Below are positions 1-53,511 of a stretch of DNA of 53,511 nucleotides, one piece after another. The stretch covers positions 1 through 53,511 of the forward strand of contig JAHJTX010000324.1 in the NCBI GenBank assembly GCA_018829545.1, in the 5' to 3' direction. Within the stretch, counting starts at the first letter, position 1. Each line of letters begins with the position of its first letter. Made by a program: the position numbers and the translations under genes. This DNA comes from Bacteroidota bacterium. GTDB taxonomy: Bacteria > Bacteroidota > Ignavibacteria > Ignavibacteriales > Melioribacteraceae. Below the pieces are notes generated by a model. It ran no database searches. It worked only from the letters and a program-made list of their open reading frames with translations, and had not been told where the DNA came from.

Positions 1-2
1 TG

Positions 3-3000
3 GCTGATACTCCAAGCGACGGTTTTTATACCTGGGGACAGGTGCCTTCAACGGCTTCCACAAATTGCAGAATTAGAATTAGCGATGTGATTGATGGAAC
101 CCCATTTGACATGAGCGATAATACTTTTACTATTGCGCCGGAACCGGAAATAAGAGTGATAACTCCAAACGGCGGTGAAACATGGCGCACCGGAGCGAGC
201 AATAATATTATTTGGACATCGACTAATATCGAAAATGTAAAACTTGAATATTCTACTAATAACGGCGCAACATGGCAGCTTATTGTTGATAATCTTTCAA
301 GTATCGGCTCATACACATGGAGCAGCGTGCCGGACGTAAATTCGTCTCTCTGCAGAGTAAAGATCAGCGATAACGATGACAACACACCTTATGATATTTC
401 CGATAACAATTTTTCAATTACAAATCAAATTGTGCAGGGTATTGCAATAATTTCTCCGAATGGCGGCGAAATTTGGGAAGCGAATACTTCAAAGAATATA
501 ACTTGGAGTTCTTCGGGAATAGATTCAGTAAAAATTGAATTCACTTCCAACGGCGGAAATACTTGGAGCACAATCACAGACAGTCTATCAAGTTCTGGTT
601 CCTATGATTGGAACGTTCCGAATATTAATTCAACTCAGGCAAAAGTTAGAGTTAGAGATTACAAAGATGGAGACCCTTCCAGCGAAAGCAATTCAACTTT
701 TTCTATTAAACAAGCCGGTTCTCTTTCATTAACAAAACCTACAAGCGGCGAAGTTTGGATGGCTGGAGAAACTTACCGTATTGAATGGACTTCTGATAAT
801 GTTGAAAAAGTAAAAATTGAATACACAACTACGAATGCAATCTATGATCCGGAAGCGACATATTTTGATGATCTCTGGTTCGATTTGGTAACTGACGCTC
901 CAGGCGCTTCAGGATATTATTCCACGCGATTTACAATTCCTTCAGCGGAATACAGAATTAGAATCAGCGATGCGCTACTCGGTTCTCCGGTTGATTTCAG
1001 CGGATTGTTTACCATCGAACCTCAACCCATTCGTGATATTACTATCGTTAAACCAAATGGCGGCGAAATGTGGTTTGCCGGTTCCAGCGATAATATTAAA
1101 TGGACATCTACAAATATAGAGCAGGTTAAGATTGACTACACTACAAATAACGGCGCCACGTGGGCAGTAGTTGTTGATACGACTGAAAGTGATGGATTAT
1201 ACGCATGGAGCCCTATTCCAAATGTAAGCTCGCTGCAATGCAGAATAAGAATCAGCGATATAACTGATCCGACGATTAAAGATGTTTCTGACGCTAATTT
1301 TGAGATCATTAAAGACAGCCAAATAATTCAGCTTACCAAGCCAAACGGAGGAGAATTTTGGAGCGCAGGAACAACGCAGGAAATCACGTGGAATTCCAGC
1401 GGATTAACAAATGTTAAAATTGAATACACCACTAATAACGGTATCGCATGGAATTCGATTGTCGCCTCAACTCCAAGTGACGGTCATTATACTTGGGCGC
1501 AAGTTCCGGCTTCCACTTCAACCAATTGCAAAATCCGTATTAGCGATGCCGATGACGGCGTTCCGTCTGACGACAGCGATGCGTTCTTTACAATTTCCCC
1601 CGAACCAGGAATCAGCGTCACATCACCGGTTGGAGGAGAGAATTTTATAGCCGGCGCGAGCACGAATATTACATGGGTTTCTGCAAATGTGGCAAATGTT
1701 AAAATTGAATACACAATTAACGGCGGAGCTGAATGGGTATCTATTATTGAATCAACTCCGAGTGACGGATTTTATATCTGGGATCCCGTTCCTATTGTAA
1801 ACTCTGCACTGTGTAAAATTAGAATAAGCGATGCGCTTGACGGTAATCCTTATGATGTATCTGCGGCTAACTTTACAATTACAGATCAAGTCACACAATC
1901 AATTACAATAATTTCTCCGAATGGAGACGAGGATTGGGAAGCAGGAACGAGTCAAAACGTTACATGGGTTGGCGTTGGTATTTCTACAGTAAAAATTGAA
2001 TTCACCACTAATAACGGTTTAATTTGGACTACAATCAGCAACTCAGTTACAAATTCCGGCGCTTATGAATGGAGTTTACCATCTAATCTAAATTCACCGC
2101 AGTGTAAAATAAGAGTTAGCGATAGTACGGATTCTAAACCGATTGATGAAAGTGATGCCGCATTTACGATAAAACCTGCCCAATCTATAACGATTCATAC
2201 GCCTGCCGCTGGAGATATTTTCAACGCCGGCGTTCCAATAACAATTACTTGGACAGCTACCGGAATGGAGAATGTAGGAATTGAGTACACAACTACAAAC
2301 GGGCTCGGCTCAATTGATGAACCGAATTTCTATACCGTTACTCCAACAACTGTAAATAACGGAAGTCTGACGACTAGTTTTTCTATTCCGTCTGATAAAT
2401 ATTACATTATTATGTACGACGCTAAGGATAAAACTCCACAGGCAAGAAGCGTTGGCAACTTTACGATTCTTGAACAGATTACGCCTAAAATAACGGTTAT
2501 AAAACCAAACGGCGGTGAAAATTGGTTAGTTGGAGAAACATTCGAAATTCAATGGTCATCGAACGGCGTTAATACGGTGAACATCGATTATTCCCTAGAC
2601 GGCGGATCAACTTGGAAATCAATAGCTGCAAATCAGCCAAGCTCCGGACTTTATAATTGGGTTGTTGATAATCCTGTTGATTTTAGATCCGATAATTGTT
2701 TAATAAAAATTGAAGATGCGAATAAAAATGCCGTTTACGATGAGTCCGATGATTTCTTTTCAATTCATCCTCAGCAGAAGATGGTAAGAGTTGTTCAACC
2801 CAACGGCGGCGAGGAATTCGATTATTCAAAAGGAAATTATATTAAATGGGAGTCCTCCGGTGTCGAATTTGTCGATATTAAATATTCTCTCAACAACGGA
2901 GTTAGCTGGCAGGCGGTTATTTCAAATTATCCTTCCTATGGCGCGTATGAATGGGATGCGCCGGATATAGTTACTTCTCTCGGCAGGATTAAGATAACTG

Positions 3001-3380
3001 ATTCCTCCGATCCAACTGTATCAGACATGAGTGATTCATACTTTAGTTTAATTGAAGGTGATGATCCGCCGGTTCCGTTCGTAATTCTTCTTGCGCCTGA
3101 ATCGGACAGCATTTGGACAATAACTCAAAACGCCGTTGTTAAATGGAGAAATTCACGCGATATTGTTAAAGTTGATATCGAATTATCAAGAGACAACGGA
3201 AATACGTGGACGTCAATAATTGTAGATTACACTGAATCTGCATGGGATAGAGAAAACAGCTACTCGTTAACGGTTACCGGTCCAGCGACAAATTATGCTC
3301 GTATTAAATTGGTTGGGAAGAGCGCTTCCGGCGGCACTTTAAAAGAAATATTCTCGGATGCATTTAAAATTGTACCGTAA
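3..3380 (+). CDS. Giant secreted PNGGE-repeat protein, 5'-truncated by window edge
   Basis: The frame is open from the first bases, so the true start lies upstream; the GTG at 42 is internal to a repeat. About 1125 residues are visible: eleven complete and one partial domain of roughly 90-100 residues. Each begins with a variant of PNGGE-x-W and contains I-x-W-S, V-K-I-E-Y, N-N-G-x-x-W, a G-x-Y-x-W turn and C-K-I-R-I-S-D. The pattern resembles the Ser-Thr-rich/Kre9_KNH-type beta-sandwich repeats of large bacterial surface proteins. Domains recur as a five-domain super-repeat. The protein ends directly after the last domain (DAFKIVP) with no T9SS C-terminal domain, unlike other exported proteins in this window. 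A role as a surface adhesin or matrix protein is inference from architecture; no catalytic motif is visible. A long hairpin follows the stop. Confidence 0.85.
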   Translation, partial: ADTPSDGFYTWGQVPSTASTNCRIRISDVIDGTPFDMSDNTFTIAPEPEIRVITPNGGETWRTGASNNIIWTSTNIENVKLEYSTNNGATWQLIVDNLSSIGSYTWSSVPDVNSSLCRVKISDNDDNTPYDISDNNFSITNQIVQGIAIISPNGGEIWEANTSKNITWSSSGIDSVKIEFTSNGGNTWSTITDSLSSSGSYDWNVPNINSTQAKVRVRDYKDGDPSSESNSTFSIKQAGSLSLTKPTSGEVWMAGETYRIEWTSDNVEKVKIEYTTTNAIYDPEATYFDDLWFDLVTDAPGASGYYSTRFTIPSAEYRIRISDALLGSPVDFSGLFTIEPQPIRDITIVKPNGGEMWFAGSSDNIKWTSTNIEQVKIDYTTNNGATWAVVVDTTESDGLYAWSPIPNVSSLQCRIRISDITDPTIKDVSDANFEIIKDSQIIQLTKPNGGEFWSAGTTQEITWNSSGLTNVKIEYTTNNGIAWNSIVASTPSDGHYTWAQVPASTSTNCKIRISDADDGVPSDDSDAFFTISPEPGISVTSPVGGENFIAGASTNITWVSANVANVKIEYTINGGAEWVSIIESTPSDGFYIWDPVPIVNSALCKIRISDALDGNPYDVSAANFTITDQVTQSITIISPNGDEDWEAGTSQNVTWVGVGISTVKIEFTTNNGLIWTTISNSVTNSGAYEWSLPSNLNSPQCKIRVSDSTDSKPIDESDAAFTIKPAQSITIHTPAAGDIFNAGVPITITWTATGMENVGIEYTTTNGLGSIDEPNFYTVTPTTVNNGSLTTSFSIPSDKYYIIMYDAKDKTPQARSVGNFTILEQITPKITVIKPNGGENWLVGETFEIQWSSNGVNTVNIDYSLDGGSTWKSIAANQPSSGLYNWVVDNPVDFRSDNCLIKIEDANKNAVYDESDDFFSIHPQQKMVRVVQPNGGEEFDYSKGNYIKWESSGVEFVDIKYSLNNGVSWQAVISNYPSYGAYEWDAPDIVTSLGRIKITDSSDPTVSDMSDSYFSLIEGDDPPVPFVILLAPESDSIWTITQNAVVKWRNSRDIVKVDIELSRDNGNTWTSIIVDYTESAWDRENSYSLTVTGPATNYARIKLVGKSASGGTLKEIFSDAFKIVP
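141..3062 (+). repeat. Five-domain tandem super-repeat, period 1461 bp
   Basis: Equivalent landmarks recur exactly 1461 bp (487 codons) apart: the PEP junction glutamate codon at 141 and 1602, and the SPNG start at 453 and 1914. The KPNGGE start at 1050 recurs at 2502 (1452 bp, small indels). Domains 1-5 therefore match domains 6-10 one to one, including the unusual longer domains 4 and 9, which share a TTTNA/TTTNG insertion. This indicates block duplication of five domains rather than only single-domain expansion. Confidence 0.8.
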
Positions 3381-3391
3381 TTTATAATTTT

Positions 3392-3431
3392 AGAGAGTCT
3401 TTGGATCTGATTACTACTCCAAAGATTCTCT
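3392..3431 (+). terminator. Long hairpin after the repeat protein
   Basis: A 14-bp stem (3392-3405 with 3418-3431, one G-U pair) closes a 12-base loop 11 bases after the stop codon at 3380. No clear T-tract follows, so it may be a terminator, a transcript-end stabiliser or a processing site. Its position between a long gene and the tRNA supports a 3'-end role. Confidence 0.5.
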
Positions 3432-3450
3432 TAGGATAAAACGGTGAGCG

Positions 3451-3485
3451 ATTTGTTTTTTGTCATTTGTAATTTATTGTTTTAT
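3451..3485 (+). repeat. Degenerate heptad repeat, five units
   Basis: Five consecutive 7-mers are in phase: ATTTGTT, TTTTGTC, ATTTGTA, ATTTATT and GTTTTAT. The array sits directly before the tRNA. The same heptad family occurs in opposite orientation at 48499-48526. Confidence 0.55.
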
Positions 3486-3486
3486 T

Positions 3487-3560
3487 GGCGCATTCGTCTA
3501 GCGGTCCAGGACGCCGCCCTCTCAAGGCGGAGATCACGGGTTCAAATCCCGTATGCGCTA
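3487..3560 (+). tRNA. tRNA-Glu (anticodon CTC)
   Basis: A full cloverleaf can be drawn. The acceptor stem is 3487-3493 with 3553-3559 (first pair G-U). The D-arm contains GTCTAGCGGTCCAGGAC. The anticodon stem CCGCC/GGCGG encloses loop CTCTCAA, giving anticodon CTC, which reads GAG. The T-arm is CGGG-TTCAAAT-CCCG. The discriminator base is A3560. CCA is not encoded; CAA follows. It lies just upstream of nth. Confidence 0.93.
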
Positions 3561-3635
3561 CAAGCGGGAGCACTCTGAATGTTGTTTCTAAAACGGAATG
3601 CTCCTTTTGTTTTTATTGAAGTAGAAAAGAATAGA

Positions 3636-4271
3636 ATGAAGAAACAAAAATCGAATGCAAAAAAAATAATGGATATTTTGAAAAACGAATATCCCGATGT
3701 AAAACCTGCGCTCGAATATTCCACTCCGTTTCAATTATTAGTGGCAACCATTCTATCTGCTCAGTGTACGGATGAAAGAGTAAACATTGTTACAAATGAG
3801 CTTTTTAAAAAGCTGAGGAATCCTTCTGATTTTGTTTCGGTTGGCAGCTCAGAATTGGAAAAGTACATTTTTTCTACAGGTTTCTATAAGCAGAAAGCGA
3901 AAAACATAAAACTCAGTTCGGCATTATTAATTGAAAAATACGGCGGCTCAGTTCCAAAAGAGTTTGAGGAACTTGTGAAACTTCCGGGAGTAGGCAGAAA
4001 AACCGCTTCTGTTATTGCTGGGAATGCCTTCGGAATTCCAGCAATTGCTGTGGATACGCATGTAATACGTTTATCTAATCTGCTGGGATTTGTACAAACT
4101 AAAAATGCCGAAAAAATTGAATTTGCCTTAAGGAAATTATTGCCGCAAAATTACTGGGTCGCTTCATCTCACTTGCTCGCAACGCATGGAAGGAGAGTAT
4201 GCATCGCTCGAAGACCAAAGTGTTTGGAGTGCGCAATCTTGGACTATTGTCCTTCATTCAAAAATTATTAG
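3636..4271 (+). CDS. nth: Endonuclease III (DNA glycosylase/AP lyase)
   Basis: Base-excision repair enzyme that removes oxidised pyrimidines and cleaves at the abasic site. The helix-hairpin-helix is LPGVGRKTA, whose lysine matches the family catalytic Lys. VDTHV carries the catalytic Asp. The C-terminal cluster C-x6-C-x2-C-x5-C (from CIARRPKC to the last Cys in DYC) is the [4Fe-4S] ligand set, so all key residues are present. I prefer the ATG at 3636 (MKKQKSNAKK), which gives about 211 residues, the usual length. An in-frame ATG at 3579 would add 19 unusual residues lying close to the tRNA. The HD-domain gene follows after 12 bases and is probably cotranscribed. Confidence 0.95.
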   Translation: MKKQKSNAKKIMDILKNEYPDVKPALEYSTPFQLLVATILSAQCTDERVNIVTNELFKKLRNPSDFVSVGSSELEKYIFSTGFYKQKAKNIKLSSALLIEKYGGSVPKEFEELVKLPGVGRKTASVIAGNAFGIPAIAVDTHVIRLSNLLGFVQTKNAEKIEFALRKLLPQNYWVASSHLLATHGRRVCIARRPKCLECAILDYCPSFKNY

Positions 4272-4283
4272 ATGAGGAATTAA

Positions 4284-4847
4284 ATGGATGTAATGAAAAA
4301 CCGTGAATTCTGTCACAATCTTTTGTGTGAATATACAAAGAATGAAAGCCTGCTTAAACATGCTTATGCCGTTGAAGCATGCGTGATTGCATACGCTAAA
4401 AAATTCGGAGAGGATGAAGCGATCTGGGGTAATGTAGCTTTACTGCATGATTTCGACTATGAGAGATTTCCCACAGCGGAGGAACATCCTTACAAAGGCG
4501 CGGAGATATTAAAAGAGAGCGGTTTCGATGAAGAGTTTATTACTGCAATTCTATCTCATGCTGATTATACCGGCGTGGCAAGAAATTCTCTTTTATCTAA
4601 AGTTCTTTTTGCGTGTGATGAGCTTGCCGGATTTATAACGGCGGTTACGTACGTTCGTCCCAGCCGGCAAATTGCTGAGGTAGGCGTTCATTCCGTTAAG
4701 AAAAAAATGAAGGACAAGGCTTTTGCGAGAGCAGTGAGCAGAGAGGATATTATGAAAGGCGCAGAAGAATTGGGAGTTGATTTGGATGAGCATATTGAAT
4801 TTTGTATAAGTGCCATGAAGGATTATAGTGAAAGATTGGGATTGTGA
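4284..4847 (+). CDS. HD-domain (HDIG-type) predicted metal-dependent hydrolase
   Basis: A 187-residue cytosolic protein with an HD-superfamily metal-binding pattern: LLKHAYAVE (first His), LLHDFDYE (HD pair), an EEHPYKGAEIL segment and LSHAD, followed by a conserved aspartate in ACDELAGF. The family is described as predicted HDIG hydrolase; the substrate is unknown and no second domain is present. A GAGG at 4274-4277 lies six bases before the ATG at 4284 and supports this start over the ATG at 4293. It follows nth by 12 bases, which suggests a short operon ending at the long spacer. Confidence 0.8.
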   Translation: MDVMKNREFCHNLLCEYTKNESLLKHAYAVEACVIAYAKKFGEDEAIWGNVALLHDFDYERFPTAEEHPYKGAEILKESGFDEEFITAILSHADYTGVARNSLLSKVLFACDELAGFITAVTYVRPSRQIAEVGVHSVKKKMKDKAFARAVSREDIMKGAEELGVDLDEHIEFCISAMKDYSERLGL

Positions 4848-4949
4848 GTGAGAGTATGATTAGGATTTTAATTGAACACGGATAACGCAGATTGTGCGGA
4901 TATCCGCTATAGAAGAGGATAGAGATTCGAATGCTATTTGATATAATTC

Positions 4950-4979
4950 CTTGTCCTAGTCCTTGTCTTGGTCATAGTC
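4950..4979 (+). repeat. Degenerate hexad repeat (NTNGTC x5)
   Basis: Five contiguous hexamers keep the same phase and end in GTC. They are non-coding and lie between the HD gene and porU. Confidence 0.5.
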
Positions 4980-5038
4980 GGGCTGTAGAAGTATGATTAA
5001 GAATAATAAAAGGATTATTACTAGGATTATTTATTGAC

Positions 5039-5068
5039 TTGACAATTTGTTAATAACTTGAGTAACTT
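5039..5068 (+). promoter_or_regulatory. Predicted porU promoter, shared with the 48890 operon
   Basis: TTGACA (5039-5044) precedes TAACTT (5063-5068) with an 18-base spacer. The wider blocks ACTTGACAAT and TAACTTTT are identical before the lipoprotein gene at 48890 (17-base spacer there). The -10 match to consensus is weak; the conservation is the main support. Confidence 0.5.
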
Positions 5069-5149
5069 TTAGCCCAAAAATGAGGAAAATATTTATAGAG
5101 AAAAACTGCTACGATTTTTGCATTGTTTTTAGTGAAATATTATCGCCAT
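5069..5149 (+). promoter_or_regulatory. Conserved leader shared by the two T9SS operons
   Basis: After TAACTTTT both leaders carry GCC, an A-rich stretch with GAGGAA/AAGGAA, GAGAAA-(2 nt)-YTGCTAC (5098-5112 here, 48744-48756 there), then TGTTTTTA and ATATTA. The order is conserved but the spacing is not. It may be an untranslated regulatory leader or part of an extended promoter. Confidence 0.4.
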
Positions 5150-5190
5150 ATTTGTACTAAATGGCATATATTAGAATATTTGAGGTAAAA

Positions 5191-8100
5191 GTGAAAATCA
5201 AATTCTCTATAATAAGTTTTCTATTTCTATTCGTATCAATACTCGCGTCCGGCGATTTACGAGTGTTATCATCAAACTCGGCTTCAATAACAATTGAATT
5301 CAAACCGCAAAATCTGGATTCTACCGTTATAATTATTCAGAATCAGAAGCATTATCAATTACATTTTAATAATGCGTTAACCTCATCACTCAACAGCGAT
5401 GGTGAAATTCCTTTCAGGAAAATTTCACTAGGAGTTCCATTAGAGACTGGGAACACAATTCAAATTATTGGTTCGGAGTATTCATTCATCGATGGAAAAT
5501 TAACTGCATCAAAAGCACAAAGCAGCAGTTTTAATGTTGATGAATTTCCGGAACATGAATTAGTGGAATTTGCCGAGTTCGGAATTTCGAGGGAATTAAG
5601 ATTGCAGTCTTTCAATATTTATCCCGTTCATTACAATAAAGAAACGAACAGAATTAAGTTCTATAAAAGCATTGTCTTTAGAGTAAATTATGGCGCCAAC
5701 AAAGGTGGTAAATTAATCAAAGATAAATTCGCGTTGAAAAATATACTAAACGCAGAAGCTGCAAAAAATTGGGGAACGGAAGTTAACTCATTACAAAAAG
5801 TTACAAATTCAGTTCTCTCAAGCGGAACGTGGTACAAATTCGAATCTCCCGATGAGGGTATTTACAAAATACCCCGCTCTCAGCTTACTTCTCTCGGAAT
5901 TAATGCAGACAATGTAGACCCACGCTCAATCAAAATTTATAATAACGGTGGAAAAGTTTTAAATGAGAAGGTCTCCTATAATTCGCCCAACGATCTTGTT
6001 GAGATAGCGATAAAAGTTGTTGGAGAAGAAGATGGTAAATTCGATGCAGATGATTACATAATTTTTTACGGACGAGGAGTAAATTTTTGGGAGTATGAAT
6101 CAGGCTCAATCGTAAGGCGGAAGCACTATTATTCTGAAAAAAATTTTTACTGGATTACTTCCGGCGGCAATAGCGGAATCAGAATTCAGAATTATACTTC
6201 TCTTAACGATAGCGCTCCTCTTATTCAAAATTCAACAAGGGCATTCGTTTTTGAGGAAAAGAATATTATAAACATTGGTAAAACCGGAAGAGATTATTGG
6301 GGAGATGAATTTAATTCTTCAATTAAATCGAGAACTTATCTGAATTCTCTTAACGGAATAGTTCCCGGAGAAAAAATTTACTATAACTTCTTATTTGGCA
6401 ATATCTCTTCTGCCAGCATGGTTTTAACTGTAACCGAAAACGGAAGCACAATATCCACAAAGGTATTACCCGGATATGAAGATCAGCTTTACATATTGGG
6501 AAAATATATTTCAGGTTCTGCTACCGCGCAAATCACACTTCCAAATGAGCGCAGCACGTTAAAATTTGCAGTAGCTGCTTCTTCATCCGGTGATAGAGCA
6601 TATATTGATTATTACGAGATAGAATACAAAAAATTGCTAAAAGCTTTTGAAGATAAGCAAACATTTTTCTCGTTGGACACATCGGCTGTTGTTGAATACA
6701 CTCTATCTAATTTTTCAACTAGCAGTATCAATGTTTTTGATGTTACCGACAATTCAAATGTTAAAATCATTTCCGCTCCAAAGATTAGCGGCGGGCAGTG
6801 CGTTTTTCAAAAGAGCGAACTAAAAAACAATGTCTCAAAATATTTAGCCGTTACTGAATCGGTTTATAAAAGTATAACCGGAATTACCAAAGTAGAAAAT
6901 TCAAACGTCAGCGGTATTACATCTGGCGCTGAGTATGTAATTGTAACTCACAAAAAATTTAAGGAACAGGCAGAACGGTTAGCTGATTACAGGCAAAACT
7001 CTGCCCCTAAGACTTTTTCCAGCGTGATAGTTTACGTTGATGAAATTTATAATGAATTTTCCGGCGGGCTGCAAGATCCAACCGCTATTAGAAATTTTTT
7101 GAAATATGCTTATCAAAACTGGACCGTAAAACCGTTTTTTTTGATGCTCTTTGGAGACGGCACTTACGACTATTTTGATAAAGAGAAATATTCAAACAAT
7201 TATGTGCCTACGTATCAAACGCAGGAATCGCTTTGGGAATTATTCTCTTACACGATGGACGATTATTATGGAAGGATAGTCGGAGATGATTTAGCTGCGG
7301 ATTTAGCGGTTGGCAGGCTAACGGTCAACTCGACAAATGAAGCTAAATATATTGTTGATAAAATAATATTATACGAAAGCAAATCGCAGCGAGGGTTGTG
7401 GAGAAACTCTATAACCTTAGTTGCCGATGATGGTTTGACTAGTAAGGGTAATGACGGAAGTGTTCATACATTTCAAAGCGAAAGATTAGCGACTACGGTT
7501 CTTCCTGCATACTTGGACAAGAATAAACTGTATCTTTCAGCTTATCCAACTACTATTACAGGATTGGGAAGAAGAAAACCTGGCGTTAATGCTGCCATAA
7601 TTGATGCCGTAAATAATGGCACACTAATAATGAACTTTATCGGGCATGGTAATCCTGAAGTTTGGACTCACGAATTTGTATTTGAAAAAGCCGTATCAAT
7701 ACCACAGTTCAAAAATGATAAATTCTTTTTCATTACGGCGGCAACTTGCGACTTTGGGAAATATGATGACCCTGCAATCCAGAGTGCAACTGAAGAAATG
7801 CTTCTTTTGAATAATAGAGGAATGATAGGCGCATTCACTGCAGCAAGGCTTGTTACCTCGTCTCAGAATGCAGCTATTAACGAAAAGTATTACTCAATGC
7901 TTTTTAGCAAAACATTATCCACTCACGGCGGAATGACCGTCGGCGAAGCGTATTATTTAACCAAGCGCGAAAAGACACAGGACAACGACGAAAAGTTTCA
8001 TTTGTTTTCTGATCCGGCGCTGCGGTTGAATCTGCCGACACTTCCCATAAATATTGATAAAGTCAATAACACAGTTCTTACGACAAATGTTCAGTTATCT

Positions 8101-9099
8101 GCACTTGGAGAAGCAACTGTAGAAGGTTCAGTAAAAAATTCAGATGGAGCGGTTAATACAAATTTCAACGGTGAAGGCATAATTAGTGTTTTTGATTCTG
8201 AGCGAAATGTATATCTCTCAGACATCAAATATTCAATGAAGCAGCAGGGAGGAGTAATTTTTAGAGGAAGAGTATCAGTTGAAAACGGCGAATTTAGCGC
8301 TTCGTTTAGAGTGCCGAAAGATATATCCTATGATGACAAAAACGGAAAAATTGTTGCTTACCTTTTTGATGATCAGCTTGATGGAATTGGATTCACAGAG
8401 AAAATAAGAGTTGGCGGAACTGATACCACAGCAGTAAATGACGGCGAAGGTCCAACGATTGATATTTTCTTCGATGACTTTAATTTTGAGAATTCTTATC
8501 TGGTTAATCCCGATTTTAATTTGTTGGTAAAAATTACAGATGAATCCGGTTTGAATACAACCGGAACGGGGATAGGGCATAAACTTGAAGGCATCCTTGA
8601 TGACAATGAGGAAAACGCAATTGATTTTACAAATTTCTTTGTCGGCGATTTGGATGCTGGCGGAAAATCCGGCAAAATAGATTATAAATTCACAAACACA
8701 GAAACGGGCGAACACAAAATTAAAATCAAAGCGTGGGATATTTTCAACAATCAGTCGAATACAGAGAACAATTTTTCTGTTGTAACTTCATCCGGTTTAG
8801 TTGTAAGAGACGTTTATAATTATCCCAATCCTTTTCGCTCGAATACTGTTTTTACGTTTCAACACAACGTTAATTCTGCCCTCAATGTGAAAATAAAAAT
8901 TTACTCCGTTGCAGGCAGATTAATAAAGGAAATTGAAAAGTCAGATATTTTAGATAAATTTGTTAAAATAGATTGGGACGGAAGAGACGAAGACGGCTCT
9001 TCTATTGCCAATGGAACTTATTTATATAAAATTATAATTAAGTCAACAGATGGTGATTATAAAAATTCGGTGCTCGGTAAATTAGCCGTAATACGATGA
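5191..9099 (+). CDS. porU: T9SS C-terminal signal peptidase/sortase PorU (C25 family)
   Basis: PorU is the gingipain-like transpeptidase that removes the C-terminal domain of T9SS cargo and attaches it at the cell surface. The catalytic dyad is visible: His in FIGHGNPEVW (about residue 819) and Cys in ITAATCDFGK (about 853), both typical of peptidase C25. An N-terminal beta-rich region precedes the caspase-like core. A T9SS type-A domain ends the protein (from YNYPNPF near residue 1205 to LGKLAVIR). I prefer GTG 5191, because GAGGT at 5182 lies close upstream and the product begins with a clean signal peptide (MKIKFSIISF..). ATG 5161 is an alternative that adds ten residues and lacks a ribosome site. 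About 1302 residues is usual for PorU. porV follows after a short gap. Confidence 0.93.
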   Translation: MKIKFSIISFLFLFVSILASGDLRVLSSNSASITIEFKPQNLDSTVIIIQNQKHYQLHFNNALTSSLNSDGEIPFRKISLGVPLETGNTIQIIGSEYSFIDGKLTASKAQSSSFNVDEFPEHELVEFAEFGISRELRLQSFNIYPVHYNKETNRIKFYKSIVFRVNYGANKGGKLIKDKFALKNILNAEAAKNWGTEVNSLQKVTNSVLSSGTWYKFESPDEGIYKIPRSQLTSLGINADNVDPRSIKIYNNGGKVLNEKVSYNSPNDLVEIAIKVVGEEDGKFDADDYIIFYGRGVNFWEYESGSIVRRKHYYSEKNFYWITSGGNSGIRIQNYTSLNDSAPLIQNSTRAFVFEEKNIINIGKTGRDYWGDEFNSSIKSRTYLNSLNGIVPGEKIYYNFLFGNISSASMVLTVTENGSTISTKVLPGYEDQLYILGKYISGSATAQITLPNERSTLKFAVAASSSGDRAYIDYYEIEYKKLLKAFEDKQTFFSLDTSAVVEYTLSNFSTSSINVFDVTDNSNVKIISAPKISGGQCVFQKSELKNNVSKYLAVTESVYKSITGITKVENSNVSGITSGAEYVIVTHKKFKEQAERLADYRQNSAPKTFSSVIVYVDEIYNEFSGGLQDPTAIRNFLKYAYQNWTVKPFFLMLFGDGTYDYFDKEKYSNNYVPTYQTQESLWELFSYTMDDYYGRIVGDDLAADLAVGRLTVNSTNEAKYIVDKIILYESKSQRGLWRNSITLVADDGLTSKGNDGSVHTFQSERLATTVLPAYLDKNKLYLSAYPTTITGLGRRKPGVNAAIIDAVNNGTLIMNFIGHGNPEVWTHEFVFEKAVSIPQFKNDKFFFITAATCDFGKYDDPAIQSATEEMLLLNNRGMIGAFTAARLVTSSQNAAINEKYYSMLFSKTLSTHGGMTVGEAYYLTKREKTQDNDEKFHLFSDPALRLNLPTLPINIDKVNNTVLTTNVQLSALGEATVEGSVKNSDGAVNTNFNGEGIISVFDSERNVYLSDIKYSMKQQGGVIFRGRVSVENGEFSASFRVPKDISYDDKNGKIVAYLFDDQLDGIGFTEKIRVGGTDTTAVNDGEGPTIDIFFDDFNFENSYLVNPDFNLLVKITDESGLNTTGTGIGHKLEGILDDNEENAIDFTNFFVGDLDAGGKSGKIDYKFTNTETGEHKIKIKAWDIFNNQSNTENNFSVVTSSGLVVRDVYNYPNPFRSNTVFTFQHNVNSALNVKIKIYSVAGRLIKEIEKSDILDKFVKIDWDGRDEDGSSIANGTYLYKIIIKSTDGDYKNSVLGKLAVIR

Positions 9100-9131
9100 T
9101 AAATGTTTACAAATTATTGGAGGAAGATTTA

Positions 9132-10325
9132 ATGAAAAAATTATTAATGGTGTTGCCTTTGTTCTTCGTGATATTTGGCAGTGTTACCAAGATGAATGCA
9201 CAGGGCGAAGCGGCAGTTCCATTTCTAATATTGGCTCCCGACTCAAGAGCATCCGGTATCGGTGAATCCGGCGCTGGTCTTGCAGATAACTCGGCTGCTA
9301 TATTTTGGAATCCTTCGGGAATCGCTTTTCTTACCGGTTCCGAAGTCAGTTTTACACACAGTAAATGGCTGCCTCAATTTCAGCTGGATCTATTTTATGA
9401 TTATGTGACTTACAGGCAATATATAGAAGACATAGATGGAAGCGTTACTGCCAGTATTACTTACATGAACTATGGTGAGTTTATCAGAACATCGGAAGCC
9501 GGTCCGGAACAGATTGGAACTTTTCGGTCGTTTGACGCCGCTCTTACACTCGGTTATGCCACAAAGCTTACTCAGGATTGGGGATTAGGATTAAACTTTA
9601 GGTTGATACACAGTAAACTTGCCGATAAACCCACAGGGCAGGAAAAAGGAGAAGGAATTGCAACAAGCGTGAGTTTCGATATTTCTACAATGTGGCGGCC
9701 TGAAGTTTTCAACGTTCCATTCTTCGGCGACCTCGGAAATAAATTTAGTATTGGCGTCAATCTGAGCAATCTTGGACCAAAAATTTCTTACATCGATCAA
9801 GCGCAGGCTGACCCTATTCCAACAAACTTTAGATTTGGATTGGCTGCCAGACTTTTTGAGGATGATTTTAACTCATTAACTTTAACTGCGGATATGAGCA
9901 AACTTCTAGTAGATAGAGGCAAAGCCTACAGAGGCGAAAACCTCGATTCACTTGTTAAAGCTCCAAAGCGGGATGAATTTTACAAAGCTATTTTTACCGC
10001 ATGGGGTGATGAATCCTTTGATAGAGAACTTCGCGATATCGTTACAACAATTGGATTAGAATATTGGTACGGCGTTCCTGATGAATTCATGTTCGCTCTT
10101 AGAGGTGGGTTTTTCTATGAAGATCCATCTTACGGAAATAGAAAATTTCTAACCATCGGTTCAGGTATACGCTATGATGTGTATGGATTCGATTTCAGTT
10201 ACATTTCAACGAGTGCATTTAAAGACGGCGAAACTCATCCGCTTGCTGATACTTTACGTTTCACGCTGTTAGTAGGATGGGGTTCCGCTCCACAGCAAAT
10301 AAGAGGATTCCCAAGAGGTATTTAA
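9132..10325 (+). CDS. porV: T9SS outer-membrane shuttle/attachment protein PorV (LptO)
   Basis: PorV is an outer-membrane beta-barrel that carries C-terminal domains of cargo from the translocon to PorU. Family signatures are the signal peptide (MKKLLMVLPLFFV..NAQG), the motif FLILAPDSRASGIGESGAG followed by NSAAIFWNPSG, and repeated amphipathic strands with a long central loop. Length is about 397 residues. A GGAGG at 9119-9123 points to ATG 9132; an ATG at 9096 overlaps the end of porU but would add twelve non-signal residues. Its place directly after porU matches their known partnership in the attachment complex. Confidence 0.92.
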   Translation: MKKLLMVLPLFFVIFGSVTKMNAQGEAAVPFLILAPDSRASGIGESGAGLADNSAAIFWNPSGIAFLTGSEVSFTHSKWLPQFQLDLFYDYVTYRQYIEDIDGSVTASITYMNYGEFIRTSEAGPEQIGTFRSFDAALTLGYATKLTQDWGLGLNFRLIHSKLADKPTGQEKGEGIATSVSFDISTMWRPEVFNVPFFGDLGNKFSIGVNLSNLGPKISYIDQAQADPIPTNFRFGLAARLFEDDFNSLTLTADMSKLLVDRGKAYRGENLDSLVKAPKRDEFYKAIFTAWGDESFDRELRDIVTTIGLEYWYGVPDEFMFALRGGFFYEDPSYGNRKFLTIGSGIRYDVYGFDFSYISTSAFKDGETHPLADTLRFTLLVGWGSAPQQIRGFPRGI

Positions 10326-10331
10326 CATTCC

Positions 10332-13300
10332 ATGATTAAAATAATATTTTGGTTTTCCAGCTTTTTTATTTTAATGGGCAGTTTATCTGCCCAATCTTTT
10401 GTCGGTAAATTAGCTCCGTATCAAAATCTGCGAACAGAAACTCAAACCATTGACACCATTAAAATATTAGGCGTGATGGTTGAATTTAAAGCGGATCAGG
10501 ACGATGCAACTTTTGGCGACGGTAAATTTGGTTCGATCTATACCGAGGATTACGGTAGTGATATTATTGACCCGCTTCCACACGACAGGAATTATTTTTT
10601 AAACCATTTTGAGTTTGCCGCTAACTATTACAATAAAGTTTCTAACGGCAAACAAATTGTTAAATATGAGATTCTTCCTGCAATTATAACTGTAAGTAAA
10701 ACAATGAGGGATTATTCTCCGTCCGTCGCAAATCCAAATGATCTTTCTTCAATTGCTGAATTCTGCAAAGAAGCGTGGCACCTGGCGGGCATTGAGTATC
10801 CGAATTATGATTTCAGTAAATTTAATTTGTTCGCAATACTTCATGCCGGAGTTGGACGCGATGTTAAACTTCCCGGAAGCATCGGCAACGAAAGAGATCT
10901 TCCTTCGGTTTATTTGGGTCTAAATTCGCTGAAGAATTTACTTGGGGCTAATTTCTCCGGCTTTCCTGCGGGCAATACAATTCATAAAATTCCAAACAGC
11001 ATGATACTGCCTGAAACAGAATCGAGAGAGCTTGTTGGAATTGGCGGCAAAGCATTATTGGAATTATCAATCAACGGATTAATTGCAGCGAGCATTGCTA
11101 GTTATTTGGGGCTGCCGGATTTGTTCAACACCGAAACCGGACTTAGCGCGATTGGGCGGTTCGGGTTAATGGACGGTCAATCAATATTCACATTTGGCGG
11201 TTTATTTCCTCCAGAACCTTCACCATGGGAAAAAATTTATCTCGGCTGGGAAACTCCCATCACCGTTGGTCTTGACGACTTAAAAATTAATCTCACGGCA
11301 AAAAACGCCGCTGCTATTAGTGATACGGTTATCTTAAAAATTCCTATCAACTCTAAAGAATATTTCTTGATTGAGAACAGAAGCAGAGATGCGAATAATG
11401 ACGGATGCAAAATTACTTATAAAGTAGGAAGCCAAACCATTACTCGAACTTTCAATAAGGATTACCCGAGTTTTATTTATTATGATATTGACACACTTGC
11501 CGGCGTTGTAACGGATGTTGACGAGTTTGATTGGGCAGTTCCGGGAGATGATAGAGATTTCGAATTTTCTAATTCATTTAAAGATGTTGGCATTGTAATC
11601 TGGCATATCGATGAAAATGTAATCGAACAAAATATCTTAGATAATAAAATCAACAACGATAAATTCGCATTGGGCGTTGATGTGGTTGAAGCGGATGGAA
11701 TTCAGGACATTGGCGAAGAATTCCAGACGATTTTTGGAGATATAATAATTGGCGAAGGAACAAAAGAAGATACGTGGTATAAGAGTAATCCGGCAAGATT
11801 TTATAAAAATCGATTTGACGATAATTCAAAACCGAATGCAAAATCGAATACCGGTGCGAACAGTTTAATCAATATCTCAAATTTTTCAGAAGTTGGAAAT
11901 AAAATGTCATTTGATTTATCATTCGGCAGAAACGACATTAAATTACTATCCCGCACTAAATTGCAGAATAAGTATAATTGGATAACACAGATAGAGGAAA
12001 GTTCTGAAGACATTACTTTTCTGTCATCAACCGCATCAACTGTAAGAATTAATTCAGCAATAGATGTCATTGAAACTTATCCCGTGGGGAGCAATTTTAA
12101 ACCCGCGCTTTTCAGTTTTGGCGGATATGATTATTTAATAAGCGTTAGAGATAGCGCTGTTTACCTCAATGCATTTAAGAATCACATCAGCTACAGTAAT
12201 TTTAGCAACACAGGTTCATTAATTTCAACTCCTCCCGTGCTGTATGAATCGAACGGAGAACATTATTTCATCATCGGAACGGAAAGAGGAGATATTTTAA
12301 CTTATAAAATATTCCCGCTTCCTCAGTTAGAAATAAAAATCGTAAAAACTGTTTCGCACCTTGGAGAGAGAATAGCACACTGCGCCGCATCGAATGATTT
12401 TACCGCTGTGGTTTCAGAAACAAAATATTGGGACAGCAGTTTGCTTGCGGGATTCGTTACGCTTCCATTCAATGCAAAGCAAGTCGCGCTCATTAAAAAC
12501 ATTGATGGTTCTTACACATCGGTTGTATTATTAAGTGATGCATCTTTTGCAATAATCAGTGATGGCGTTATTACTTCTCATTTTTCAATTCCATCTGTGG
12601 ATGAAATCAATCAGTTCTCGTTGAGTCCATTAGATGATACTGAAAAAACTTTCATTCTCTTCAATAGTAACAATTCTATTTTCGCGGTGAATTTAATCGG
12701 AACAATTGCGGATAATTTCCCATTTGAGAACAATGAAAGCTCAGAATATAATTTTGCTCCAGTTGCTTCAAAAGTAAATGGCGTAGTAAAATTATCATCC
12801 ATCAATGACGAGGGAGTTATTCATTTAATAAATAATCAAGCTGAATTGTCCGCGGGTTTTCCACTAACAAGCGGAGGATTTGCAACAGCGGCGCCTCTGT
12901 TCTTTTCAACAAATAATTCGACTCAATATTGTACTGTAACAAATGATAACGAGTTTTTGAGATGGCAATTCAGTTCATCGGCAAGCAAGAATATTTGGTC
13001 TGGAGATTACAAGGATTCATACAATAGCTCGCTGATAATTGCAGAGACACCTCAAACCGTAGAAAGCAATTACTTCCCTTTGTCAAAAGCGTATAATTGG
13101 CCAAACCCCGTCTATTCGGGGGAAACATATATTAGTTTCTACGTTAATGAAGATTCCGACGCAGAGGTTAATATTTATGATCTCGCTGGCGATAAAGTTT
13201 CAAAACTCAAATTAAAAGCAGTGGGCGGCTTTGATAACGAAATTCCGTGGGACATTTCAAATGTGCAAAGCGGTGTTTACCTTGCTCACTTAAATGTAAA

Positions 13301-13355
13301 AAGCAATTCAGGGAAATCTGCTTTTATAATCATCAAAATTGCCGTAATTAAATAA
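10332..13355 (+). CDS. T9SS-exported M6-like metallopeptidase homologue lacking the zinc site
   Basis: A 1007-residue secreted protein with a signal peptide (..ILMGSLSAQ), an M6 (immune inhibitor A-like) domain in about residues 30-450, a beta-rich middle, and a T9SS type-A C-terminal domain from AYNWPNPVYSG (about 918) to the end (IIIKIAVIK). The M6 context is clear: NLFAILHAGVG, YLGLPDLFNTETGLSAIGRF and GLMDGQS. Where M6 enzymes have H-E-x-x-H before LGLPDL, this protein has A-S-I-A-S (residues 253-257), so two zinc ligands and the catalytic glutamate are missing. It is probably a non-catalytic surface or scaffold protein. It lies 6 bases after porV and 15 before the HEFTH peptidase gene. 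Confidence 0.85.
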   Translation: MIKIIFWFSSFFILMGSLSAQSFVGKLAPYQNLRTETQTIDTIKILGVMVEFKADQDDATFGDGKFGSIYTEDYGSDIIDPLPHDRNYFLNHFEFAANYYNKVSNGKQIVKYEILPAIITVSKTMRDYSPSVANPNDLSSIAEFCKEAWHLAGIEYPNYDFSKFNLFAILHAGVGRDVKLPGSIGNERDLPSVYLGLNSLKNLLGANFSGFPAGNTIHKIPNSMILPETESRELVGIGGKALLELSINGLIAASIASYLGLPDLFNTETGLSAIGRFGLMDGQSIFTFGGLFPPEPSPWEKIYLGWETPITVGLDDLKINLTAKNAAAISDTVILKIPINSKEYFLIENRSRDANNDGCKITYKVGSQTITRTFNKDYPSFIYYDIDTLAGVVTDVDEFDWAVPGDDRDFEFSNSFKDVGIVIWHIDENVIEQNILDNKINNDKFALGVDVVEADGIQDIGEEFQTIFGDIIIGEGTKEDTWYKSNPARFYKNRFDDNSKPNAKSNTGANSLINISNFSEVGNKMSFDLSFGRNDIKLLSRTKLQNKYNWITQIEESSEDITFLSSTASTVRINSAIDVIETYPVGSNFKPALFSFGGYDYLISVRDSAVYLNAFKNHISYSNFSNTGSLISTPPVLYESNGEHYFIIGTERGDILTYKIFPLPQLEIKIVKTVSHLGERIAHCAASNDFTAVVSETKYWDSSLLAGFVTLPFNAKQVALIKNIDGSYTSVVLLSDASFAIISDGVITSHFSIPSVDEINQFSLSPLDDTEKTFILFNSNNSIFAVNLIGTIADNFPFENNESSEYNFAPVASKVNGVVKLSSINDEGVIHLINNQAELSAGFPLTSGGFATAAPLFFSTNNSTQYCTVTNDNEFLRWQFSSSASKNIWSGDYKDSYNSSLIIAETPQTVESNYFPLSKAYNWPNPVYSGETYISFYVNEDSDAEVNIYDLAGDKVSKLKLKAVGGFDNEIPWDISNVQSGVYLAHLNVKSNSGKSAFIIIKIAVIK

Positions 13356-13370
13356 AGGTTTTTTACTCCG

Positions 13371-16300
13371 ATGCTGAAACGCCTGATAATATTATCTATA
13401 GTTTTTTCGACGAACCTTTATTCTCAATTTAACGAGTACGAGCCGGAATATAACTGGCTCACAATTAAAGGCAAGCACGTTTATGTTCACTACCACGAAG
13501 AAGCGGAACGCACAGCAAGAGTTGTTGCAAAAATTGCAGATGAAGTTTGGGAACCCATAACCTCTCTTTATCAATACCAACCAGAAACTGTGCACTATGT
13601 AATTAAAGACATTGACGACTACTCGAACGGTGCAACTTATTTCTTTGATAATAAAATAGAAATTTGGGCTTCTGCTTTGGACTTTGATTTGCGCGGCGCG
13701 CATAATTGGCTGCGTAACGTAATTTCGCATGAATTCACTCATCTCGTTCAAATTCAAGCTGCGTTGAAACTAAACCGTTCACTACCTGCTTTTTATTTTC
13801 AATTTTTGAATTACGAAGACAAAAGAAGACAGGACATTCTTTACGGATTTCCGAATGTTATCGTTTCGTATCCCATTGCTGCTCTAAATATGCCCGCCTG
13901 GTTTGCAGAAGGTACGGCTCAATATATGAGAAAGGAATTTGATTACGATAATTGGGATACTCACCGCGATATGATTTTAAGGAGTTATGTGCTTGACGGC
14001 AATATGCTTACATGGAATCAAATGGGAGTTTTCGGCAAAACAAGTTTAGGAAACGAATCGGTTTATAATTCGGGATTCGCGCTTACAAGTTATATTGCGC
14101 AAACTTACGGTGAAGATAAATTAAGAGAAGTTTCAGAGCGGTTGGGTAATTTAACAACGTTTACAATTGACGCTGCGTTCGAACATGTTTTAGGGATTGA
14201 CGGCAAACAGTTATACAATGAATGGAAATTTTATCTGACCGAAGATTATAACGAAAGAGTAGAAAACGTTAAAAAAAATCTTGTTACCGGCGCCTTAATT
14301 CAGAACGAAGGGTTTGGAAATTTTTATCCGGTCTTCTCCAATGATGGTGAAAAGTTCTACTATATATCCAATAAAAAATCGGACTATTTCGGTCCATCAG
14401 CTATTTACGAGTTTAGCATGAAAACAAAGGAAGAGAAAAAATTAGTCGCTGGAGTAAATTCTTCAATCGGAGTTATTCCTAATGATGATAAAATTGTTTA
14501 TGCAAAACTCAGTGAAGAAAATCCTAAATGGACAAAAATTCACGACCTCTATATGTACGATATTTCCGAAGATGAGGATACGCGAATCACTTTTGGGTTG
14601 AGAGCAAATAATCCGGCTGTTTCCAATGACGGAAAGAAAATTATTTTTCTCTTCCAAAAAGATGGAACAACAAATCTTGGCATCGTTGATATCGACGGAA
14701 AAAATTTCAAGAAACTCACATTCTTTGAAAACGGAGAACAGGTTTATAATCCAAAATTCTCCAGTGACGATTCAAAAATAATTTTCGATTATTCCTATCA
14801 TCAGGGAAGAGACATAGCGATTGTGAAATGCGATGGATCAAATCTGGAATTTATTCTTCATAATGGTTTTGACGAACGCAATGCGCAGTTCATTAACGAT
14901 GATGAAATTATTTATTCATCCGATGAGACCGGGATATTTAATCTTTACAGGCATAATCTTATTAGCGGAAAGAAAGAGAAACTCACAAACGTATTGGGCG
15001 GCGCCTTTTTGCCCGCGATAGATAGTAATGGGCAGATAGTTTATTCCGGTTACACATCTACAGGTTATAAAATATTCTCTCTCTCCTCCGAGCAATCTGT
15101 TGCAGTTGATTCTGAGAAAAATTATTTGCAATCCACAAAAACTTCTTCAGAGGGAAGCAGAGTTAAGGGTGATCTCACTTCGTCCAATATTGATTATCTA
15201 AAAAACTTCAATGATTATAATCTGCCCGAGTACGAACCCAAAAAGTACAGCAGTTTCTTTTCGCGCATGAGTTTCTTTCCTTTTATTAGATGGGATAACT
15301 ATGTTACTTCTAACAAAGGAATCGATAAAATTAAACCGGGAGTTTATTTTACTTCGAGCGACTATCTTAACCGCTATAGCTTGTTCGGTGGAATTTCAAT
15401 CAATAAAAAACTCGAACGAGATGCTTACCTGAATTTTGAGTACAGAGAAAAACTGCCGTTGATTTATAATCTTGGATTGACGCCGGTATTGGCGTTGGAA
15501 TTATTCAGCGTGAGCCGGCAAACTGATGTAGATATTTTCTTCGATAAATATGTAGACTCTCTGGGGGTGACGCGCTATGATTACATCATTCCGACAGATG
15601 TTACATATAATTTGTTCGAAGTGGATGTTTCGGCGAGACATAAAATTTTTGCGGAAGGCAATGAATTAGAATTTCGTTTCATGTACAGTAAGTACTCTGC
15701 AACGCTGGGCAGTTTTATTGTACCAAATCTTGAGATGCTGTACCCAACAACTGACGACACATATTTTGTTGGGAGAAATGTTCAACTGAAATTCAGTCAC
15801 AAAATTTATGAACCGAATATTGATACTGACATCAATCCGGTTGGCAGAGACATTGAGTTCGTTTACAGCTATGAATTTAATAAGTTCAATTCGGAAGGTG
15901 AATATGAAATTGAAAACGGACTTTTGATTCCTCAGTATACAAATTTTAATTTTCATCGTGTAGAATTTAATTGGAAAGAATTCATCTCTGTTTATAAAGG
16001 GCATACCCTGAATGCACAGTTCAGAGCGGCTTCGATACTAGGTCCAACTGTTCCGGATTTTTTTGATTTTTACCTTGGCGGATTGATTGGAATGAAAAGT
16101 TATCCGTTCTATTCAATCAGCGGAAATGAATTGGGCTGGCTGAATTTATCCTACAGATTTCCTCTCTTTAAAAATTTGGACATGCGAATTGCGCATTTAT
16201 ACCTCGACAAAATATTTTTAAGCATTTACGGTGATATTGGTAACACCTGGAACGGTAAATTCCCAGAAACAACTGATTTCAAAAAAGGAGCCGGAGCTGA

Positions 16301-16463
16301 AATCCGAATGAAAATGAATTCATTTTACCTTTTCCCAACAAGTTTGTTTTTTAACGCCGCTTATTCATTCGATAAATTTGAAAGACAGGTGAGAGAAGAA
16401 AAAGTTGTGTACGGAAAAGAATGGAGTTTTTACGGCGGTGTTTTATTCGACTTTAGTTTTTAA
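13371..16463 (+). CDS. Surface HEFTH metallopeptidase with TolB-like propeller and Omp85-like barrel
   Basis: A 1030-residue protein. After a signal peptide (..FSTNLYSQF), a gluzincin-type peptidase region contains HEFTH at residues 120-124 and the downstream glutamate in AWFAEGTAQY (E180), so the zinc site looks intact. Residues about 300-600 hold PD40/TolB-like propeller repeats (FYYISNKKSDYFGPS, ISEDEDTRITF, KIIFDYSYHQGRDI). Residues about 640-1030 alternate like a beta-barrel, carry a GGLIGMKSYPF..LGWLNLSYRFPL segment resembling the Omp85/BamA L-R-G-Y region, and end in phenylalanine as outer-membrane proteins do. It is likely anchored in the outer membrane with the peptidase and propeller exposed. 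The orientation, outward or periplasmic, is not determined. It is cotranscribed with porUV. Confidence 0.75.
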   Translation: MLKRLIILSIVFSTNLYSQFNEYEPEYNWLTIKGKHVYVHYHEEAERTARVVAKIADEVWEPITSLYQYQPETVHYVIKDIDDYSNGATYFFDNKIEIWASALDFDLRGAHNWLRNVISHEFTHLVQIQAALKLNRSLPAFYFQFLNYEDKRRQDILYGFPNVIVSYPIAALNMPAWFAEGTAQYMRKEFDYDNWDTHRDMILRSYVLDGNMLTWNQMGVFGKTSLGNESVYNSGFALTSYIAQTYGEDKLREVSERLGNLTTFTIDAAFEHVLGIDGKQLYNEWKFYLTEDYNERVENVKKNLVTGALIQNEGFGNFYPVFSNDGEKFYYISNKKSDYFGPSAIYEFSMKTKEEKKLVAGVNSSIGVIPNDDKIVYAKLSEENPKWTKIHDLYMYDISEDEDTRITFGLRANNPAVSNDGKKIIFLFQKDGTTNLGIVDIDGKNFKKLTFFENGEQVYNPKFSSDDSKIIFDYSYHQGRDIAIVKCDGSNLEFILHNGFDERNAQFINDDEIIYSSDETGIFNLYRHNLISGKKEKLTNVLGGAFLPAIDSNGQIVYSGYTSTGYKIFSLSSEQSVAVDSEKNYLQSTKTSSEGSRVKGDLTSSNIDYLKNFNDYNLPEYEPKKYSSFFSRMSFFPFIRWDNYVTSNKGIDKIKPGVYFTSSDYLNRYSLFGGISINKKLERDAYLNFEYREKLPLIYNLGLTPVLALELFSVSRQTDVDIFFDKYVDSLGVTRYDYIIPTDVTYNLFEVDVSARHKIFAEGNELEFRFMYSKYSATLGSFIVPNLEMLYPTTDDTYFVGRNVQLKFSHKIYEPNIDTDINPVGRDIEFVYSYEFNKFNSEGEYEIENGLLIPQYTNFNFHRVEFNWKEFISVYKGHTLNAQFRAASILGPTVPDFFDFYLGGLIGMKSYPFYSISGNELGWLNLSYRFPLFKNLDMRIAHLYLDKIFLSIYGDIGNTWNGKFPETTDFKKGAGAEIRMKMNSFYLFPTSLFFNAAYSFDKFERQVREEKVVYGKEWSFYGGVLFDFSF

Positions 16464-16480
16464 TTCAAAGGATTTTAGAA

Positions 16481-17344
16481 ATGATTAGAACAACAATTTT
16501 ATACTTACTAATTGCAACAGCAATATTCGGGCAGAGTAAAAATGATTTTACTGGATCTTTGATGTTAGATCAATCAATCGCGTTTAGGAATACAAGTACT
16601 GCCAATTTAGTTGAAGATCAAATTCCAACAACAGCTTCAAAAAAATCGCCCTTGTTGGCTGCGCTTGCCTCCGCTGCAATTCCCGGAGCGGGAGAATTCT
16701 ATACGGAAAATTACTTTAAGTCTGCCGTTTTCTTTGCCCTTGAAGCAGCGGCAATAACCGTCGGGTTAATTTATGATAATAAAGGTAACGTTCAGACGAA
16801 AAAATTTGAATCCTTCGCAAATAAACATTGGAACGTTTCGGAATATGCAAATTGGACGGTGAACAATGCAACCCGGCTAAATACAAATATTGATACCGAT
16901 TTATTGAATATATATGATAATAATGGAAAAGTAATTTGGAGTAAATTAAACGAACTTGAAAGAGCAATTGGTGGATGGTTCTCGCATCAAATTGACCCTT
17001 ACGGTTCGCAGCAGTATTATGAATTGATCGGCAAGTACGAACAGTTTACTCCGGGTTGGGATGATTTTTCGGAGAATCCCAACGATCCATTCAATTTCGG
17101 CGACCGTTTGACCGATAATTATTATTATTATTCAAAAGAGCGGGGGAAAGCAAACGAATTTTACAATATTGCTTCAAAAGCCGTACTTGTAGTTGTTGCA
17201 AATCATTTTATATCTGCAATTGATGCAGCGTTTTCGGCTAAAATTCATAATAATAAAATCGCCGCTCAAGTCAGTTTAGAAAAGCTGCAGCTCGGTTTCG
17301 AAAAGATGTATTATCCTTCGCTTAATATTTCTTATACGTTTTAG
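16481..17344 (+). CDS. DUF5683-like membrane/envelope protein
   Basis: A 287-residue protein with an N-terminal signal (..LLIATAIFGQSK) and a hydrophobic motif SPLLAALASAAIPGAGEFY followed by KSAVFFALEAAAITVGLIYDN. This resembles the P-G-x-G-x-x-Y plus membrane-helix pattern of DUF5683 proteins in Bacteroidota. A conserved-looking FESFANKHWNVSEYANW segment follows. No catalytic residues were recognised and the function is unknown. It is the last gene of the porU-porV run, 17 bases after the barrel-peptidase gene, so a role in envelope assembly or T9SS is suggested by context only. Confidence 0.65.
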   Translation: MIRTTILYLLIATAIFGQSKNDFTGSLMLDQSIAFRNTSTANLVEDQIPTTASKKSPLLAALASAAIPGAGEFYTENYFKSAVFFALEAAAITVGLIYDNKGNVQTKKFESFANKHWNVSEYANWTVNNATRLNTNIDTDLLNIYDNNGKVIWSKLNELERAIGGWFSHQIDPYGSQQYYELIGKYEQFTPGWDDFSENPNDPFNFGDRLTDNYYYYSKERGKANEFYNIASKAVLVVVANHFISAIDAAFSAKIHNNKIAAQVSLEKLQLGFEKMYYPSLNISYTF

Positions 17345-17424
17345 CACATCTCAAAATCTGATAAATAAGCCTTGGCAATTGCTTATATTCCCATCAATAT
17401 TTTTGAACTTATTATAATGAAATA

Positions 17425-18759
17425 ATGAAATTACCTTTAGTAGCAATATTAGGGCGTCCGAATGTTGGCAAATCGACCTTGTTCAATAGATTAACAAAAA
17501 GTAAAACCGCTATAGTAGATGACGAAAGCGGAGTTACGCGCGATAGAATTTACGGTGAAGCTGAATGGAATGGAAGAGAATTTAGAGTTATTGATACTGG
17601 CGGATATGTGCCTGATTCCGAAGATTTGTTTGAAGTGGCAATTAGAGAGCAAGTTGAGTTTGCAATTGAAGAGGCGGACGCGCTTTTATTCATTACCGAC
17701 GGCAGAGTTGGAGTTACTCCATTCGATAAAGAAATTGCCGGATTGCTCCGAAAGTCGCAAAAACCGGCATACGTATTAGTAAATAAACTAGATAACACAG
17801 AACAAGGTTTGAATAAATCAGAGTTTTTTGTTCTGGGGTTGGATTACGTTGAGGACATTTCAGCTTTAAATGGTAGAAATCTTGGAAATATTCTTGACGA
17901 TTTGGTAAGCAAACTAAATTCTCCTGAGGATTTATACGACTCAGATCTGAGACTTAGAATCTCGATAATCGGCAGACCAAATGTGGGTAAATCTTCTTTA
18001 ACAAATGCTCTGCTTGGAATAGATAGGAGCATCGTAACCAATATTCCCGGAACAACGCGCGATTCGATTGATTCGGTTCTAAAATATTACGGAGAGGAAA
18101 TAGTTTTAGTAGATACTGCCGGTTTGCGCAAAAGGACTAAAATTAAAGAAAACATAGAATTTTACTCCAATGTTAGAACTTACCGCGCTATTGCAAATTC
18201 AGATGTTTCAATCCTGCTTCTCGATGCGGAACAGGGATTGGAAAATCAAGATCAAAAAATTATTGAGGAAGCTGTACGGAGAAGAAAAGGACTTATAATT
18301 GCGGTAAACAAATGGGATTTGATTGAAAAGGATACAAAGACGGCAAAAAAATTTGAGGACAGTATTCACTTCTTATTGGGCAATATAGACTATGTGCCGG
18401 TAATGTTTATTTCTGCCTTGAGTAAACAAAGAATTTTTAAATTAATCGATTTAGCGAAACAGATTGAAAGTGCGCGAAAAGTAAAAGTTCCGACAAGTAA
18501 GCTGAATGATGAAATATTGCCTGAAATACAGAGGACCCCACCACCTGCCGCTCCAAACGGGAAAGAGATAAAAATTAAATTTGTAACTCAAGTTGGCGAG
18601 AAATATCCCATATTTCTATTTTTTGCAAGTCATTCAAAACATATACCTAATTCTTACAGAAGATTTTTAGAAAAACTCATTAGATCGAAATTTGGATTTG
18701 CCGGCGTTCCGATGACTATTAGTTTTAAAGACAAAAATCCGGAAGATGAATTGAACTAA
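17425..18759 (+). CDS. der: Ribosome-assembly GTPase Der (EngA)
   Basis: An essential GTPase for 50S subunit maturation, with two tandem G domains and a KH-like C-terminal domain. The first G domain has GRPNVGKST, DTGGY and NKLD. The second has GRPNVGKSS, DTAGLRKR and NKWD. The C-terminal part (about 355-440) includes KFVTQVGEKYPIFLFF and RSKFGFAGVPM. The 444-residue length is typical. A TATAAT at 17413-17418 close to the ATG could give a nearly leaderless transcript; no convincing -35 was seen. The next gene starts one base after the stop. Confidence 0.97.
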   Translation: MKLPLVAILGRPNVGKSTLFNRLTKSKTAIVDDESGVTRDRIYGEAEWNGREFRVIDTGGYVPDSEDLFEVAIREQVEFAIEEADALLFITDGRVGVTPFDKEIAGLLRKSQKPAYVLVNKLDNTEQGLNKSEFFVLGLDYVEDISALNGRNLGNILDDLVSKLNSPEDLYDSDLRLRISIIGRPNVGKSSLTNALLGIDRSIVTNIPGTTRDSIDSVLKYYGEEIVLVDTAGLRKRTKIKENIEFYSNVRTYRAIANSDVSILLLDAEQGLENQDQKIIEEAVRRRKGLIIAVNKWDLIEKDTKTAKKFEDSIHFLLGNIDYVPVMFISALSKQRIFKLIDLAKQIESARKVKVPTSKLNDEILPEIQRTPPPAAPNGKEIKIKFVTQVGEKYPIFLFFASHSKHIPNSYRRFLEKLIRSKFGFAGVPMTISFKDKNPEDELN

Positions 18760-18760
18760 G

Positions 18761-20110
18761 ATGGCAGCGAAATTAAATATTGTTGTAGTAGGTGGGAATG
18801 CAGCCGGTCCGGCAGCCGCGGCAAAAGCAAAGCGGGTTAATCCGTCTGCGGATGTTTCTCTCTACGAAGCCGGCGAGTTTATTTCTACGGGCACATGCGA
18901 ACTTCCTTATTTAATTTCAGGGCACATAAAAAATTATCGTGATATTGTTTTTTTTAGTCCGGAATCTTTTTTCGAAAAGAAAGGCGTTCGAGTTTTTACC
19001 ATGCACTTAGTTGAGAGGATTGATAGAAAAAATAAAATCATCCTTATCCGAAGCCTCATGGATCAAATTCTTATCGAGAAAAGTTATGACAAACTGATTT
19101 TAACTACCGGTTCATCTGCAAAAAAACTTCAATCAGTCTCATCCGAACTTGCAAATGTTTTTTCTTTTAAAACGGTTTCCGATTTTATAAAAATTGAAAA
19201 GTACAGAAAGGAAAATTCCGTAAACAATGTGCTGATAATTGGCGCAGGATATATTGGACTGGAAGCGGCAGAGAATTGTAAACTATCCGGCATGGAAGTT
19301 ACGATAATAGAAAAAGAAAAAAATCCCATGCCTTCCGCAGGAATAGAACTGCAGGAATTAATAAAAAAAATACTTGCTGACAATAGAATAGAATTTTATG
19401 GAAATAGCGAGAATCCTGAATTTATAATTTCGGGAAATAAAATTGCTTCCTTAAAAATTGACGGATGGAAAAAACCCGTTGATCTTGCGCTGCTAAGTTT
19501 AGGAGTGGAACCAAACAACATTCTTGCTCAGTCTGCCGGATTGAGTATTGGTAAAAACGGCGGGCTACTCACGGACAATAAATTGAAGACGAGTGACCCA
19601 AATATTTTTGCGGCTGGTGATAATATTGAAGTGAAAAATTTTCTTACGAATAATTATGATTATATGCCTCTTGCCGGCTTAGCTCATAAATACGGCCATA
19701 TCGCTGGTGAAAATGCCGCGGGAGGAAATGCTTTTGTTTATAATGAAGTAAAAAATGCCGCATTTAAGTTATTCGATAATACCATTGCTGGAGTCGGATT
19801 AACTAAAAACGAACTTGAAAACATGCGTATCAAACATTCAGAAGTTTATTCGGTTCTGCCTAATCTTGTTAAAGTAATGCCGGAGAGCAGAAATACTTTT
19901 GCGAAAATTTATTACAATCCTGAAAATAGAAGAATTTTTGGCGCTGAATTTTTAGGCGGGAACGAAGTAATTGGATATGCCGATTTAATTTCCGCTTTTA
20001 TACGCAGCGGAATAACTGCCGACAAATTGAAAGACGTTAATTATTCATATACTCCGCCTTGCGCTCCTTTTGTGAATATACTATCTGCGCTGGGTAGAAA
20101 AATAAATTGA
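18761..20110 (+). CDS. FAD/NAD(P)-dependent CoA-disulfide reductase-like oxidoreductase
   Basis: A 449-residue pyridine-nucleotide-disulfide oxidoreductase of the CoA-disulfide reductase/NADH oxidase group. The FAD-binding motif is VVVGGNAAGPAAAAKAK near the start. The single redox cysteine sits in STGTCELPYLISG (C46), the position used by CoA-disulfide reductases. The NAD(P) motif is LIIGAGYIGLEAAE and the second FAD motif is DPNIFAAGDNIE. The dimerisation domain ends with YTPPCAPFVN. It may reduce CoA or another low-molecular-weight disulfide; bacillithiol is worth testing because bshC lies elsewhere in the window, but substrate cannot be read from sequence. It abuts der and is followed by upp after 7 bases. 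Confidence 0.85.
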   Translation: MAAKLNIVVVGGNAAGPAAAAKAKRVNPSADVSLYEAGEFISTGTCELPYLISGHIKNYRDIVFFSPESFFEKKGVRVFTMHLVERIDRKNKIILIRSLMDQILIEKSYDKLILTTGSSAKKLQSVSSELANVFSFKTVSDFIKIEKYRKENSVNNVLIIGAGYIGLEAAENCKLSGMEVTIIEKEKNPMPSAGIELQELIKKILADNRIEFYGNSENPEFIISGNKIASLKIDGWKKPVDLALLSLGVEPNNILAQSAGLSIGKNGGLLTDNKLKTSDPNIFAAGDNIEVKNFLTNNYDYMPLAGLAHKYGHIAGENAAGGNAFVYNEVKNAAFKLFDNTIAGVGLTKNELENMRIKHSEVYSVLPNLVKVMPESRNTFAKIYYNPENRRIFGAEFLGGNEVIGYADLISAFIRSGITADKLKDVNYSYTPPCAPFVNILSALGRKIN

Positions 20111-20117
20111 GGCACAC

Positions 20118-20744
20118 ATGAAAAATTTAATTATTGTAGATAATCCGCTGATTAAGCGGGATTTAACTTACTTAAGGGATAAGGAAACAAGGGAATATCA
20201 ATTTAGGTTGGCTCTTAGAAGAATTGCTTACTGCCTGGCAATAGAAATAAGCAACTCATTTAATCTGGAGGAATCAGAAGTCGAAACCCCACTGGAAATA
20301 ACTACCGGATATAAGCTAAATCAGCAAATTGTTTTAGTGCCGGTTTTAAGAGCGGGTTTAAGTTTAGTCAACTCTTTTATTGAAATGATTCCGCAAGCAA
20401 AGGTTGGGCATATTGGATTACAGAGAGACGAAAAAACATTGCTGCCTATTGACTATTATTACAAAACTCCCAAAAACATGGATATATCAAAAGTGATTGT
20501 TCTTGACCCCATGCTTGCCACGGGAGGCAGCGCTTCTGCTGCATTTACATATTTAAAAAATAGAGGCGCAAAAGATTGCACTTTAGCCTGTTTAATTGCT
20601 GCACCGGAAGGCGTTAAAAAAATGGAATTAGATCATCCTGACGTTCCGGTTTATACGGCTACTCTTGATAGAGGGCTTAATGAAAACGGCTATATCGTTC
20701 CCGGATTGGGTGATGCTGGAGATAGAACATTTGGCACGTTATAG
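20118..20744 (+). CDS. upp: Uracil phosphoribosyltransferase
   Basis: Pyrimidine-salvage enzyme converting uracil and PRPP to UMP. The 208-residue protein has the family length, the PRPP-binding loop VIVLDPMLATGGSASAA, an uracil-binding C-terminal region DRGLNENGYIVPGLGDAGDR and the N-terminal NPLIKRDLTYLRDK. Its 3' end overlaps the downstream TPR gene. Confidence 0.96.
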   Translation: MKNLIIVDNPLIKRDLTYLRDKETREYQFRLALRRIAYCLAIEISNSFNLEESEVETPLEITTGYKLNQQIVLVPVLRAGLSLVNSFIEMIPQAKVGHIGLQRDEKTLLPIDYYYKTPKNMDISKVIVLDPMLATGGSASAAFTYLKNRGAKDCTLACLIAAPEGVKKMELDHPDVPVYTATLDRGLNENGYIVPGLGDAGDRTFGTL

Positions 20745-21735
20745 TTTATTAATCCTTTTATTCTGTTCTACTTTTCTATTTTCACAAAAGTATCCCAACA
20801 AGTCAGTTGACTCTGCTTTGAATAGAGGGCTGCATCAAATTGTGAATCAAGAATTTCATTCTGCGAAAAGAACTTTTGAAAATCTTGATAGAAATTTTCC
20901 AAAACTGCCGTTCGGTAAAATATATTTATGTGCTGTAGAAATTACTAAGTCCGAAGCTTTTGGTACAGAGCCGGACAAAGTTTACATTGATTCTCTTTTC
21001 CGCTCTGCGGATGACTTAATAAAAAAAAATTTTAGTGCAGACAAGAAAAATATTTGGAGTAACTATTTCTCCGCTCTTTTAAAAGGATACAGAGCGTATT
21101 ACAATGCACTTCAAGGGGATTACTTTGCTGCACTTTCAGAAGGGCTGGCTTCAATTTCATTATTCGAAGAATGTCTTAAAATTGACTCCGCTTTTTATGA
21201 AGCATATACGGCGCTTGGAACATATTTGTACTGGAAAAGCGAAAAGACGGAAATGTTCACATGGCTGCCTTTCATTCATGATGAGAGAGAGCAGGGCATA
21301 GCAATGTTAAGAAAAGCAACTGAACATAATGGTTACAATAACTTTACCGCATCTTATTTTCTAATATGGATTTTAGAAAATGAGGGATTGTACGCAGAAG
21401 CTCTAAAAGTTGCAGAAAATATGGTGCATCAATTTCCTAATTCCCGTTTTTTCCGTTATGGCTACGCACATTTGTTGACTAAATCTGAAAGTAAAAAGGC
21501 AGCCGCAGAATTCCAAAAATTGCTTCGACGGGCAAAATCCGATAATGATAGGTACAACCAAGTTGTGGCTATTCAAAGATTGGCGGAGTTGTACTTCGCC
21601 TCCGGAGATTATGAGAAGGCAAAAAATCTATGCGATGAAGCTCTGTCAATTGATGGTTTTTCAGAATATACAAAATCAAAATTGTCTTACAGATTAAACA
21701 AGTTGGAAGAGATAAGAAAATCTTTAGCAAAGTAG
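20731..21735 (+). CDS. Exported TPR-repeat protein, unknown role
   Basis: About 334 residues, with a signal peptide (ARYSLLILLFCSTFLFSQ) followed by alpha-helical repeat pairs typical of tetratricopeptide repeats (for example YYNALQGDYFAALSEGLAS, EAYTALGTYLYWKS and ELYFASGDYEKAKNLCDEA). I chose TTG 20731: GGAG at 20718-20721 lies nine bases upstream and the resulting n-region is short and basic. ATG 20713 is the alternative but gives an acidic start (MLEIEH). Either way the gene overlaps upp in another frame by 14-32 bases, implying translational coupling. The partner and function are unknown. Confidence 0.75.
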   Translation: MARYSLLILLFCSTFLFSQKYPNKSVDSALNRGLHQIVNQEFHSAKRTFENLDRNFPKLPFGKIYLCAVEITKSEAFGTEPDKVYIDSLFRSADDLIKKNFSADKKNIWSNYFSALLKGYRAYYNALQGDYFAALSEGLASISLFEECLKIDSAFYEAYTALGTYLYWKSEKTEMFTWLPFIHDEREQGIAMLRKATEHNGYNNFTASYFLIWILENEGLYAEALKVAENMVHQFPNSRFFRYGYAHLLTKSESKKAAAEFQKLLRRAKSDNDRYNQVVAIQRLAELYFASGDYEKAKNLCDEALSIDGFSEYTKSKLSYRLNKLEEIRKSLAK

Positions 21736-21743
21736 CTGCCGCC

Positions 21744-21772
21744 TTGACTTACTGTATTTAATTTGTTATTAA
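21744..21772 (+). promoter_or_regulatory. Candidate sigma70 promoter for the rel/spoT gene
   Basis: TTGACT (21744-21749), a 17-base spacer and TATTAA (21767-21772) lie just before the rel gene. A TATAAT at 21780-21785 is an alternative -10 but lacks a good -35. Confidence 0.4.
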
Positions 21773-21800
21773 ACAGCATTATAATTATCCCTTTTATTAA

Positions 21801-23972
21801 ATGGACGTTAACGAACCCAAATATCAAAAAATGTTGACAGAGCTTATAGAACTCTGCAAAAAAAATCTGCCCAAAACTGATGCAGTTCTGTTGACAAAAA
21901 GTTTTAATATGAGTTTCGAAGCTCACAAAAATGATCTTCGAGCTTCGGGTGATCCATATTTTCTTCATCCCTACGAAGTTGCGCTCATTATTGCAAGAGA
22001 AATTCCGCTGGATCATATTTCTGTTATTGCAGCATTACTGCATGATGTTGTGGAGGATACAGAATTTAATCTGGATATTATTAAAAAGGAATTTGGAAGT
22101 GAAGTTGCCGAAATAGTTGATGGTGTAACAAAAATCAGCGGATTATTTTCAGGTTTAGAAATTACACAAGCGGAGAATTACAGAAAATTACTTCTGTCAA
22201 TGGTTAAAGACGTAAGAGTAATTTTAGTAAAATTTGCCGACCGGCTCCACAATATGCGAACACTTGATTTTGTTCCTCCGGTAAAACAGCGAAGAATAGC
22301 AACAGAGACTTTGGAGATTTATGCGCCATTCGCTAATAGATTCGGACTTGGCCGCGTTAAATGGGAACTCGAAGATTTGGCGTTCAAATATTTGAACAAA
22401 CCTGCATACGAAGACCTCGCAAAAAAAATAAAAAGTAAAAGAAAAGAGCGTGAAGCCCTGATAGCAAAGTTTATGTCGCCGGTTGAAGCGAAACTTAAAG
22501 AATATAAACTCGATTTTGAAATGGGAGGCAGACCCAAGCATATTTATTCTATCTATAAAAAAATGTTGAATCAAAATACAACTTTTGAGTTTATTTATGA
22601 TTTGCTTGCCATTCGAATTATTCTTGAAAGCAACGACCAGAATGATTGCTACTATGTTTTGGGAGTGACTAATCAATTATATAAGCCGATTGGCGACCGT
22701 TTTAAAGATTACATTTCAATTCCAAAGAAGAATAATTATCAGTCGATTCATAATACGGTTTTTGGTCCGGAAGGAAAACTTTTTGAGGTTCAAATACGTA
22801 CTAGAAAAATGCACGAGATTGCTGAAAGGGGTGTCGCCGCACACTGGAAGTATAAGGAGCATCTGCATAACAACGATTCGGAACTTGAAGATTGGGTAAA
22901 CTGGGTTCGCGATATTTTTGAGAATGCATCGAAGAATGAAGCAACAAAGGAAATTCTTGCCAGTTTTAAATTGAATCTCTATCAAGACGAAATTTATGTA
23001 TTTACTCCGAATGGTGATTTGAAGCGGCTGCCGTTGAATTCAACTCCGGTAGATTTTGCTTTTGAAGTTCACAGTAATGTTGGACATCATTGCATTGGCG
23101 CTAAGGTTAATGGTAAAATTGTTCCTTTAGATACAAGACTGAATAGCGGCGATCAGGTTGATATTATTACTTCCAAAAATCAGCATCCAAATAGAAGCTG
23201 GCTTCAGTTTGTGCAGACGCATAAAGCAAAATCGAATATCCGAAAGTATATAAGCCGCGAAGAGGAAAAAATTCTTGAAGCCGGTAAGGAAATTTGGGAG
23301 AAAAAATTAAAGAAATATAAACTTTCATTCAATCACGAGGATGTAAATAAACTCGCAAGAAAATTAAAGTTCGATAATCTTTCACAATTTTATAAAGCAA
23401 TTGTTCAGAACACACTCAATCTGGATGAATTGCTTAATCCGCCTGAGGAGCATGAATCCAAGCAGTCCAACGAACTTCAATTTGAAAGTTTTGCAGAAAT
23501 AGCAAGAACTTCTTCCGGAGATCTTCTGGTTGAGGGCGAACACAAAGGTATTGAGTATATGTATGCTAAATGCTGCTCTCCGATTCCGGGAGATCCAATA
23601 ATTGGGTACATCACAATCGGGGAAGGTATAAAAGTTCACCGCAAGGATTGCAAAAATTTACTGAATATGATCAAGCACGGTGAGCACAAACTTGTTCCCG
23701 TTAACTGGCCTCAAGATGCTGGCAAGTATTTCGTTGCCGGAATTAATATCAGCGGGGAGGATAAGCCCGGCTTGTTGAACGAAATTTCTAATTCTATAAC
23801 TACGTATAAGAATACAAATATTAAATCCGTAAACATATCTTCAAATGATTCAGTGTTTTCGGGAACAATTACTGTTTACGTTTCTGATCTCGATCACTTA
23901 AATCGGTTGATTGAACGCTTAAAAAAGAGCATTGGAATTTATTCTGTAAAAAGATTTGTAGTGGGACCTTAA
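21801..23972 (+). CDS. Bifunctional (p)ppGpp synthetase/hydrolase, Rel/SpoT type
   Basis: Stringent-response enzyme of 723 residues with the full long-RSH order. The HD hydrolase domain has LLHDVVEDT (H81-D82) and KFADRLHNMRTL. The synthetase domain has YDLLAIRI, the RFKD motif at residues 300-303 (RxKD type, typical of bifunctional enzymes), YQSIHNTV and VQIRT. The TGS domain has VFTPNGDLKRLP. A Cys-containing conserved domain has AKCCSPIPGDPIIG, and a C-terminal ACT domain begins near VAGINISGEDKPG. All expected hydrolase and synthetase motifs are present. ruvX starts at the base after its stop codon. Confidence 0.96.
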   Translation: MDVNEPKYQKMLTELIELCKKNLPKTDAVLLTKSFNMSFEAHKNDLRASGDPYFLHPYEVALIIAREIPLDHISVIAALLHDVVEDTEFNLDIIKKEFGSEVAEIVDGVTKISGLFSGLEITQAENYRKLLLSMVKDVRVILVKFADRLHNMRTLDFVPPVKQRRIATETLEIYAPFANRFGLGRVKWELEDLAFKYLNKPAYEDLAKKIKSKRKEREALIAKFMSPVEAKLKEYKLDFEMGGRPKHIYSIYKKMLNQNTTFEFIYDLLAIRIILESNDQNDCYYVLGVTNQLYKPIGDRFKDYISIPKKNNYQSIHNTVFGPEGKLFEVQIRTRKMHEIAERGVAAHWKYKEHLHNNDSELEDWVNWVRDIFENASKNEATKEILASFKLNLYQDEIYVFTPNGDLKRLPLNSTPVDFAFEVHSNVGHHCIGAKVNGKIVPLDTRLNSGDQVDIITSKNQHPNRSWLQFVQTHKAKSNIRKYISREEEKILEAGKEIWEKKLKKYKLSFNHEDVNKLARKLKFDNLSQFYKAIVQNTLNLDELLNPPEEHESKQSNELQFESFAEIARTSSGDLLVEGEHKGIEYMYAKCCSPIPGDPIIGYITIGEGIKVHRKDCKNLLNMIKHGEHKLVPVNWPQDAGKYFVAGINISGEDKPGLLNEISNSITTYKNTNIKSVNISSNDSVFSGTITVYVSDLDHLNRLIERLKKSIGIYSVKRFVVGP

Positions 23973-24413
23973 TTGATAATCAACGACTCAAATCAAAATA
24001 TTGAAAGATTTTTAGCTATCGATTATGGCGAAAAAAGAGTAGGACTTGCCATTACAGATCCGTTAAGAATTTTTGCCTATCCTCTTGAGACATTTTTAAA
24101 TGATAATAACTTTTGGAAGCGATTAAAAAAAGTTTTTGATTCATACAATATTGTGAAAATAATTATTGGATATCCGTTTAAAGAAAATGGCGAAAAATCT
24201 TCAAGCACAAAATTGATAGAGGAATTTGCAAAAGAATTGCAAAATAAAACTTCTATTCAAATTGAATTTTACGATGAGCGATATTCATCTGAAATTGCCA
24301 GACAAAGAGTAATTGAATCTGTTAGTTCCAAGAAAAAGCGCAGAGATAAGGGGCTTATTGATAAAAACGCCGCCGCGGTTTTTCTTCAAGATTATCTCTC
24401 GGAAATGAAGTAA
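23973..24413 (+). CDS. ruvX: Putative pre-16S rRNA nuclease / Holliday junction resolvase-like RuvX (YqgF)
   Basis: An RNase H-fold nuclease of 146 residues. Motifs are FLAIDYGEKRVGLAITDP with the first catalytic Asp, IIGYPFKENGEKSS, and EFYDERYSSEIA with the conserved Glu, plus a final Asp region near KNAAAVFLQDYL. The start appears to be TTG 23973, directly after the rel stop, so translation is probably coupled; an internal TTG at 24000 is possible. The BMC promoter follows it. Confidence 0.9.
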   Translation: MIINDSNQNIERFLAIDYGEKRVGLAITDPLRIFAYPLETFLNDNNFWKRLKKVFDSYNIVKIIIGYPFKENGEKSSSTKLIEEFAKELQNKTSIQIEFYDERYSSEIARQRVIESVSSKKKRRDKGLIDKNAAAVFLQDYLSEMK

Positions 24414-24427
24414 AACGCTTTTTATAA

Positions 24428-24456
24428 TTGACATTTTTAGCTTATTAAGCTATTTT
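24428..24456 (+). promoter_or_regulatory. Strong sigma70-like promoter of the BMC shell operon
   Basis: A perfect TTGACA (24428-24433), an ideal 17-base spacer and TATTTT (24451-24456) lie 36-64 bases before the first shell gene. This is the best promoter match I found in the window. Confidence 0.65.
24438..24452. promoter_or_regulatory. Palindromic operator candidate in the BMC promoter
   Basis: TAGCTTA-T-TAAGCTA is a perfect 7-bp inverted repeat around one central base. It fills the -35/-10 spacer and reaches the -10, a classic repressor position. No regulator gene is adjacent, so the protein that would bind it is unknown. Confidence 0.5.
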
Positions 24457-24491
24457 CAGTGAGATTATTAACCAAATTTTGGAGCAATTTT

Positions 24492-24773
24492 ATGACACTA
24501 GATGCACTCGGAATGATCGAAACAAAAGGGCTAGTTGGTTCTATCGAAGCTGCTGATGCAATGGTAAAAGCAGCAAAAGTAGAATTGATTGGTAAAGAGA
24601 CTATTGGCGGTGGTTATGTAACCGTAATGGTTAGAGGCGATGTAGGCGCCGTTAAAGCAGCTACTGATGCTGGCGCAGCCGCAGCTCAGCGCGTTGGAGA
24701 ATTAATTTCTGTTCACGTCATTCCACGTCCTCATTCCGATGTTGAACTCATTTTACCTAAACGTTCCAAATAA
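24492..24773 (+). CDS. BMC-H hexameric microcompartment shell protein
   Basis: A 93-residue single-BMC-domain (pfam00936) protein very close to PduA/EutM/CcmK-type hexamers. It has [21 protein letters not shown], the strand [19 protein letters not shown] and the C-terminal [16 protein letters not shown]. The pore loop reads KETIGGGY, with glycine where PduA has the pore serine. GGAG at 24481-24484 lies seven bases before ATG 24492, so this start is preferred over an upstream in-frame GTG at 24459. It forms the flat facets of a protein shell. It is followed by a second, extended shell gene eight bases later. Confidence 0.96.
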
Positions 24774-24781
24774 GAGGAACC

Positions 24782-25537
24782 ATGCAGTTAGCTCTAGGTT
24801 TAATTGAGACCAAAGGATTAATTGGCGCCATTGAAGCTGCTGATGCTATGGCAAAAGCAGCAGACGTAAGAATATTAAATAAAGAGAAAAGCACCGGGGC
24901 TCTGGTTACAATCAAAATTGTCGGTGAAGTTGCGGCAGTTAGAGCAGCAGTTGATGCAGGATGTGCGGCGGCTTCTAGAATCGGGCAGCTTGTTTCATCC
25001 CACATTATTCCTCGTCCTCATGATGATATTGATTTTATCCTTGAACAAAATACTTTAATTTCTTTTCCAATTTCTCCGAACGAAAAAGCGAAGAAGAAAA
25101 AAGAAAAGGAAGTTGAAATTGAAGAATCGGTTTCTGTCGCTGAGGTCGAAGTTAAAGAGGAAATATTAGTCCCTTCTGTTGAAGAGCAAGTTGTCGAAGC
25201 TAATATACCGGACAGCGTTAAAGATGATTTTGAAATTGAACTCGAGTTTGAGGAAGAAAAACCTAATGTGAAGGGTTTAGATCATCTTGAGAAGTTAAGA
25301 GCCGAGGCAAAAAAGGAATTGGACTCCGGTGAGTTTGATATTGAGCAAGAAAATGAAGATGATGATTCTGGTGATGAAGCCGAGTTAACCGAGCTTCCAG
25401 CTTTTGAAGAATTAGAAAAATTGAATGTACACGAGTTAAGAAAAATGGCAAGAAGTTTCTCCGCTTTTCCTATAAAGGGAAGGGAAATTTCTAAAGCGAA
25501 TAGAGGGACGCTGCTGGATTTCTTTAAAGAGTTATAA
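24782..25537 (+). CDS. BMC-H shell protein with long acidic tail and Rho_N/SAP-like end
   Basis: Residues 1-90 form a BMC-H domain (LGLIETKGLIGAIEAADAMAKAA, VTIKIVGEVAAVRAAVDAG, HIIPRPHDDIDFIL). The pore loop KSTGAL differs from the first shell protein. After it comes a linker of about 110 residues, first lysine-rich (KAKKKKEKE) then strongly acidic. The last 45 residues (FEELEKLNVHELRKMARSF..ISKANRGTLLDFFKEL) resemble the Rho_N/SAP helix-extension-helix fold used in nucleic-acid binding. The tail could recruit cargo, DNA or a scaffold; this is inference. Total length is 251 residues, far above the usual 90-100. An AGAGGAA ribosome site precedes ATG 24782. A terminator follows. Confidence 0.92.
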   Translation: MQLALGLIETKGLIGAIEAADAMAKAADVRILNKEKSTGALVTIKIVGEVAAVRAAVDAGCAAASRIGQLVSSHIIPRPHDDIDFILEQNTLISFPISPNEKAKKKKEKEVEIEESVSVAEVEVKEEILVPSVEEQVVEANIPDSVKDDFEIELEFEEEKPNVKGLDHLEKLRAEAKKELDSGEFDIEQENEDDDSGDEAELTELPAFEELEKLNVHELRKMARSFSAFPIKGREISKANRGTLLDFFKEL

Positions 25538-25561
25538 GAATTATTGAACTCTTCAAAAATT

Positions 25562-25587
25562 ACTACACAATCCGTGGAGTTTTTTTT
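25562..25587 (+). terminator. Intrinsic terminator of the BMC operon
   Basis: A 7-bp stem with one mismatch (ACTACAC, 25562-25568, with GTGGAGT, 25574-25580) has a five-base loop AATCC and is followed by a run of eight T (25580-25587), then more T-rich sequence. Confidence 0.6.
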
Positions 25588-25598
25588 ATTTTTAACCC

Positions 25599-26510
25599 AT
25601 GGAAAGTAAAATTTATTCTATACTATTTACGACACTGTTTTCAATCGTACTTTGGTTGTTCGTGTCTTTTTCGCATGAATATTCTACTTCTGTAGAATTG
25701 CCGGTAAAAATCGTTAGTATTCCAGACGGATACGCAGTAAATGAATTCCAGCCAAAGAAAATTATGTTCAATATCAAAGGAAAAGGCTGGCAGTTATCGC
25801 AGTTCATGTTTGGATTTGAAAATGATTTGGAAGTAAATTCACAGGAAAAAGAAGGACAGCATACAGCTTCAGTGAGAACTTCGTTAGAGCAGAACAGATG
25901 GTATTCTTCCTCAACTCAATTGGGTATTGTGTCTCCCGAACTGGTGTCGTATTCACTGGAAAAAATCAAAAGAAAAAAAATAAAAATAATACATCACGCA
26001 GAATTGTCTTTCAAACCGGGGTATGGTTTGGTTTCTGAAATTTCAATCATTCCCGATAGCGTTATAGTTTTTGGTCCGGAAAGTAAAATTAACAAATTAG
26101 AATTCATACGCACCGTTAGCACAAAGTATAAAAGGTTAGAAAAAAAAGTAAATTATGAAGTTCTAATAGAGGTTCAAGAAAATTTTCAGCTAGAACAAGA
26201 ATTAGTGAGAATTGAATTTGATGTACAGAAAATAGTTGATAAGACTTTCGAGGACGTATTTGTAAGAAGTGATGGAGTCCCAAGATCAAGAGAGCTTTCA
26301 TTGTTTCCTACAAAAATTAAAATCGTTCTTCGCGGTGGAATAAATAAGCTTGGTAAACTTACGGATTCGCAAATTAATGCATCTGTAAATTTTAGGCAAG
26401 CAATAGAAGATACTTCCGGTTCGCTCGCGCCGAATATAGAAGTACCATCTTTTACACAATTAATTGATATTATACCTAAAAGACTAGAGTACATAATAAA
26501 ACAGTATTGA
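25599..26510 (+). CDS. YbbR-domain membrane-anchored protein (CdaR-like)
   Basis: A 303-residue protein with one N-terminal membrane helix (ILFTTLFSIVLWLFVSF) followed by two or three YbbR-like beta domains, recognisable from VELPVKIVSIPDGYAVNEFQP and SIIPDSVIVFGPESKINKLEFIRT. In Firmicutes YbbR proteins (CdaR) regulate the diadenylate cyclase CdaA. No dac gene is in this window, so that link is not shown here. No ribosome site is visible before the ATG, which lies just after the BMC terminator T-run. tmk starts two bases after its stop. Confidence 0.75.
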   Translation: MESKIYSILFTTLFSIVLWLFVSFSHEYSTSVELPVKIVSIPDGYAVNEFQPKKIMFNIKGKGWQLSQFMFGFENDLEVNSQEKEGQHTASVRTSLEQNRWYSSSTQLGIVSPELVSYSLEKIKRKKIKIIHHAELSFKPGYGLVSEISIIPDSVIVFGPESKINKLEFIRTVSTKYKRLEKKVNYEVLIEVQENFQLEQELVRIEFDVQKIVDKTFEDVFVRSDGVPRSRELSLFPTKIKIVLRGGINKLGKLTDSQINASVNFRQAIEDTSGSLAPNIEVPSFTQLIDIIPKRLEYIIKQY

Positions 26511-26512
26511 TC

Positions 26513-27139
26513 ATGTTTATAACATTCGAAGGTTTAGACTTCTGCGGAAAGTCAACCCAAGTAAAATTACTAAAGCAAAAGCTCGAACAGAATAATCGAA
26601 ATGTAAGGCTCATTAGGGAACCGGGCGGCACAAAAATTTCCGAGCAGATTAGGCGTCTGCTTTTAGATAGAAGAAATTATGAGATGTCATTCGCCGCTGA
26701 GTTATTGTTATTTTCTGCCAGCCGGGCACAATTAGTTCAAGAGGAAATCATTCCTCTTTTAAATGACGGCTATTATGTTATTTCCGATAGATTCCATGAT
26801 TCGTCAATAGCCTATCAGGGTTACGGCAGAGGGATTAATGTTGAAGCTGTTCAAACGATACAAAAATTTGCGATAAGCACGGCGCTGCCTGATATTACGT
26901 TTTTTATTGATATTCCAGTAGAAGAAGTTGAAAGAAGAAAAGCAAAACTTCAAGAGGAATTGCTGGATAGGATTGAAGTTTCTAACGAAGAATTTTATCA
27001 AAGGGTTCGCGGCGGTTATATTAAACTTTGTGCGGAAGAAAAACGTTTTAGATTAATAGACGGTACAAAATCAATTGAAGAAATTCACGAAACTATTATG
27101 AAAGAAGTTGGTTTAATAAATAAAAAAGATGCTGAATGA
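26513..27139 (+). CDS. tmk: Thymidylate kinase
   Basis: Phosphorylates dTMP to dTDP. The 208-residue protein has a P-loop GLDFCGKST, the dTMP-binding REPGGT, the DRFHDSSIAYQGYGR motif and a LID-like region. The P-loop is slightly unusual (FC in place of the common GSG/GAG). ATG 26513 gives the standard MFITFEGLD start. Its end overlaps ctp by the ATGA arrangement. Confidence 0.95.
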   Translation: MFITFEGLDFCGKSTQVKLLKQKLEQNNRNVRLIREPGGTKISEQIRRLLLDRRNYEMSFAAELLLFSASRAQLVQEEIIPLLNDGYYVISDRFHDSSIAYQGYGRGINVEAVQTIQKFAISTALPDITFFIDIPVEEVERRKAKLQEELLDRIEVSNEEFYQRVRGGYIKLCAEEKRFRLIDGTKSIEEIHETIMKEVGLINKKDAE

Positions 27140-28785
27140 ATAAACTAATAAATAAAATTGCGCTGCTATCTTTAGTTATAATCTTTGCTGGATTTGTTAA
27201 AGGCGATTCGGACATTTTTTTCAAGATGTCGAAAAGTATAGACATCTTCGGGAGAATCTATAAAGAAGTCAATCTTAATTATGTTGATGAGGTTGACCCC
27301 ACAGAATTTATGCTATCCGGAATTAAGGGAATGTTAGCCGCCCTCGATCCCTATACAATTTATATCGATGAAACGATGAAAAAAGATATTGACGTAATTA
27401 CTAAAGGTAAATATGGCGGTATTGGAGCAAGCGTTGGAATCAGAAATGACAATATTACTGTTGTTGATTTAATTGAAGGTTACTCAGCGCAAAGGCAGGG
27501 AATACGCATCGGCGATGTGATTGTGCAAGTTGATGAGATAAAATTTTCTAAAGAAAATTATAATGAACTGGGAAATTATCTTAAAGGAAATCCTGGGAAA
27601 ATTGTTTCCATAATAATTGAACGAGACGCCATTGAAGAGAGCCTGACTTTTAATTTAGTTCTCGAAGAAATAGTGATTAAAAATTTGAGCTATTACGGGT
27701 TTGTTCCTGACAGCAGTAATAATGTATACTTGAAACTAAGCAGTTTTTCCCGGTCTGCCGGAGAGGAAGTAAAAAAAGCATTGATCGAACTGAAAAAGGA
27801 ACGTGAGATAAAATCGATTGTTCTCGATCTTCGCGGAAACCCTGGCGGTCTGCTGGATCAAGCGATTGACGTTAGCGAAAAATTCCTTACAAAGGGAGAT
27901 CTTGTTGTTTCGGTAAAAGGTAGAGATACAACGAATGTAAGTAACTATTATGCCGGAGAAGAAGCAGTTTCTGGCGATGCAAAAATAGCTGTATTAGTTG
28001 ATGAGGGAACTGCATCAGCGTCAGAGATAGTTGCGGGTGCAATTCAGGACCACGACAGAGGAATTGTAGTCGGCACTCAATCATTTGGCAAAGGGCTTGT
28101 TCAAACACTTGTCCCGCTTTCATATAACACATCCTTGAAAATAACCACGGCAAAATATTACACTCCAAGCGGAAGATGCATACAAAAAGTTGATTATTCT
28201 AAGGATAATAAAGTACTCACAAGTTCATCTACAATTGCAAAGTCGGAATTTGCAACTGACAATAATAGAAAAGTTTTTTCTGCCGGCGGGATCTTGCCGG
28301 ATACAATTGTCAGCAATCGTTCAGATTCGAAGCTGATTTCACAGCTTCTTGCTAAGGGTATGTTTTTTGAATTTACAACCAACTATTATAATGTTAATTC
28401 AGAAAAGGATTTTTCTAAAATCAACGATGAAGTTTTTTATTCTTCCTTCACCTCTTTTCTAAGAGATAAAGGGTTTGTATTCAATTCCAAAATTGAAAAG
28501 AGCTTAAGTGAATTGCAAAAATCACTGTCGGAAGATCAAATTAATGAAGATCTGATAAAAGAAATAAATAATCTCATAAATAGAATTAAGAGTGACTATT
28601 CTGTAGAATTAACCGAGGTCAGCAAAGAGATTGTGTGTGAAATAAAAAAGGAATTGGCTGCCAGAATTGATGGAAGAGATGGACGTATAAAGGAAAGTTT
28701 AAAACACGATAAGCAATTTGATTCTGCGCTCAACCTTCTTAATGAAGATTCCATTTACTTAAAAATATTGGCGTTTGGTGATTGA
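27136..28785 (+). CDS. C-terminal processing peptidase (S41 family)
   Basis: A periplasmic or membrane-tethered serine protease of 549 residues. It has an N-terminal signal or anchor (KIALLSLVIIFAGFVKG), a PDZ domain (GIGASVGIRNDNITVVDLIEGYSA..GIRIGDVIVQVD), the S41 core with LDLRGNPGGLLDQA, the DEGTASASE serine motif and the lysine in TQSFGKGLVQT. These match the Ser-Lys dyad of CtpA/Prc peptidases. A helical C-terminal extension follows. It overlaps tmk by ATGA and the transporter gene by 11 bases, so all are probably one operon. Confidence 0.92.
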   Translation: MNKLINKIALLSLVIIFAGFVKGDSDIFFKMSKSIDIFGRIYKEVNLNYVDEVDPTEFMLSGIKGMLAALDPYTIYIDETMKKDIDVITKGKYGGIGASVGIRNDNITVVDLIEGYSAQRQGIRIGDVIVQVDEIKFSKENYNELGNYLKGNPGKIVSIIIERDAIEESLTFNLVLEEIVIKNLSYYGFVPDSSNNVYLKLSSFSRSAGEEVKKALIELKKEREIKSIVLDLRGNPGGLLDQAIDVSEKFLTKGDLVVSVKGRDTTNVSNYYAGEEAVSGDAKIAVLVDEGTASASEIVAGAIQDHDRGIVVGTQSFGKGLVQTLVPLSYNTSLKITTAKYYTPSGRCIQKVDYSKDNKVLTSSSTIAKSEFATDNNRKVFSAGGILPDTIVSNRSDSKLISQLLAKGMFFEFTTNYYNVNSEKDFSKINDEVFYSSFTSFLRDKGFVFNSKIEKSLSELQKSLSEDQINEDLIKEINNLINRIKSDYSVELTEVSKEIVCEIKKELAARIDGRDGRIKESLKHDKQFDSALNLLNEDSIYLKILAFGD

Positions 28786-29587
28786 CGTTTTTCAAGTTCT
28801 TTTATTTGCGCTGATAGGCTTTGCCACCGGAATATTGTCGGGCTTATTCGGTATTGGCGGCGGCGTAGTTTTTGTGCCGGTATTATTTATTCTTTTCCCC
28901 GGAATTGGAATTCCCACAGATAAAGTTACTTTATTCGTAATTGCAACTTCGTTGTTTGCGGGTTCATTCGCCTCAATAAGCTCATTCATTAATCATCTAA
29001 AAGCAAAGCATATAGAAAAAAGCCATGCGCTATATCTTTCCTTGGGAGCTTTATTATCTGCTCTTATCGTTCCCACTTATGCCGACAGCATTAATGGTTT
29101 TTATTTGAAACTGCTGATCATTATTGTGCTTCTGTTTGCGTCGATTAAAATATATTTTCAAAAAAATAATGCAGCCGAAAATCAGATAAAAAATAATCTC
29201 AATAAATTTGTGTTATTCCCAACTGGAATTATTATAGGAGGTATTTCCTCCCTTACCGGTTTGGGAGGAGGCATTTTTTACGTGCCGTTATTATTGAGCG
29301 CATGGCAGTTGAATGTAAAAAACTCCATCGGAACTTCATCAATGGTTGTGTTCATAACTATGATTGCAGCTACTATTTCATATATTTTTTCGTCATATCA
29401 TTTGAATATTTTTGAAAATTCACTTGGCTACATTTATTTGCCTGCTGGGTTTTTGCTGGGTCTTTCTGCAATACCCGGGGCGTGGCTTGGCGTTAAATTC
29501 ATTAAGAAATCAAGAGAAAGTATCATAAAGAGAATATTTTCAGTATTTTTGCTCCTAGCTGTTATTAAAATTATTTTGGAATTATGA
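28775..29587 (+). CDS. TSUP-family (TauE/SafE) membrane transporter
   Basis: A 270-residue integral membrane protein with about eight hydrophobic helices and the two glycine-rich repeats of the sulfite/organosulfonate exporter family (GILSGLFGIGGGVVFVPVL and GGISSLTGLGGGIFYVPLL). Members export or import sulfur oxyanions or sulfonates; the substrate here is unknown. The start is TTG 28775 or GTG 28778, both inside the 3' end of ctp. The next small gene overlaps by ATGA. Confidence 0.88.
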   Translation: MVIDVFQVLLFALIGFATGILSGLFGIGGGVVFVPVLFILFPGIGIPTDKVTLFVIATSLFAGSFASISSFINHLKAKHIEKSHALYLSLGALLSALIVPTYADSINGFYLKLLIIIVLLFASIKIYFQKNNAAENQIKNNLNKFVLFPTGIIIGGISSLTGLGGGIFYVPLLLSAWQLNVKNSIGTSSMVVFITMIAATISYIFSSYHLNIFENSLGYIYLPAGFLLGLSAIPGAWLGVKFIKKSRESIIKRIFSVFLLLAVIKIILEL

Positions 29588-29874
29588 AAACTGGAAATAT
29601 TACAATAAAAATGGATTCGGCTTTTGATAAATGCCCTGAATGCAAGTCTGTTGCAATGCTTAGGCGTTCGCATTCACGGAGTGCGTGGGAACAAATATTA
29701 AAACGTTCAAAGATGGGAAATATATATAGATGCAAGCAGTGCGACTGGCGCGGATTTAAATTTGGATTCTCGCTTCGCGGTTTGTCCTTCAAAACATTTT
29801 TTATTTATGCGGCTTTAATTCTTGCTACGGCTGTTGTAGTGAGATTTATTATAACAAAATTTGTAATAAGATAA
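29584..29874 (+). CDS. Small zinc-ribbon membrane protein
   Basis: A 96-residue protein with two CxxC knuckles (C17-C20 and C50-C53) that form a probable zinc ribbon, separated by a basic stretch (LRRSHSRSAWEQILKRS). A single membrane helix follows near the C-terminus (FFIYAALILATAVVVRFII). It is translationally coupled to the TSUP gene (ATGA overlap). The function is unknown. The layout, with cytosolic zinc ribbon and C-terminal anchor, suggests a membrane-tethered sensor or adaptor. Confidence 0.75.
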   Translation: MKTGNITIKMDSAFDKCPECKSVAMLRRSHSRSAWEQILKRSKMGNIYRCKQCDWRGFKFGFSLRGLSFKTFFIYAALILATAVVVRFIITKFVIR

Positions 29875-29975
29875 TCAGAAACAAAACGCCTTCCGAAGCG
29901 TAAAAATCATTCAAAATTAACATTGAAAAAATCATTTAATTTATTTGAAAAGATGAAAAGAATTTAGGAGAAAAA

Positions 29976-31886
29976 ATGACAAATAAAGAATCAGTAGAAA
30001 CGCAATATGAATTTAAGGCGGAAGTTAAACAGCTTCTCAATATTTTAGTTCACTCACTTTATACTAATAGAGAAATATTCCTTCGGGAACTTATTTCCAA
30101 CTCTTCCGATGCTTTGGATAAACTTCGATTTGAATCTAACCGGGGAACGGAAATCATTCAGAATGATCTTCCGTTAGAAATTAAAATCGAATTTGACAGC
30201 AAGGAAAACACTTTAACTATTACCGACTCGGGAATTGGCATGACCGAAAGCGAGCTAGTTGAGAACATTGGAACGATCGCTAAATCCGGAACTACTGAAT
30301 TTCTGAGAAAGTTAGCTGAAAGCAAATCCGAAGCAAGTAATATTATTGGAAAGTTCGGCGTTGGATTCTATTCAGTTTTTATGGTTGCCGAAAAAGTTGA
30401 ATTAACCACTAAATCTTTTAAACCAGATAGCGAGGCGTTAGTTTGGACTTCCGACGGTTTGGGAAGCTATACAATATCGAAGGCATTGGATAAATCTGAC
30501 AGAGGAACAAAAATAAAAATCTTCCTTAAAGAAGAAACGAAGGATTTTGCAGATAAATACAAACTAGAACAGATAATTAAAAAGCACTCGAATTTTATTA
30601 CATTCCCGATTAAAATTGATAAAGATCAATTAAACACGGTAACTGCAATTTGGCGTGAACCAAAGTCGTTTGTTAAAAAAGAACAGTACAACGAGTTTTA
30701 TAAATTTTTAACTTATGACAATGAAGAGCCGCTTGAAGTAATTCATAAATCTGTTGATGCGCCGATTCAATTCAACTGCTTATTATTTATTTCAAAAAAG
30801 AATTTTGATATCTTCGGAATGAATAGAGATGATTACGGGTTGGACCTTTATGTGAAGCGCGTTTTAATTCAACACAAAAACAAAGAACTGTTGCCCGAGT
30901 ATTTAAGTTTTGTACGCGGCGTTGTTGATTCTGAAGACCTTCCACTAAATATTTCCAGAGAGACATTACAGGAAAATCTTGTTTTCACCAAGATTGCCAA
31001 TACTGTCACAAGTCAAATTTTAAGCACTCTATCCACATTGGCAAAAGATAATGTTGAAAAGTACAATGAGTTCTGGAAAGAGCACGGCAGAATATTGAAA
31101 ATGGGTTATTCTGATTATGCTAATCTTGAAAAAATAAGTAACCTACTCCGGTTCAACTCTTCGTCATGCGAAACTGCGGAAGAATTAACTTCATTCGATG
31201 AATATGTAAAGCGAATAAAAGAAGGACAGAAAGACATCTATTACATCACCGGCGCAAGCAGAGACGCTCTTCACATGGATCCGCACACGGAAATATTTAA
31301 AGCAAAGGGATTGGAAGTGATTTATCTGTTCGATCCGGCTGATGAATTTGTATTTAGCAATCTGAACAAAGTTAAAGATTTTGAATTGAAGTCCGCAGAT
31401 CAAGTTGAGCTGAAGAGCCTTGAGAAATTTGAAAAGATGAATAAGACTGAAGAAAAAGAAGAGCCTCTTTCGAGTGATGACAAACTTCACATGAAAAGTC
31501 TTCTTTCAAAAATGAAAGATATTTTGGGAGATAAGGTTACCGAGGTTAAAGATTCTGAAAGGCTCCAAGACAGTCCGGCTTGTCTCGTTAATCCTGATGG
31601 AACTATGTCTGCTTCGATGCAAAAAATAATGCAGATGGTTAATAAAGACGCCTCTATTCCTAAAAGAGTTTTGGAGATAAATACAAACCACAAAATTGTT
31701 AAAAATTTATTAAAAGTATTCAAACAGAATCCGAATAACGATTATTTACGATCTGTTACAGAGCAGTTATTCGAGACTTCTTTGTTGCTCGATGGTTACC
31801 TGCAGGATCCGCACTTACTCGTATCAAAAGTAAATAAACTACTTGAAGATTCCAGTGATTGGTACACTGAGCTAAAAAAAATGTAA
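29976..31886 (+). CDS. htpG: Molecular chaperone HtpG (Hsp90)
   Basis: A cytosolic ATP-dependent chaperone of 636 residues. The N-terminal GHKL ATPase motifs are ELISNSSDALDKLRF, DSGIGMTESEL and GKFGVGFYSVF. The middle domain has GVVDSEDLPLNISRETLQEN, and a C-terminal dimerisation domain follows. A good ribosome site AGGAG precedes the ATG. I looked for a CIRCE operator upstream and did not see one. A long hairpin follows the stop and separates it from the convergent nuclease gene. Confidence 0.97.
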   Translation: MTNKESVETQYEFKAEVKQLLNILVHSLYTNREIFLRELISNSSDALDKLRFESNRGTEIIQNDLPLEIKIEFDSKENTLTITDSGIGMTESELVENIGTIAKSGTTEFLRKLAESKSEASNIIGKFGVGFYSVFMVAEKVELTTKSFKPDSEALVWTSDGLGSYTISKALDKSDRGTKIKIFLKEETKDFADKYKLEQIIKKHSNFITFPIKIDKDQLNTVTAIWREPKSFVKKEQYNEFYKFLTYDNEEPLEVIHKSVDAPIQFNCLLFISKKNFDIFGMNRDDYGLDLYVKRVLIQHKNKELLPEYLSFVRGVVDSEDLPLNISRETLQENLVFTKIANTVTSQILSTLSTLAKDNVEKYNEFWKEHGRILKMGYSDYANLEKISNLLRFNSSSCETAEELTSFDEYVKRIKEGQKDIYYITGASRDALHMDPHTEIFKAKGLEVIYLFDPADEFVFSNLNKVKDFELKSADQVELKSLEKFEKMNKTEEKEEPLSSDDKLHMKSLLSKMKDILGDKVTEVKDSERLQDSPACLVNPDGTMSASMQKIMQMVNKDASIPKRVLEINTNHKIVKNLLKVFKQNPNNDYLRSVTEQLFETSLLLDGYLQDPHLLVSKVNKLLEDSSDWYTELKKM

Positions 31887-31921
31887 TTTATTTTTAGAGG
31901 GCAATTTCAGAGATTATGTGT

Positions 31922-31959
31922 TTAGGTTCTTTATCCAGCATTGTGGATATAGAATCTAA
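31922..31959. terminator. Bidirectional hairpin between convergent genes
   Basis: A 16-bp stem (31922-31937 with 31944-31959) has one G-U pair and one T-T mismatch and a six-base loop GCATTG. It lies between htpG and the minus-strand nuclease gene. As with the hairpin at 3392, no strong T-run follows. Confidence 0.55.
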
Positions 31960-31986
31960 TTCACGTTAAAATAAATTGCAAAAATC

Positions 31987-33636
31987 TCACTTTCGCATTG
32001 CTGCCGTAAGTTCTCTTTCGCTAACATAATCTGTCAAATAAAGTATATTAACTTGACTTCTATTTTTTACAAGCCAGCTCAATGAAATTTTTAATCTTTC
32101 CAAATGCTTTTTGTTCAACTCCGGGATTAATTGTTTTGAACCGTTGAAGTAATCCTCCAAAGCTGAATTAAAGAGAGAGTTCTCATCGAGAGGAAAATCT
32201 TTAATAAATAGTTTGCCATCAACGAGCAGCAACTTTTCTTTTTCTGAACCATTGCGCACTTCTATTAACACATTTGCTTTGTTCACCGGCTCCGCTAAAA
32301 TCGATGCTCGGTTCAATTGATTCAAAATTAAATTCACCGTATCTCTTATCTGCGCCGCTTCCTCATATTTCTTCTCTTCAGATAGGAATTTCATTTTGGT
32401 CAGTAATCTATTAACTGCATCTTGATTTCCACCGGATAAAAATTTGTAAACATTTTCCAATTCGTCCATGTATTCAGTTTGCTCCATTTCCTCGCACGGC
32501 GCCAAACATCTTTTAATGTCTTTCAGGTAGCACTTCTTTTTTTTATTGAATTCTTTTTCAGAACATTCCCTTAGCATAAAAGTTCTGTCGGTTATTTCAA
32601 CGAGAGTTTTTGCTATATCGGAATTTAGAAAGGGTCCGAAATAATCATTCCCATCAAAATCAAATACAGATGTGACGGATAGATCAGGAAAATTGTGATT
32701 CAAATTTACTTTCACAAAATAAGCTTGCGAATATTTTTTCAACTGAGAATTGAAAACCGGATTATTTATTTTTATCATTTCGGCTTCCGCCAATAGCGCA
32801 GATAATTCCGAATTTGTTTTTATATGCTCAAGCGAAGAAGCTTTGCGGATTATTTTTTTGGATTTTGAACCGGAAGCGCTTGTGAAATAATTATTTACAC
32901 GGCTCTTTAGAGCTTTTGCTTTGCCAATGTAAATTATCTCGTTGAATCTATCCTTAAAAAGATACACGCCTGGTGAAGCAGGTAGAAGTTCAACATCATG
33001 CGCAAGTTTTTTCTTAATTAATTTATAACCGCGCTTTAACGCACTTGGATATTGGAATGAAGAAAGTTCCTCAAGAGTGCTTATGTTGAATTCTTCTTTC
33101 AATTCACCGATTATCTTGATCAATAATTTTGCGGTTACGGTGGCATCCCCTAAAGCTCTGTGAACATCTTTGTGGCGGAGACGGAAATGCTTGACAAGCG
33201 CGCCAAGCGATTTACTTTTTAACCCCGGATATAATTTCCGTGCGATTTTTAGAGTGCAGATAGAATCATTTGCGGGCAAGTCTTCGCGGGCAAATTCATA
33301 TTCCTTTTTAAGAAAAGCATAATCGAAGGGTAAATTATGCGCAGCTATTACAGAATCACCAATGAATTCAGTTATTTTATGGATTATGTCTTCAAAGCAC
33401 GGTGAATATTCAACATCTTCGTTTGTTATTCCCGTCAAATTAGTTATGAACGGAGGAATAAAACTACCTGGATTTATGAGAGTATGAAATGTGTTTTTTA
33501 TTTTCAAATTTTCAACCAGCACAAGACCAATTTCAATCACTCGTGAATTGCCGGACGCAGTGCCGGTCGTTTCAAAATCAATTACAACGAATGATGTATC
33601 TTTTAATTCTTTCTCTTTTTTCAATGTGTCATACAA
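31987..33636 (-). CDS. DnaQ-like exonuclease fused to GIY-YIG/UvrC-like nuclease
   Basis: A 549-residue fusion. Residues about 14-180 are a DEDDh 3'-5' exonuclease (VIDFETTG with D20/E22, VIAAHNLPFDYAF, HRALGDATVTAKLL). Residues about 215-300 are a GIY-YIG domain (SPGVYLFKDRF, EIIYIGKAKALKSRVNNYF). Next comes a four-cysteine region (LREC..KKKCYLKDIKRCLAPCEE) that matches the UvrC/Cho iron-sulfur ligand pattern, then a UVR-like motif (KKYEEAAQIRD). It lacks the UvrC RNase H-like and HhH halves. The same architecture is known in Actinobacteria and Bacteroidota as a DnaQ-UvrC N-terminal fusion; a DNA-repair role is likely but not proved. It is single-gene and convergent with htpG. Confidence 0.88.
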   Translation of the reverse strand: MYDTLKKEKELKDTSFVVIDFETTGTASGNSRVIEIGLVLVENLKIKNTFHTLINPGSFIPPFITNLTGITNEDVEYSPCFEDIIHKITEFIGDSVIAAHNLPFDYAFLKKEYEFAREDLPANDSICTLKIARKLYPGLKSKSLGALVKHFRLRHKDVHRALGDATVTAKLLIKIIGELKEEFNISTLEELSSFQYPSALKRGYKLIKKKLAHDVELLPASPGVYLFKDRFNEIIYIGKAKALKSRVNNYFTSASGSKSKKIIRKASSLEHIKTNSELSALLAEAEMIKINNPVFNSQLKKYSQAYFVKVNLNHNFPDLSVTSVFDFDGNDYFGPFLNSDIAKTLVEITDRTFMLRECSEKEFNKKKKCYLKDIKRCLAPCEEMEQTEYMDELENVYKFLSGGNQDAVNRLLTKMKFLSEEKKYEEAAQIRDTVNLILNQLNRASILAEPVNKANVLIEVRNGSEKEKLLLVDGKLFIKDFPLDENSLFNSALEDYFNGSKQLIPELNKKHLERLKISLSWLVKNRSQVNILYLTDYVSERELTAAMRK

Positions 33637-33772
33637 ATTTTGAGAATACCTAAACTAATTTACTGAAAAGCAGTTTTTATTGAAGTGAAATAAGAAATAT
33701 TCTTTTACTGCATCTAAAATTTTAATGTTGGGGTCAATTTCGATATATTTAGACATTAAAAAATGAGGAAAG

Positions 33773-34579
33773 ATGACTCTTAATATTCTGTTTATTGGCG
33801 ATATTGTTGGGAATCCCGGACTGGATATGGTTCAAACGTGGCTCCCGAGTTTAGAAAAAAAATATAGAGCGGACATAATAATTGCAAACGGAGAAAACGC
33901 TTCCGACGGAAAAGGATTAACGGAAAAAGAAGCAAAAATATTATTCAATCTAGGCGTTAAAGTTGTTACCGGCGGCAATCATACGTGGGATAAACATCAA
34001 TCTCAGGAATTCCTAAAGAAGGATGCCAGATCTCTTAGACCATTAAATTATCCGAAAGGAACTTACGGCAATGGATACATAATTGTTGAAACGAAAAAAG
34101 GAAAGGTCGCCGTACTTAATTTGCAGGGAAGAGCGTTTATGGCTACCATTGACTGTCCGTTTAGAACCGCCGAATGGGCATTAAATAAAATTAAGCAAGA
34201 AACAAAAGTAATATTTATTGATTTCCACGCAGAGGCGACAGCAGAAAAACTTGCGCTGGCATCTTTTCTTGATGGACAGGTTAGCGTTGTAGCCGGCACT
34301 CATACTCATGTTCAAACTGCCGATGAAAGAATTATGCCCAAAGGCACCGCATATATCACAGATACTGGAATGACCGGTCCCTATGATTCCGTAATTGGAA
34401 TGAAAACTGAAGCAGCTATAAATAGATTCATATTTCAAACACCGCAGAAATACCAAACCGCCAGCGGTGATGTTCATCTTTGCGGTTTATTTATAAAAGT
34501 TGACGGTGAGAGCGGAAAGGCTCTTGAAATAGAAAGAATTTTATTGCCGGAATTTGACCGGATAAAGAAAATAATATGA
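33773..34579 (+). CDS. ymdB: YmdB-family metallophosphoesterase (TIGR00282)
   Basis: A 268-residue metallophosphoesterase. Metal-binding motifs are LFIGDIVGNPG, ANGENASDGKG, TGGNHTWDKH, DFHAEATAEK and GTHTHVQTADE, all conserved in YmdB, a 2',3'-cyclic-nucleotide phosphodiesterase in Bacillus and related bacteria. No obvious promoter was identified in the divergent spacer 33637-33772. Its stop overlaps the methyltransferase start (ATGA), so the two are probably coexpressed. Confidence 0.93.
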   Translation: MTLNILFIGDIVGNPGLDMVQTWLPSLEKKYRADIIIANGENASDGKGLTEKEAKILFNLGVKVVTGGNHTWDKHQSQEFLKKDARSLRPLNYPKGTYGNGYIIVETKKGKVAVLNLQGRAFMATIDCPFRTAEWALNKIKQETKVIFIDFHAEATAEKLALASFLDGQVSVVAGTHTHVQTADERIMPKGTAYITDTGMTGPYDSVIGMKTEAAINRFIFQTPQKYQTASGDVHLCGLFIKVDGESGKALEIERILLPEFDRIKKII

Positions 34580-35568
34580 TAAACTTTCCTCTCCCAAGAT
34601 TAGATAAAGATCAGAAATTATCCGCCGCATTGTTAAAATATTGCCGGCTGGATTTTGGAGAGATTTGGAAAGACCCAAAGAAAAAGCACAGCGTTGCCTG
34701 CATGGAAGCAACAGACAAAAGTTCTTTGAAAAATTTTGTTAAGCGAAACCGCTTTCAACTTGCCGTACATGATCCTCCGTATAATATGGTTGCCTTCCAT
34801 CTAATGACTTCTGAAGAATTTGCTGCGTGGTCAAAAAAATGGATTGATATTACGTATAATTTACTAACCACTAATTCGGCTCTTTACGTTTGGCTTGGCG
34901 CCGATCAAAAAAATAATTTTCAGCCGTTCGCGGATTTCATTTTAATGATGGGGCAAACCAAGTTTCAATCTAAAAGTTTTATAACAATGAGAAATCAGCG
35001 CGGATACGGAACTTCAAAAAACTGGATGGCAATCAGACAGGAATTACTCTATTATGCAAAAGGTAATCCTGAATTCAATTCGGAATTTGTTTATACCGAT
35101 ATTCCTAAAATCGTTCATGGCTATTATAAAGAAGTTCATGGTAAGCGCACAGAAAATTTGGAAAGAAGTAAAAATTCGAATATACGCGCAGGCAATGTGT
35201 GGATTGACATTCAGCAGGTTTTCCATTTGATGGAAGAGAATGTGAACGGCTGTTTCGCTCAAAAACCTCTTAAAGCGATTGAGAGGATAATAAATGTGTC
35301 AACAAAACCCGGTGCGAAGGTAATAGATTTTTTTTCCCATACGGGCACAACTCTTTTAGCAAGTGAAAAGTTGAATAGAAAATGTTATACAGTAGATATA
35401 AACCCAATTTATTGTGAAATTACTATCAGGCGGCTGGAGAGGTTTAGGAGTACCGGAAAAACCGGCTGGCAAAATTCAAATCCATTTGCCGATGAAATAA
35501 AAAAAGATAGTTTTCTGCGAGACTACCTTTTTGAAAAATATGAAATTGAAGTACCGAAAATATTATAA
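34576..35568 (+). CDS. Orphan site-specific DNA methyltransferase (N6_N4 type)
   Basis: A 330-residue DNA amino-methyltransferase. The catalytic motif DPPY is at residues 66-69 and the SAM-binding motif DFFSHTGTT at 251-259; the order IV then I is the beta-class arrangement. A middle target-recognition region contains SFITMRNQRGYGTSKNW and LLYYAKGNPEFN. No restriction endonuclease gene lies nearby; the neighbours are ymdB (ATGA overlap) and folD. It is therefore probably an orphan regulatory or housekeeping methylase. DPPY fits adenine-N6 or cytosine-N4 methylation; the recognition site cannot be inferred. Confidence 0.88.
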   Translation: MINFPLPRLDKDQKLSAALLKYCRLDFGEIWKDPKKKHSVACMEATDKSSLKNFVKRNRFQLAVHDPPYNMVAFHLMTSEEFAAWSKKWIDITYNLLTTNSALYVWLGADQKNNFQPFADFILMMGQTKFQSKSFITMRNQRGYGTSKNWMAIRQELLYYAKGNPEFNSEFVYTDIPKIVHGYYKEVHGKRTENLERSKNSNIRAGNVWIDIQQVFHLMEENVNGCFAQKPLKAIERIINVSTKPGAKVIDFFSHTGTTLLASEKLNRKCYTVDINPIYCEITIRRLERFRSTGKTGWQNSNPFADEIKKDSFLRDYLFEKYEIEVPKIL

Positions 35569-35591
35569 TTTGTAATTGTTTAGAGTGAAAA

Positions 35592-36473
35592 ATGCAATTA
35601 ATTGACGGCAAAAAAGTTGCTGAAGAAATTAGAAATGAACTTAAACTAAAAGTTGATGAAACTCGGGAAAAGACCGGTAAAATTCCCGGTCTAGTTGCGA
35701 TTATTGTCGGCGAGGATCCTGCAAGTAAAGTTTATGTTGGAATGAAAGAAAAAGCATGCCGCGAAGCTGGATTTAACTCAAGGGTTCATTATTTGCCTCA
35801 AGAGACAAAAGAGGAAGAACTTCTTGCGTTAGTAGAAGAATATAACAAAGATGAGAATTTTCATGGAATCCTAGTGCAGCTTCCTCTTCCGAAACATATT
35901 GACGAAAGCAAAATAGTTTATGCGATATCGCCTGCTAAAGACGTTGATGGCTTCCATCCATTTTCGGTTGGGAAAATGGTTATTGGGCAGGATACATTTT
36001 TCCCATGTACTCCTTTTGGAATTGTGGAGTTATTAAAGAGATATAATATTGAGACCAAAGGGAAACATGTTGTTGTAGTTGGTAGAAGCAACATTGTCGG
36101 TAAGCCGGTTGCCAACATGCTTTTACAGAAGAAAAATAATGCCAATGCGGTTGTTACGGTGTGTCACTCTGCAGCTCCGGATTTGAAAAAATTTACTCTT
36201 CAAGCGGATATATTAATTGCGGCAATTGGTAAAGCAAACTTAATTACAGCCGATATGATAAAAGAAGGCGCTGTAGTAATTGACGTTGGCGTTAACCGTG
36301 TTGAAGATGCAAACGCAAAAAAAGGTTATAAAATTGTTGGTGATGTGGATTTTGCAGAAGTGTCACGGAAAGCTTCATACATTACTCCTGTTCCGGGCGG
36401 CGTTGGTCCAATGACTATTGCAATGCTATTAAGTAATACTTATTCTGCATTCAAAAAAAATGAAAATATTTAA
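35592..36473 (+). CDS. folD: Bifunctional methylenetetrahydrofolate dehydrogenase/cyclohydrolase
   Basis: One-carbon metabolism enzyme interconverting methylene-, methenyl- and formyl-tetrahydrofolate. The 293-residue protein has YVGMKEKACREAGF (catalytic Lys region), LVQLPLPKHID, SPAKDVDGFHP, the NADP site GRSNIVGKPVANML and PVPGGVGPMT. A weak ribosome site (TAGAGTG) precedes the ATG. deoC follows after ten bases. Confidence 0.97.
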   Translation: MQLIDGKKVAEEIRNELKLKVDETREKTGKIPGLVAIIVGEDPASKVYVGMKEKACREAGFNSRVHYLPQETKEEELLALVEEYNKDENFHGILVQLPLPKHIDESKIVYAISPAKDVDGFHPFSVGKMVIGQDTFFPCTPFGIVELLKRYNIETKGKHVVVVGRSNIVGKPVANMLLQKKNNANAVVTVCHSAAPDLKKFTLQADILIAAIGKANLITADMIKEGAVVIDVGVNRVEDANAKKGYKIVGDVDFAEVSRKASYITPVPGGVGPMTIAMLLSNTYSAFKKNENI

Positions 36474-36482
36474 GAGGATCAA

Positions 36483-37352
36483 ATGGGCTCATCAGTAATC
36501 GATAGTGTTGTTTCTCAGGTATTCACGGAAAAAGCTCTTCACTCATTTTATACTGTTGGAGAAACTTGCAAGGGCTGGGAAAGAAATGTTATCGATCAAC
36601 CCTTAGCTGTAAAGAATATTATCAGTAACGGTGCGAGCAGAATTGCAGCAGGAATCGGCGTTGGGGAAAACCTCGCCGACCTCACTATGGCAAGGATGAT
36701 TGACCACACACTTTTAAAACCAGACGCAACATTGAAGGAAATTGAAAAATTATGCTTCGAAGCAAAAGAGTTCGAATTTGCTTCCGTCTGCGTAAATCCT
36801 TCGTTTGTTCCAACGTGTAAAAAACTTTTAAGCGGAACCAAGGTTAAAGTCTGCACGGTGATTGGCTTCCCTTTGGGAGCAACTACAACAGCCGTAAAAA
36901 GAATGGAAGCCGACGAAGCGCTTGCAAACGGCGCTGAAGAAATTGATATGGTAATTAACGTTGGAATGCTGAAACACGGCGATTATGATTATGTCTTTGA
37001 AGATATCAATCAGGTCGTTTTAGCGGCAAAGAAAAATAGAGCCGTGTGCAAAGTAATTATTGAAACTGCTTTGCTTACCGATGAAGAAAAAATTAAAGCT
37101 TGTGTTATCAGCAAAGCTGCAAAAGCAGATTTTGTGAAAACATCAACGGGATTTAGTAAAGGCGGAGCAACTGCAGGCGATATTGCATTAATGCGGTATG
37201 TAGTCGGTTCATCAGTCGGTGTAAAAGCATCGGGTGGAATTAGAAGCAGAGAAGACGCCGATGCAATGGTAGAAAGCGGAGCCGATAGAATAGGCGCGAG
37301 CGCAAGCGTTAAAATCGTTTCCGGCGCAAAGGGCGAAGGCGAAGGTTACTAG
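36483..37352 (+). CDS. deoC: Deoxyribose-phosphate aldolase with probable BMC encapsulation peptide
   Basis: Cleaves 2-deoxyribose-5-phosphate to glyceraldehyde-3-phosphate and acetaldehyde. The aldolase core runs from [14 protein letters not shown] (about residue 69). It includes [21 protein letters not shown] (D155), the Schiff-base lysine in DFVKTSTGF (K219) and VKASGGIRS (K248). At 289 residues it is about 65-70 longer than common bacterial DERAs. The extra N-terminus begins with an amphipathic helix ([20 protein letters not shown], hydrophobics at 5,6,9,10,13,14), the form of encapsulation peptides that target enzymes into microcompartments, followed by a linker. With BMC shell genes 11 kb away, targeting is plausible. 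An AGAGG site precedes the ATG. Confidence 0.93.
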
Positions 37353-37579
37353 TGGTTATTGATTTAATTGTTCATGTCACCGATGATGGTTACACCGCTG
37401 AAATCCCATCACTAAAAGGCTGCGAAACCTGGGCTCACACTGAAGATGATTCAATCGAAAAGGCAATTGAGTTACTAAAATATTATATCGGGCTGCCGGA
37501 CGAATCCAAAATTATTGTGGATAGAGCGCGAAAAGGTAAAACAAAAACCGTTTACAAATTAGTGTTTGATAAAGAGTAG
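37352..37579 (+). CDS. HicB-like small protein (UPF0150 family)
   Basis: A 75-residue protein with the HicB-type partial RNase H-like fold signature: LIVHVTDDGYTAEIPSLKGCETWAHTEDDSIEKAIELL. GTG 37352 overlaps the deoC stop by one base. No HicA toxin is adjacent on either side, and there is no DNA-binding C-terminal domain. It is therefore unlikely to be a working toxin-antitoxin pair; a regulatory or orphan antitoxin-like role is possible. It sits in the folD-deoC-trmH-aroA run and is probably cotranscribed. Confidence 0.75.
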   Translation: MVIDLIVHVTDDGYTAEIPSLKGCETWAHTEDDSIEKAIELLKYYIGLPDESKIIVDRARKGKTKTVYKLVFDKE

Positions 37580-37581
37580 TT

Positions 37582-38172
37582 ATGAGGGAATTCCGGACAA
37601 AACAGCGGATTGATAAAATAACAAGTGTGTTGTCGGCAAGACAGCATACGCTGCGGGTTGTCCTGGAAAACATTCATGATCCCCACAATGTGAGCGCAAT
37701 TTATAGAACGTGCGATGCAGCGGGCATACCAAAGGTTACGCTTTTATACAATGTTGAAGAATTTCCAAAACTCAGTAAAACATCTTCTGCATCAGCAAAA
37801 AAATGGGTTGAAACTGAAAAGTTTTCGGAAGCGGAAAAGTGCATCACCTCTTTGAAAAATTACGGATATAAAATTTACTCTTCAGTTCTTAATAAGAATT
37901 CAAAATCAATTTACGATATTGACCTAACAGACAAAATTGCAATTGTTCTTGGCAATGAATCGAGAGGAGTTTCAAGTGAAGTTGCAGAATCATCGGATGA
38001 GTTAATTTATATTCCAATGCGCGGGATGATACAAAGCTTAAATGTGTCTGTGGCAAATGCGGTAATACTTTACGAAGCCCAAAGACAGAGAATGTTAAAA
38101 GGTATGTACGACACGAGTCAAGTTACCGAAGAAAGGTTAAATGAATTAATTGATGATTGGTGCAGAAAATGA
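37582..38172 (+). CDS. SpoU/TrmH-family RNA 2'-O-methyltransferase
   Basis: A 196-residue SPOUT methyltransferase with LENIHDPHNVSAIYRTCDA, the knot motif IVLGNESRGVS and PMRGMIQSLNVSVANAVILYEA. These match TrmH, which makes Gm18 in tRNA; the exact target is not proved by sequence. No extra N-terminal substrate-binding L30e-like domain is present, consistent with TrmH rather than RlmB. Its stop overlaps aroA (ATGA). Confidence 0.88.
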   Translation: MREFRTKQRIDKITSVLSARQHTLRVVLENIHDPHNVSAIYRTCDAAGIPKVTLLYNVEEFPKLSKTSSASAKKWVETEKFSEAEKCITSLKNYGYKIYSSVLNKNSKSIYDIDLTDKIAIVLGNESRGVSSEVAESSDELIYIPMRGMIQSLNVSVANAVILYEAQRQRMLKGMYDTSQVTEERLNELIDDWCRK

Positions 38173-39449
38173 TTACTAGAATTGAAAAAATTAGCAGTGT
38201 TAGCGGCACACTGGTTCTTCCCGGAGATAAATCAATTTCTCACAGAGCCGTCATGTTTTCTTCAATGGCGGAAGGGAAATCCGGAGTTATAAATTTTTTA
38301 GATTCGGAGGACATTGCTTCCACTCGCAACTGCTTTCAACAACTCGGAGCAGAAATAAAAAGAGAAGGGGATGAGTTAACTATTTGGGGTTGCGGTAGAA
38401 ACGGATTTAGGAAGCCGCAGAAAAATCTTGATGCAGGCAACAGCGGAACCACGGCTAGATTGATCAGCGGAATTTTAGCGGCTCAGACTTTTGAATCTGT
38501 ACTGGTGGGAGACGAGTCGTTATCAAAACGACCGATGAAGAGAATAGCTGATCCACTAAAAAAAATGGGAGCAGATCTTAAATTAACCGATGAAGAGACT
38601 CTGCCAATAATTTTTACTCCTTCGTCAAATTTCCATTCACTCGATTATACTCTGCCTGTTGCAAGCGCGCAGGTAAAAAGCGCTGTGTTATTAGCTGGAT
38701 TGTTCAACCGTGATTATACAATAGTGCGCGAGCCATTCATTACACGCGATCACACCGAAAATCTTTTAGGACTTGATGTTGAAGTCGAAAACAGCCTCCG
38801 AATTATCCGCGTGAATGAAAATAACTATCCAACTCCAAAGGAGTACATTGTCCCGAGCGATATTTCATCTGCGGCATTTTTTATTGTGCTCACATTACTG
38901 CTTAAGAATTCTGAAATTGTGATTAAAGATATTCTGCTTAATGAAACAAGAACAGGAATTCTGACTGTGCTCAAATTAATGGGTGCGGATATTTCCGCCG
39001 ACAATGTTAAAAATTATATCGGAGAGCCGTTCGGAGACTTGATAGTAAAATCAAGTGAACTTAATAACATTTCAATATCATCCGAAATTGTTCCGAACAT
39101 AATTGACGAAATCCCAATTTTAAGTGTCGCCGGTTTATTTGCTGAAGGGAAATTCGAAATTCGAAATGCAGAAGAATTGCGTTACAAGGAATCCGATAGA
39201 ATAAATGCTCTCGTTGAAAATTATAAACGGCTTGGAGTTAAAGTGGAAAATTTTAACGACGGTTTTTCTCTTGAAGGCGGAGTTGCAAATAAAAGCACAG
39301 TACTCGATAGTTTTGGAGATCACCGTATTGCAATGGCTTTCGCTGTATTGTCTCTATTAACAGAAAAAGAAATTGGTATTGAAAACTTTGACTGCGTTAA
39401 AATTTCTAACCCAACTTTTGTAAAACAGTTAAAATCAATTTCGCGATAA
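38169..39449 (+). CDS. aroA: 3-phosphoshikimate 1-carboxyvinyltransferase (EPSP synthase)
   Basis: Sixth step of the shikimate pathway. About 426 residues with LPGDKSISHRAVMF, DAGNSGTTARLISG (PEP site), GDESLSKRPM, ASAQVKSAVLLAGL and a late KESDRI..GDHRIAMAFA region. I use ATG 38169, which overlaps the upstream methyltransferase stop, rather than a TTG at 38157. It is convergent with bshC with only four bases between the stops and no room for a separate terminator. Confidence 0.96.
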   Translation: MITRIEKISSVSGTLVLPGDKSISHRAVMFSSMAEGKSGVINFLDSEDIASTRNCFQQLGAEIKREGDELTIWGCGRNGFRKPQKNLDAGNSGTTARLISGILAAQTFESVLVGDESLSKRPMKRIADPLKKMGADLKLTDEETLPIIFTPSSNFHSLDYTLPVASAQVKSAVLLAGLFNRDYTIVREPFITRDHTENLLGLDVEVENSLRIIRVNENNYPTPKEYIVPSDISSAAFFIVLTLLLKNSEIVIKDILLNETRTGILTVLKLMGADISADNVKNYIGEPFGDLIVKSSELNNISISSEIVPNIIDEIPILSVAGLFAEGKFEIRNAEELRYKESDRINALVENYKRLGVKVENFNDGFSLEGGVANKSTVLDSFGDHRIAMAFAVLSLLTEKEIGIENFDCVKISNPTFVKQLKSISR

Positions 39450-39453
39450 CCAA

Positions 39454-41082
39454 TTATTCCAATTCAATTATTTGATGCTCGAACGCATTTATATTCAGGC
39501 TATCAAAAATTTGCTTGAATATTTCCACGCCGTATTTGTTCTCAAAATAGAAATAGTTTATTTCTCTTTCCTGCAAAGAATTGTTGGGGTATAGGTTCGT
39601 CTTTAGCCGGTTTAACTGACGGACAATCGTTTCGTGTTTCCGTTCTTGAAAATCTTTGGATTTATCAAATAAATGATCCAGCGATTGGTGAATGCGGCTG
39701 ATGGCTTTATCAGCTATTCCAAGCATATTGTCATCAATCTCCAATAGAGCAGATTTTAATTCGCTGAGTAGATCATTTATTCTACCTTTGGATGAAGTGA
39801 AAACCTCACTGATATTTGTCTCCGAGAGAGAGTTTAATATTTTAAAAGTTAATTCCTTATCGTCGGCAAAAAGATCATGCAGAGTAATATTGAATTTCTC
39901 CATCAGGTTTTTGATATTCTTTTCAATTACCGTGATTGACGCTCTTGGAAAGATTATTGGAGATTGGATTTTATATGATTCATACATCGGAAGAATTTGG
40001 GCGAAATAACTTATCTCACTTGGACCCGCGATATAAAATGCCGTGGGGAAAAGGAAATCCTGGCAGATCGGTCTCAGCATAACATTTGGACTGAAGAGTT
40101 CAGGGGAGTTCTCCGTTAATTCTAAAAGTTCATCCGTTGTAAACTTGCGTCTGCGTCCCCGAAGCCGGAATCCCTCATCGAATGGTTCAATCAAATATCT
40201 TCCGTTATTGTCGTTAAAAAAAAGATTGACCGGTTTAATTTTTATCTGAGCGTGATAAACTTCTTCCAATTCAGCGCTGCGCAATAAAACCGGATCCGAA
40301 TGAATTCGGAAATCGGACACTTCTTTTTTGAATATATCTTTGAGAAGAAATTTTACCAGCGGATCGTTCGGATTGAAAATTATCAATCCGTGCTCATCAA
40401 AAATAGAGAATAGCAAATCTCTGAAAGCGCTTTCGAATGATTTGCCTTCGGAATAAAATCTGTTCAATTTTTCAAATATCTTATCGGTAAATTCCGTTGC
40501 GCGCAGATTCTCTTTTAACTCATCGAAAACTCTTTGAATAGAATCCTGAAACTTAATTTTACCAACGCTGCCTCTATTTTCATCCTCATTTAAGCCGTCA
40601 TCGTAAACAATTGTTTTTACTTCATTTTGTGCGTCAATAAGATTAAAAGAAACTACTTCCAAAAAATCGTGGTCATCGCCTTCCATCCAAAACACCGGCA
40701 CAAAATTATACGATGGATACTTTTCTTTAAGCTGCTTACATAATTTGATTGCTGTGATGGTTTTATAAAATGTATAAAGCGGTCCTCCGAGAATACTCAA
40801 TTGCTGACCCGTAACAACGGCAATCGTTTTCGGAGATGCAAGATAATCGATGTTTATTTCTGTCTTTTTCGATTTGGAATAAGTTTCGTACTGGGTTTTA
40901 ATTATTGAAACTAAATCTCCGCGGTGCGGGCGGGCAATACTTTCCAAATCTTCAAAAACTTGCGGGTAAATGCTTTCATCTCTAAAATTATTTTTGAAAT
41001 ACTTTTCAACATTTTCAAATTCATATATGTAATCAAGAAAAAGATTTTGATATCCCGGCAGGTCAGAATAATTCATAAACAT
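39454..41082 (-). CDS. bshC: Bacillithiol biosynthesis cysteine-adding enzyme BshC
   Basis: Adds cysteine to glucosaminyl-malate in the last step of bacillithiol synthesis. The 542-residue protein has the BshC signature VVTGQQLSILGGPLYTFYKTITAIKL, FVPVFWMEGDDHDFLEVVSFNLID, FYIAGPSEISYFAQI and a C-terminal coiled coil (KDFQERKHETIVRQLNRLK). A GAGG site (complement of 41089-41092) lies six bases before the ATG at 41082. bshA and bshB are not in this window. The gene is divergent from the DUF1207 gene and convergent with aroA. Confidence 0.95.
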   Translation of the reverse strand: MFMNYSDLPGYQNLFLDYIYEFENVEKYFKNNFRDESIYPQVFEDLESIARPHRGDLVSIIKTQYETYSKSKKTEINIDYLASPKTIAVVTGQQLSILGGPLYTFYKTITAIKLCKQLKEKYPSYNFVPVFWMEGDDHDFLEVVSFNLIDAQNEVKTIVYDDGLNEDENRGSVGKIKFQDSIQRVFDELKENLRATEFTDKIFEKLNRFYSEGKSFESAFRDLLFSIFDEHGLIIFNPNDPLVKFLLKDIFKKEVSDFRIHSDPVLLRSAELEEVYHAQIKIKPVNLFFNDNNGRYLIEPFDEGFRLRGRRRKFTTDELLELTENSPELFSPNVMLRPICQDFLFPTAFYIAGPSEISYFAQILPMYESYKIQSPIIFPRASITVIEKNIKNLMEKFNITLHDLFADDKELTFKILNSLSETNISEVFTSSKGRINDLLSELKSALLEIDDNMLGIADKAISRIHQSLDHLFDKSKDFQERKHETIVRQLNRLKTNLYPNNSLQEREINYFYFENKYGVEIFKQIFDSLNINAFEHQIIELE

Positions 41083-41213
41083 TTATGCCTCATTAAATTT
41101 GAGTTAATGTTATTCCTTTGATAGAATACTTTAAAATGTAAAACACTCAATATCCACACAAAGTTTAACGGAAAAATACATATTTTTACGCTTTCTAATT
41201 CAAAAAAACATAT

Positions 41214-42080
41214 ATGGCGGACTTGTTCAAAAAAACTTCGATTTTATTTATATGGCTGACCGGACTGATTTTTTCACAAAATATCAGTTTCAAATACCTC
41301 CCAAATGATTTGAATTTTCAGCCTTTACGGGCAAATCATCAAGAAGCAAGGTTGGGCGTACTGTATTTTCCCAATAATGGGCATTTAAAAGTTGATATTG
41401 GCAACACCGTTGATCTTTTGCAGTTTACTTTCGACTCCGAAATAAAACTGACCTGCGGAATCGATTTTATGGCTTATGCTCTATCCACCAATTATCAGGG
41501 CAAGCGTCTCCAGATTGATGCAATTGACGGATTTTTCGGGGGAAATTTTTCTTTGACGATTCCTCAAGATGACGGGCGATTTATCAGCAGATTTAGAATA
41601 ATTCATAACAGCGCTCATTTCGTCGATGGTCATTGGGATGAAATAAATGATAATTGGAAAGATAATCTCGAACCAATACCATTCACTCAAGATTTTGGTG
41701 AAATAACAGTTGGTAGGGAAAAATATTTTGATCAGTTCGGCATGAAGTATTACGGCGCGATTGCATACGCTACGCTAGTTAGACCGAGCGTTATCAAAAA
41801 ATATTCATTCAGTTCGGGATTGGAGATAAACGGCAGCGAAATAATAAATCCTGTATTTGAAAGAAAAGTAAATTTGTTTTACGCTGTTCATGCGCGGCTC
41901 TTCGGATCTCCGGATTACCAGTTAAGCGTTAATAATATGCTTGGAATAAAATTCGGCAATTGGCGCGAAGAAGGAATAGTTTTTTATTTATCCTATTACA
42001 AAGGCAACAGTTGGTACAGCGAATATTATTATAATCGTGTTTCTAAATTTGGAATTGGCTTTTTTGTCGAATTTATTTGA
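41214..42080 (+). CDS. DUF1207 secreted/outer-membrane protein, copy A
   Basis: A 288-residue protein with a signal peptide (ILFIWLTGLIFSQ) and the DUF1207 opening LPNDLNFQPLRANHQEARLGV. It has a SAHFVDGHWDE motif and many alternating beta strands ending in FFVEFI, consistent with an outer-membrane barrel. A paralogue with the same landmarks lies at 46600-47424, on the other side of the glycan cluster. The function is unknown. Its last eight bases overlap the convergent minus-strand membrane gene. Confidence 0.8.
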   Translation: MADLFKKTSILFIWLTGLIFSQNISFKYLPNDLNFQPLRANHQEARLGVLYFPNNGHLKVDIGNTVDLLQFTFDSEIKLTCGIDFMAYALSTNYQGKRLQIDAIDGFFGGNFSLTIPQDDGRFISRFRIIHNSAHFVDGHWDEINDNWKDNLEPIPFTQDFGEITVGREKYFDQFGMKYYGAIAYATLVRPSVIKKYSFSSGLEINGSEIINPVFERKVNLFYAVHARLFGSPDYQLSVNNMLGIKFGNWREEGIVFYLSYYKGNSWYSEYYYNRVSKFGIGFFVEFI

Positions 42081-42558
42081 TGTATTTCAGCACAAAGTAC
42101 ACAGCCAATATAATTAGTATCGGCACAAGTTTAATGATATACTGATTGAATCCGACATCCGATAGTTTTCTTAATAATTTATCGGTGGGAATAAAATCAG
42201 GCCCAATATGTTTGAGTCCTTTTTTTAGTCCAATTGCAACTACAAGATCGTGAACGAACCATCTGATGAAAACAGCGAGTAGGAATAAAAGGGACGCATA
42301 AAGAATATCATCGAGGATGTAATAAATAAGAAAACAAATAGCGGATTTGGCTAATAATTTTTCTAATGCATCCCAAAATTTCCAGCTTAATTCTGTTTTG
42401 ATAACGGAATTTAAGAGATTGTTCATTTGTTCTTTCGTAAGCGCATTTTTTAGCAATTTTACTTCATTAAGAAATGCAACGTCATGCATTCCCTGAAAAA
42501 TGTAGTACAAAACCCAGAATGCAGAAAAGAGAACTAACACTAATGCTTCTATTGTCAT
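42073..42558 (-). CDS. Small integral membrane protein, unknown
   Basis: A 161-residue protein with about four hydrophobic helices (ALVLVLFSAFWVLYYIFQ, AICFLIYYILDDILYASLLFLLAVFI, and a C-terminal LVPILIILAVYFVL). I recognise no family. It overlaps the end of the DUF1207 gene by eight bases tail-to-tail and is divergent from the flippase-like gene. Its membrane-protein composition supports real coding; its role is unknown. Confidence 0.6.
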   Translation of the reverse strand: MTIEALVLVLFSAFWVLYYIFQGMHDVAFLNEVKLLKNALTKEQMNNLLNSVIKTELSWKFWDALEKLLAKSAICFLIYYILDDILYASLLFLLAVFIRWFVHDLVVAIGLKKGLKHIGPDFIPTDKLLRKLSDVGFNQYIIKLVPILIILAVYFVLKYIK

Positions 42559-42642
42559 AAATAATTTCCCATTATTGATTGTTAATATAGTAAAGTAAAT
42601 TGAAATGGAGAGAAGTCCTTTTTACAAGAGCGATTTTAAGAG

Positions 42643-43737
42643 ATGAATGTATTCCAAAAAATATATAAACCATTAAAACGGTTAAAAGAATTACTCTTTA
42701 GTTTCATTAACCCAAGACTTAAGTTGAGGGATGATTCAAAATTAGAGAATAGACAAACTGTTTTAACGGTTTTCAATTCTACTTCGAAGTTGACGGCTGA
42801 ACCTTTTGAAAGTGGACTCAAAAATAAACTAATAGTGATCATCAGGATTATAACTGCCATCGCGCTGATTGGACTTATTCTGTATTTCATTGATGTGCAG
42901 CGGTTGTTAAGTCTGGTTAAAAAGGGAAACGTAACTCTTATCTTATCTGCAGCAGCCTTGGTTGCTCTCAATCTGTATTTGCAATTTCTAAAATGGGATT
43001 TAATATTAAAACAATTGCTGGGATTTACCGACAAGAAAAAATCGCTGCAGTCGTTGTTTTACGGAATCAGCGCAGGAATTTTCACTCCATTAAAGTTGGG
43101 CGAACATTTTGCACGAACAATCCCTTACAAAAACGAGAAAATAAAAGACATTATAATTGCCTCCGGAGTCGATAAACTTTTTCCACTATTAAATGTAGTG
43201 ATTTTGGGAACGCTCGCTTCAATTTACTTCATGCTAACGACTTCGGAATCCGGATTATTTGATACAACGAACATTTTGATAATTGCGGTCATTAATATTA
43301 TTGTTTTGCTGATTGTTCTATCCAGAAAAGGAATTTTAGTATTCCTTAATAAGTACAAGACTTTCAGAACTTTGTTAGAACATCTTGCTGTCCTAAAACA
43401 TATTGAGGGTAAATTTTTCATAAAAGCGCTCATAATTTCCTTGCTATATCATCTGACTTTCACGATTCAATTTGCGTTGCTGCTGGCGGCGTTCACTTCT
43501 TCGCTGAATTTCTTAGATCTGTTCGTAATAAGCAATTTGGTGATATTTTCTCAAACGGTAATACCTCCAATTGCATTCGGAGAAATTGGCGTTAGAGAAG
43601 GCGCGGCGGTATTTTTTATGCAGTTATCAGGATTTCCAGGCGAAGCGGGATTAAGCGCTTCATTAATATTGTTAACTATTAACTTACTGATACCGGGTTT
43701 AATTGGCGCAGTATCATTAATGAAAATAAAAAGATGA
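42643..43737 (+). CDS. Flippase-like membrane protein (LPG synthase TM / UPF0104 family)
   Basis: A 364-residue multi-spanning protein of the lysylphosphatidylglycerol-synthase transmembrane/AglD-like family. It has about eight helices after a 65-residue cytosolic N-terminus and the family signature QTVIPPIAFGEIGVREGAAVFFM. It lacks the MprF catalytic domain, so it is probably a lipid translocase or a glycolipid-pathway partner. It heads a run of four overlapping genes (GT2, deacetylase, GT2), suggesting a common lipid-linked glycan pathway. Confidence 0.82.
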   Translation: MNVFQKIYKPLKRLKELLFSFINPRLKLRDDSKLENRQTVLTVFNSTSKLTAEPFESGLKNKLIVIIRIITAIALIGLILYFIDVQRLLSLVKKGNVTLILSAAALVALNLYLQFLKWDLILKQLLGFTDKKKSLQSLFYGISAGIFTPLKLGEHFARTIPYKNEKIKDIIIASGVDKLFPLLNVVILGTLASIYFMLTTSESGLFDTTNILIIAVINIIVLLIVLSRKGILVFLNKYKTFRTLLEHLAVLKHIEGKFFIKALIISLLYHLTFTIQFALLLAAFTSSLNFLDLFVISNLVIFSQTVIPPIAFGEIGVREGAAVFFMQLSGFPGEAGLSASLILLTINLLIPGLIGAVSLMKIKR

Positions 43738-44864
43738 TTGTATTACTAATACTAATATCATTACTCGCGATTCACTACATCATTTTCTTGATCGAAATTC
43801 GAAAAGGATTGATAAATCTGGGTAAAACACCAATTTTAAATTCATCTGAAAAATTTATTTCAGTTATAATTCCTTTTAAAAACGAAAGCGAATCAATATT
43901 AACTATTCTTTCCTCGCTTGAAGAGCAGAATTATCCGTCAACGAAATTTGAAGTTATTTTTGTTGATGATCATTCCACAGATGAAACGTTTCGGCTCTTA
44001 AACGAAAACATCAAGCCGGAAAATTTTAGAGTTCTCCGTAATGAAGCGAGTTCTGAAATAAATGCCGGGAAGAAAACCGCAATTGAAACAGGAATAAAAA
44101 ATGCGATTGGCGAAATAATTTTATTAACCGATGCAGATTGCATAGTTCCAGTAAATTGGATGAAAACAATGACGGAATATTTCTCTGAAGACGTAGGAAT
44201 GGTTGCCGGTCCCGTAATTTTTAATGAGGGGAATTCCTTGTTCGGCGGTTTTCAAAAATTGGAATTTGCCGGAATTATTCTAGCCTCCGCTGGACTGATA
44301 GGCTATGGCAAACCGACAACCTGCAGTTCCGCTAATCTTGCTTTTACAAGAAAAGCATTCAATGAAGTTGACGGATATCAAGGAGTTGAAAAATTTTCAT
44401 CGGGTGATGATGAGTTTTTAATGCAGAAAATTCACAATCAAACAGACTATAAAATTGCTTATTCCTTTAATAAGCATGCGGTAGTTGCAACGACAGCAAA
44501 TAGCACAGTGAAGAACTTTTTTAATCAAAGGAGCAGGTGGGCAAGTAAAGGATTCCATTACTTAAATAAAGGACTGACGCTAAAATTGATTTTAATATTT
44601 CTCTTTTATTTGTCTTTACCTGTACAACTGATATGCGGAATAGCAGTCGACAATATATATTTGATTAGCCTGGATTTAGCTTTTTCAGCAAAAATGATTT
44701 TTGAGTTTAGAGTGATGGTTTTTGGCAATGATATTTTATTTGACAGGTTGTCGGTTAAAAATTTTATTGCAGCACAGTTAATTCAAATTCCTTACGTAAT
44801 TATAGCGCCTATATTCGGAACTTTCGGTAAAGTGAAGTGGAAAGGAAAACGTTACAAAAAATGA
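43734..44864 (+). CDS. Family 2 glycosyltransferase, membrane-associated
   Basis: A 376-residue GT-A enzyme with an N-terminal membrane helix, VIIPFKNESESILTILSSL, FVDDHSTDETF, LTDADCIVP (DxD-like), SSGDDEFLMQ and QRSRWASKG (Q/RxxRW), plus two or three C-terminal helices. The RW motif and the helices resemble processive or lipid-linked GT2 enzymes. The start overlaps the flippase-like gene (ATGA) and its end overlaps the deacetylase gene. The donor and acceptor are unknown. Confidence 0.88.
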   Translation: MIVLLILISLLAIHYIIFLIEIRKGLINLGKTPILNSSEKFISVIIPFKNESESILTILSSLEEQNYPSTKFEVIFVDDHSTDETFRLLNENIKPENFRVLRNEASSEINAGKKTAIETGIKNAIGEIILLTDADCIVPVNWMKTMTEYFSEDVGMVAGPVIFNEGNSLFGGFQKLEFAGIILASAGLIGYGKPTTCSSANLAFTRKAFNEVDGYQGVEKFSSGDDEFLMQKIHNQTDYKIAYSFNKHAVVATTANSTVKNFFNQRSRWASKGFHYLNKGLTLKLILIFLFYLSLPVQLICGIAVDNIYLISLDLAFSAKMIFEFRVMVFGNDILFDRLSVKNFIAAQLIQIPYVIIAPIFGTFGKVKWKGKRYKK

Positions 44865-45499
44865 AAAGTATTTTATATTCACCGCCGAAAATTATTAAAA
44901 ACGTATTCAGTAATTTTATTTGGGAAACAACTACAAATGAAATTCTACTCACTTTTGACGACGGACCGAATCCGCAAACAACGGAATTGATTTTAAAGGA
45001 ATTATCCAATTATTCAATAAAAGCTATTTTCTTTTGTGTTGGCGATAATATTCAAAAGTATCCCTCCATTGCAAAGGAGATTCTTGGAGAAAACCATATT
45101 ATTGGCAATCATACTTTTACGCATAGAAATATCCGAGAATATAATTATGCCGAACTTGGAAAAGAGATTGATAAATTTAATGAGGCGTACAATAAAATTT
45201 CTGATTCGCATGTTCGGTATTTCCGACCACCGCACGGAAGATTTCGAATTAAGCTTCACACAGAACTGAATAAATATCAACTTAAAAATGTTATGTGGTC
45301 TCTGCTAACTTTTGATTACAAAAACGACTTAAATATTGTTAAATTTGCCGTCACGAATTATTTAAATAGTAATTCAATTATAGTTTTACATGATAATCCT
45401 AAATGCCTGGATATAATTATAGATTCAATAAAATTTACGGTTGACGAAGCTTTAGCAAGAGCCTACCGATTTGGAGATCCGACTGAATGCTTGAAGTAA
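44861..45499 (+). CDS. Polysaccharide deacetylase (CE4/NodB domain)
   Basis: A metal-dependent deacetylase of about 212 residues. Motifs are LLTFDDGPNPQTT (catalytic Asp and metal Asp), GNHTFTHRN (metal His pair), FRPPHGRFR and VLHDNPKC. I take ATG 44861, which overlaps the GT2 stop, over an in-frame ATG at 44837. It probably removes an acetyl group from the sugar made or moved by its neighbours. It is not the bacillithiol deacetylase BshB, which belongs to the LmbE family. Confidence 0.88.
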   Translation: MKSILYSPPKIIKNVFSNFIWETTTNEILLTFDDGPNPQTTELILKELSNYSIKAIFFCVGDNIQKYPSIAKEILGENHIIGNHTFTHRNIREYNYAELGKEIDKFNEAYNKISDSHVRYFRPPHGRFRIKLHTELNKYQLKNVMWSLLTFDYKNDLNIVKFAVTNYLNSNSIIVLHDNPKCLDIIIDSIKFTVDEALARAYRFGDPTECLK

Positions 45500-46578
45500 T
45501 TTTTCTAATCTTTTTTTCATTGTACTTTATCCAATCAATAGTCTTTTTAATTGGCGCTTTTAAAAAATATCCAAAGCTGAAAAATAAGAACCTTCCCAGC
45601 GCCAGCGTTTTGGTAGCGGCAAGAAATGAAGAGCATAACATTCTCGATTGTCTGGAATCACTGGATAACATAGTTTATCCTGAAGGAAAACTCGAAATTA
45701 TAATTGTTGATGACAACTCCGAGGATTCAACTTCGGATATAGTTGATAAATATATCAGCGGGAAAGAGAAATTTAAACTGCTTCGCGGAACAACTCCAAT
45801 AGGCAGTTTAAAAGGCAAAGCAAATGCAATCGCTAACGGAATTAAGCTTTCTAAAAATGAAATTATACTCACCACTGATGCGGACTGTAAAGTATCTCCC
45901 AAATGGGCATCTACTCTAGCTTCTTATTTCACAAAAGATGTTGCAATGGTTTGCGGGTATACTCATCAATCTTTTCGAAATGCTTTCGAGGGGATGCAGT
46001 CGCTCGACTTTATTTACTTGCTGGAAGTTGCGGGCGGCACAATGAATTTTAACCGTCCGCTGAGCTGTATTGGGAATAACATGTCTTACCGCAAAGATGT
46101 ATATGATGAAGTTGGGGGATACGAGGCAATTCCTTTCTCGGTTACCGAAGATTTTAAAATGTTAATGGCGATTCATGATTTGAAAAAATATAAAATCATC
46201 TATCCTATCGATGAAGGCGGGCTTGTTGAATCCAAACCGTGTGAAGATTTTAAATCTCTCTACTGGCAGAAGAAGCGCTGGGGCGTTGGCGGACTTGACA
46301 GCGAGTTAATTGGGTTATCCGTAATGGGAACGGGAATGATTACAAATTTACTAATTCTATTCAGTCCTTTATTTTTTTCGCTTAATGTGCTGTACTTAAT
46401 AATCGCAAAAATATTTACTGATTATTTTTTCCTTCAGCAAGCGCACAAAAAATTGAAGCTACCGCTTACTATTAAAAATTTTATTGCATTCGAATTATAT
46501 TTTATCTTTTATGTAATCGCGCTTCCAACGCTGCTGATTTTTTCTAAATCAGTCCGATGGAAGGGCAGAAAATATTAG
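45487..46578 (+). CDS. Family 2 glycosyltransferase, second copy
   Basis: A 363-residue membrane-bound GT2 with VLVAARNEEHNILDCLESL, IVDDNSEDSTSDIV, LTTDADCKVSP, VTEDFKMLM and KKRWGVGG, and C-terminal helices. It has the same layout as the GT2 at 43734 but is clearly divergent. It overlaps the deacetylase by 13 bases, so the four genes from 42643 appear translationally coupled. Confidence 0.88.
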   Translation: MLEVIFLIFFSLYFIQSIVFLIGAFKKYPKLKNKNLPSASVLVAARNEEHNILDCLESLDNIVYPEGKLEIIIVDDNSEDSTSDIVDKYISGKEKFKLLRGTTPIGSLKGKANAIANGIKLSKNEIILTTDADCKVSPKWASTLASYFTKDVAMVCGYTHQSFRNAFEGMQSLDFIYLLEVAGGTMNFNRPLSCIGNNMSYRKDVYDEVGGYEAIPFSVTEDFKMLMAIHDLKKYKIIYPIDEGGLVESKPCEDFKSLYWQKKRWGVGGLDSELIGLSVMGTGMITNLLILFSPLFFSLNVLYLIIAKIFTDYFFLQQAHKKLKLPLTIKNFIAFELYFIFYVIALPTLLIFSKSVRWKGRKY

Positions 46579-46599
46579 AAGCAAATCTTACTGGAAATA

Positions 46600-47424
46600 A
46601 TGTTAAAAAAAATATTCATCTTCATAATTATTTTGTGTTCAATAATAAATGGTCAGGTCAAGACTGAAATCTTTCCCGATGATTTAACAATACAGCCTTT
46701 TACTGCAAATATTCTTGAACCTAAATTGGGATTTCTCTTCCAACTTGGGAAGAATGAATTACGCCTCGATATCGGCAATTCAATTGATGTTTACAGAAAT
46801 ACAACTGATAATGAGACTTACTCCTTTGGCGCAGATTTATTCACATATTCACTTTTGGAAAGAGAATCGGATTTTCACTTTCCAGTTGTTGCAATTGATT
46901 ATTTATTCGGCGTAAATGCCGGTTACAAAAAGACAGCGGGGAATTATGAATACGGCGCAAGACTTAGATTTAGCCATATCAGCGCTCATTTCGTTGACGG
47001 TTATTTTGATAAAGACAATAATGTTTGGCGAAATGGTCTGGAACCCAAAGTCTACAGCAGGGAGTTTATTGAGTTCATGCCCTACTATAAAATGAATGGT
47101 TTTAGAATATACACAGGCTTTACATACGTTTATCACATTGATCCCAAACAACTTGGGAAGGATAGTTACAATCTCGGCTTCGATTACTTTTATTCGAATT
47201 CAGTTTTTGGCGCAATACATCCTTTTGCTGCTTACGATATAAAATTGATTAACATGAACGAATACAGCGTTAATCATTCTATTTCGTGCGGTGTAAAATT
47301 TGGTAAAGCAGCCGGAAAGGGCTTGATCTTATACTTGAATTATTTTTCGGGTAATAACTTTCACGGAGAATTATACTTTAATAAAGTTGAATATTCTGCG
47401 CTTGGGATAAATTTGGAATTATAA
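46600..47424 (+). CDS. DUF1207 secreted/outer-membrane protein, copy B
   Basis: A 274-residue protein with a signal peptide (IFIFIIILCSIINGQ), FPDDLTIQPFTANILEPKLGF, DIGNSIDVY, SHISAHFVDGYFD and a C-terminal strand ending ALGINLEL. It is homologous to the gene at 41214 throughout but diverged. It lies 21 bases after the second GT2 and one base before the site-2 protease. A role in envelope glycan handling is suggested by position only. Confidence 0.8.
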   Translation: MLKKIFIFIIILCSIINGQVKTEIFPDDLTIQPFTANILEPKLGFLFQLGKNELRLDIGNSIDVYRNTTDNETYSFGADLFTYSLLERESDFHFPVVAIDYLFGVNAGYKKTAGNYEYGARLRFSHISAHFVDGYFDKDNNVWRNGLEPKVYSREFIEFMPYYKMNGFRIYTGFTYVYHIDPKQLGKDSYNLGFDYFYSNSVFGAIHPFAAYDIKLINMNEYSVNHSISCGVKFGKAAGKGLILYLNYFSGNNFHGELYFNKVEYSALGINLEL

Positions 47425-47425
47425 T

Positions 47426-48418
47426 ATGCCGGATAACTTTAGCTTTTCTGATAACTTTGAGAAAAAGAGAACGAGTAGAGTTTTTATTCACGTTGCTCTG
47501 TTCGTTGTAACTCTAATAACAACAACAATCGCCGGAATGGAATGGACTTCAGGAACTTACGGACCCTACGAAATTTCCGATCTGCAGCACGGACTGCCGT
47601 ACTCATTATCAATTCTATTTATTTTAACTTTCCATGAATTCGGGCATTACTTTGCCGCGCTTTATCATAAAGTTAAAGTCACTCTTCCTTACTACATCCC
47701 ATTTCCACCGATAGCGGGATTTTTTAATTTCGGCACAATGGGAGCTGTAATAAAAACTAAGTCTCCGGTGCCATCGAATAAGGCTATGTTCGATATCGGC
47801 GTGGCAGGTCCTATCGCCGGTTTTATTGCATGTCTAATTGTTTTGCTTTACGGGTTCATGAATCTTCCGCCAGTTGAATATATTTTGAACATTCATCCGG
47901 ATTATCTTTCTCCCGAATACGGACAAAATTCGTTGAGCCTCACTTTCGGCGATACGTTGCTGTTTTCATTTTTGAAAGAGATTTTTACGAATGCAGAACA
48001 ATTTATGCCGCCGATGTCGGAGATTTATCATTACCCATATTTATGCACTGGTTGGTTCGGATTATTTGTTACGTCAATGAATATGATACCTGTCGGGCAA
48101 TTAGATGGAGGTCATGTTGTGTATTCAATGTTCGGCGGTAAAAGACACGAAGCAATCGCCGGTGTTTCAATGCTATTAATGATCGGTTTTGGAGTGCTCG
48201 GAACTCTCGACACGTTTTTAGAATTGGGGTTGAATATTGGTTGGACTGGCTGGTTGTTTTGGAGTTTTATTCTTTATTTCGTTATAAAATTGAAGCATCC
48301 GCCTGTTTATGAATTTGTTGTTTTGGATAAGAAACGGATGCTGCTCGGATATTTGAGTTTAGCAATTTTACTGTTATCATTTTCTCCGACACCATTTCTG
48401 TTCGATTTAACTTTATGA
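47426..48418 (+). CDS. Site-2-type intramembrane metalloprotease (M50)
   Basis: A 330-residue polytopic protein with the zinc motif FHEFGHYFAAL (H70-H74), a second metal-site motif MIPVGQLDGGHVVYSM (Asp), and helices at the N-terminus, around the active site and at the C-terminus. No PDZ domain is visible, unlike RseP, so it belongs to the shorter M50 group with few accessory domains. Its substrate is unknown; anti-sigma factors are typical for the family. Confidence 0.9.
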   Translation: MPDNFSFSDNFEKKRTSRVFIHVALFVVTLITTTIAGMEWTSGTYGPYEISDLQHGLPYSLSILFILTFHEFGHYFAALYHKVKVTLPYYIPFPPIAGFFNFGTMGAVIKTKSPVPSNKAMFDIGVAGPIAGFIACLIVLLYGFMNLPPVEYILNIHPDYLSPEYGQNSLSLTFGDTLLFSFLKEIFTNAEQFMPPMSEIYHYPYLCTGWFGLFVTSMNMIPVGQLDGGHVVYSMFGGKRHEAIAGVSMLLMIGFGVLGTLDTFLELGLNIGWTGWLFWSFILYFVIKLKHPPVYEFVVLDKKRMLLGYLSLAILLLSFSPTPFLFDLTL

Positions 48419-48498
48419 AACGAGCAAGCAAAAGGATAATTATAAGCAAGTGAACTGATGATTTTGGGTAGAGATTTAGAATTTGTTAAATAGCAAAA

Positions 48499-48526
48499 AA
48501 CAAATAATAAATAACAAATAAATAGC
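48499..48526 (-). repeat. Degenerate heptad repeat, four units
   Basis: The plus strand reads AACAAAT, AATAAAT, AACAAAT, AAATAGC. On the minus strand these are GCTATTT, ATTTGTT, ATTTATT, ATTTGTT, the same family as the array at 3451-3485. Confidence 0.5.
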
Positions 48527-48686
48527 TGAGAAATTACAATGACAGAAACAACAATCCTCTTGATCCCTATAAAAAAAATAGGACGTATGAGGACAAGTTT
48601 TGATATTTGTCTTCTGATATTTGGGGTTTTAATAACAGAAGAGCACATAATTACAGATCGAAGAAAATAGGTCATTTTTAAATCAC

Positions 48687-48715
48687 TTGACAATAAAATT
48701 AAGCATCACTAACTT
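48687..48715 (+). promoter_or_regulatory. Predicted promoter of the second T9SS operon
   Basis: TTGACA (48687-48692), a 17-base spacer and TAACTT (48710-48715). The flanking blocks ACTTGACAAT and TAACTTTT are identical to those before porU. Confidence 0.5.
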
Positions 48716-48775
48716 TTGCCAAAGAATAAAGGAATTTTATATCGAGAAATTGCTACAGTGAATGTTTTTAATATT
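48716..48775 (+). promoter_or_regulatory. Leader block shared with the porU operon
   Basis: It contains GCCAAA, AAGGAATTTTATAT, GAGAAATTGCTAC (48744-48756), TGTTTTTA and ATATTA in the same order as the leader at 5069-5149. Confidence 0.4.
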
Positions 48776-48814
48776 AGATAGTGGAGAGCAATTTTTTGAT
48801 ACCTTCCGGTGAAA

Positions 48815-48828
48815 ACAATTCGAATTGT
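48815..48828. promoter_or_regulatory. Perfect 14-base palindrome ACAATTCGAATTGT
   Basis: An exact inverted repeat lying 61 bases before the lipoprotein start and downstream of the predicted promoter. It has no counterpart in the porU leader. It could be an operator specific to this operon. Confidence 0.4.
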
Positions 48829-48889
48829 CCTATATCCATAGAGTATCATTTTTTAATATATATTTATTACGTAAGAAATTTCGAGTGAG

Positions 48890-49699
48890 ATGAAAAAATC
48901 GATTAGTATAATTTTAGGAATTCTTGTTTTATCCGCAGGCTGCGATTCAATTTCAGATAGTGTTATTGACAGCGGCGCGAATGAGATAAAGGTTCTATCC
49001 GTAAATGTGCCTTCAAAAATTATTTATACTGACTCAAGTACAAGCTTGACCATAAAACTTGAAGTAGAGGATAAGTCGGCTGTTAAATCAGTTTGGTGCA
49101 AAATAGTGTTTTCTGACGGTTCAATAACCGTAAACAAAAATGTTGCAATGCTCGATAACGGAGACACCGAGAGTAATGGCGATGTTTTGGAGAACGATAA
49201 TATTTTCAGCGGCAAAGTTCTAATAAGCGATGAATATCCGAGCGGCTATTATAATATTGAATTCTACATTAACGAAATCACAGGCGCCTCTGTAAAAGCT
49301 GCAGTTGCAAGGTTTGAATTCGACAATGCGCAGGATAATATCGCTCCGGTTTTGTCTGAGTTAAATATTCCTTCGCAAATTCAAAGAAATGAACGCTTTA
49401 CATTTTCAGTAAAAGCTGTTGATGAAAACGGGAGTCATGATATTAAATCTGTCTTTTACGAATTATTTACTCCAAATGGGACTCAGGTTTCCAATAGTGA
49501 AAATTTAACTGAATTTCCAATGTTCGATAATGGACTTGAGCAGCAAAACGGCGATTTGTTTGCCGGTGATAGTGTTTATTCAGTCTATTTAACTTTCCCG
49601 GGAGATGTGGAAACCGGTTCATGGCAGTTCAAATTTAGTGCAAAAGACCGCGGCGGCAAAACAAGTAATCAATTAACTCATAATCTTGACGTTCAATGA
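48890..49699 (+). CDS. Lipoprotein with two Ig-like/choice-of-anchor domains
   Basis: A 269-residue protein with a lipobox LSAGC (C18), then two related beta domains of about 110 residues. Each has a D-N-G..N-G-D..x-D-x-x-(F/Y)-S motif (MLDNGDTESNGDVLENDNIF and MFDNGLEQQNGDLFAGDSVY), similar to choice-of-anchor X or calcium-binding surface domains. It is probably anchored in the outer membrane. It heads a four-gene T9SS-type operon, and the next gene starts within its stop (ATGA). A GAGTGAG precedes the ATG. Confidence 0.8.
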   Translation: MKKSISIILGILVLSAGCDSISDSVIDSGANEIKVLSVNVPSKIIYTDSSTSLTIKLEVEDKSAVKSVWCKIVFSDGSITVNKNVAMLDNGDTESNGDVLENDNIFSGKVLISDEYPSGYYNIEFYINEITGASVKAAVARFEFDNAQDNIAPVLSELNIPSQIQRNERFTFSVKAVDENGSHDIKSVFYELFTPNGTQVSNSENLTEFPMFDNGLEQQNGDLFAGDSVYSVYLTFPGDVETGSWQFKFSAKDRGGKTSNQLTHNLDVQ

Positions 49700-51279
49700 A
49701 AAATAAAATTTTAGTTATTCTGATTTTTATTTCCGGCGGAATTCTTGCCCAGCTTTCACCTTCAACTTATCAACTGGGCGAAAAGAAATTATTGAAGCAA
49801 AATTCCGCTACTCCGATGAGCAATAATATTAACGATATAGTTTTTGATGATGCAAAAACTATTTGGCTTGGTACTTCTAGAGGATTGAGCAGTTCCACAG
49901 ATAACGGTGAGAATTGGACAAATTATTACAACACACCGGATTTTGATGACGAAGGAATTATAGCCGTTGGTTTTTACGAAGGTAAAATTTGGGCAACTAC
50001 AGGTCACTCAGTAGAGATTAACGGAGATGAGCTTCCGGTGGGAAGTGGAATCCGATATTCTTCCGATTATGGATTAACGTGGAATAAAATTAGTCAGCCC
50101 ATTGACGATTCCGGCGATTCATCAATCACGTATGGAATTAATACACTTCGCGCTCTTCCGGTAACAACCGCGATAAATAATATTTCTTATGATATCGCCT
50201 TCACTAAAAATACTGTTTGGATCTCTTCATTCGCTGCCGGCTTAAGGAAATCTACCGATCTTGGGAATACTTGGCAGAGAGTGGTTCTTCCACCCGATAA
50301 TTTAAATTCGATTAAGCCTACAGATACACTGAATTTTTCTCTGCAACCCGTTAAAGGTAAATTTGGACCTGAAGATTATTTGAATCATAGAGTTTTTTCT
50401 GTTATTGGAGTCGACGATTCAACGTTATACGTTGGCACTGCTAACGGAATTAACAAATCAACGGATAACGGCATTAGCTGGGTAAAGTTTAATCATAAAA
50501 ATCAAGATTCACCCATTAGCGGTAATTTTGTTACAGCGCTTGGCTATGATATAGCAAATCACCACATTTGGGCGGCAACTTGGAAAGCCGAAGATCAAGA
50601 AGAATATTGGGGAGTGAGCCTTTCCACAAACGGCGGAGAAAGCTGGAGCACTTTTTTGGAAGGTGAAAAAACGCACAATTTCGGATTCAAATATTTTGGA
50701 AATTCACCGAACTATTCCGGTTCGCATGTGATGGCTCCGACAGACAATGGAATATTCAGATCTACTGACGGCGGCAATTCTTGGATTTCACCGCTTTCTA
50801 TAAAAGATGATGTGACAAAGGTTCCAATTGCAACAAAAAAATTTTTCTCTGTCAATTCAATAAGAAGAGCGGACAACTCAACTGATATTTGGATAGGTTC
50901 AGGGAATGGACTTGCTAGGTTAAATGAAAAATTTGGCGTATGGGAAGGCGAGTGGAAAGTTTTTCTCGCATCGCCCGAATTGAAATCGAAAACGGAAACG
51001 TACGCATTTCCAAATCCTTTCTCGCCGTTGCAAAGATCAGTGAAAATTAAATATTCACTTGAAAGTAGCAAGGACGTAACAATCAGGATTATGGATTTTG
51101 GAATGAATCTGGTTAGAACGCTAATTCAAAATGCCCCGCGAGGAGCGTCTTCGGATTTGATTGAATTTTGGGACGGGAAGGATGATAATCAAAACCTTGT
51201 TCCGAACGGAGTTTATTTTTATAGAATTGATGCCGGCTCGGCAGAACCGATTTACGGAAAAATTATGGTTGTAAAATAA
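49696..51279 (+). CDS. Asp-box beta-propeller with T9SS C-terminal domain (PorZ-like)
   Basis: A 527-residue protein with a signal peptide (ILVILIFISGGILAQ) and at least six Asp-box turns of the S-x-D-x-G-x-x-W type (STDNGENW, SSDYGLTW, STDLGNTW, STDNGISW, STNGGESW, STDGGNSW), forming a sialidase-like propeller without obvious catalytic residues. A T9SS type-A domain follows from TYAFPNPFSP (about residue 434) to YGKIMVVK. PorZ of the T9SS attachment complex is also a propeller protein with a C-terminal domain and works with PorQ; two PorV/PorQ-family genes follow here, so a PorZ-like role is a fair hypothesis. PorZ has two propellers and is longer, so plain cargo is the alternative. Confidence 0.8.
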   Translation: MKNKILVILIFISGGILAQLSPSTYQLGEKKLLKQNSATPMSNNINDIVFDDAKTIWLGTSRGLSSSTDNGENWTNYYNTPDFDDEGIIAVGFYEGKIWATTGHSVEINGDELPVGSGIRYSSDYGLTWNKISQPIDDSGDSSITYGINTLRALPVTTAINNISYDIAFTKNTVWISSFAAGLRKSTDLGNTWQRVVLPPDNLNSIKPTDTLNFSLQPVKGKFGPEDYLNHRVFSVIGVDDSTLYVGTANGINKSTDNGISWVKFNHKNQDSPISGNFVTALGYDIANHHIWAATWKAEDQEEYWGVSLSTNGGESWSTFLEGEKTHNFGFKYFGNSPNYSGSHVMAPTDNGIFRSTDGGNSWISPLSIKDDVTKVPIATKKFFSVNSIRRADNSTDIWIGSGNGLARLNEKFGVWEGEWKVFLASPELKSKTETYAFPNPFSPLQRSVKIKYSLESSKDVTIRIMDFGMNLVRTLIQNAPRGASSDLIEFWDGKDDNQNLVPNGVYFYRIDAGSAEPIYGKIMVVK

Positions 51280-51294
51280 TTATTGAGGAAGTTT

Positions 51295-52296
51295 TTGAAA
51301 AAGATTCTCTTAGTCGTTTTTAGTTTTTGTTTTATTGGAATTTACGGTCAAAGCGGATTTACCGATATTGCCGGAAAACCGGGAGCCTTTGCTAGATTAG
51401 GATTCGGCGCTAGAGGCAAGGCAATGGGAAATGCGATGACATCAGTTATTGGCGGAAATTTGGTTTCGTATTACAATCCTGCTCTTAGCGTATTCCAAAA
51501 TAAAAACTCATTCCAAAGTTCGTACTCATTATTATCGTTGGATAGATCTCTGAACTTTGTGAGCTTCACAAGAAAATTTGAATTTGGATTTACTGAAAGA
51601 GACGGCACAAAAAGGGATACTCCTCGTTCGGTTGCCGGTTTAAGTTTGGGGCTGATAAATGCATCCGTTGAACCTTGGAAAGGAAGAGACAATCAGGGAA
51701 TTGAAACCGAGATGCTTTCCCCATTTGAAAACCAATTTTTTATCGCATTCGCAAATAGACTCAGCGAAAAATTCTCAATTGGGTTCGGCGCAAAATTTTA
51801 TTACACAAAACTTTTGGACGAAGTATCATCCACGAGTTTTGGATTTGATATTGGCGTAGTTTACAGATTCACCGACCAGCTAACATTTGGAGTTACCGTT
51901 TCGGATATCAACAGCAAATATAAGTGGGATACCACAAAAATTTACGGACAGGAAGGAACAAGCATTCAAGAAAAATTTCCGGTGCTAAACAGATTAGGAG
52001 TCTCATATAAATTTTACGATCCAAATCTTTTAATTTCTTTGGAAATTGAAAACAGTAATGCGAATACTAATTTTGTTAAATTTGGAAGCGAGTATTTAAT
52101 TATTGAGAATCTCTTTCTCCGCGGTGGATTTGACAATCTGGATGTAAGCAACATTGATAACCCAATTCGTCCATCAGCAGGATTTTCGTATTACTACAGC
52201 GTAAATTCACTGCTGTTGGGAGTCGATTATGCTTTCGTAATTGAGCCGTACTCGGCTTATGATCAGCATATAATAGGAATAAACATTAATTTTTAA
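51295..52296 (+). CDS. PorV/PorQ-family outer-membrane protein
   Basis: About 333 residues, signal peptide ILLVVFSFCFIGIYGQ, then GAFARLGFGARGKAMGNAM and VSYYNPALSVF, the N-terminal signature of PorV/PorQ-type barrels. The C-terminal half alternates as beta strands and ends in NINF. I prefer TTG 51295: GAGG at 51285-51288 lies six bases upstream. An in-frame TTG at 51283 lacks a site. It differs strongly from porV at 9132. It may serve the neighbouring propeller protein. Confidence 0.85.
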   Translation: MKKILLVVFSFCFIGIYGQSGFTDIAGKPGAFARLGFGARGKAMGNAMTSVIGGNLVSYYNPALSVFQNKNSFQSSYSLLSLDRSLNFVSFTRKFEFGFTERDGTKRDTPRSVAGLSLGLINASVEPWKGRDNQGIETEMLSPFENQFFIAFANRLSEKFSIGFGAKFYYTKLLDEVSSTSFGFDIGVVYRFTDQLTFGVTVSDINSKYKWDTTKIYGQEGTSIQEKFPVLNRLGVSYKFYDPNLLISLEIENSNANTNFVKFGSEYLIIENLFLRGGFDNLDVSNIDNPIRPSAGFSYYYSVNSLLLGVDYAFVIEPYSAYDQHIIGININF

Positions 52297-52307
52297 TCGT
52301 GATTATT

Positions 52308-53201
52308 ATGAAAAGATTTACCGTTTTATTTTTGATTGCAGGTATTGTACAAGCTCAAAACAGCGGAAACGCGGGCTTATCATTTTTAAAAATTGGTTTA
52401 TCGCCCAAGATAATTGCAACCGGCGATTTGGGTGTCGCGGGTTCAAATGATATTTCAGGCGTTAATTACAATCCAGCAATTCTAACTAAGATAAATTCCA
52501 GCCAAATTTTATTTTCTCATAATTCGTGGATACAAGACGTTCAGTCAGAATTTTTAACCGCGAGTTTTAATTTGTTCAATCTTCCTTTTGCCGTTTCTAT
52601 TAATTCAACTTCTGTGGACGATATAGAAATAAGAACGAGAAGAGGAGAAGCAGATTCAAAAATTTCCGCATATTATTTTTATACGGGAATCGGCACTGGA
52701 ATTAATTTGATGGAAGATCTCTCAGCAGGCATAAGCGTAAAATATTTATACGAAGGAATTTACAGCGATGAAGCTGACGGCTGGGGATTCGATTTCGGTC
52801 TATTATACACAACGGCAATTGAAAATTTAGAAGTCGGCGCAAGCTTAAGAAATATCGGCAGTATGAGTAAACTGCGCGCAGAGAAGACAGTTCTTCCAGC
52901 GGAGTTAAGACTTGGCGCTGCTTATAAACTTCATTCTGAAGAAATAAATTCTGATCTCAATCTAAGCGGAGGATTTCTAAAATTACTCGATGTAGATGGA
53001 CTGCATCTGCATTTGGGCGCAGAACTCGATTACTCCAGAATTATATCGTTTAGATTTGGATATGTATCAGGCTACGATTCAAAGAGTATCACAACCGGAT
53101 TAGGAGTGAATTGGAATAAGGTTGCATTCGATTATTCCTATATTCCTTTTGCCAATGACTTGGGAAGTTCAAACACAATTGCGCTTACTTACACCTTTTG
53201 A
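52308..53201 (+). CDS. PorV/PorQ-family outer-membrane protein, second
   Basis: About 297 residues, signal peptide VLFLIAGIVQAQ, followed by GNAGLSFLKIGLSPKIIATGDL and SGVNYNPAIL, typical of the PorV/PorQ group and closer to PorQ in length. Strand-rich barrel sequence ends in ALTYTF. ATG 52308 is preferred over a GTG at 52299. It is the fourth gene of the operon. Confidence 0.85.
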   Translation: MKRFTVLFLIAGIVQAQNSGNAGLSFLKIGLSPKIIATGDLGVAGSNDISGVNYNPAILTKINSSQILFSHNSWIQDVQSEFLTASFNLFNLPFAVSINSTSVDDIEIRTRRGEADSKISAYYFYTGIGTGINLMEDLSAGISVKYLYEGIYSDEADGWGFDFGLLYTTAIENLEVGASLRNIGSMSKLRAEKTVLPAELRLGAAYKLHSEEINSDLNLSGGFLKLLDVDGLHLHLGAELDYSRIISFRFGYVSGYDSKSITTGLGVNWNKVAFDYSYIPFANDLGSSNTIALTYTF

Positions 53202-53511
53202 TCCTGTAAAAAATACAACGATATATAACTGAGTTTAGCAACGATTCATTGTCAAATATAAAACGAATAGAAACAACAGATTATGGGGCTAAGAAATAAT
53301 ATTTTTCCGATTATACAAAAAAGATAAAAAAAAATAAGGAAATAGAGTTTTATATTAGTTTTTCAGTGACGACTAAATAACATTTTACAACTACATTTAC
53401 TTTTGAAAAACTTACACTTTTGAATATGCCTTCGTAAAATAAAATTGCACCGGAATAACGGCTTTAAACCTTGAGCAACTGGAGGTTAAACTTACGTTTT
53501 AGAAAGAGCAA
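53202..53511. other. Gene-free end of window
   Basis: 310 AT-rich bases without a recognisable gene. A GGAGG near 53480 is followed by no ATG before the window ends, so any gene it serves lies beyond or uses another start. ATTGTCAA at 53248-53255 resembles an inverted TTGACAAT but lacks the companion TAACTTTT block. Confidence 0.4.

Follow-up and report, generated by a model that had tools for sequence, protein, structure and literature searches.

Genes and upstream elements in the window

The window, by which we mean the whole stretch of 53,511 nucleotides of an Ignavibacteriales contig (JAHJTX010000324.1), carries two distant operons connected with T9SS. The first opens with porU, and its third gene (10332-13355) encodes a T9SS-dependent M6-like inactivated metalloprotease (NF052323), which fits PorU and PorV. 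The second consists of a lipoprotein gene, a gene for a propeller-like protein, whose C-terminal PorZ match is weak and below the cut-off, and two genes for PorV/PorQ-type proteins. A first-pass annotation of this DNA had described the regions preceding both operons as copies of one promoter and leader placed before unrelated coding genes, and unrelated they are, with porU at one site and the lipoprotein/propeller-like/PorV-PorQ-type operon at the other. The genes and promoters in question are the following:

5037..5070, + strand: porU promoter, with ACTTGACAAT in the -33 region (5037-5046) and TAACTTTT as the -7 box (5063-5070); conserved before porU orthologs as ACTTGACA-N18-TAAATTTG
5191..9099, + strand: porU, T9SS sortase (NF033707 equivalog, E 8.5e-296; start placed by the ortholog starts)
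48685..48717, + strand: promoter of the lipoprotein operon, with ACTTGACAAT (48685-48694) and TAACTTTT (48710-48717); conserved in the window's family
48890..49699, + strand: lipoprotein gene, gene 1 of the second operon; no known family, adjoins the propeller gene in relatives too

The start of porU is likely the GTG at 5191 (MKIKFSII, with MKSKFSII in the orthologs) and not the ATG at 5161. Since orthologs put the start at this GTG, an annotation from the first ATG would lengthen the protein by ten residues (window 5161-5190).

Both promoter boxes are present at both sites, separated by 16 bases before porU and 15 bases before the lipoprotein operon, exactly as the annotation had it. Together, promoter and leader blocks span 5037-5112 (site A, porU) and 48685-48756 (site B, lipoprotein operon). 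Depending on which of two scoring schemes is used, the gapped alignment of the two sites reaches 37.0 (shuffle mean 19.0, z = 6.1) or 35.5 (shuffle mean 16.9, z = 6.5), and the best match of site A within the window, on both strands, is site B. The pattern GAGAAA..TGCTAC has exactly two occurrences in the window (5098-5112 and 48744-48756), where chance would give 0.02. Because this pair was chosen among many intergenic regions, its similarity alone is only suggestive; conservation in relatives, described below, settles that it is real, and the likeness claimed for the two regions is therefore genuine, at about 6 standard deviations over shuffles. An exact promoter pattern was also tried as a signature and rejected, as its four matches in the genome did not exceed those of the reversed control and included two unrelated ones outside the window.

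Conservation among relatives

Orthologs of porU and of the lipoprotein-adjacent propeller gene were collected from 38 genomes in three families of the order. Among about 30 relatives from these three families of Ignavibacteriales, most have the element upstream of porU, with few porU genes lacking it, and in the window's own family (f1) it also lies upstream of the lipoprotein operon; in families f2 and f3 the lipoprotein gene closely follows an upstream protease gene, without the element. The consensus reads ACTTGACA, 18 bases, TAAATTTG, about 11 bases, AAGGA, about 5 bases, TATAGAGA, 1-3 bases, TTTGCTAC. Among the leader blocks, AAGGA, TATAGAG and TGCTAC are kept in relatives; TGTTTTTA and ATATTA are not, and both sit inside the loop of the hairpin described below and vary among genomes. 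When 294 genomes of the class were scanned with a model of the element at E <= 0.001, matches were found in 33 of the 34 sampled f1 genomes (in G017 solely at the RNA of a small gene) and in most f2 and f3 genomes. Family f13, of the same class and outside the order, has the element before porU as well, with the same HD-domain neighbour.

The spacings between the modules vary by up to about 10 bases, as is expected for an RNA and not for a rigid operator. A DNA-level operator bound by a transcription factor just past the promoter would agree with the fixed order and orientation of the modules directly behind the promoter, but their variable spacing, the lack of a palindrome in the motif and its coevolution with a strand 15-100 bases away make such an operator highly improbable.

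Target specificity of the leader

The genome scans scored a limited number of candidates per genome and may thus have missed weaker sites. In 164 genomes, two unbiased pattern scans produced 48 matches, 34 of them outside coding regions; 31 of these noncoding matches lie before porU, the lipoprotein operon or sprA, two before one other small gene, and one is a stray. The exact leader-core pattern, TATAGAGAN{1,3}TTGCTAC, found 19 sites in the 164 genomes (2 for the reversed control), of which 6 precede porU, 11 the lipoprotein operon and 1 the small gene; the last falls in a coding region. With a looser pattern the same genomes yielded 29 matches, compared with 17 for its control; 13 fall within reading frames, and of the 16 outside, 12 precede sprA, 2 porU and 1 the small gene, with 1 elsewhere. 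In 21 genomes, a sequence model (R1) returned porU and the lipoprotein operon as its strong matches, and its next tier includes three sites directly before sprA/sov (TIGR04189). The annotation had suggested a wider T9SS regulon, to be sought in the genome and its relatives, and these scans bear the prediction out for porU, the lipoprotein operon and sprA, before which the matches concentrate. In the window's own genome, strong scores are confined to the two window copies, and the sprA copy is degenerate (GGAGGTTTATCGAATAATTTCTACT at G000:C126, L163), with weak predicted arm pairing of -13.4 kcal/mol.

Promoter-only matches of R1 sit before housekeeping genes, such as, to judge by the translations, sufB, lexA, uppS and trpE. 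For this reason, the promoter half is read from its sequence as an ordinary Bacteroidota sigma-A promoter; its boxes are of that type (TTG and TAnnTTTG, at conserved spacing, consensus ACTTGACA-N18-TAAATTTG). The proposal of a shared promoter with a transcribed regulatory leader is accordingly to be split: the specific part is the transcribed strand, which pairs in cis with a second strand, and the promoter half is ordinary. The same matches before housekeeping genes would favour a chance likeness of two AT-rich leaders, or merely an ordinary strong promoter, and this is valid for the promoter half; as an account of the leader it is refuted by ortholog conservation, target specificity and arm coevolution, and we give it practically no weight.

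A predicted long hairpin with coevolving arms

The conserved leader strand, AAGGA..TATAGAGAATTTTGCTAC, is predicted to form arm 1 of a long RNA hairpin, and arm 2 is its downstream reverse complement. In f13 sequences the leader strand is followed by its own reverse complement (CTATATAGATTTCTTTAC .. GTAAAGAAATCTATATAG), and the same layout was next found in f1. The loop between the arms measures about 15-100 bases. Arm 2 of porU leaders begins within a few bases of the start codon (ATGAAAAGCAAATTCTCTATAAT) and covers roughly codons 2-10; that of the lipoprotein operon lies in the untranslated leader, 15-48 bases past arm 1. The corresponding features of the window are:

5082..5086, + strand: GAGGA (AAGGA box), outer part of arm 1 of the porU leader; its inclusion raises own-versus-swapped pairing over all porU leaders
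5094..5112, + strand: arm 1 of the porU leader, TATAGAGAAAAACTGCTAC (arm-pairing analysis)
5200..5213, + strand: arm 2 of the porU leader, AAATTCTCTATAAT, over porU codons 4-8 (arm-pairing analysis)
48729..48733, + strand: AAGGA box of the lipoprotein leader, outer part of arm 1; pairs with TTCC behind arm 2
48740..48756, + strand: arm 1 of the lipoprotein-operon leader, TATCGAGAAATTGCTAC (arm-pairing analysis)
48786..48802, + strand: arm 2 of the lipoprotein-operon leader, GAGCAATTTTTTGATAC (15 pairs, -17.4 kcal/mol)
48781..48888, + strand: possible upstream open reading frame of 35 codons with a GTG start, enclosing arm 2; sequence not conserved, a candidate only

The candidate 35-codon frame stops one base short of the lipoprotein ATG. 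The porU hairpin of the window is among the weaker of the set, with 9-10 contiguous pairs and a predicted mean pairing probability of arm 2 of about 0.66 at 37 C.

Pairing was evaluated by a non-circular test in which arm 1 of each genome was paired with its own downstream stretch or with that of another genome, with folding energies computed under 37 C parameters and standard salt. For porU (n=52), own pairs average -14.48 and swapped pairs -10.18 kcal/mol (sd 0.37; 0/5000 permutations); for the lipoprotein operon (n=23), the values are -14.49 and -11.25 kcal/mol (sd 0.51; 0/5000). When arm 2 of porU is picked solely from the predicted start codon, the difference persists (-15.28 vs -10.40; 0/5000), and with a reversed arm 1 as control the effect is abolished. 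Inclusion of the AAGGA box strengthens the pairing (porU -23.4 vs -17.1, lipoprotein -22.8 vs -18.1 kcal/mol, own vs swapped), since the box pairs with TTCC/TCTCC behind arm 2, as in L183, where GGAAAAATTATAGAGAATTTGCT faces AGCAGACTCTCTATAATTTTTCC. In sprA leaders the pairing of the core element only is not significant (309/5000); with the AAGGA box it reaches -17.08 vs -15.18 (0/5000), weaker than at porU and the lipoprotein operon, and the position of arm 2 is less uniform. A fixed-register count in a start-anchored alignment yielded 33 double-change cells compared with 22.5 in shuffles (0/500), and this alignment is 73% paired, as against 36-61% when slid. Permutations and pair counts thus reveal both conserved pairing and compensatory changes, as in a structured RNA.

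Consensus folding of the 92-base element alone returned no base pairs, as the aligned stretch did not reach arm 2. Apart from the long hairpin, the leaders showed no complex conserved fold, and no known aptamer or amino-acid-rich leader peptide was recognised in them. A search of the whole window against Rfam at the gathering score returned nothing but a tRNA, and neither leader had a match up to E 1. Pairing between loci, of porU with the lipoprotein leader, was considered and rejected, as no same-genome preference appeared.

An arm 1 that starts near the inferred 5' end could also belong to a hairpin that stabilises the mRNA end or acts as a simple RNA thermometer. Predicted pairing of arm 2 is nearly flat from 15 to 65 C (porU 0.89 to 0.78, lipoprotein 0.92 to 0.83), so that thermometer melting is unlikely, and for a stabiliser a second strand at the porU start codon would be needless; we consider this explanation improbable.

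Terminators and attenuator-like relatives

In two other lineages an intrinsic terminator stands behind the arms, namely before porU in f13 and before a gene of 82 amino acids in f3. In the f13 porU leaders (L272, L273, L274, L275, L276, L277), arms and terminator lie directly before the porU ATG; these leaders also have an in-frame upstream start, and arm 2 together with the terminator encodes the conserved peptide KGIYIGLPSVY..INSRFF. The window's own leaders show no comparable terminator and no excess of T after the stem, and the hairpin as a plain U-tract terminator was rejected, as no T excess directly follows it.

The f3 RNA (L119, L120, L121, L122, L123, L124, L125; for example L121:1842-1956:-) is conserved, belongs to no Rfam family and precedes the 82-amino-acid gene, a gene for a DUF3098 membrane protein and dprA. 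Its arms are ATTTGCTACT/AGTAGCAAAT and its terminator CCGATTTAGGGAA..TCGGTTTTTT, with a possible antiterminator ACCAGAG/CTCTGGT; arm 2 has an alternative partner in the terminator, which is the classic attenuator layout. Arms and terminator are nearly invariant in this family. In L205 and L227 the small gene has a second similar leader past the terminator, with TTTGATACT replacing TTTGCTACT (GGAGAATGTATAGAGAATAGTTTGATACT). The 82-amino-acid protein as a dedicated T9SS regulator was dismissed, since it is a multi-copy protein in this order that in most genomes lacks the element. The f3 RNA carrying GAGTAGCAAAT as a trans-acting sRNA was likewise rejected: a model of it (R2) finds it only in f3 and in G017, so it looks like an independent attenuator.

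Proposed mechanism

A common promoter and leader stands almost exclusively before porU, the lipoprotein/PorZ-like operon and sprA, and the two arms of the leader coevolve. Judged from sequence, a previously undescribed regulatory RNA seems to control T9SS genes across a bacterial order. We favour, with somewhat better than even confidence, a new cis-regulatory RNA leader that gates T9SS outer-membrane genes by sequestration of the start region or by attenuation. A sigma-A-type promoter would be joined to the leader, whose first 40 or so transcribed bases (AAGGA..TATAGAGAATTTTGCTAC) would act as arm 1 and pair with arm 2 downstream, closing the hairpin. The closed hairpin is assumed to keep expression down. 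At porU it would block ribosome entry, and in lineages with a terminator after arm 2 it would cause early termination; it may be opened by a signal, by a factor or by the ribosome as it initiates.

Pairing in cis alone leaves the common arm 1 sequence at separate loci unexplained. Alternatively, a trans-acting factor, either an RNA-binding protein or a small RNA, may co-ordinate T9SS genes by binding arm 1 in competition with the hairpin. Such a factor would account for the arm 1 sequence common to porU, the lipoprotein operon, sprA and the f3 small gene, and the ability of f3 arm 2 to pair with either arm 1 or the terminator (ACCAGAG/CTCTGGT) fits capture of arm 1. Arm 1 nevertheless changes at single loci when arm 2 compensates, and within a genome there is no coevolution between the porU and lipoprotein arms (p 0.46 and 0.77). 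The f3 RNA, the one candidate considered for an sRNA complementary to the shared leader, is missing in the window's genome and in almost the whole of f1. We therefore regard a trans-acting factor as unlikely. Of the co-ordination of T9SS modules supposed in the first-pass annotation, the common element is supported; a single trans factor finds no support in the arms, which coevolve within each leader rather than from one operon to the other.

A bolder extension of the cis-acting leader, which we offer as doubtful speculation, is a new class of RNA switch common to the sortase, translocon and attachment operons of Ignavibacteria T9SS. By sensing either a common ligand or protein or the state of the secretion machinery, it would switch these genes on jointly, with no dedicated sigma factor.

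Comparison with known systems

T9SS regulation has been studied in Bacteroidia, where the known co-ordinator is an ECF sigma factor (PMC4800418, PMC9723704). T9SS genes of Porphyromonas gingivalis belong to the PorXY-SigP regulon, SigP being the ECF sigma factor, and in Flavobacterium psychrophilum the ECF motif SM6 lies before porU and gldN (PMC4800418, PMC9723704). PorX itself did not bind the T9SS promoters tested (PMC5005315). An order outside Bacteroidia appears to use an RNA leader instead, placed before the sortase, the SprA translocon and the PorV/PorZ-like operon; searches of the open-access literature turned up no RNA leader described for T9SS genes. If this is true, the leader represents a new family of RNA whose targets are defined, and simple reporter mutants would make it possible to test how T9SS assembly is controlled in Ignavibacteria. 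It also suggests that the porU N-terminus MKSKFSII is held by RNA constraint as well as by signal-peptide function.

Like the PorXY-SigP/SM6 system, which takes in porU in F. psychrophilum, the element would co-ordinate separate T9SS loci through an upstream sequence that they have in common. It differs in its promoter, which is sigma-A-like and not of the ECF type, and in its specific part, which is a transcribed, self-pairing leader; the ECF-type -10 box (CGT in SM6) is absent at the aligned sites, where boxes of the TAnnTTT type are found instead. In boxes and spacing it matches the Bacteroidota sigma-A promoter (TTG / TAnnTTTG), for which the F. psychrophilum consensus is TAnnTTTG (PMC9723704), but that comparison covers the promoter half only and leaves the leader unexplained. 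The pairing of the leader strand, the f13 and f3 terminators after the arms and the position of arm 2 over the porU start are shared with attenuators and with 5' leaders that sequester the start codon. The element differs from these classes in having no Rfam match and in that one leader sequence is common to several secretion operons.
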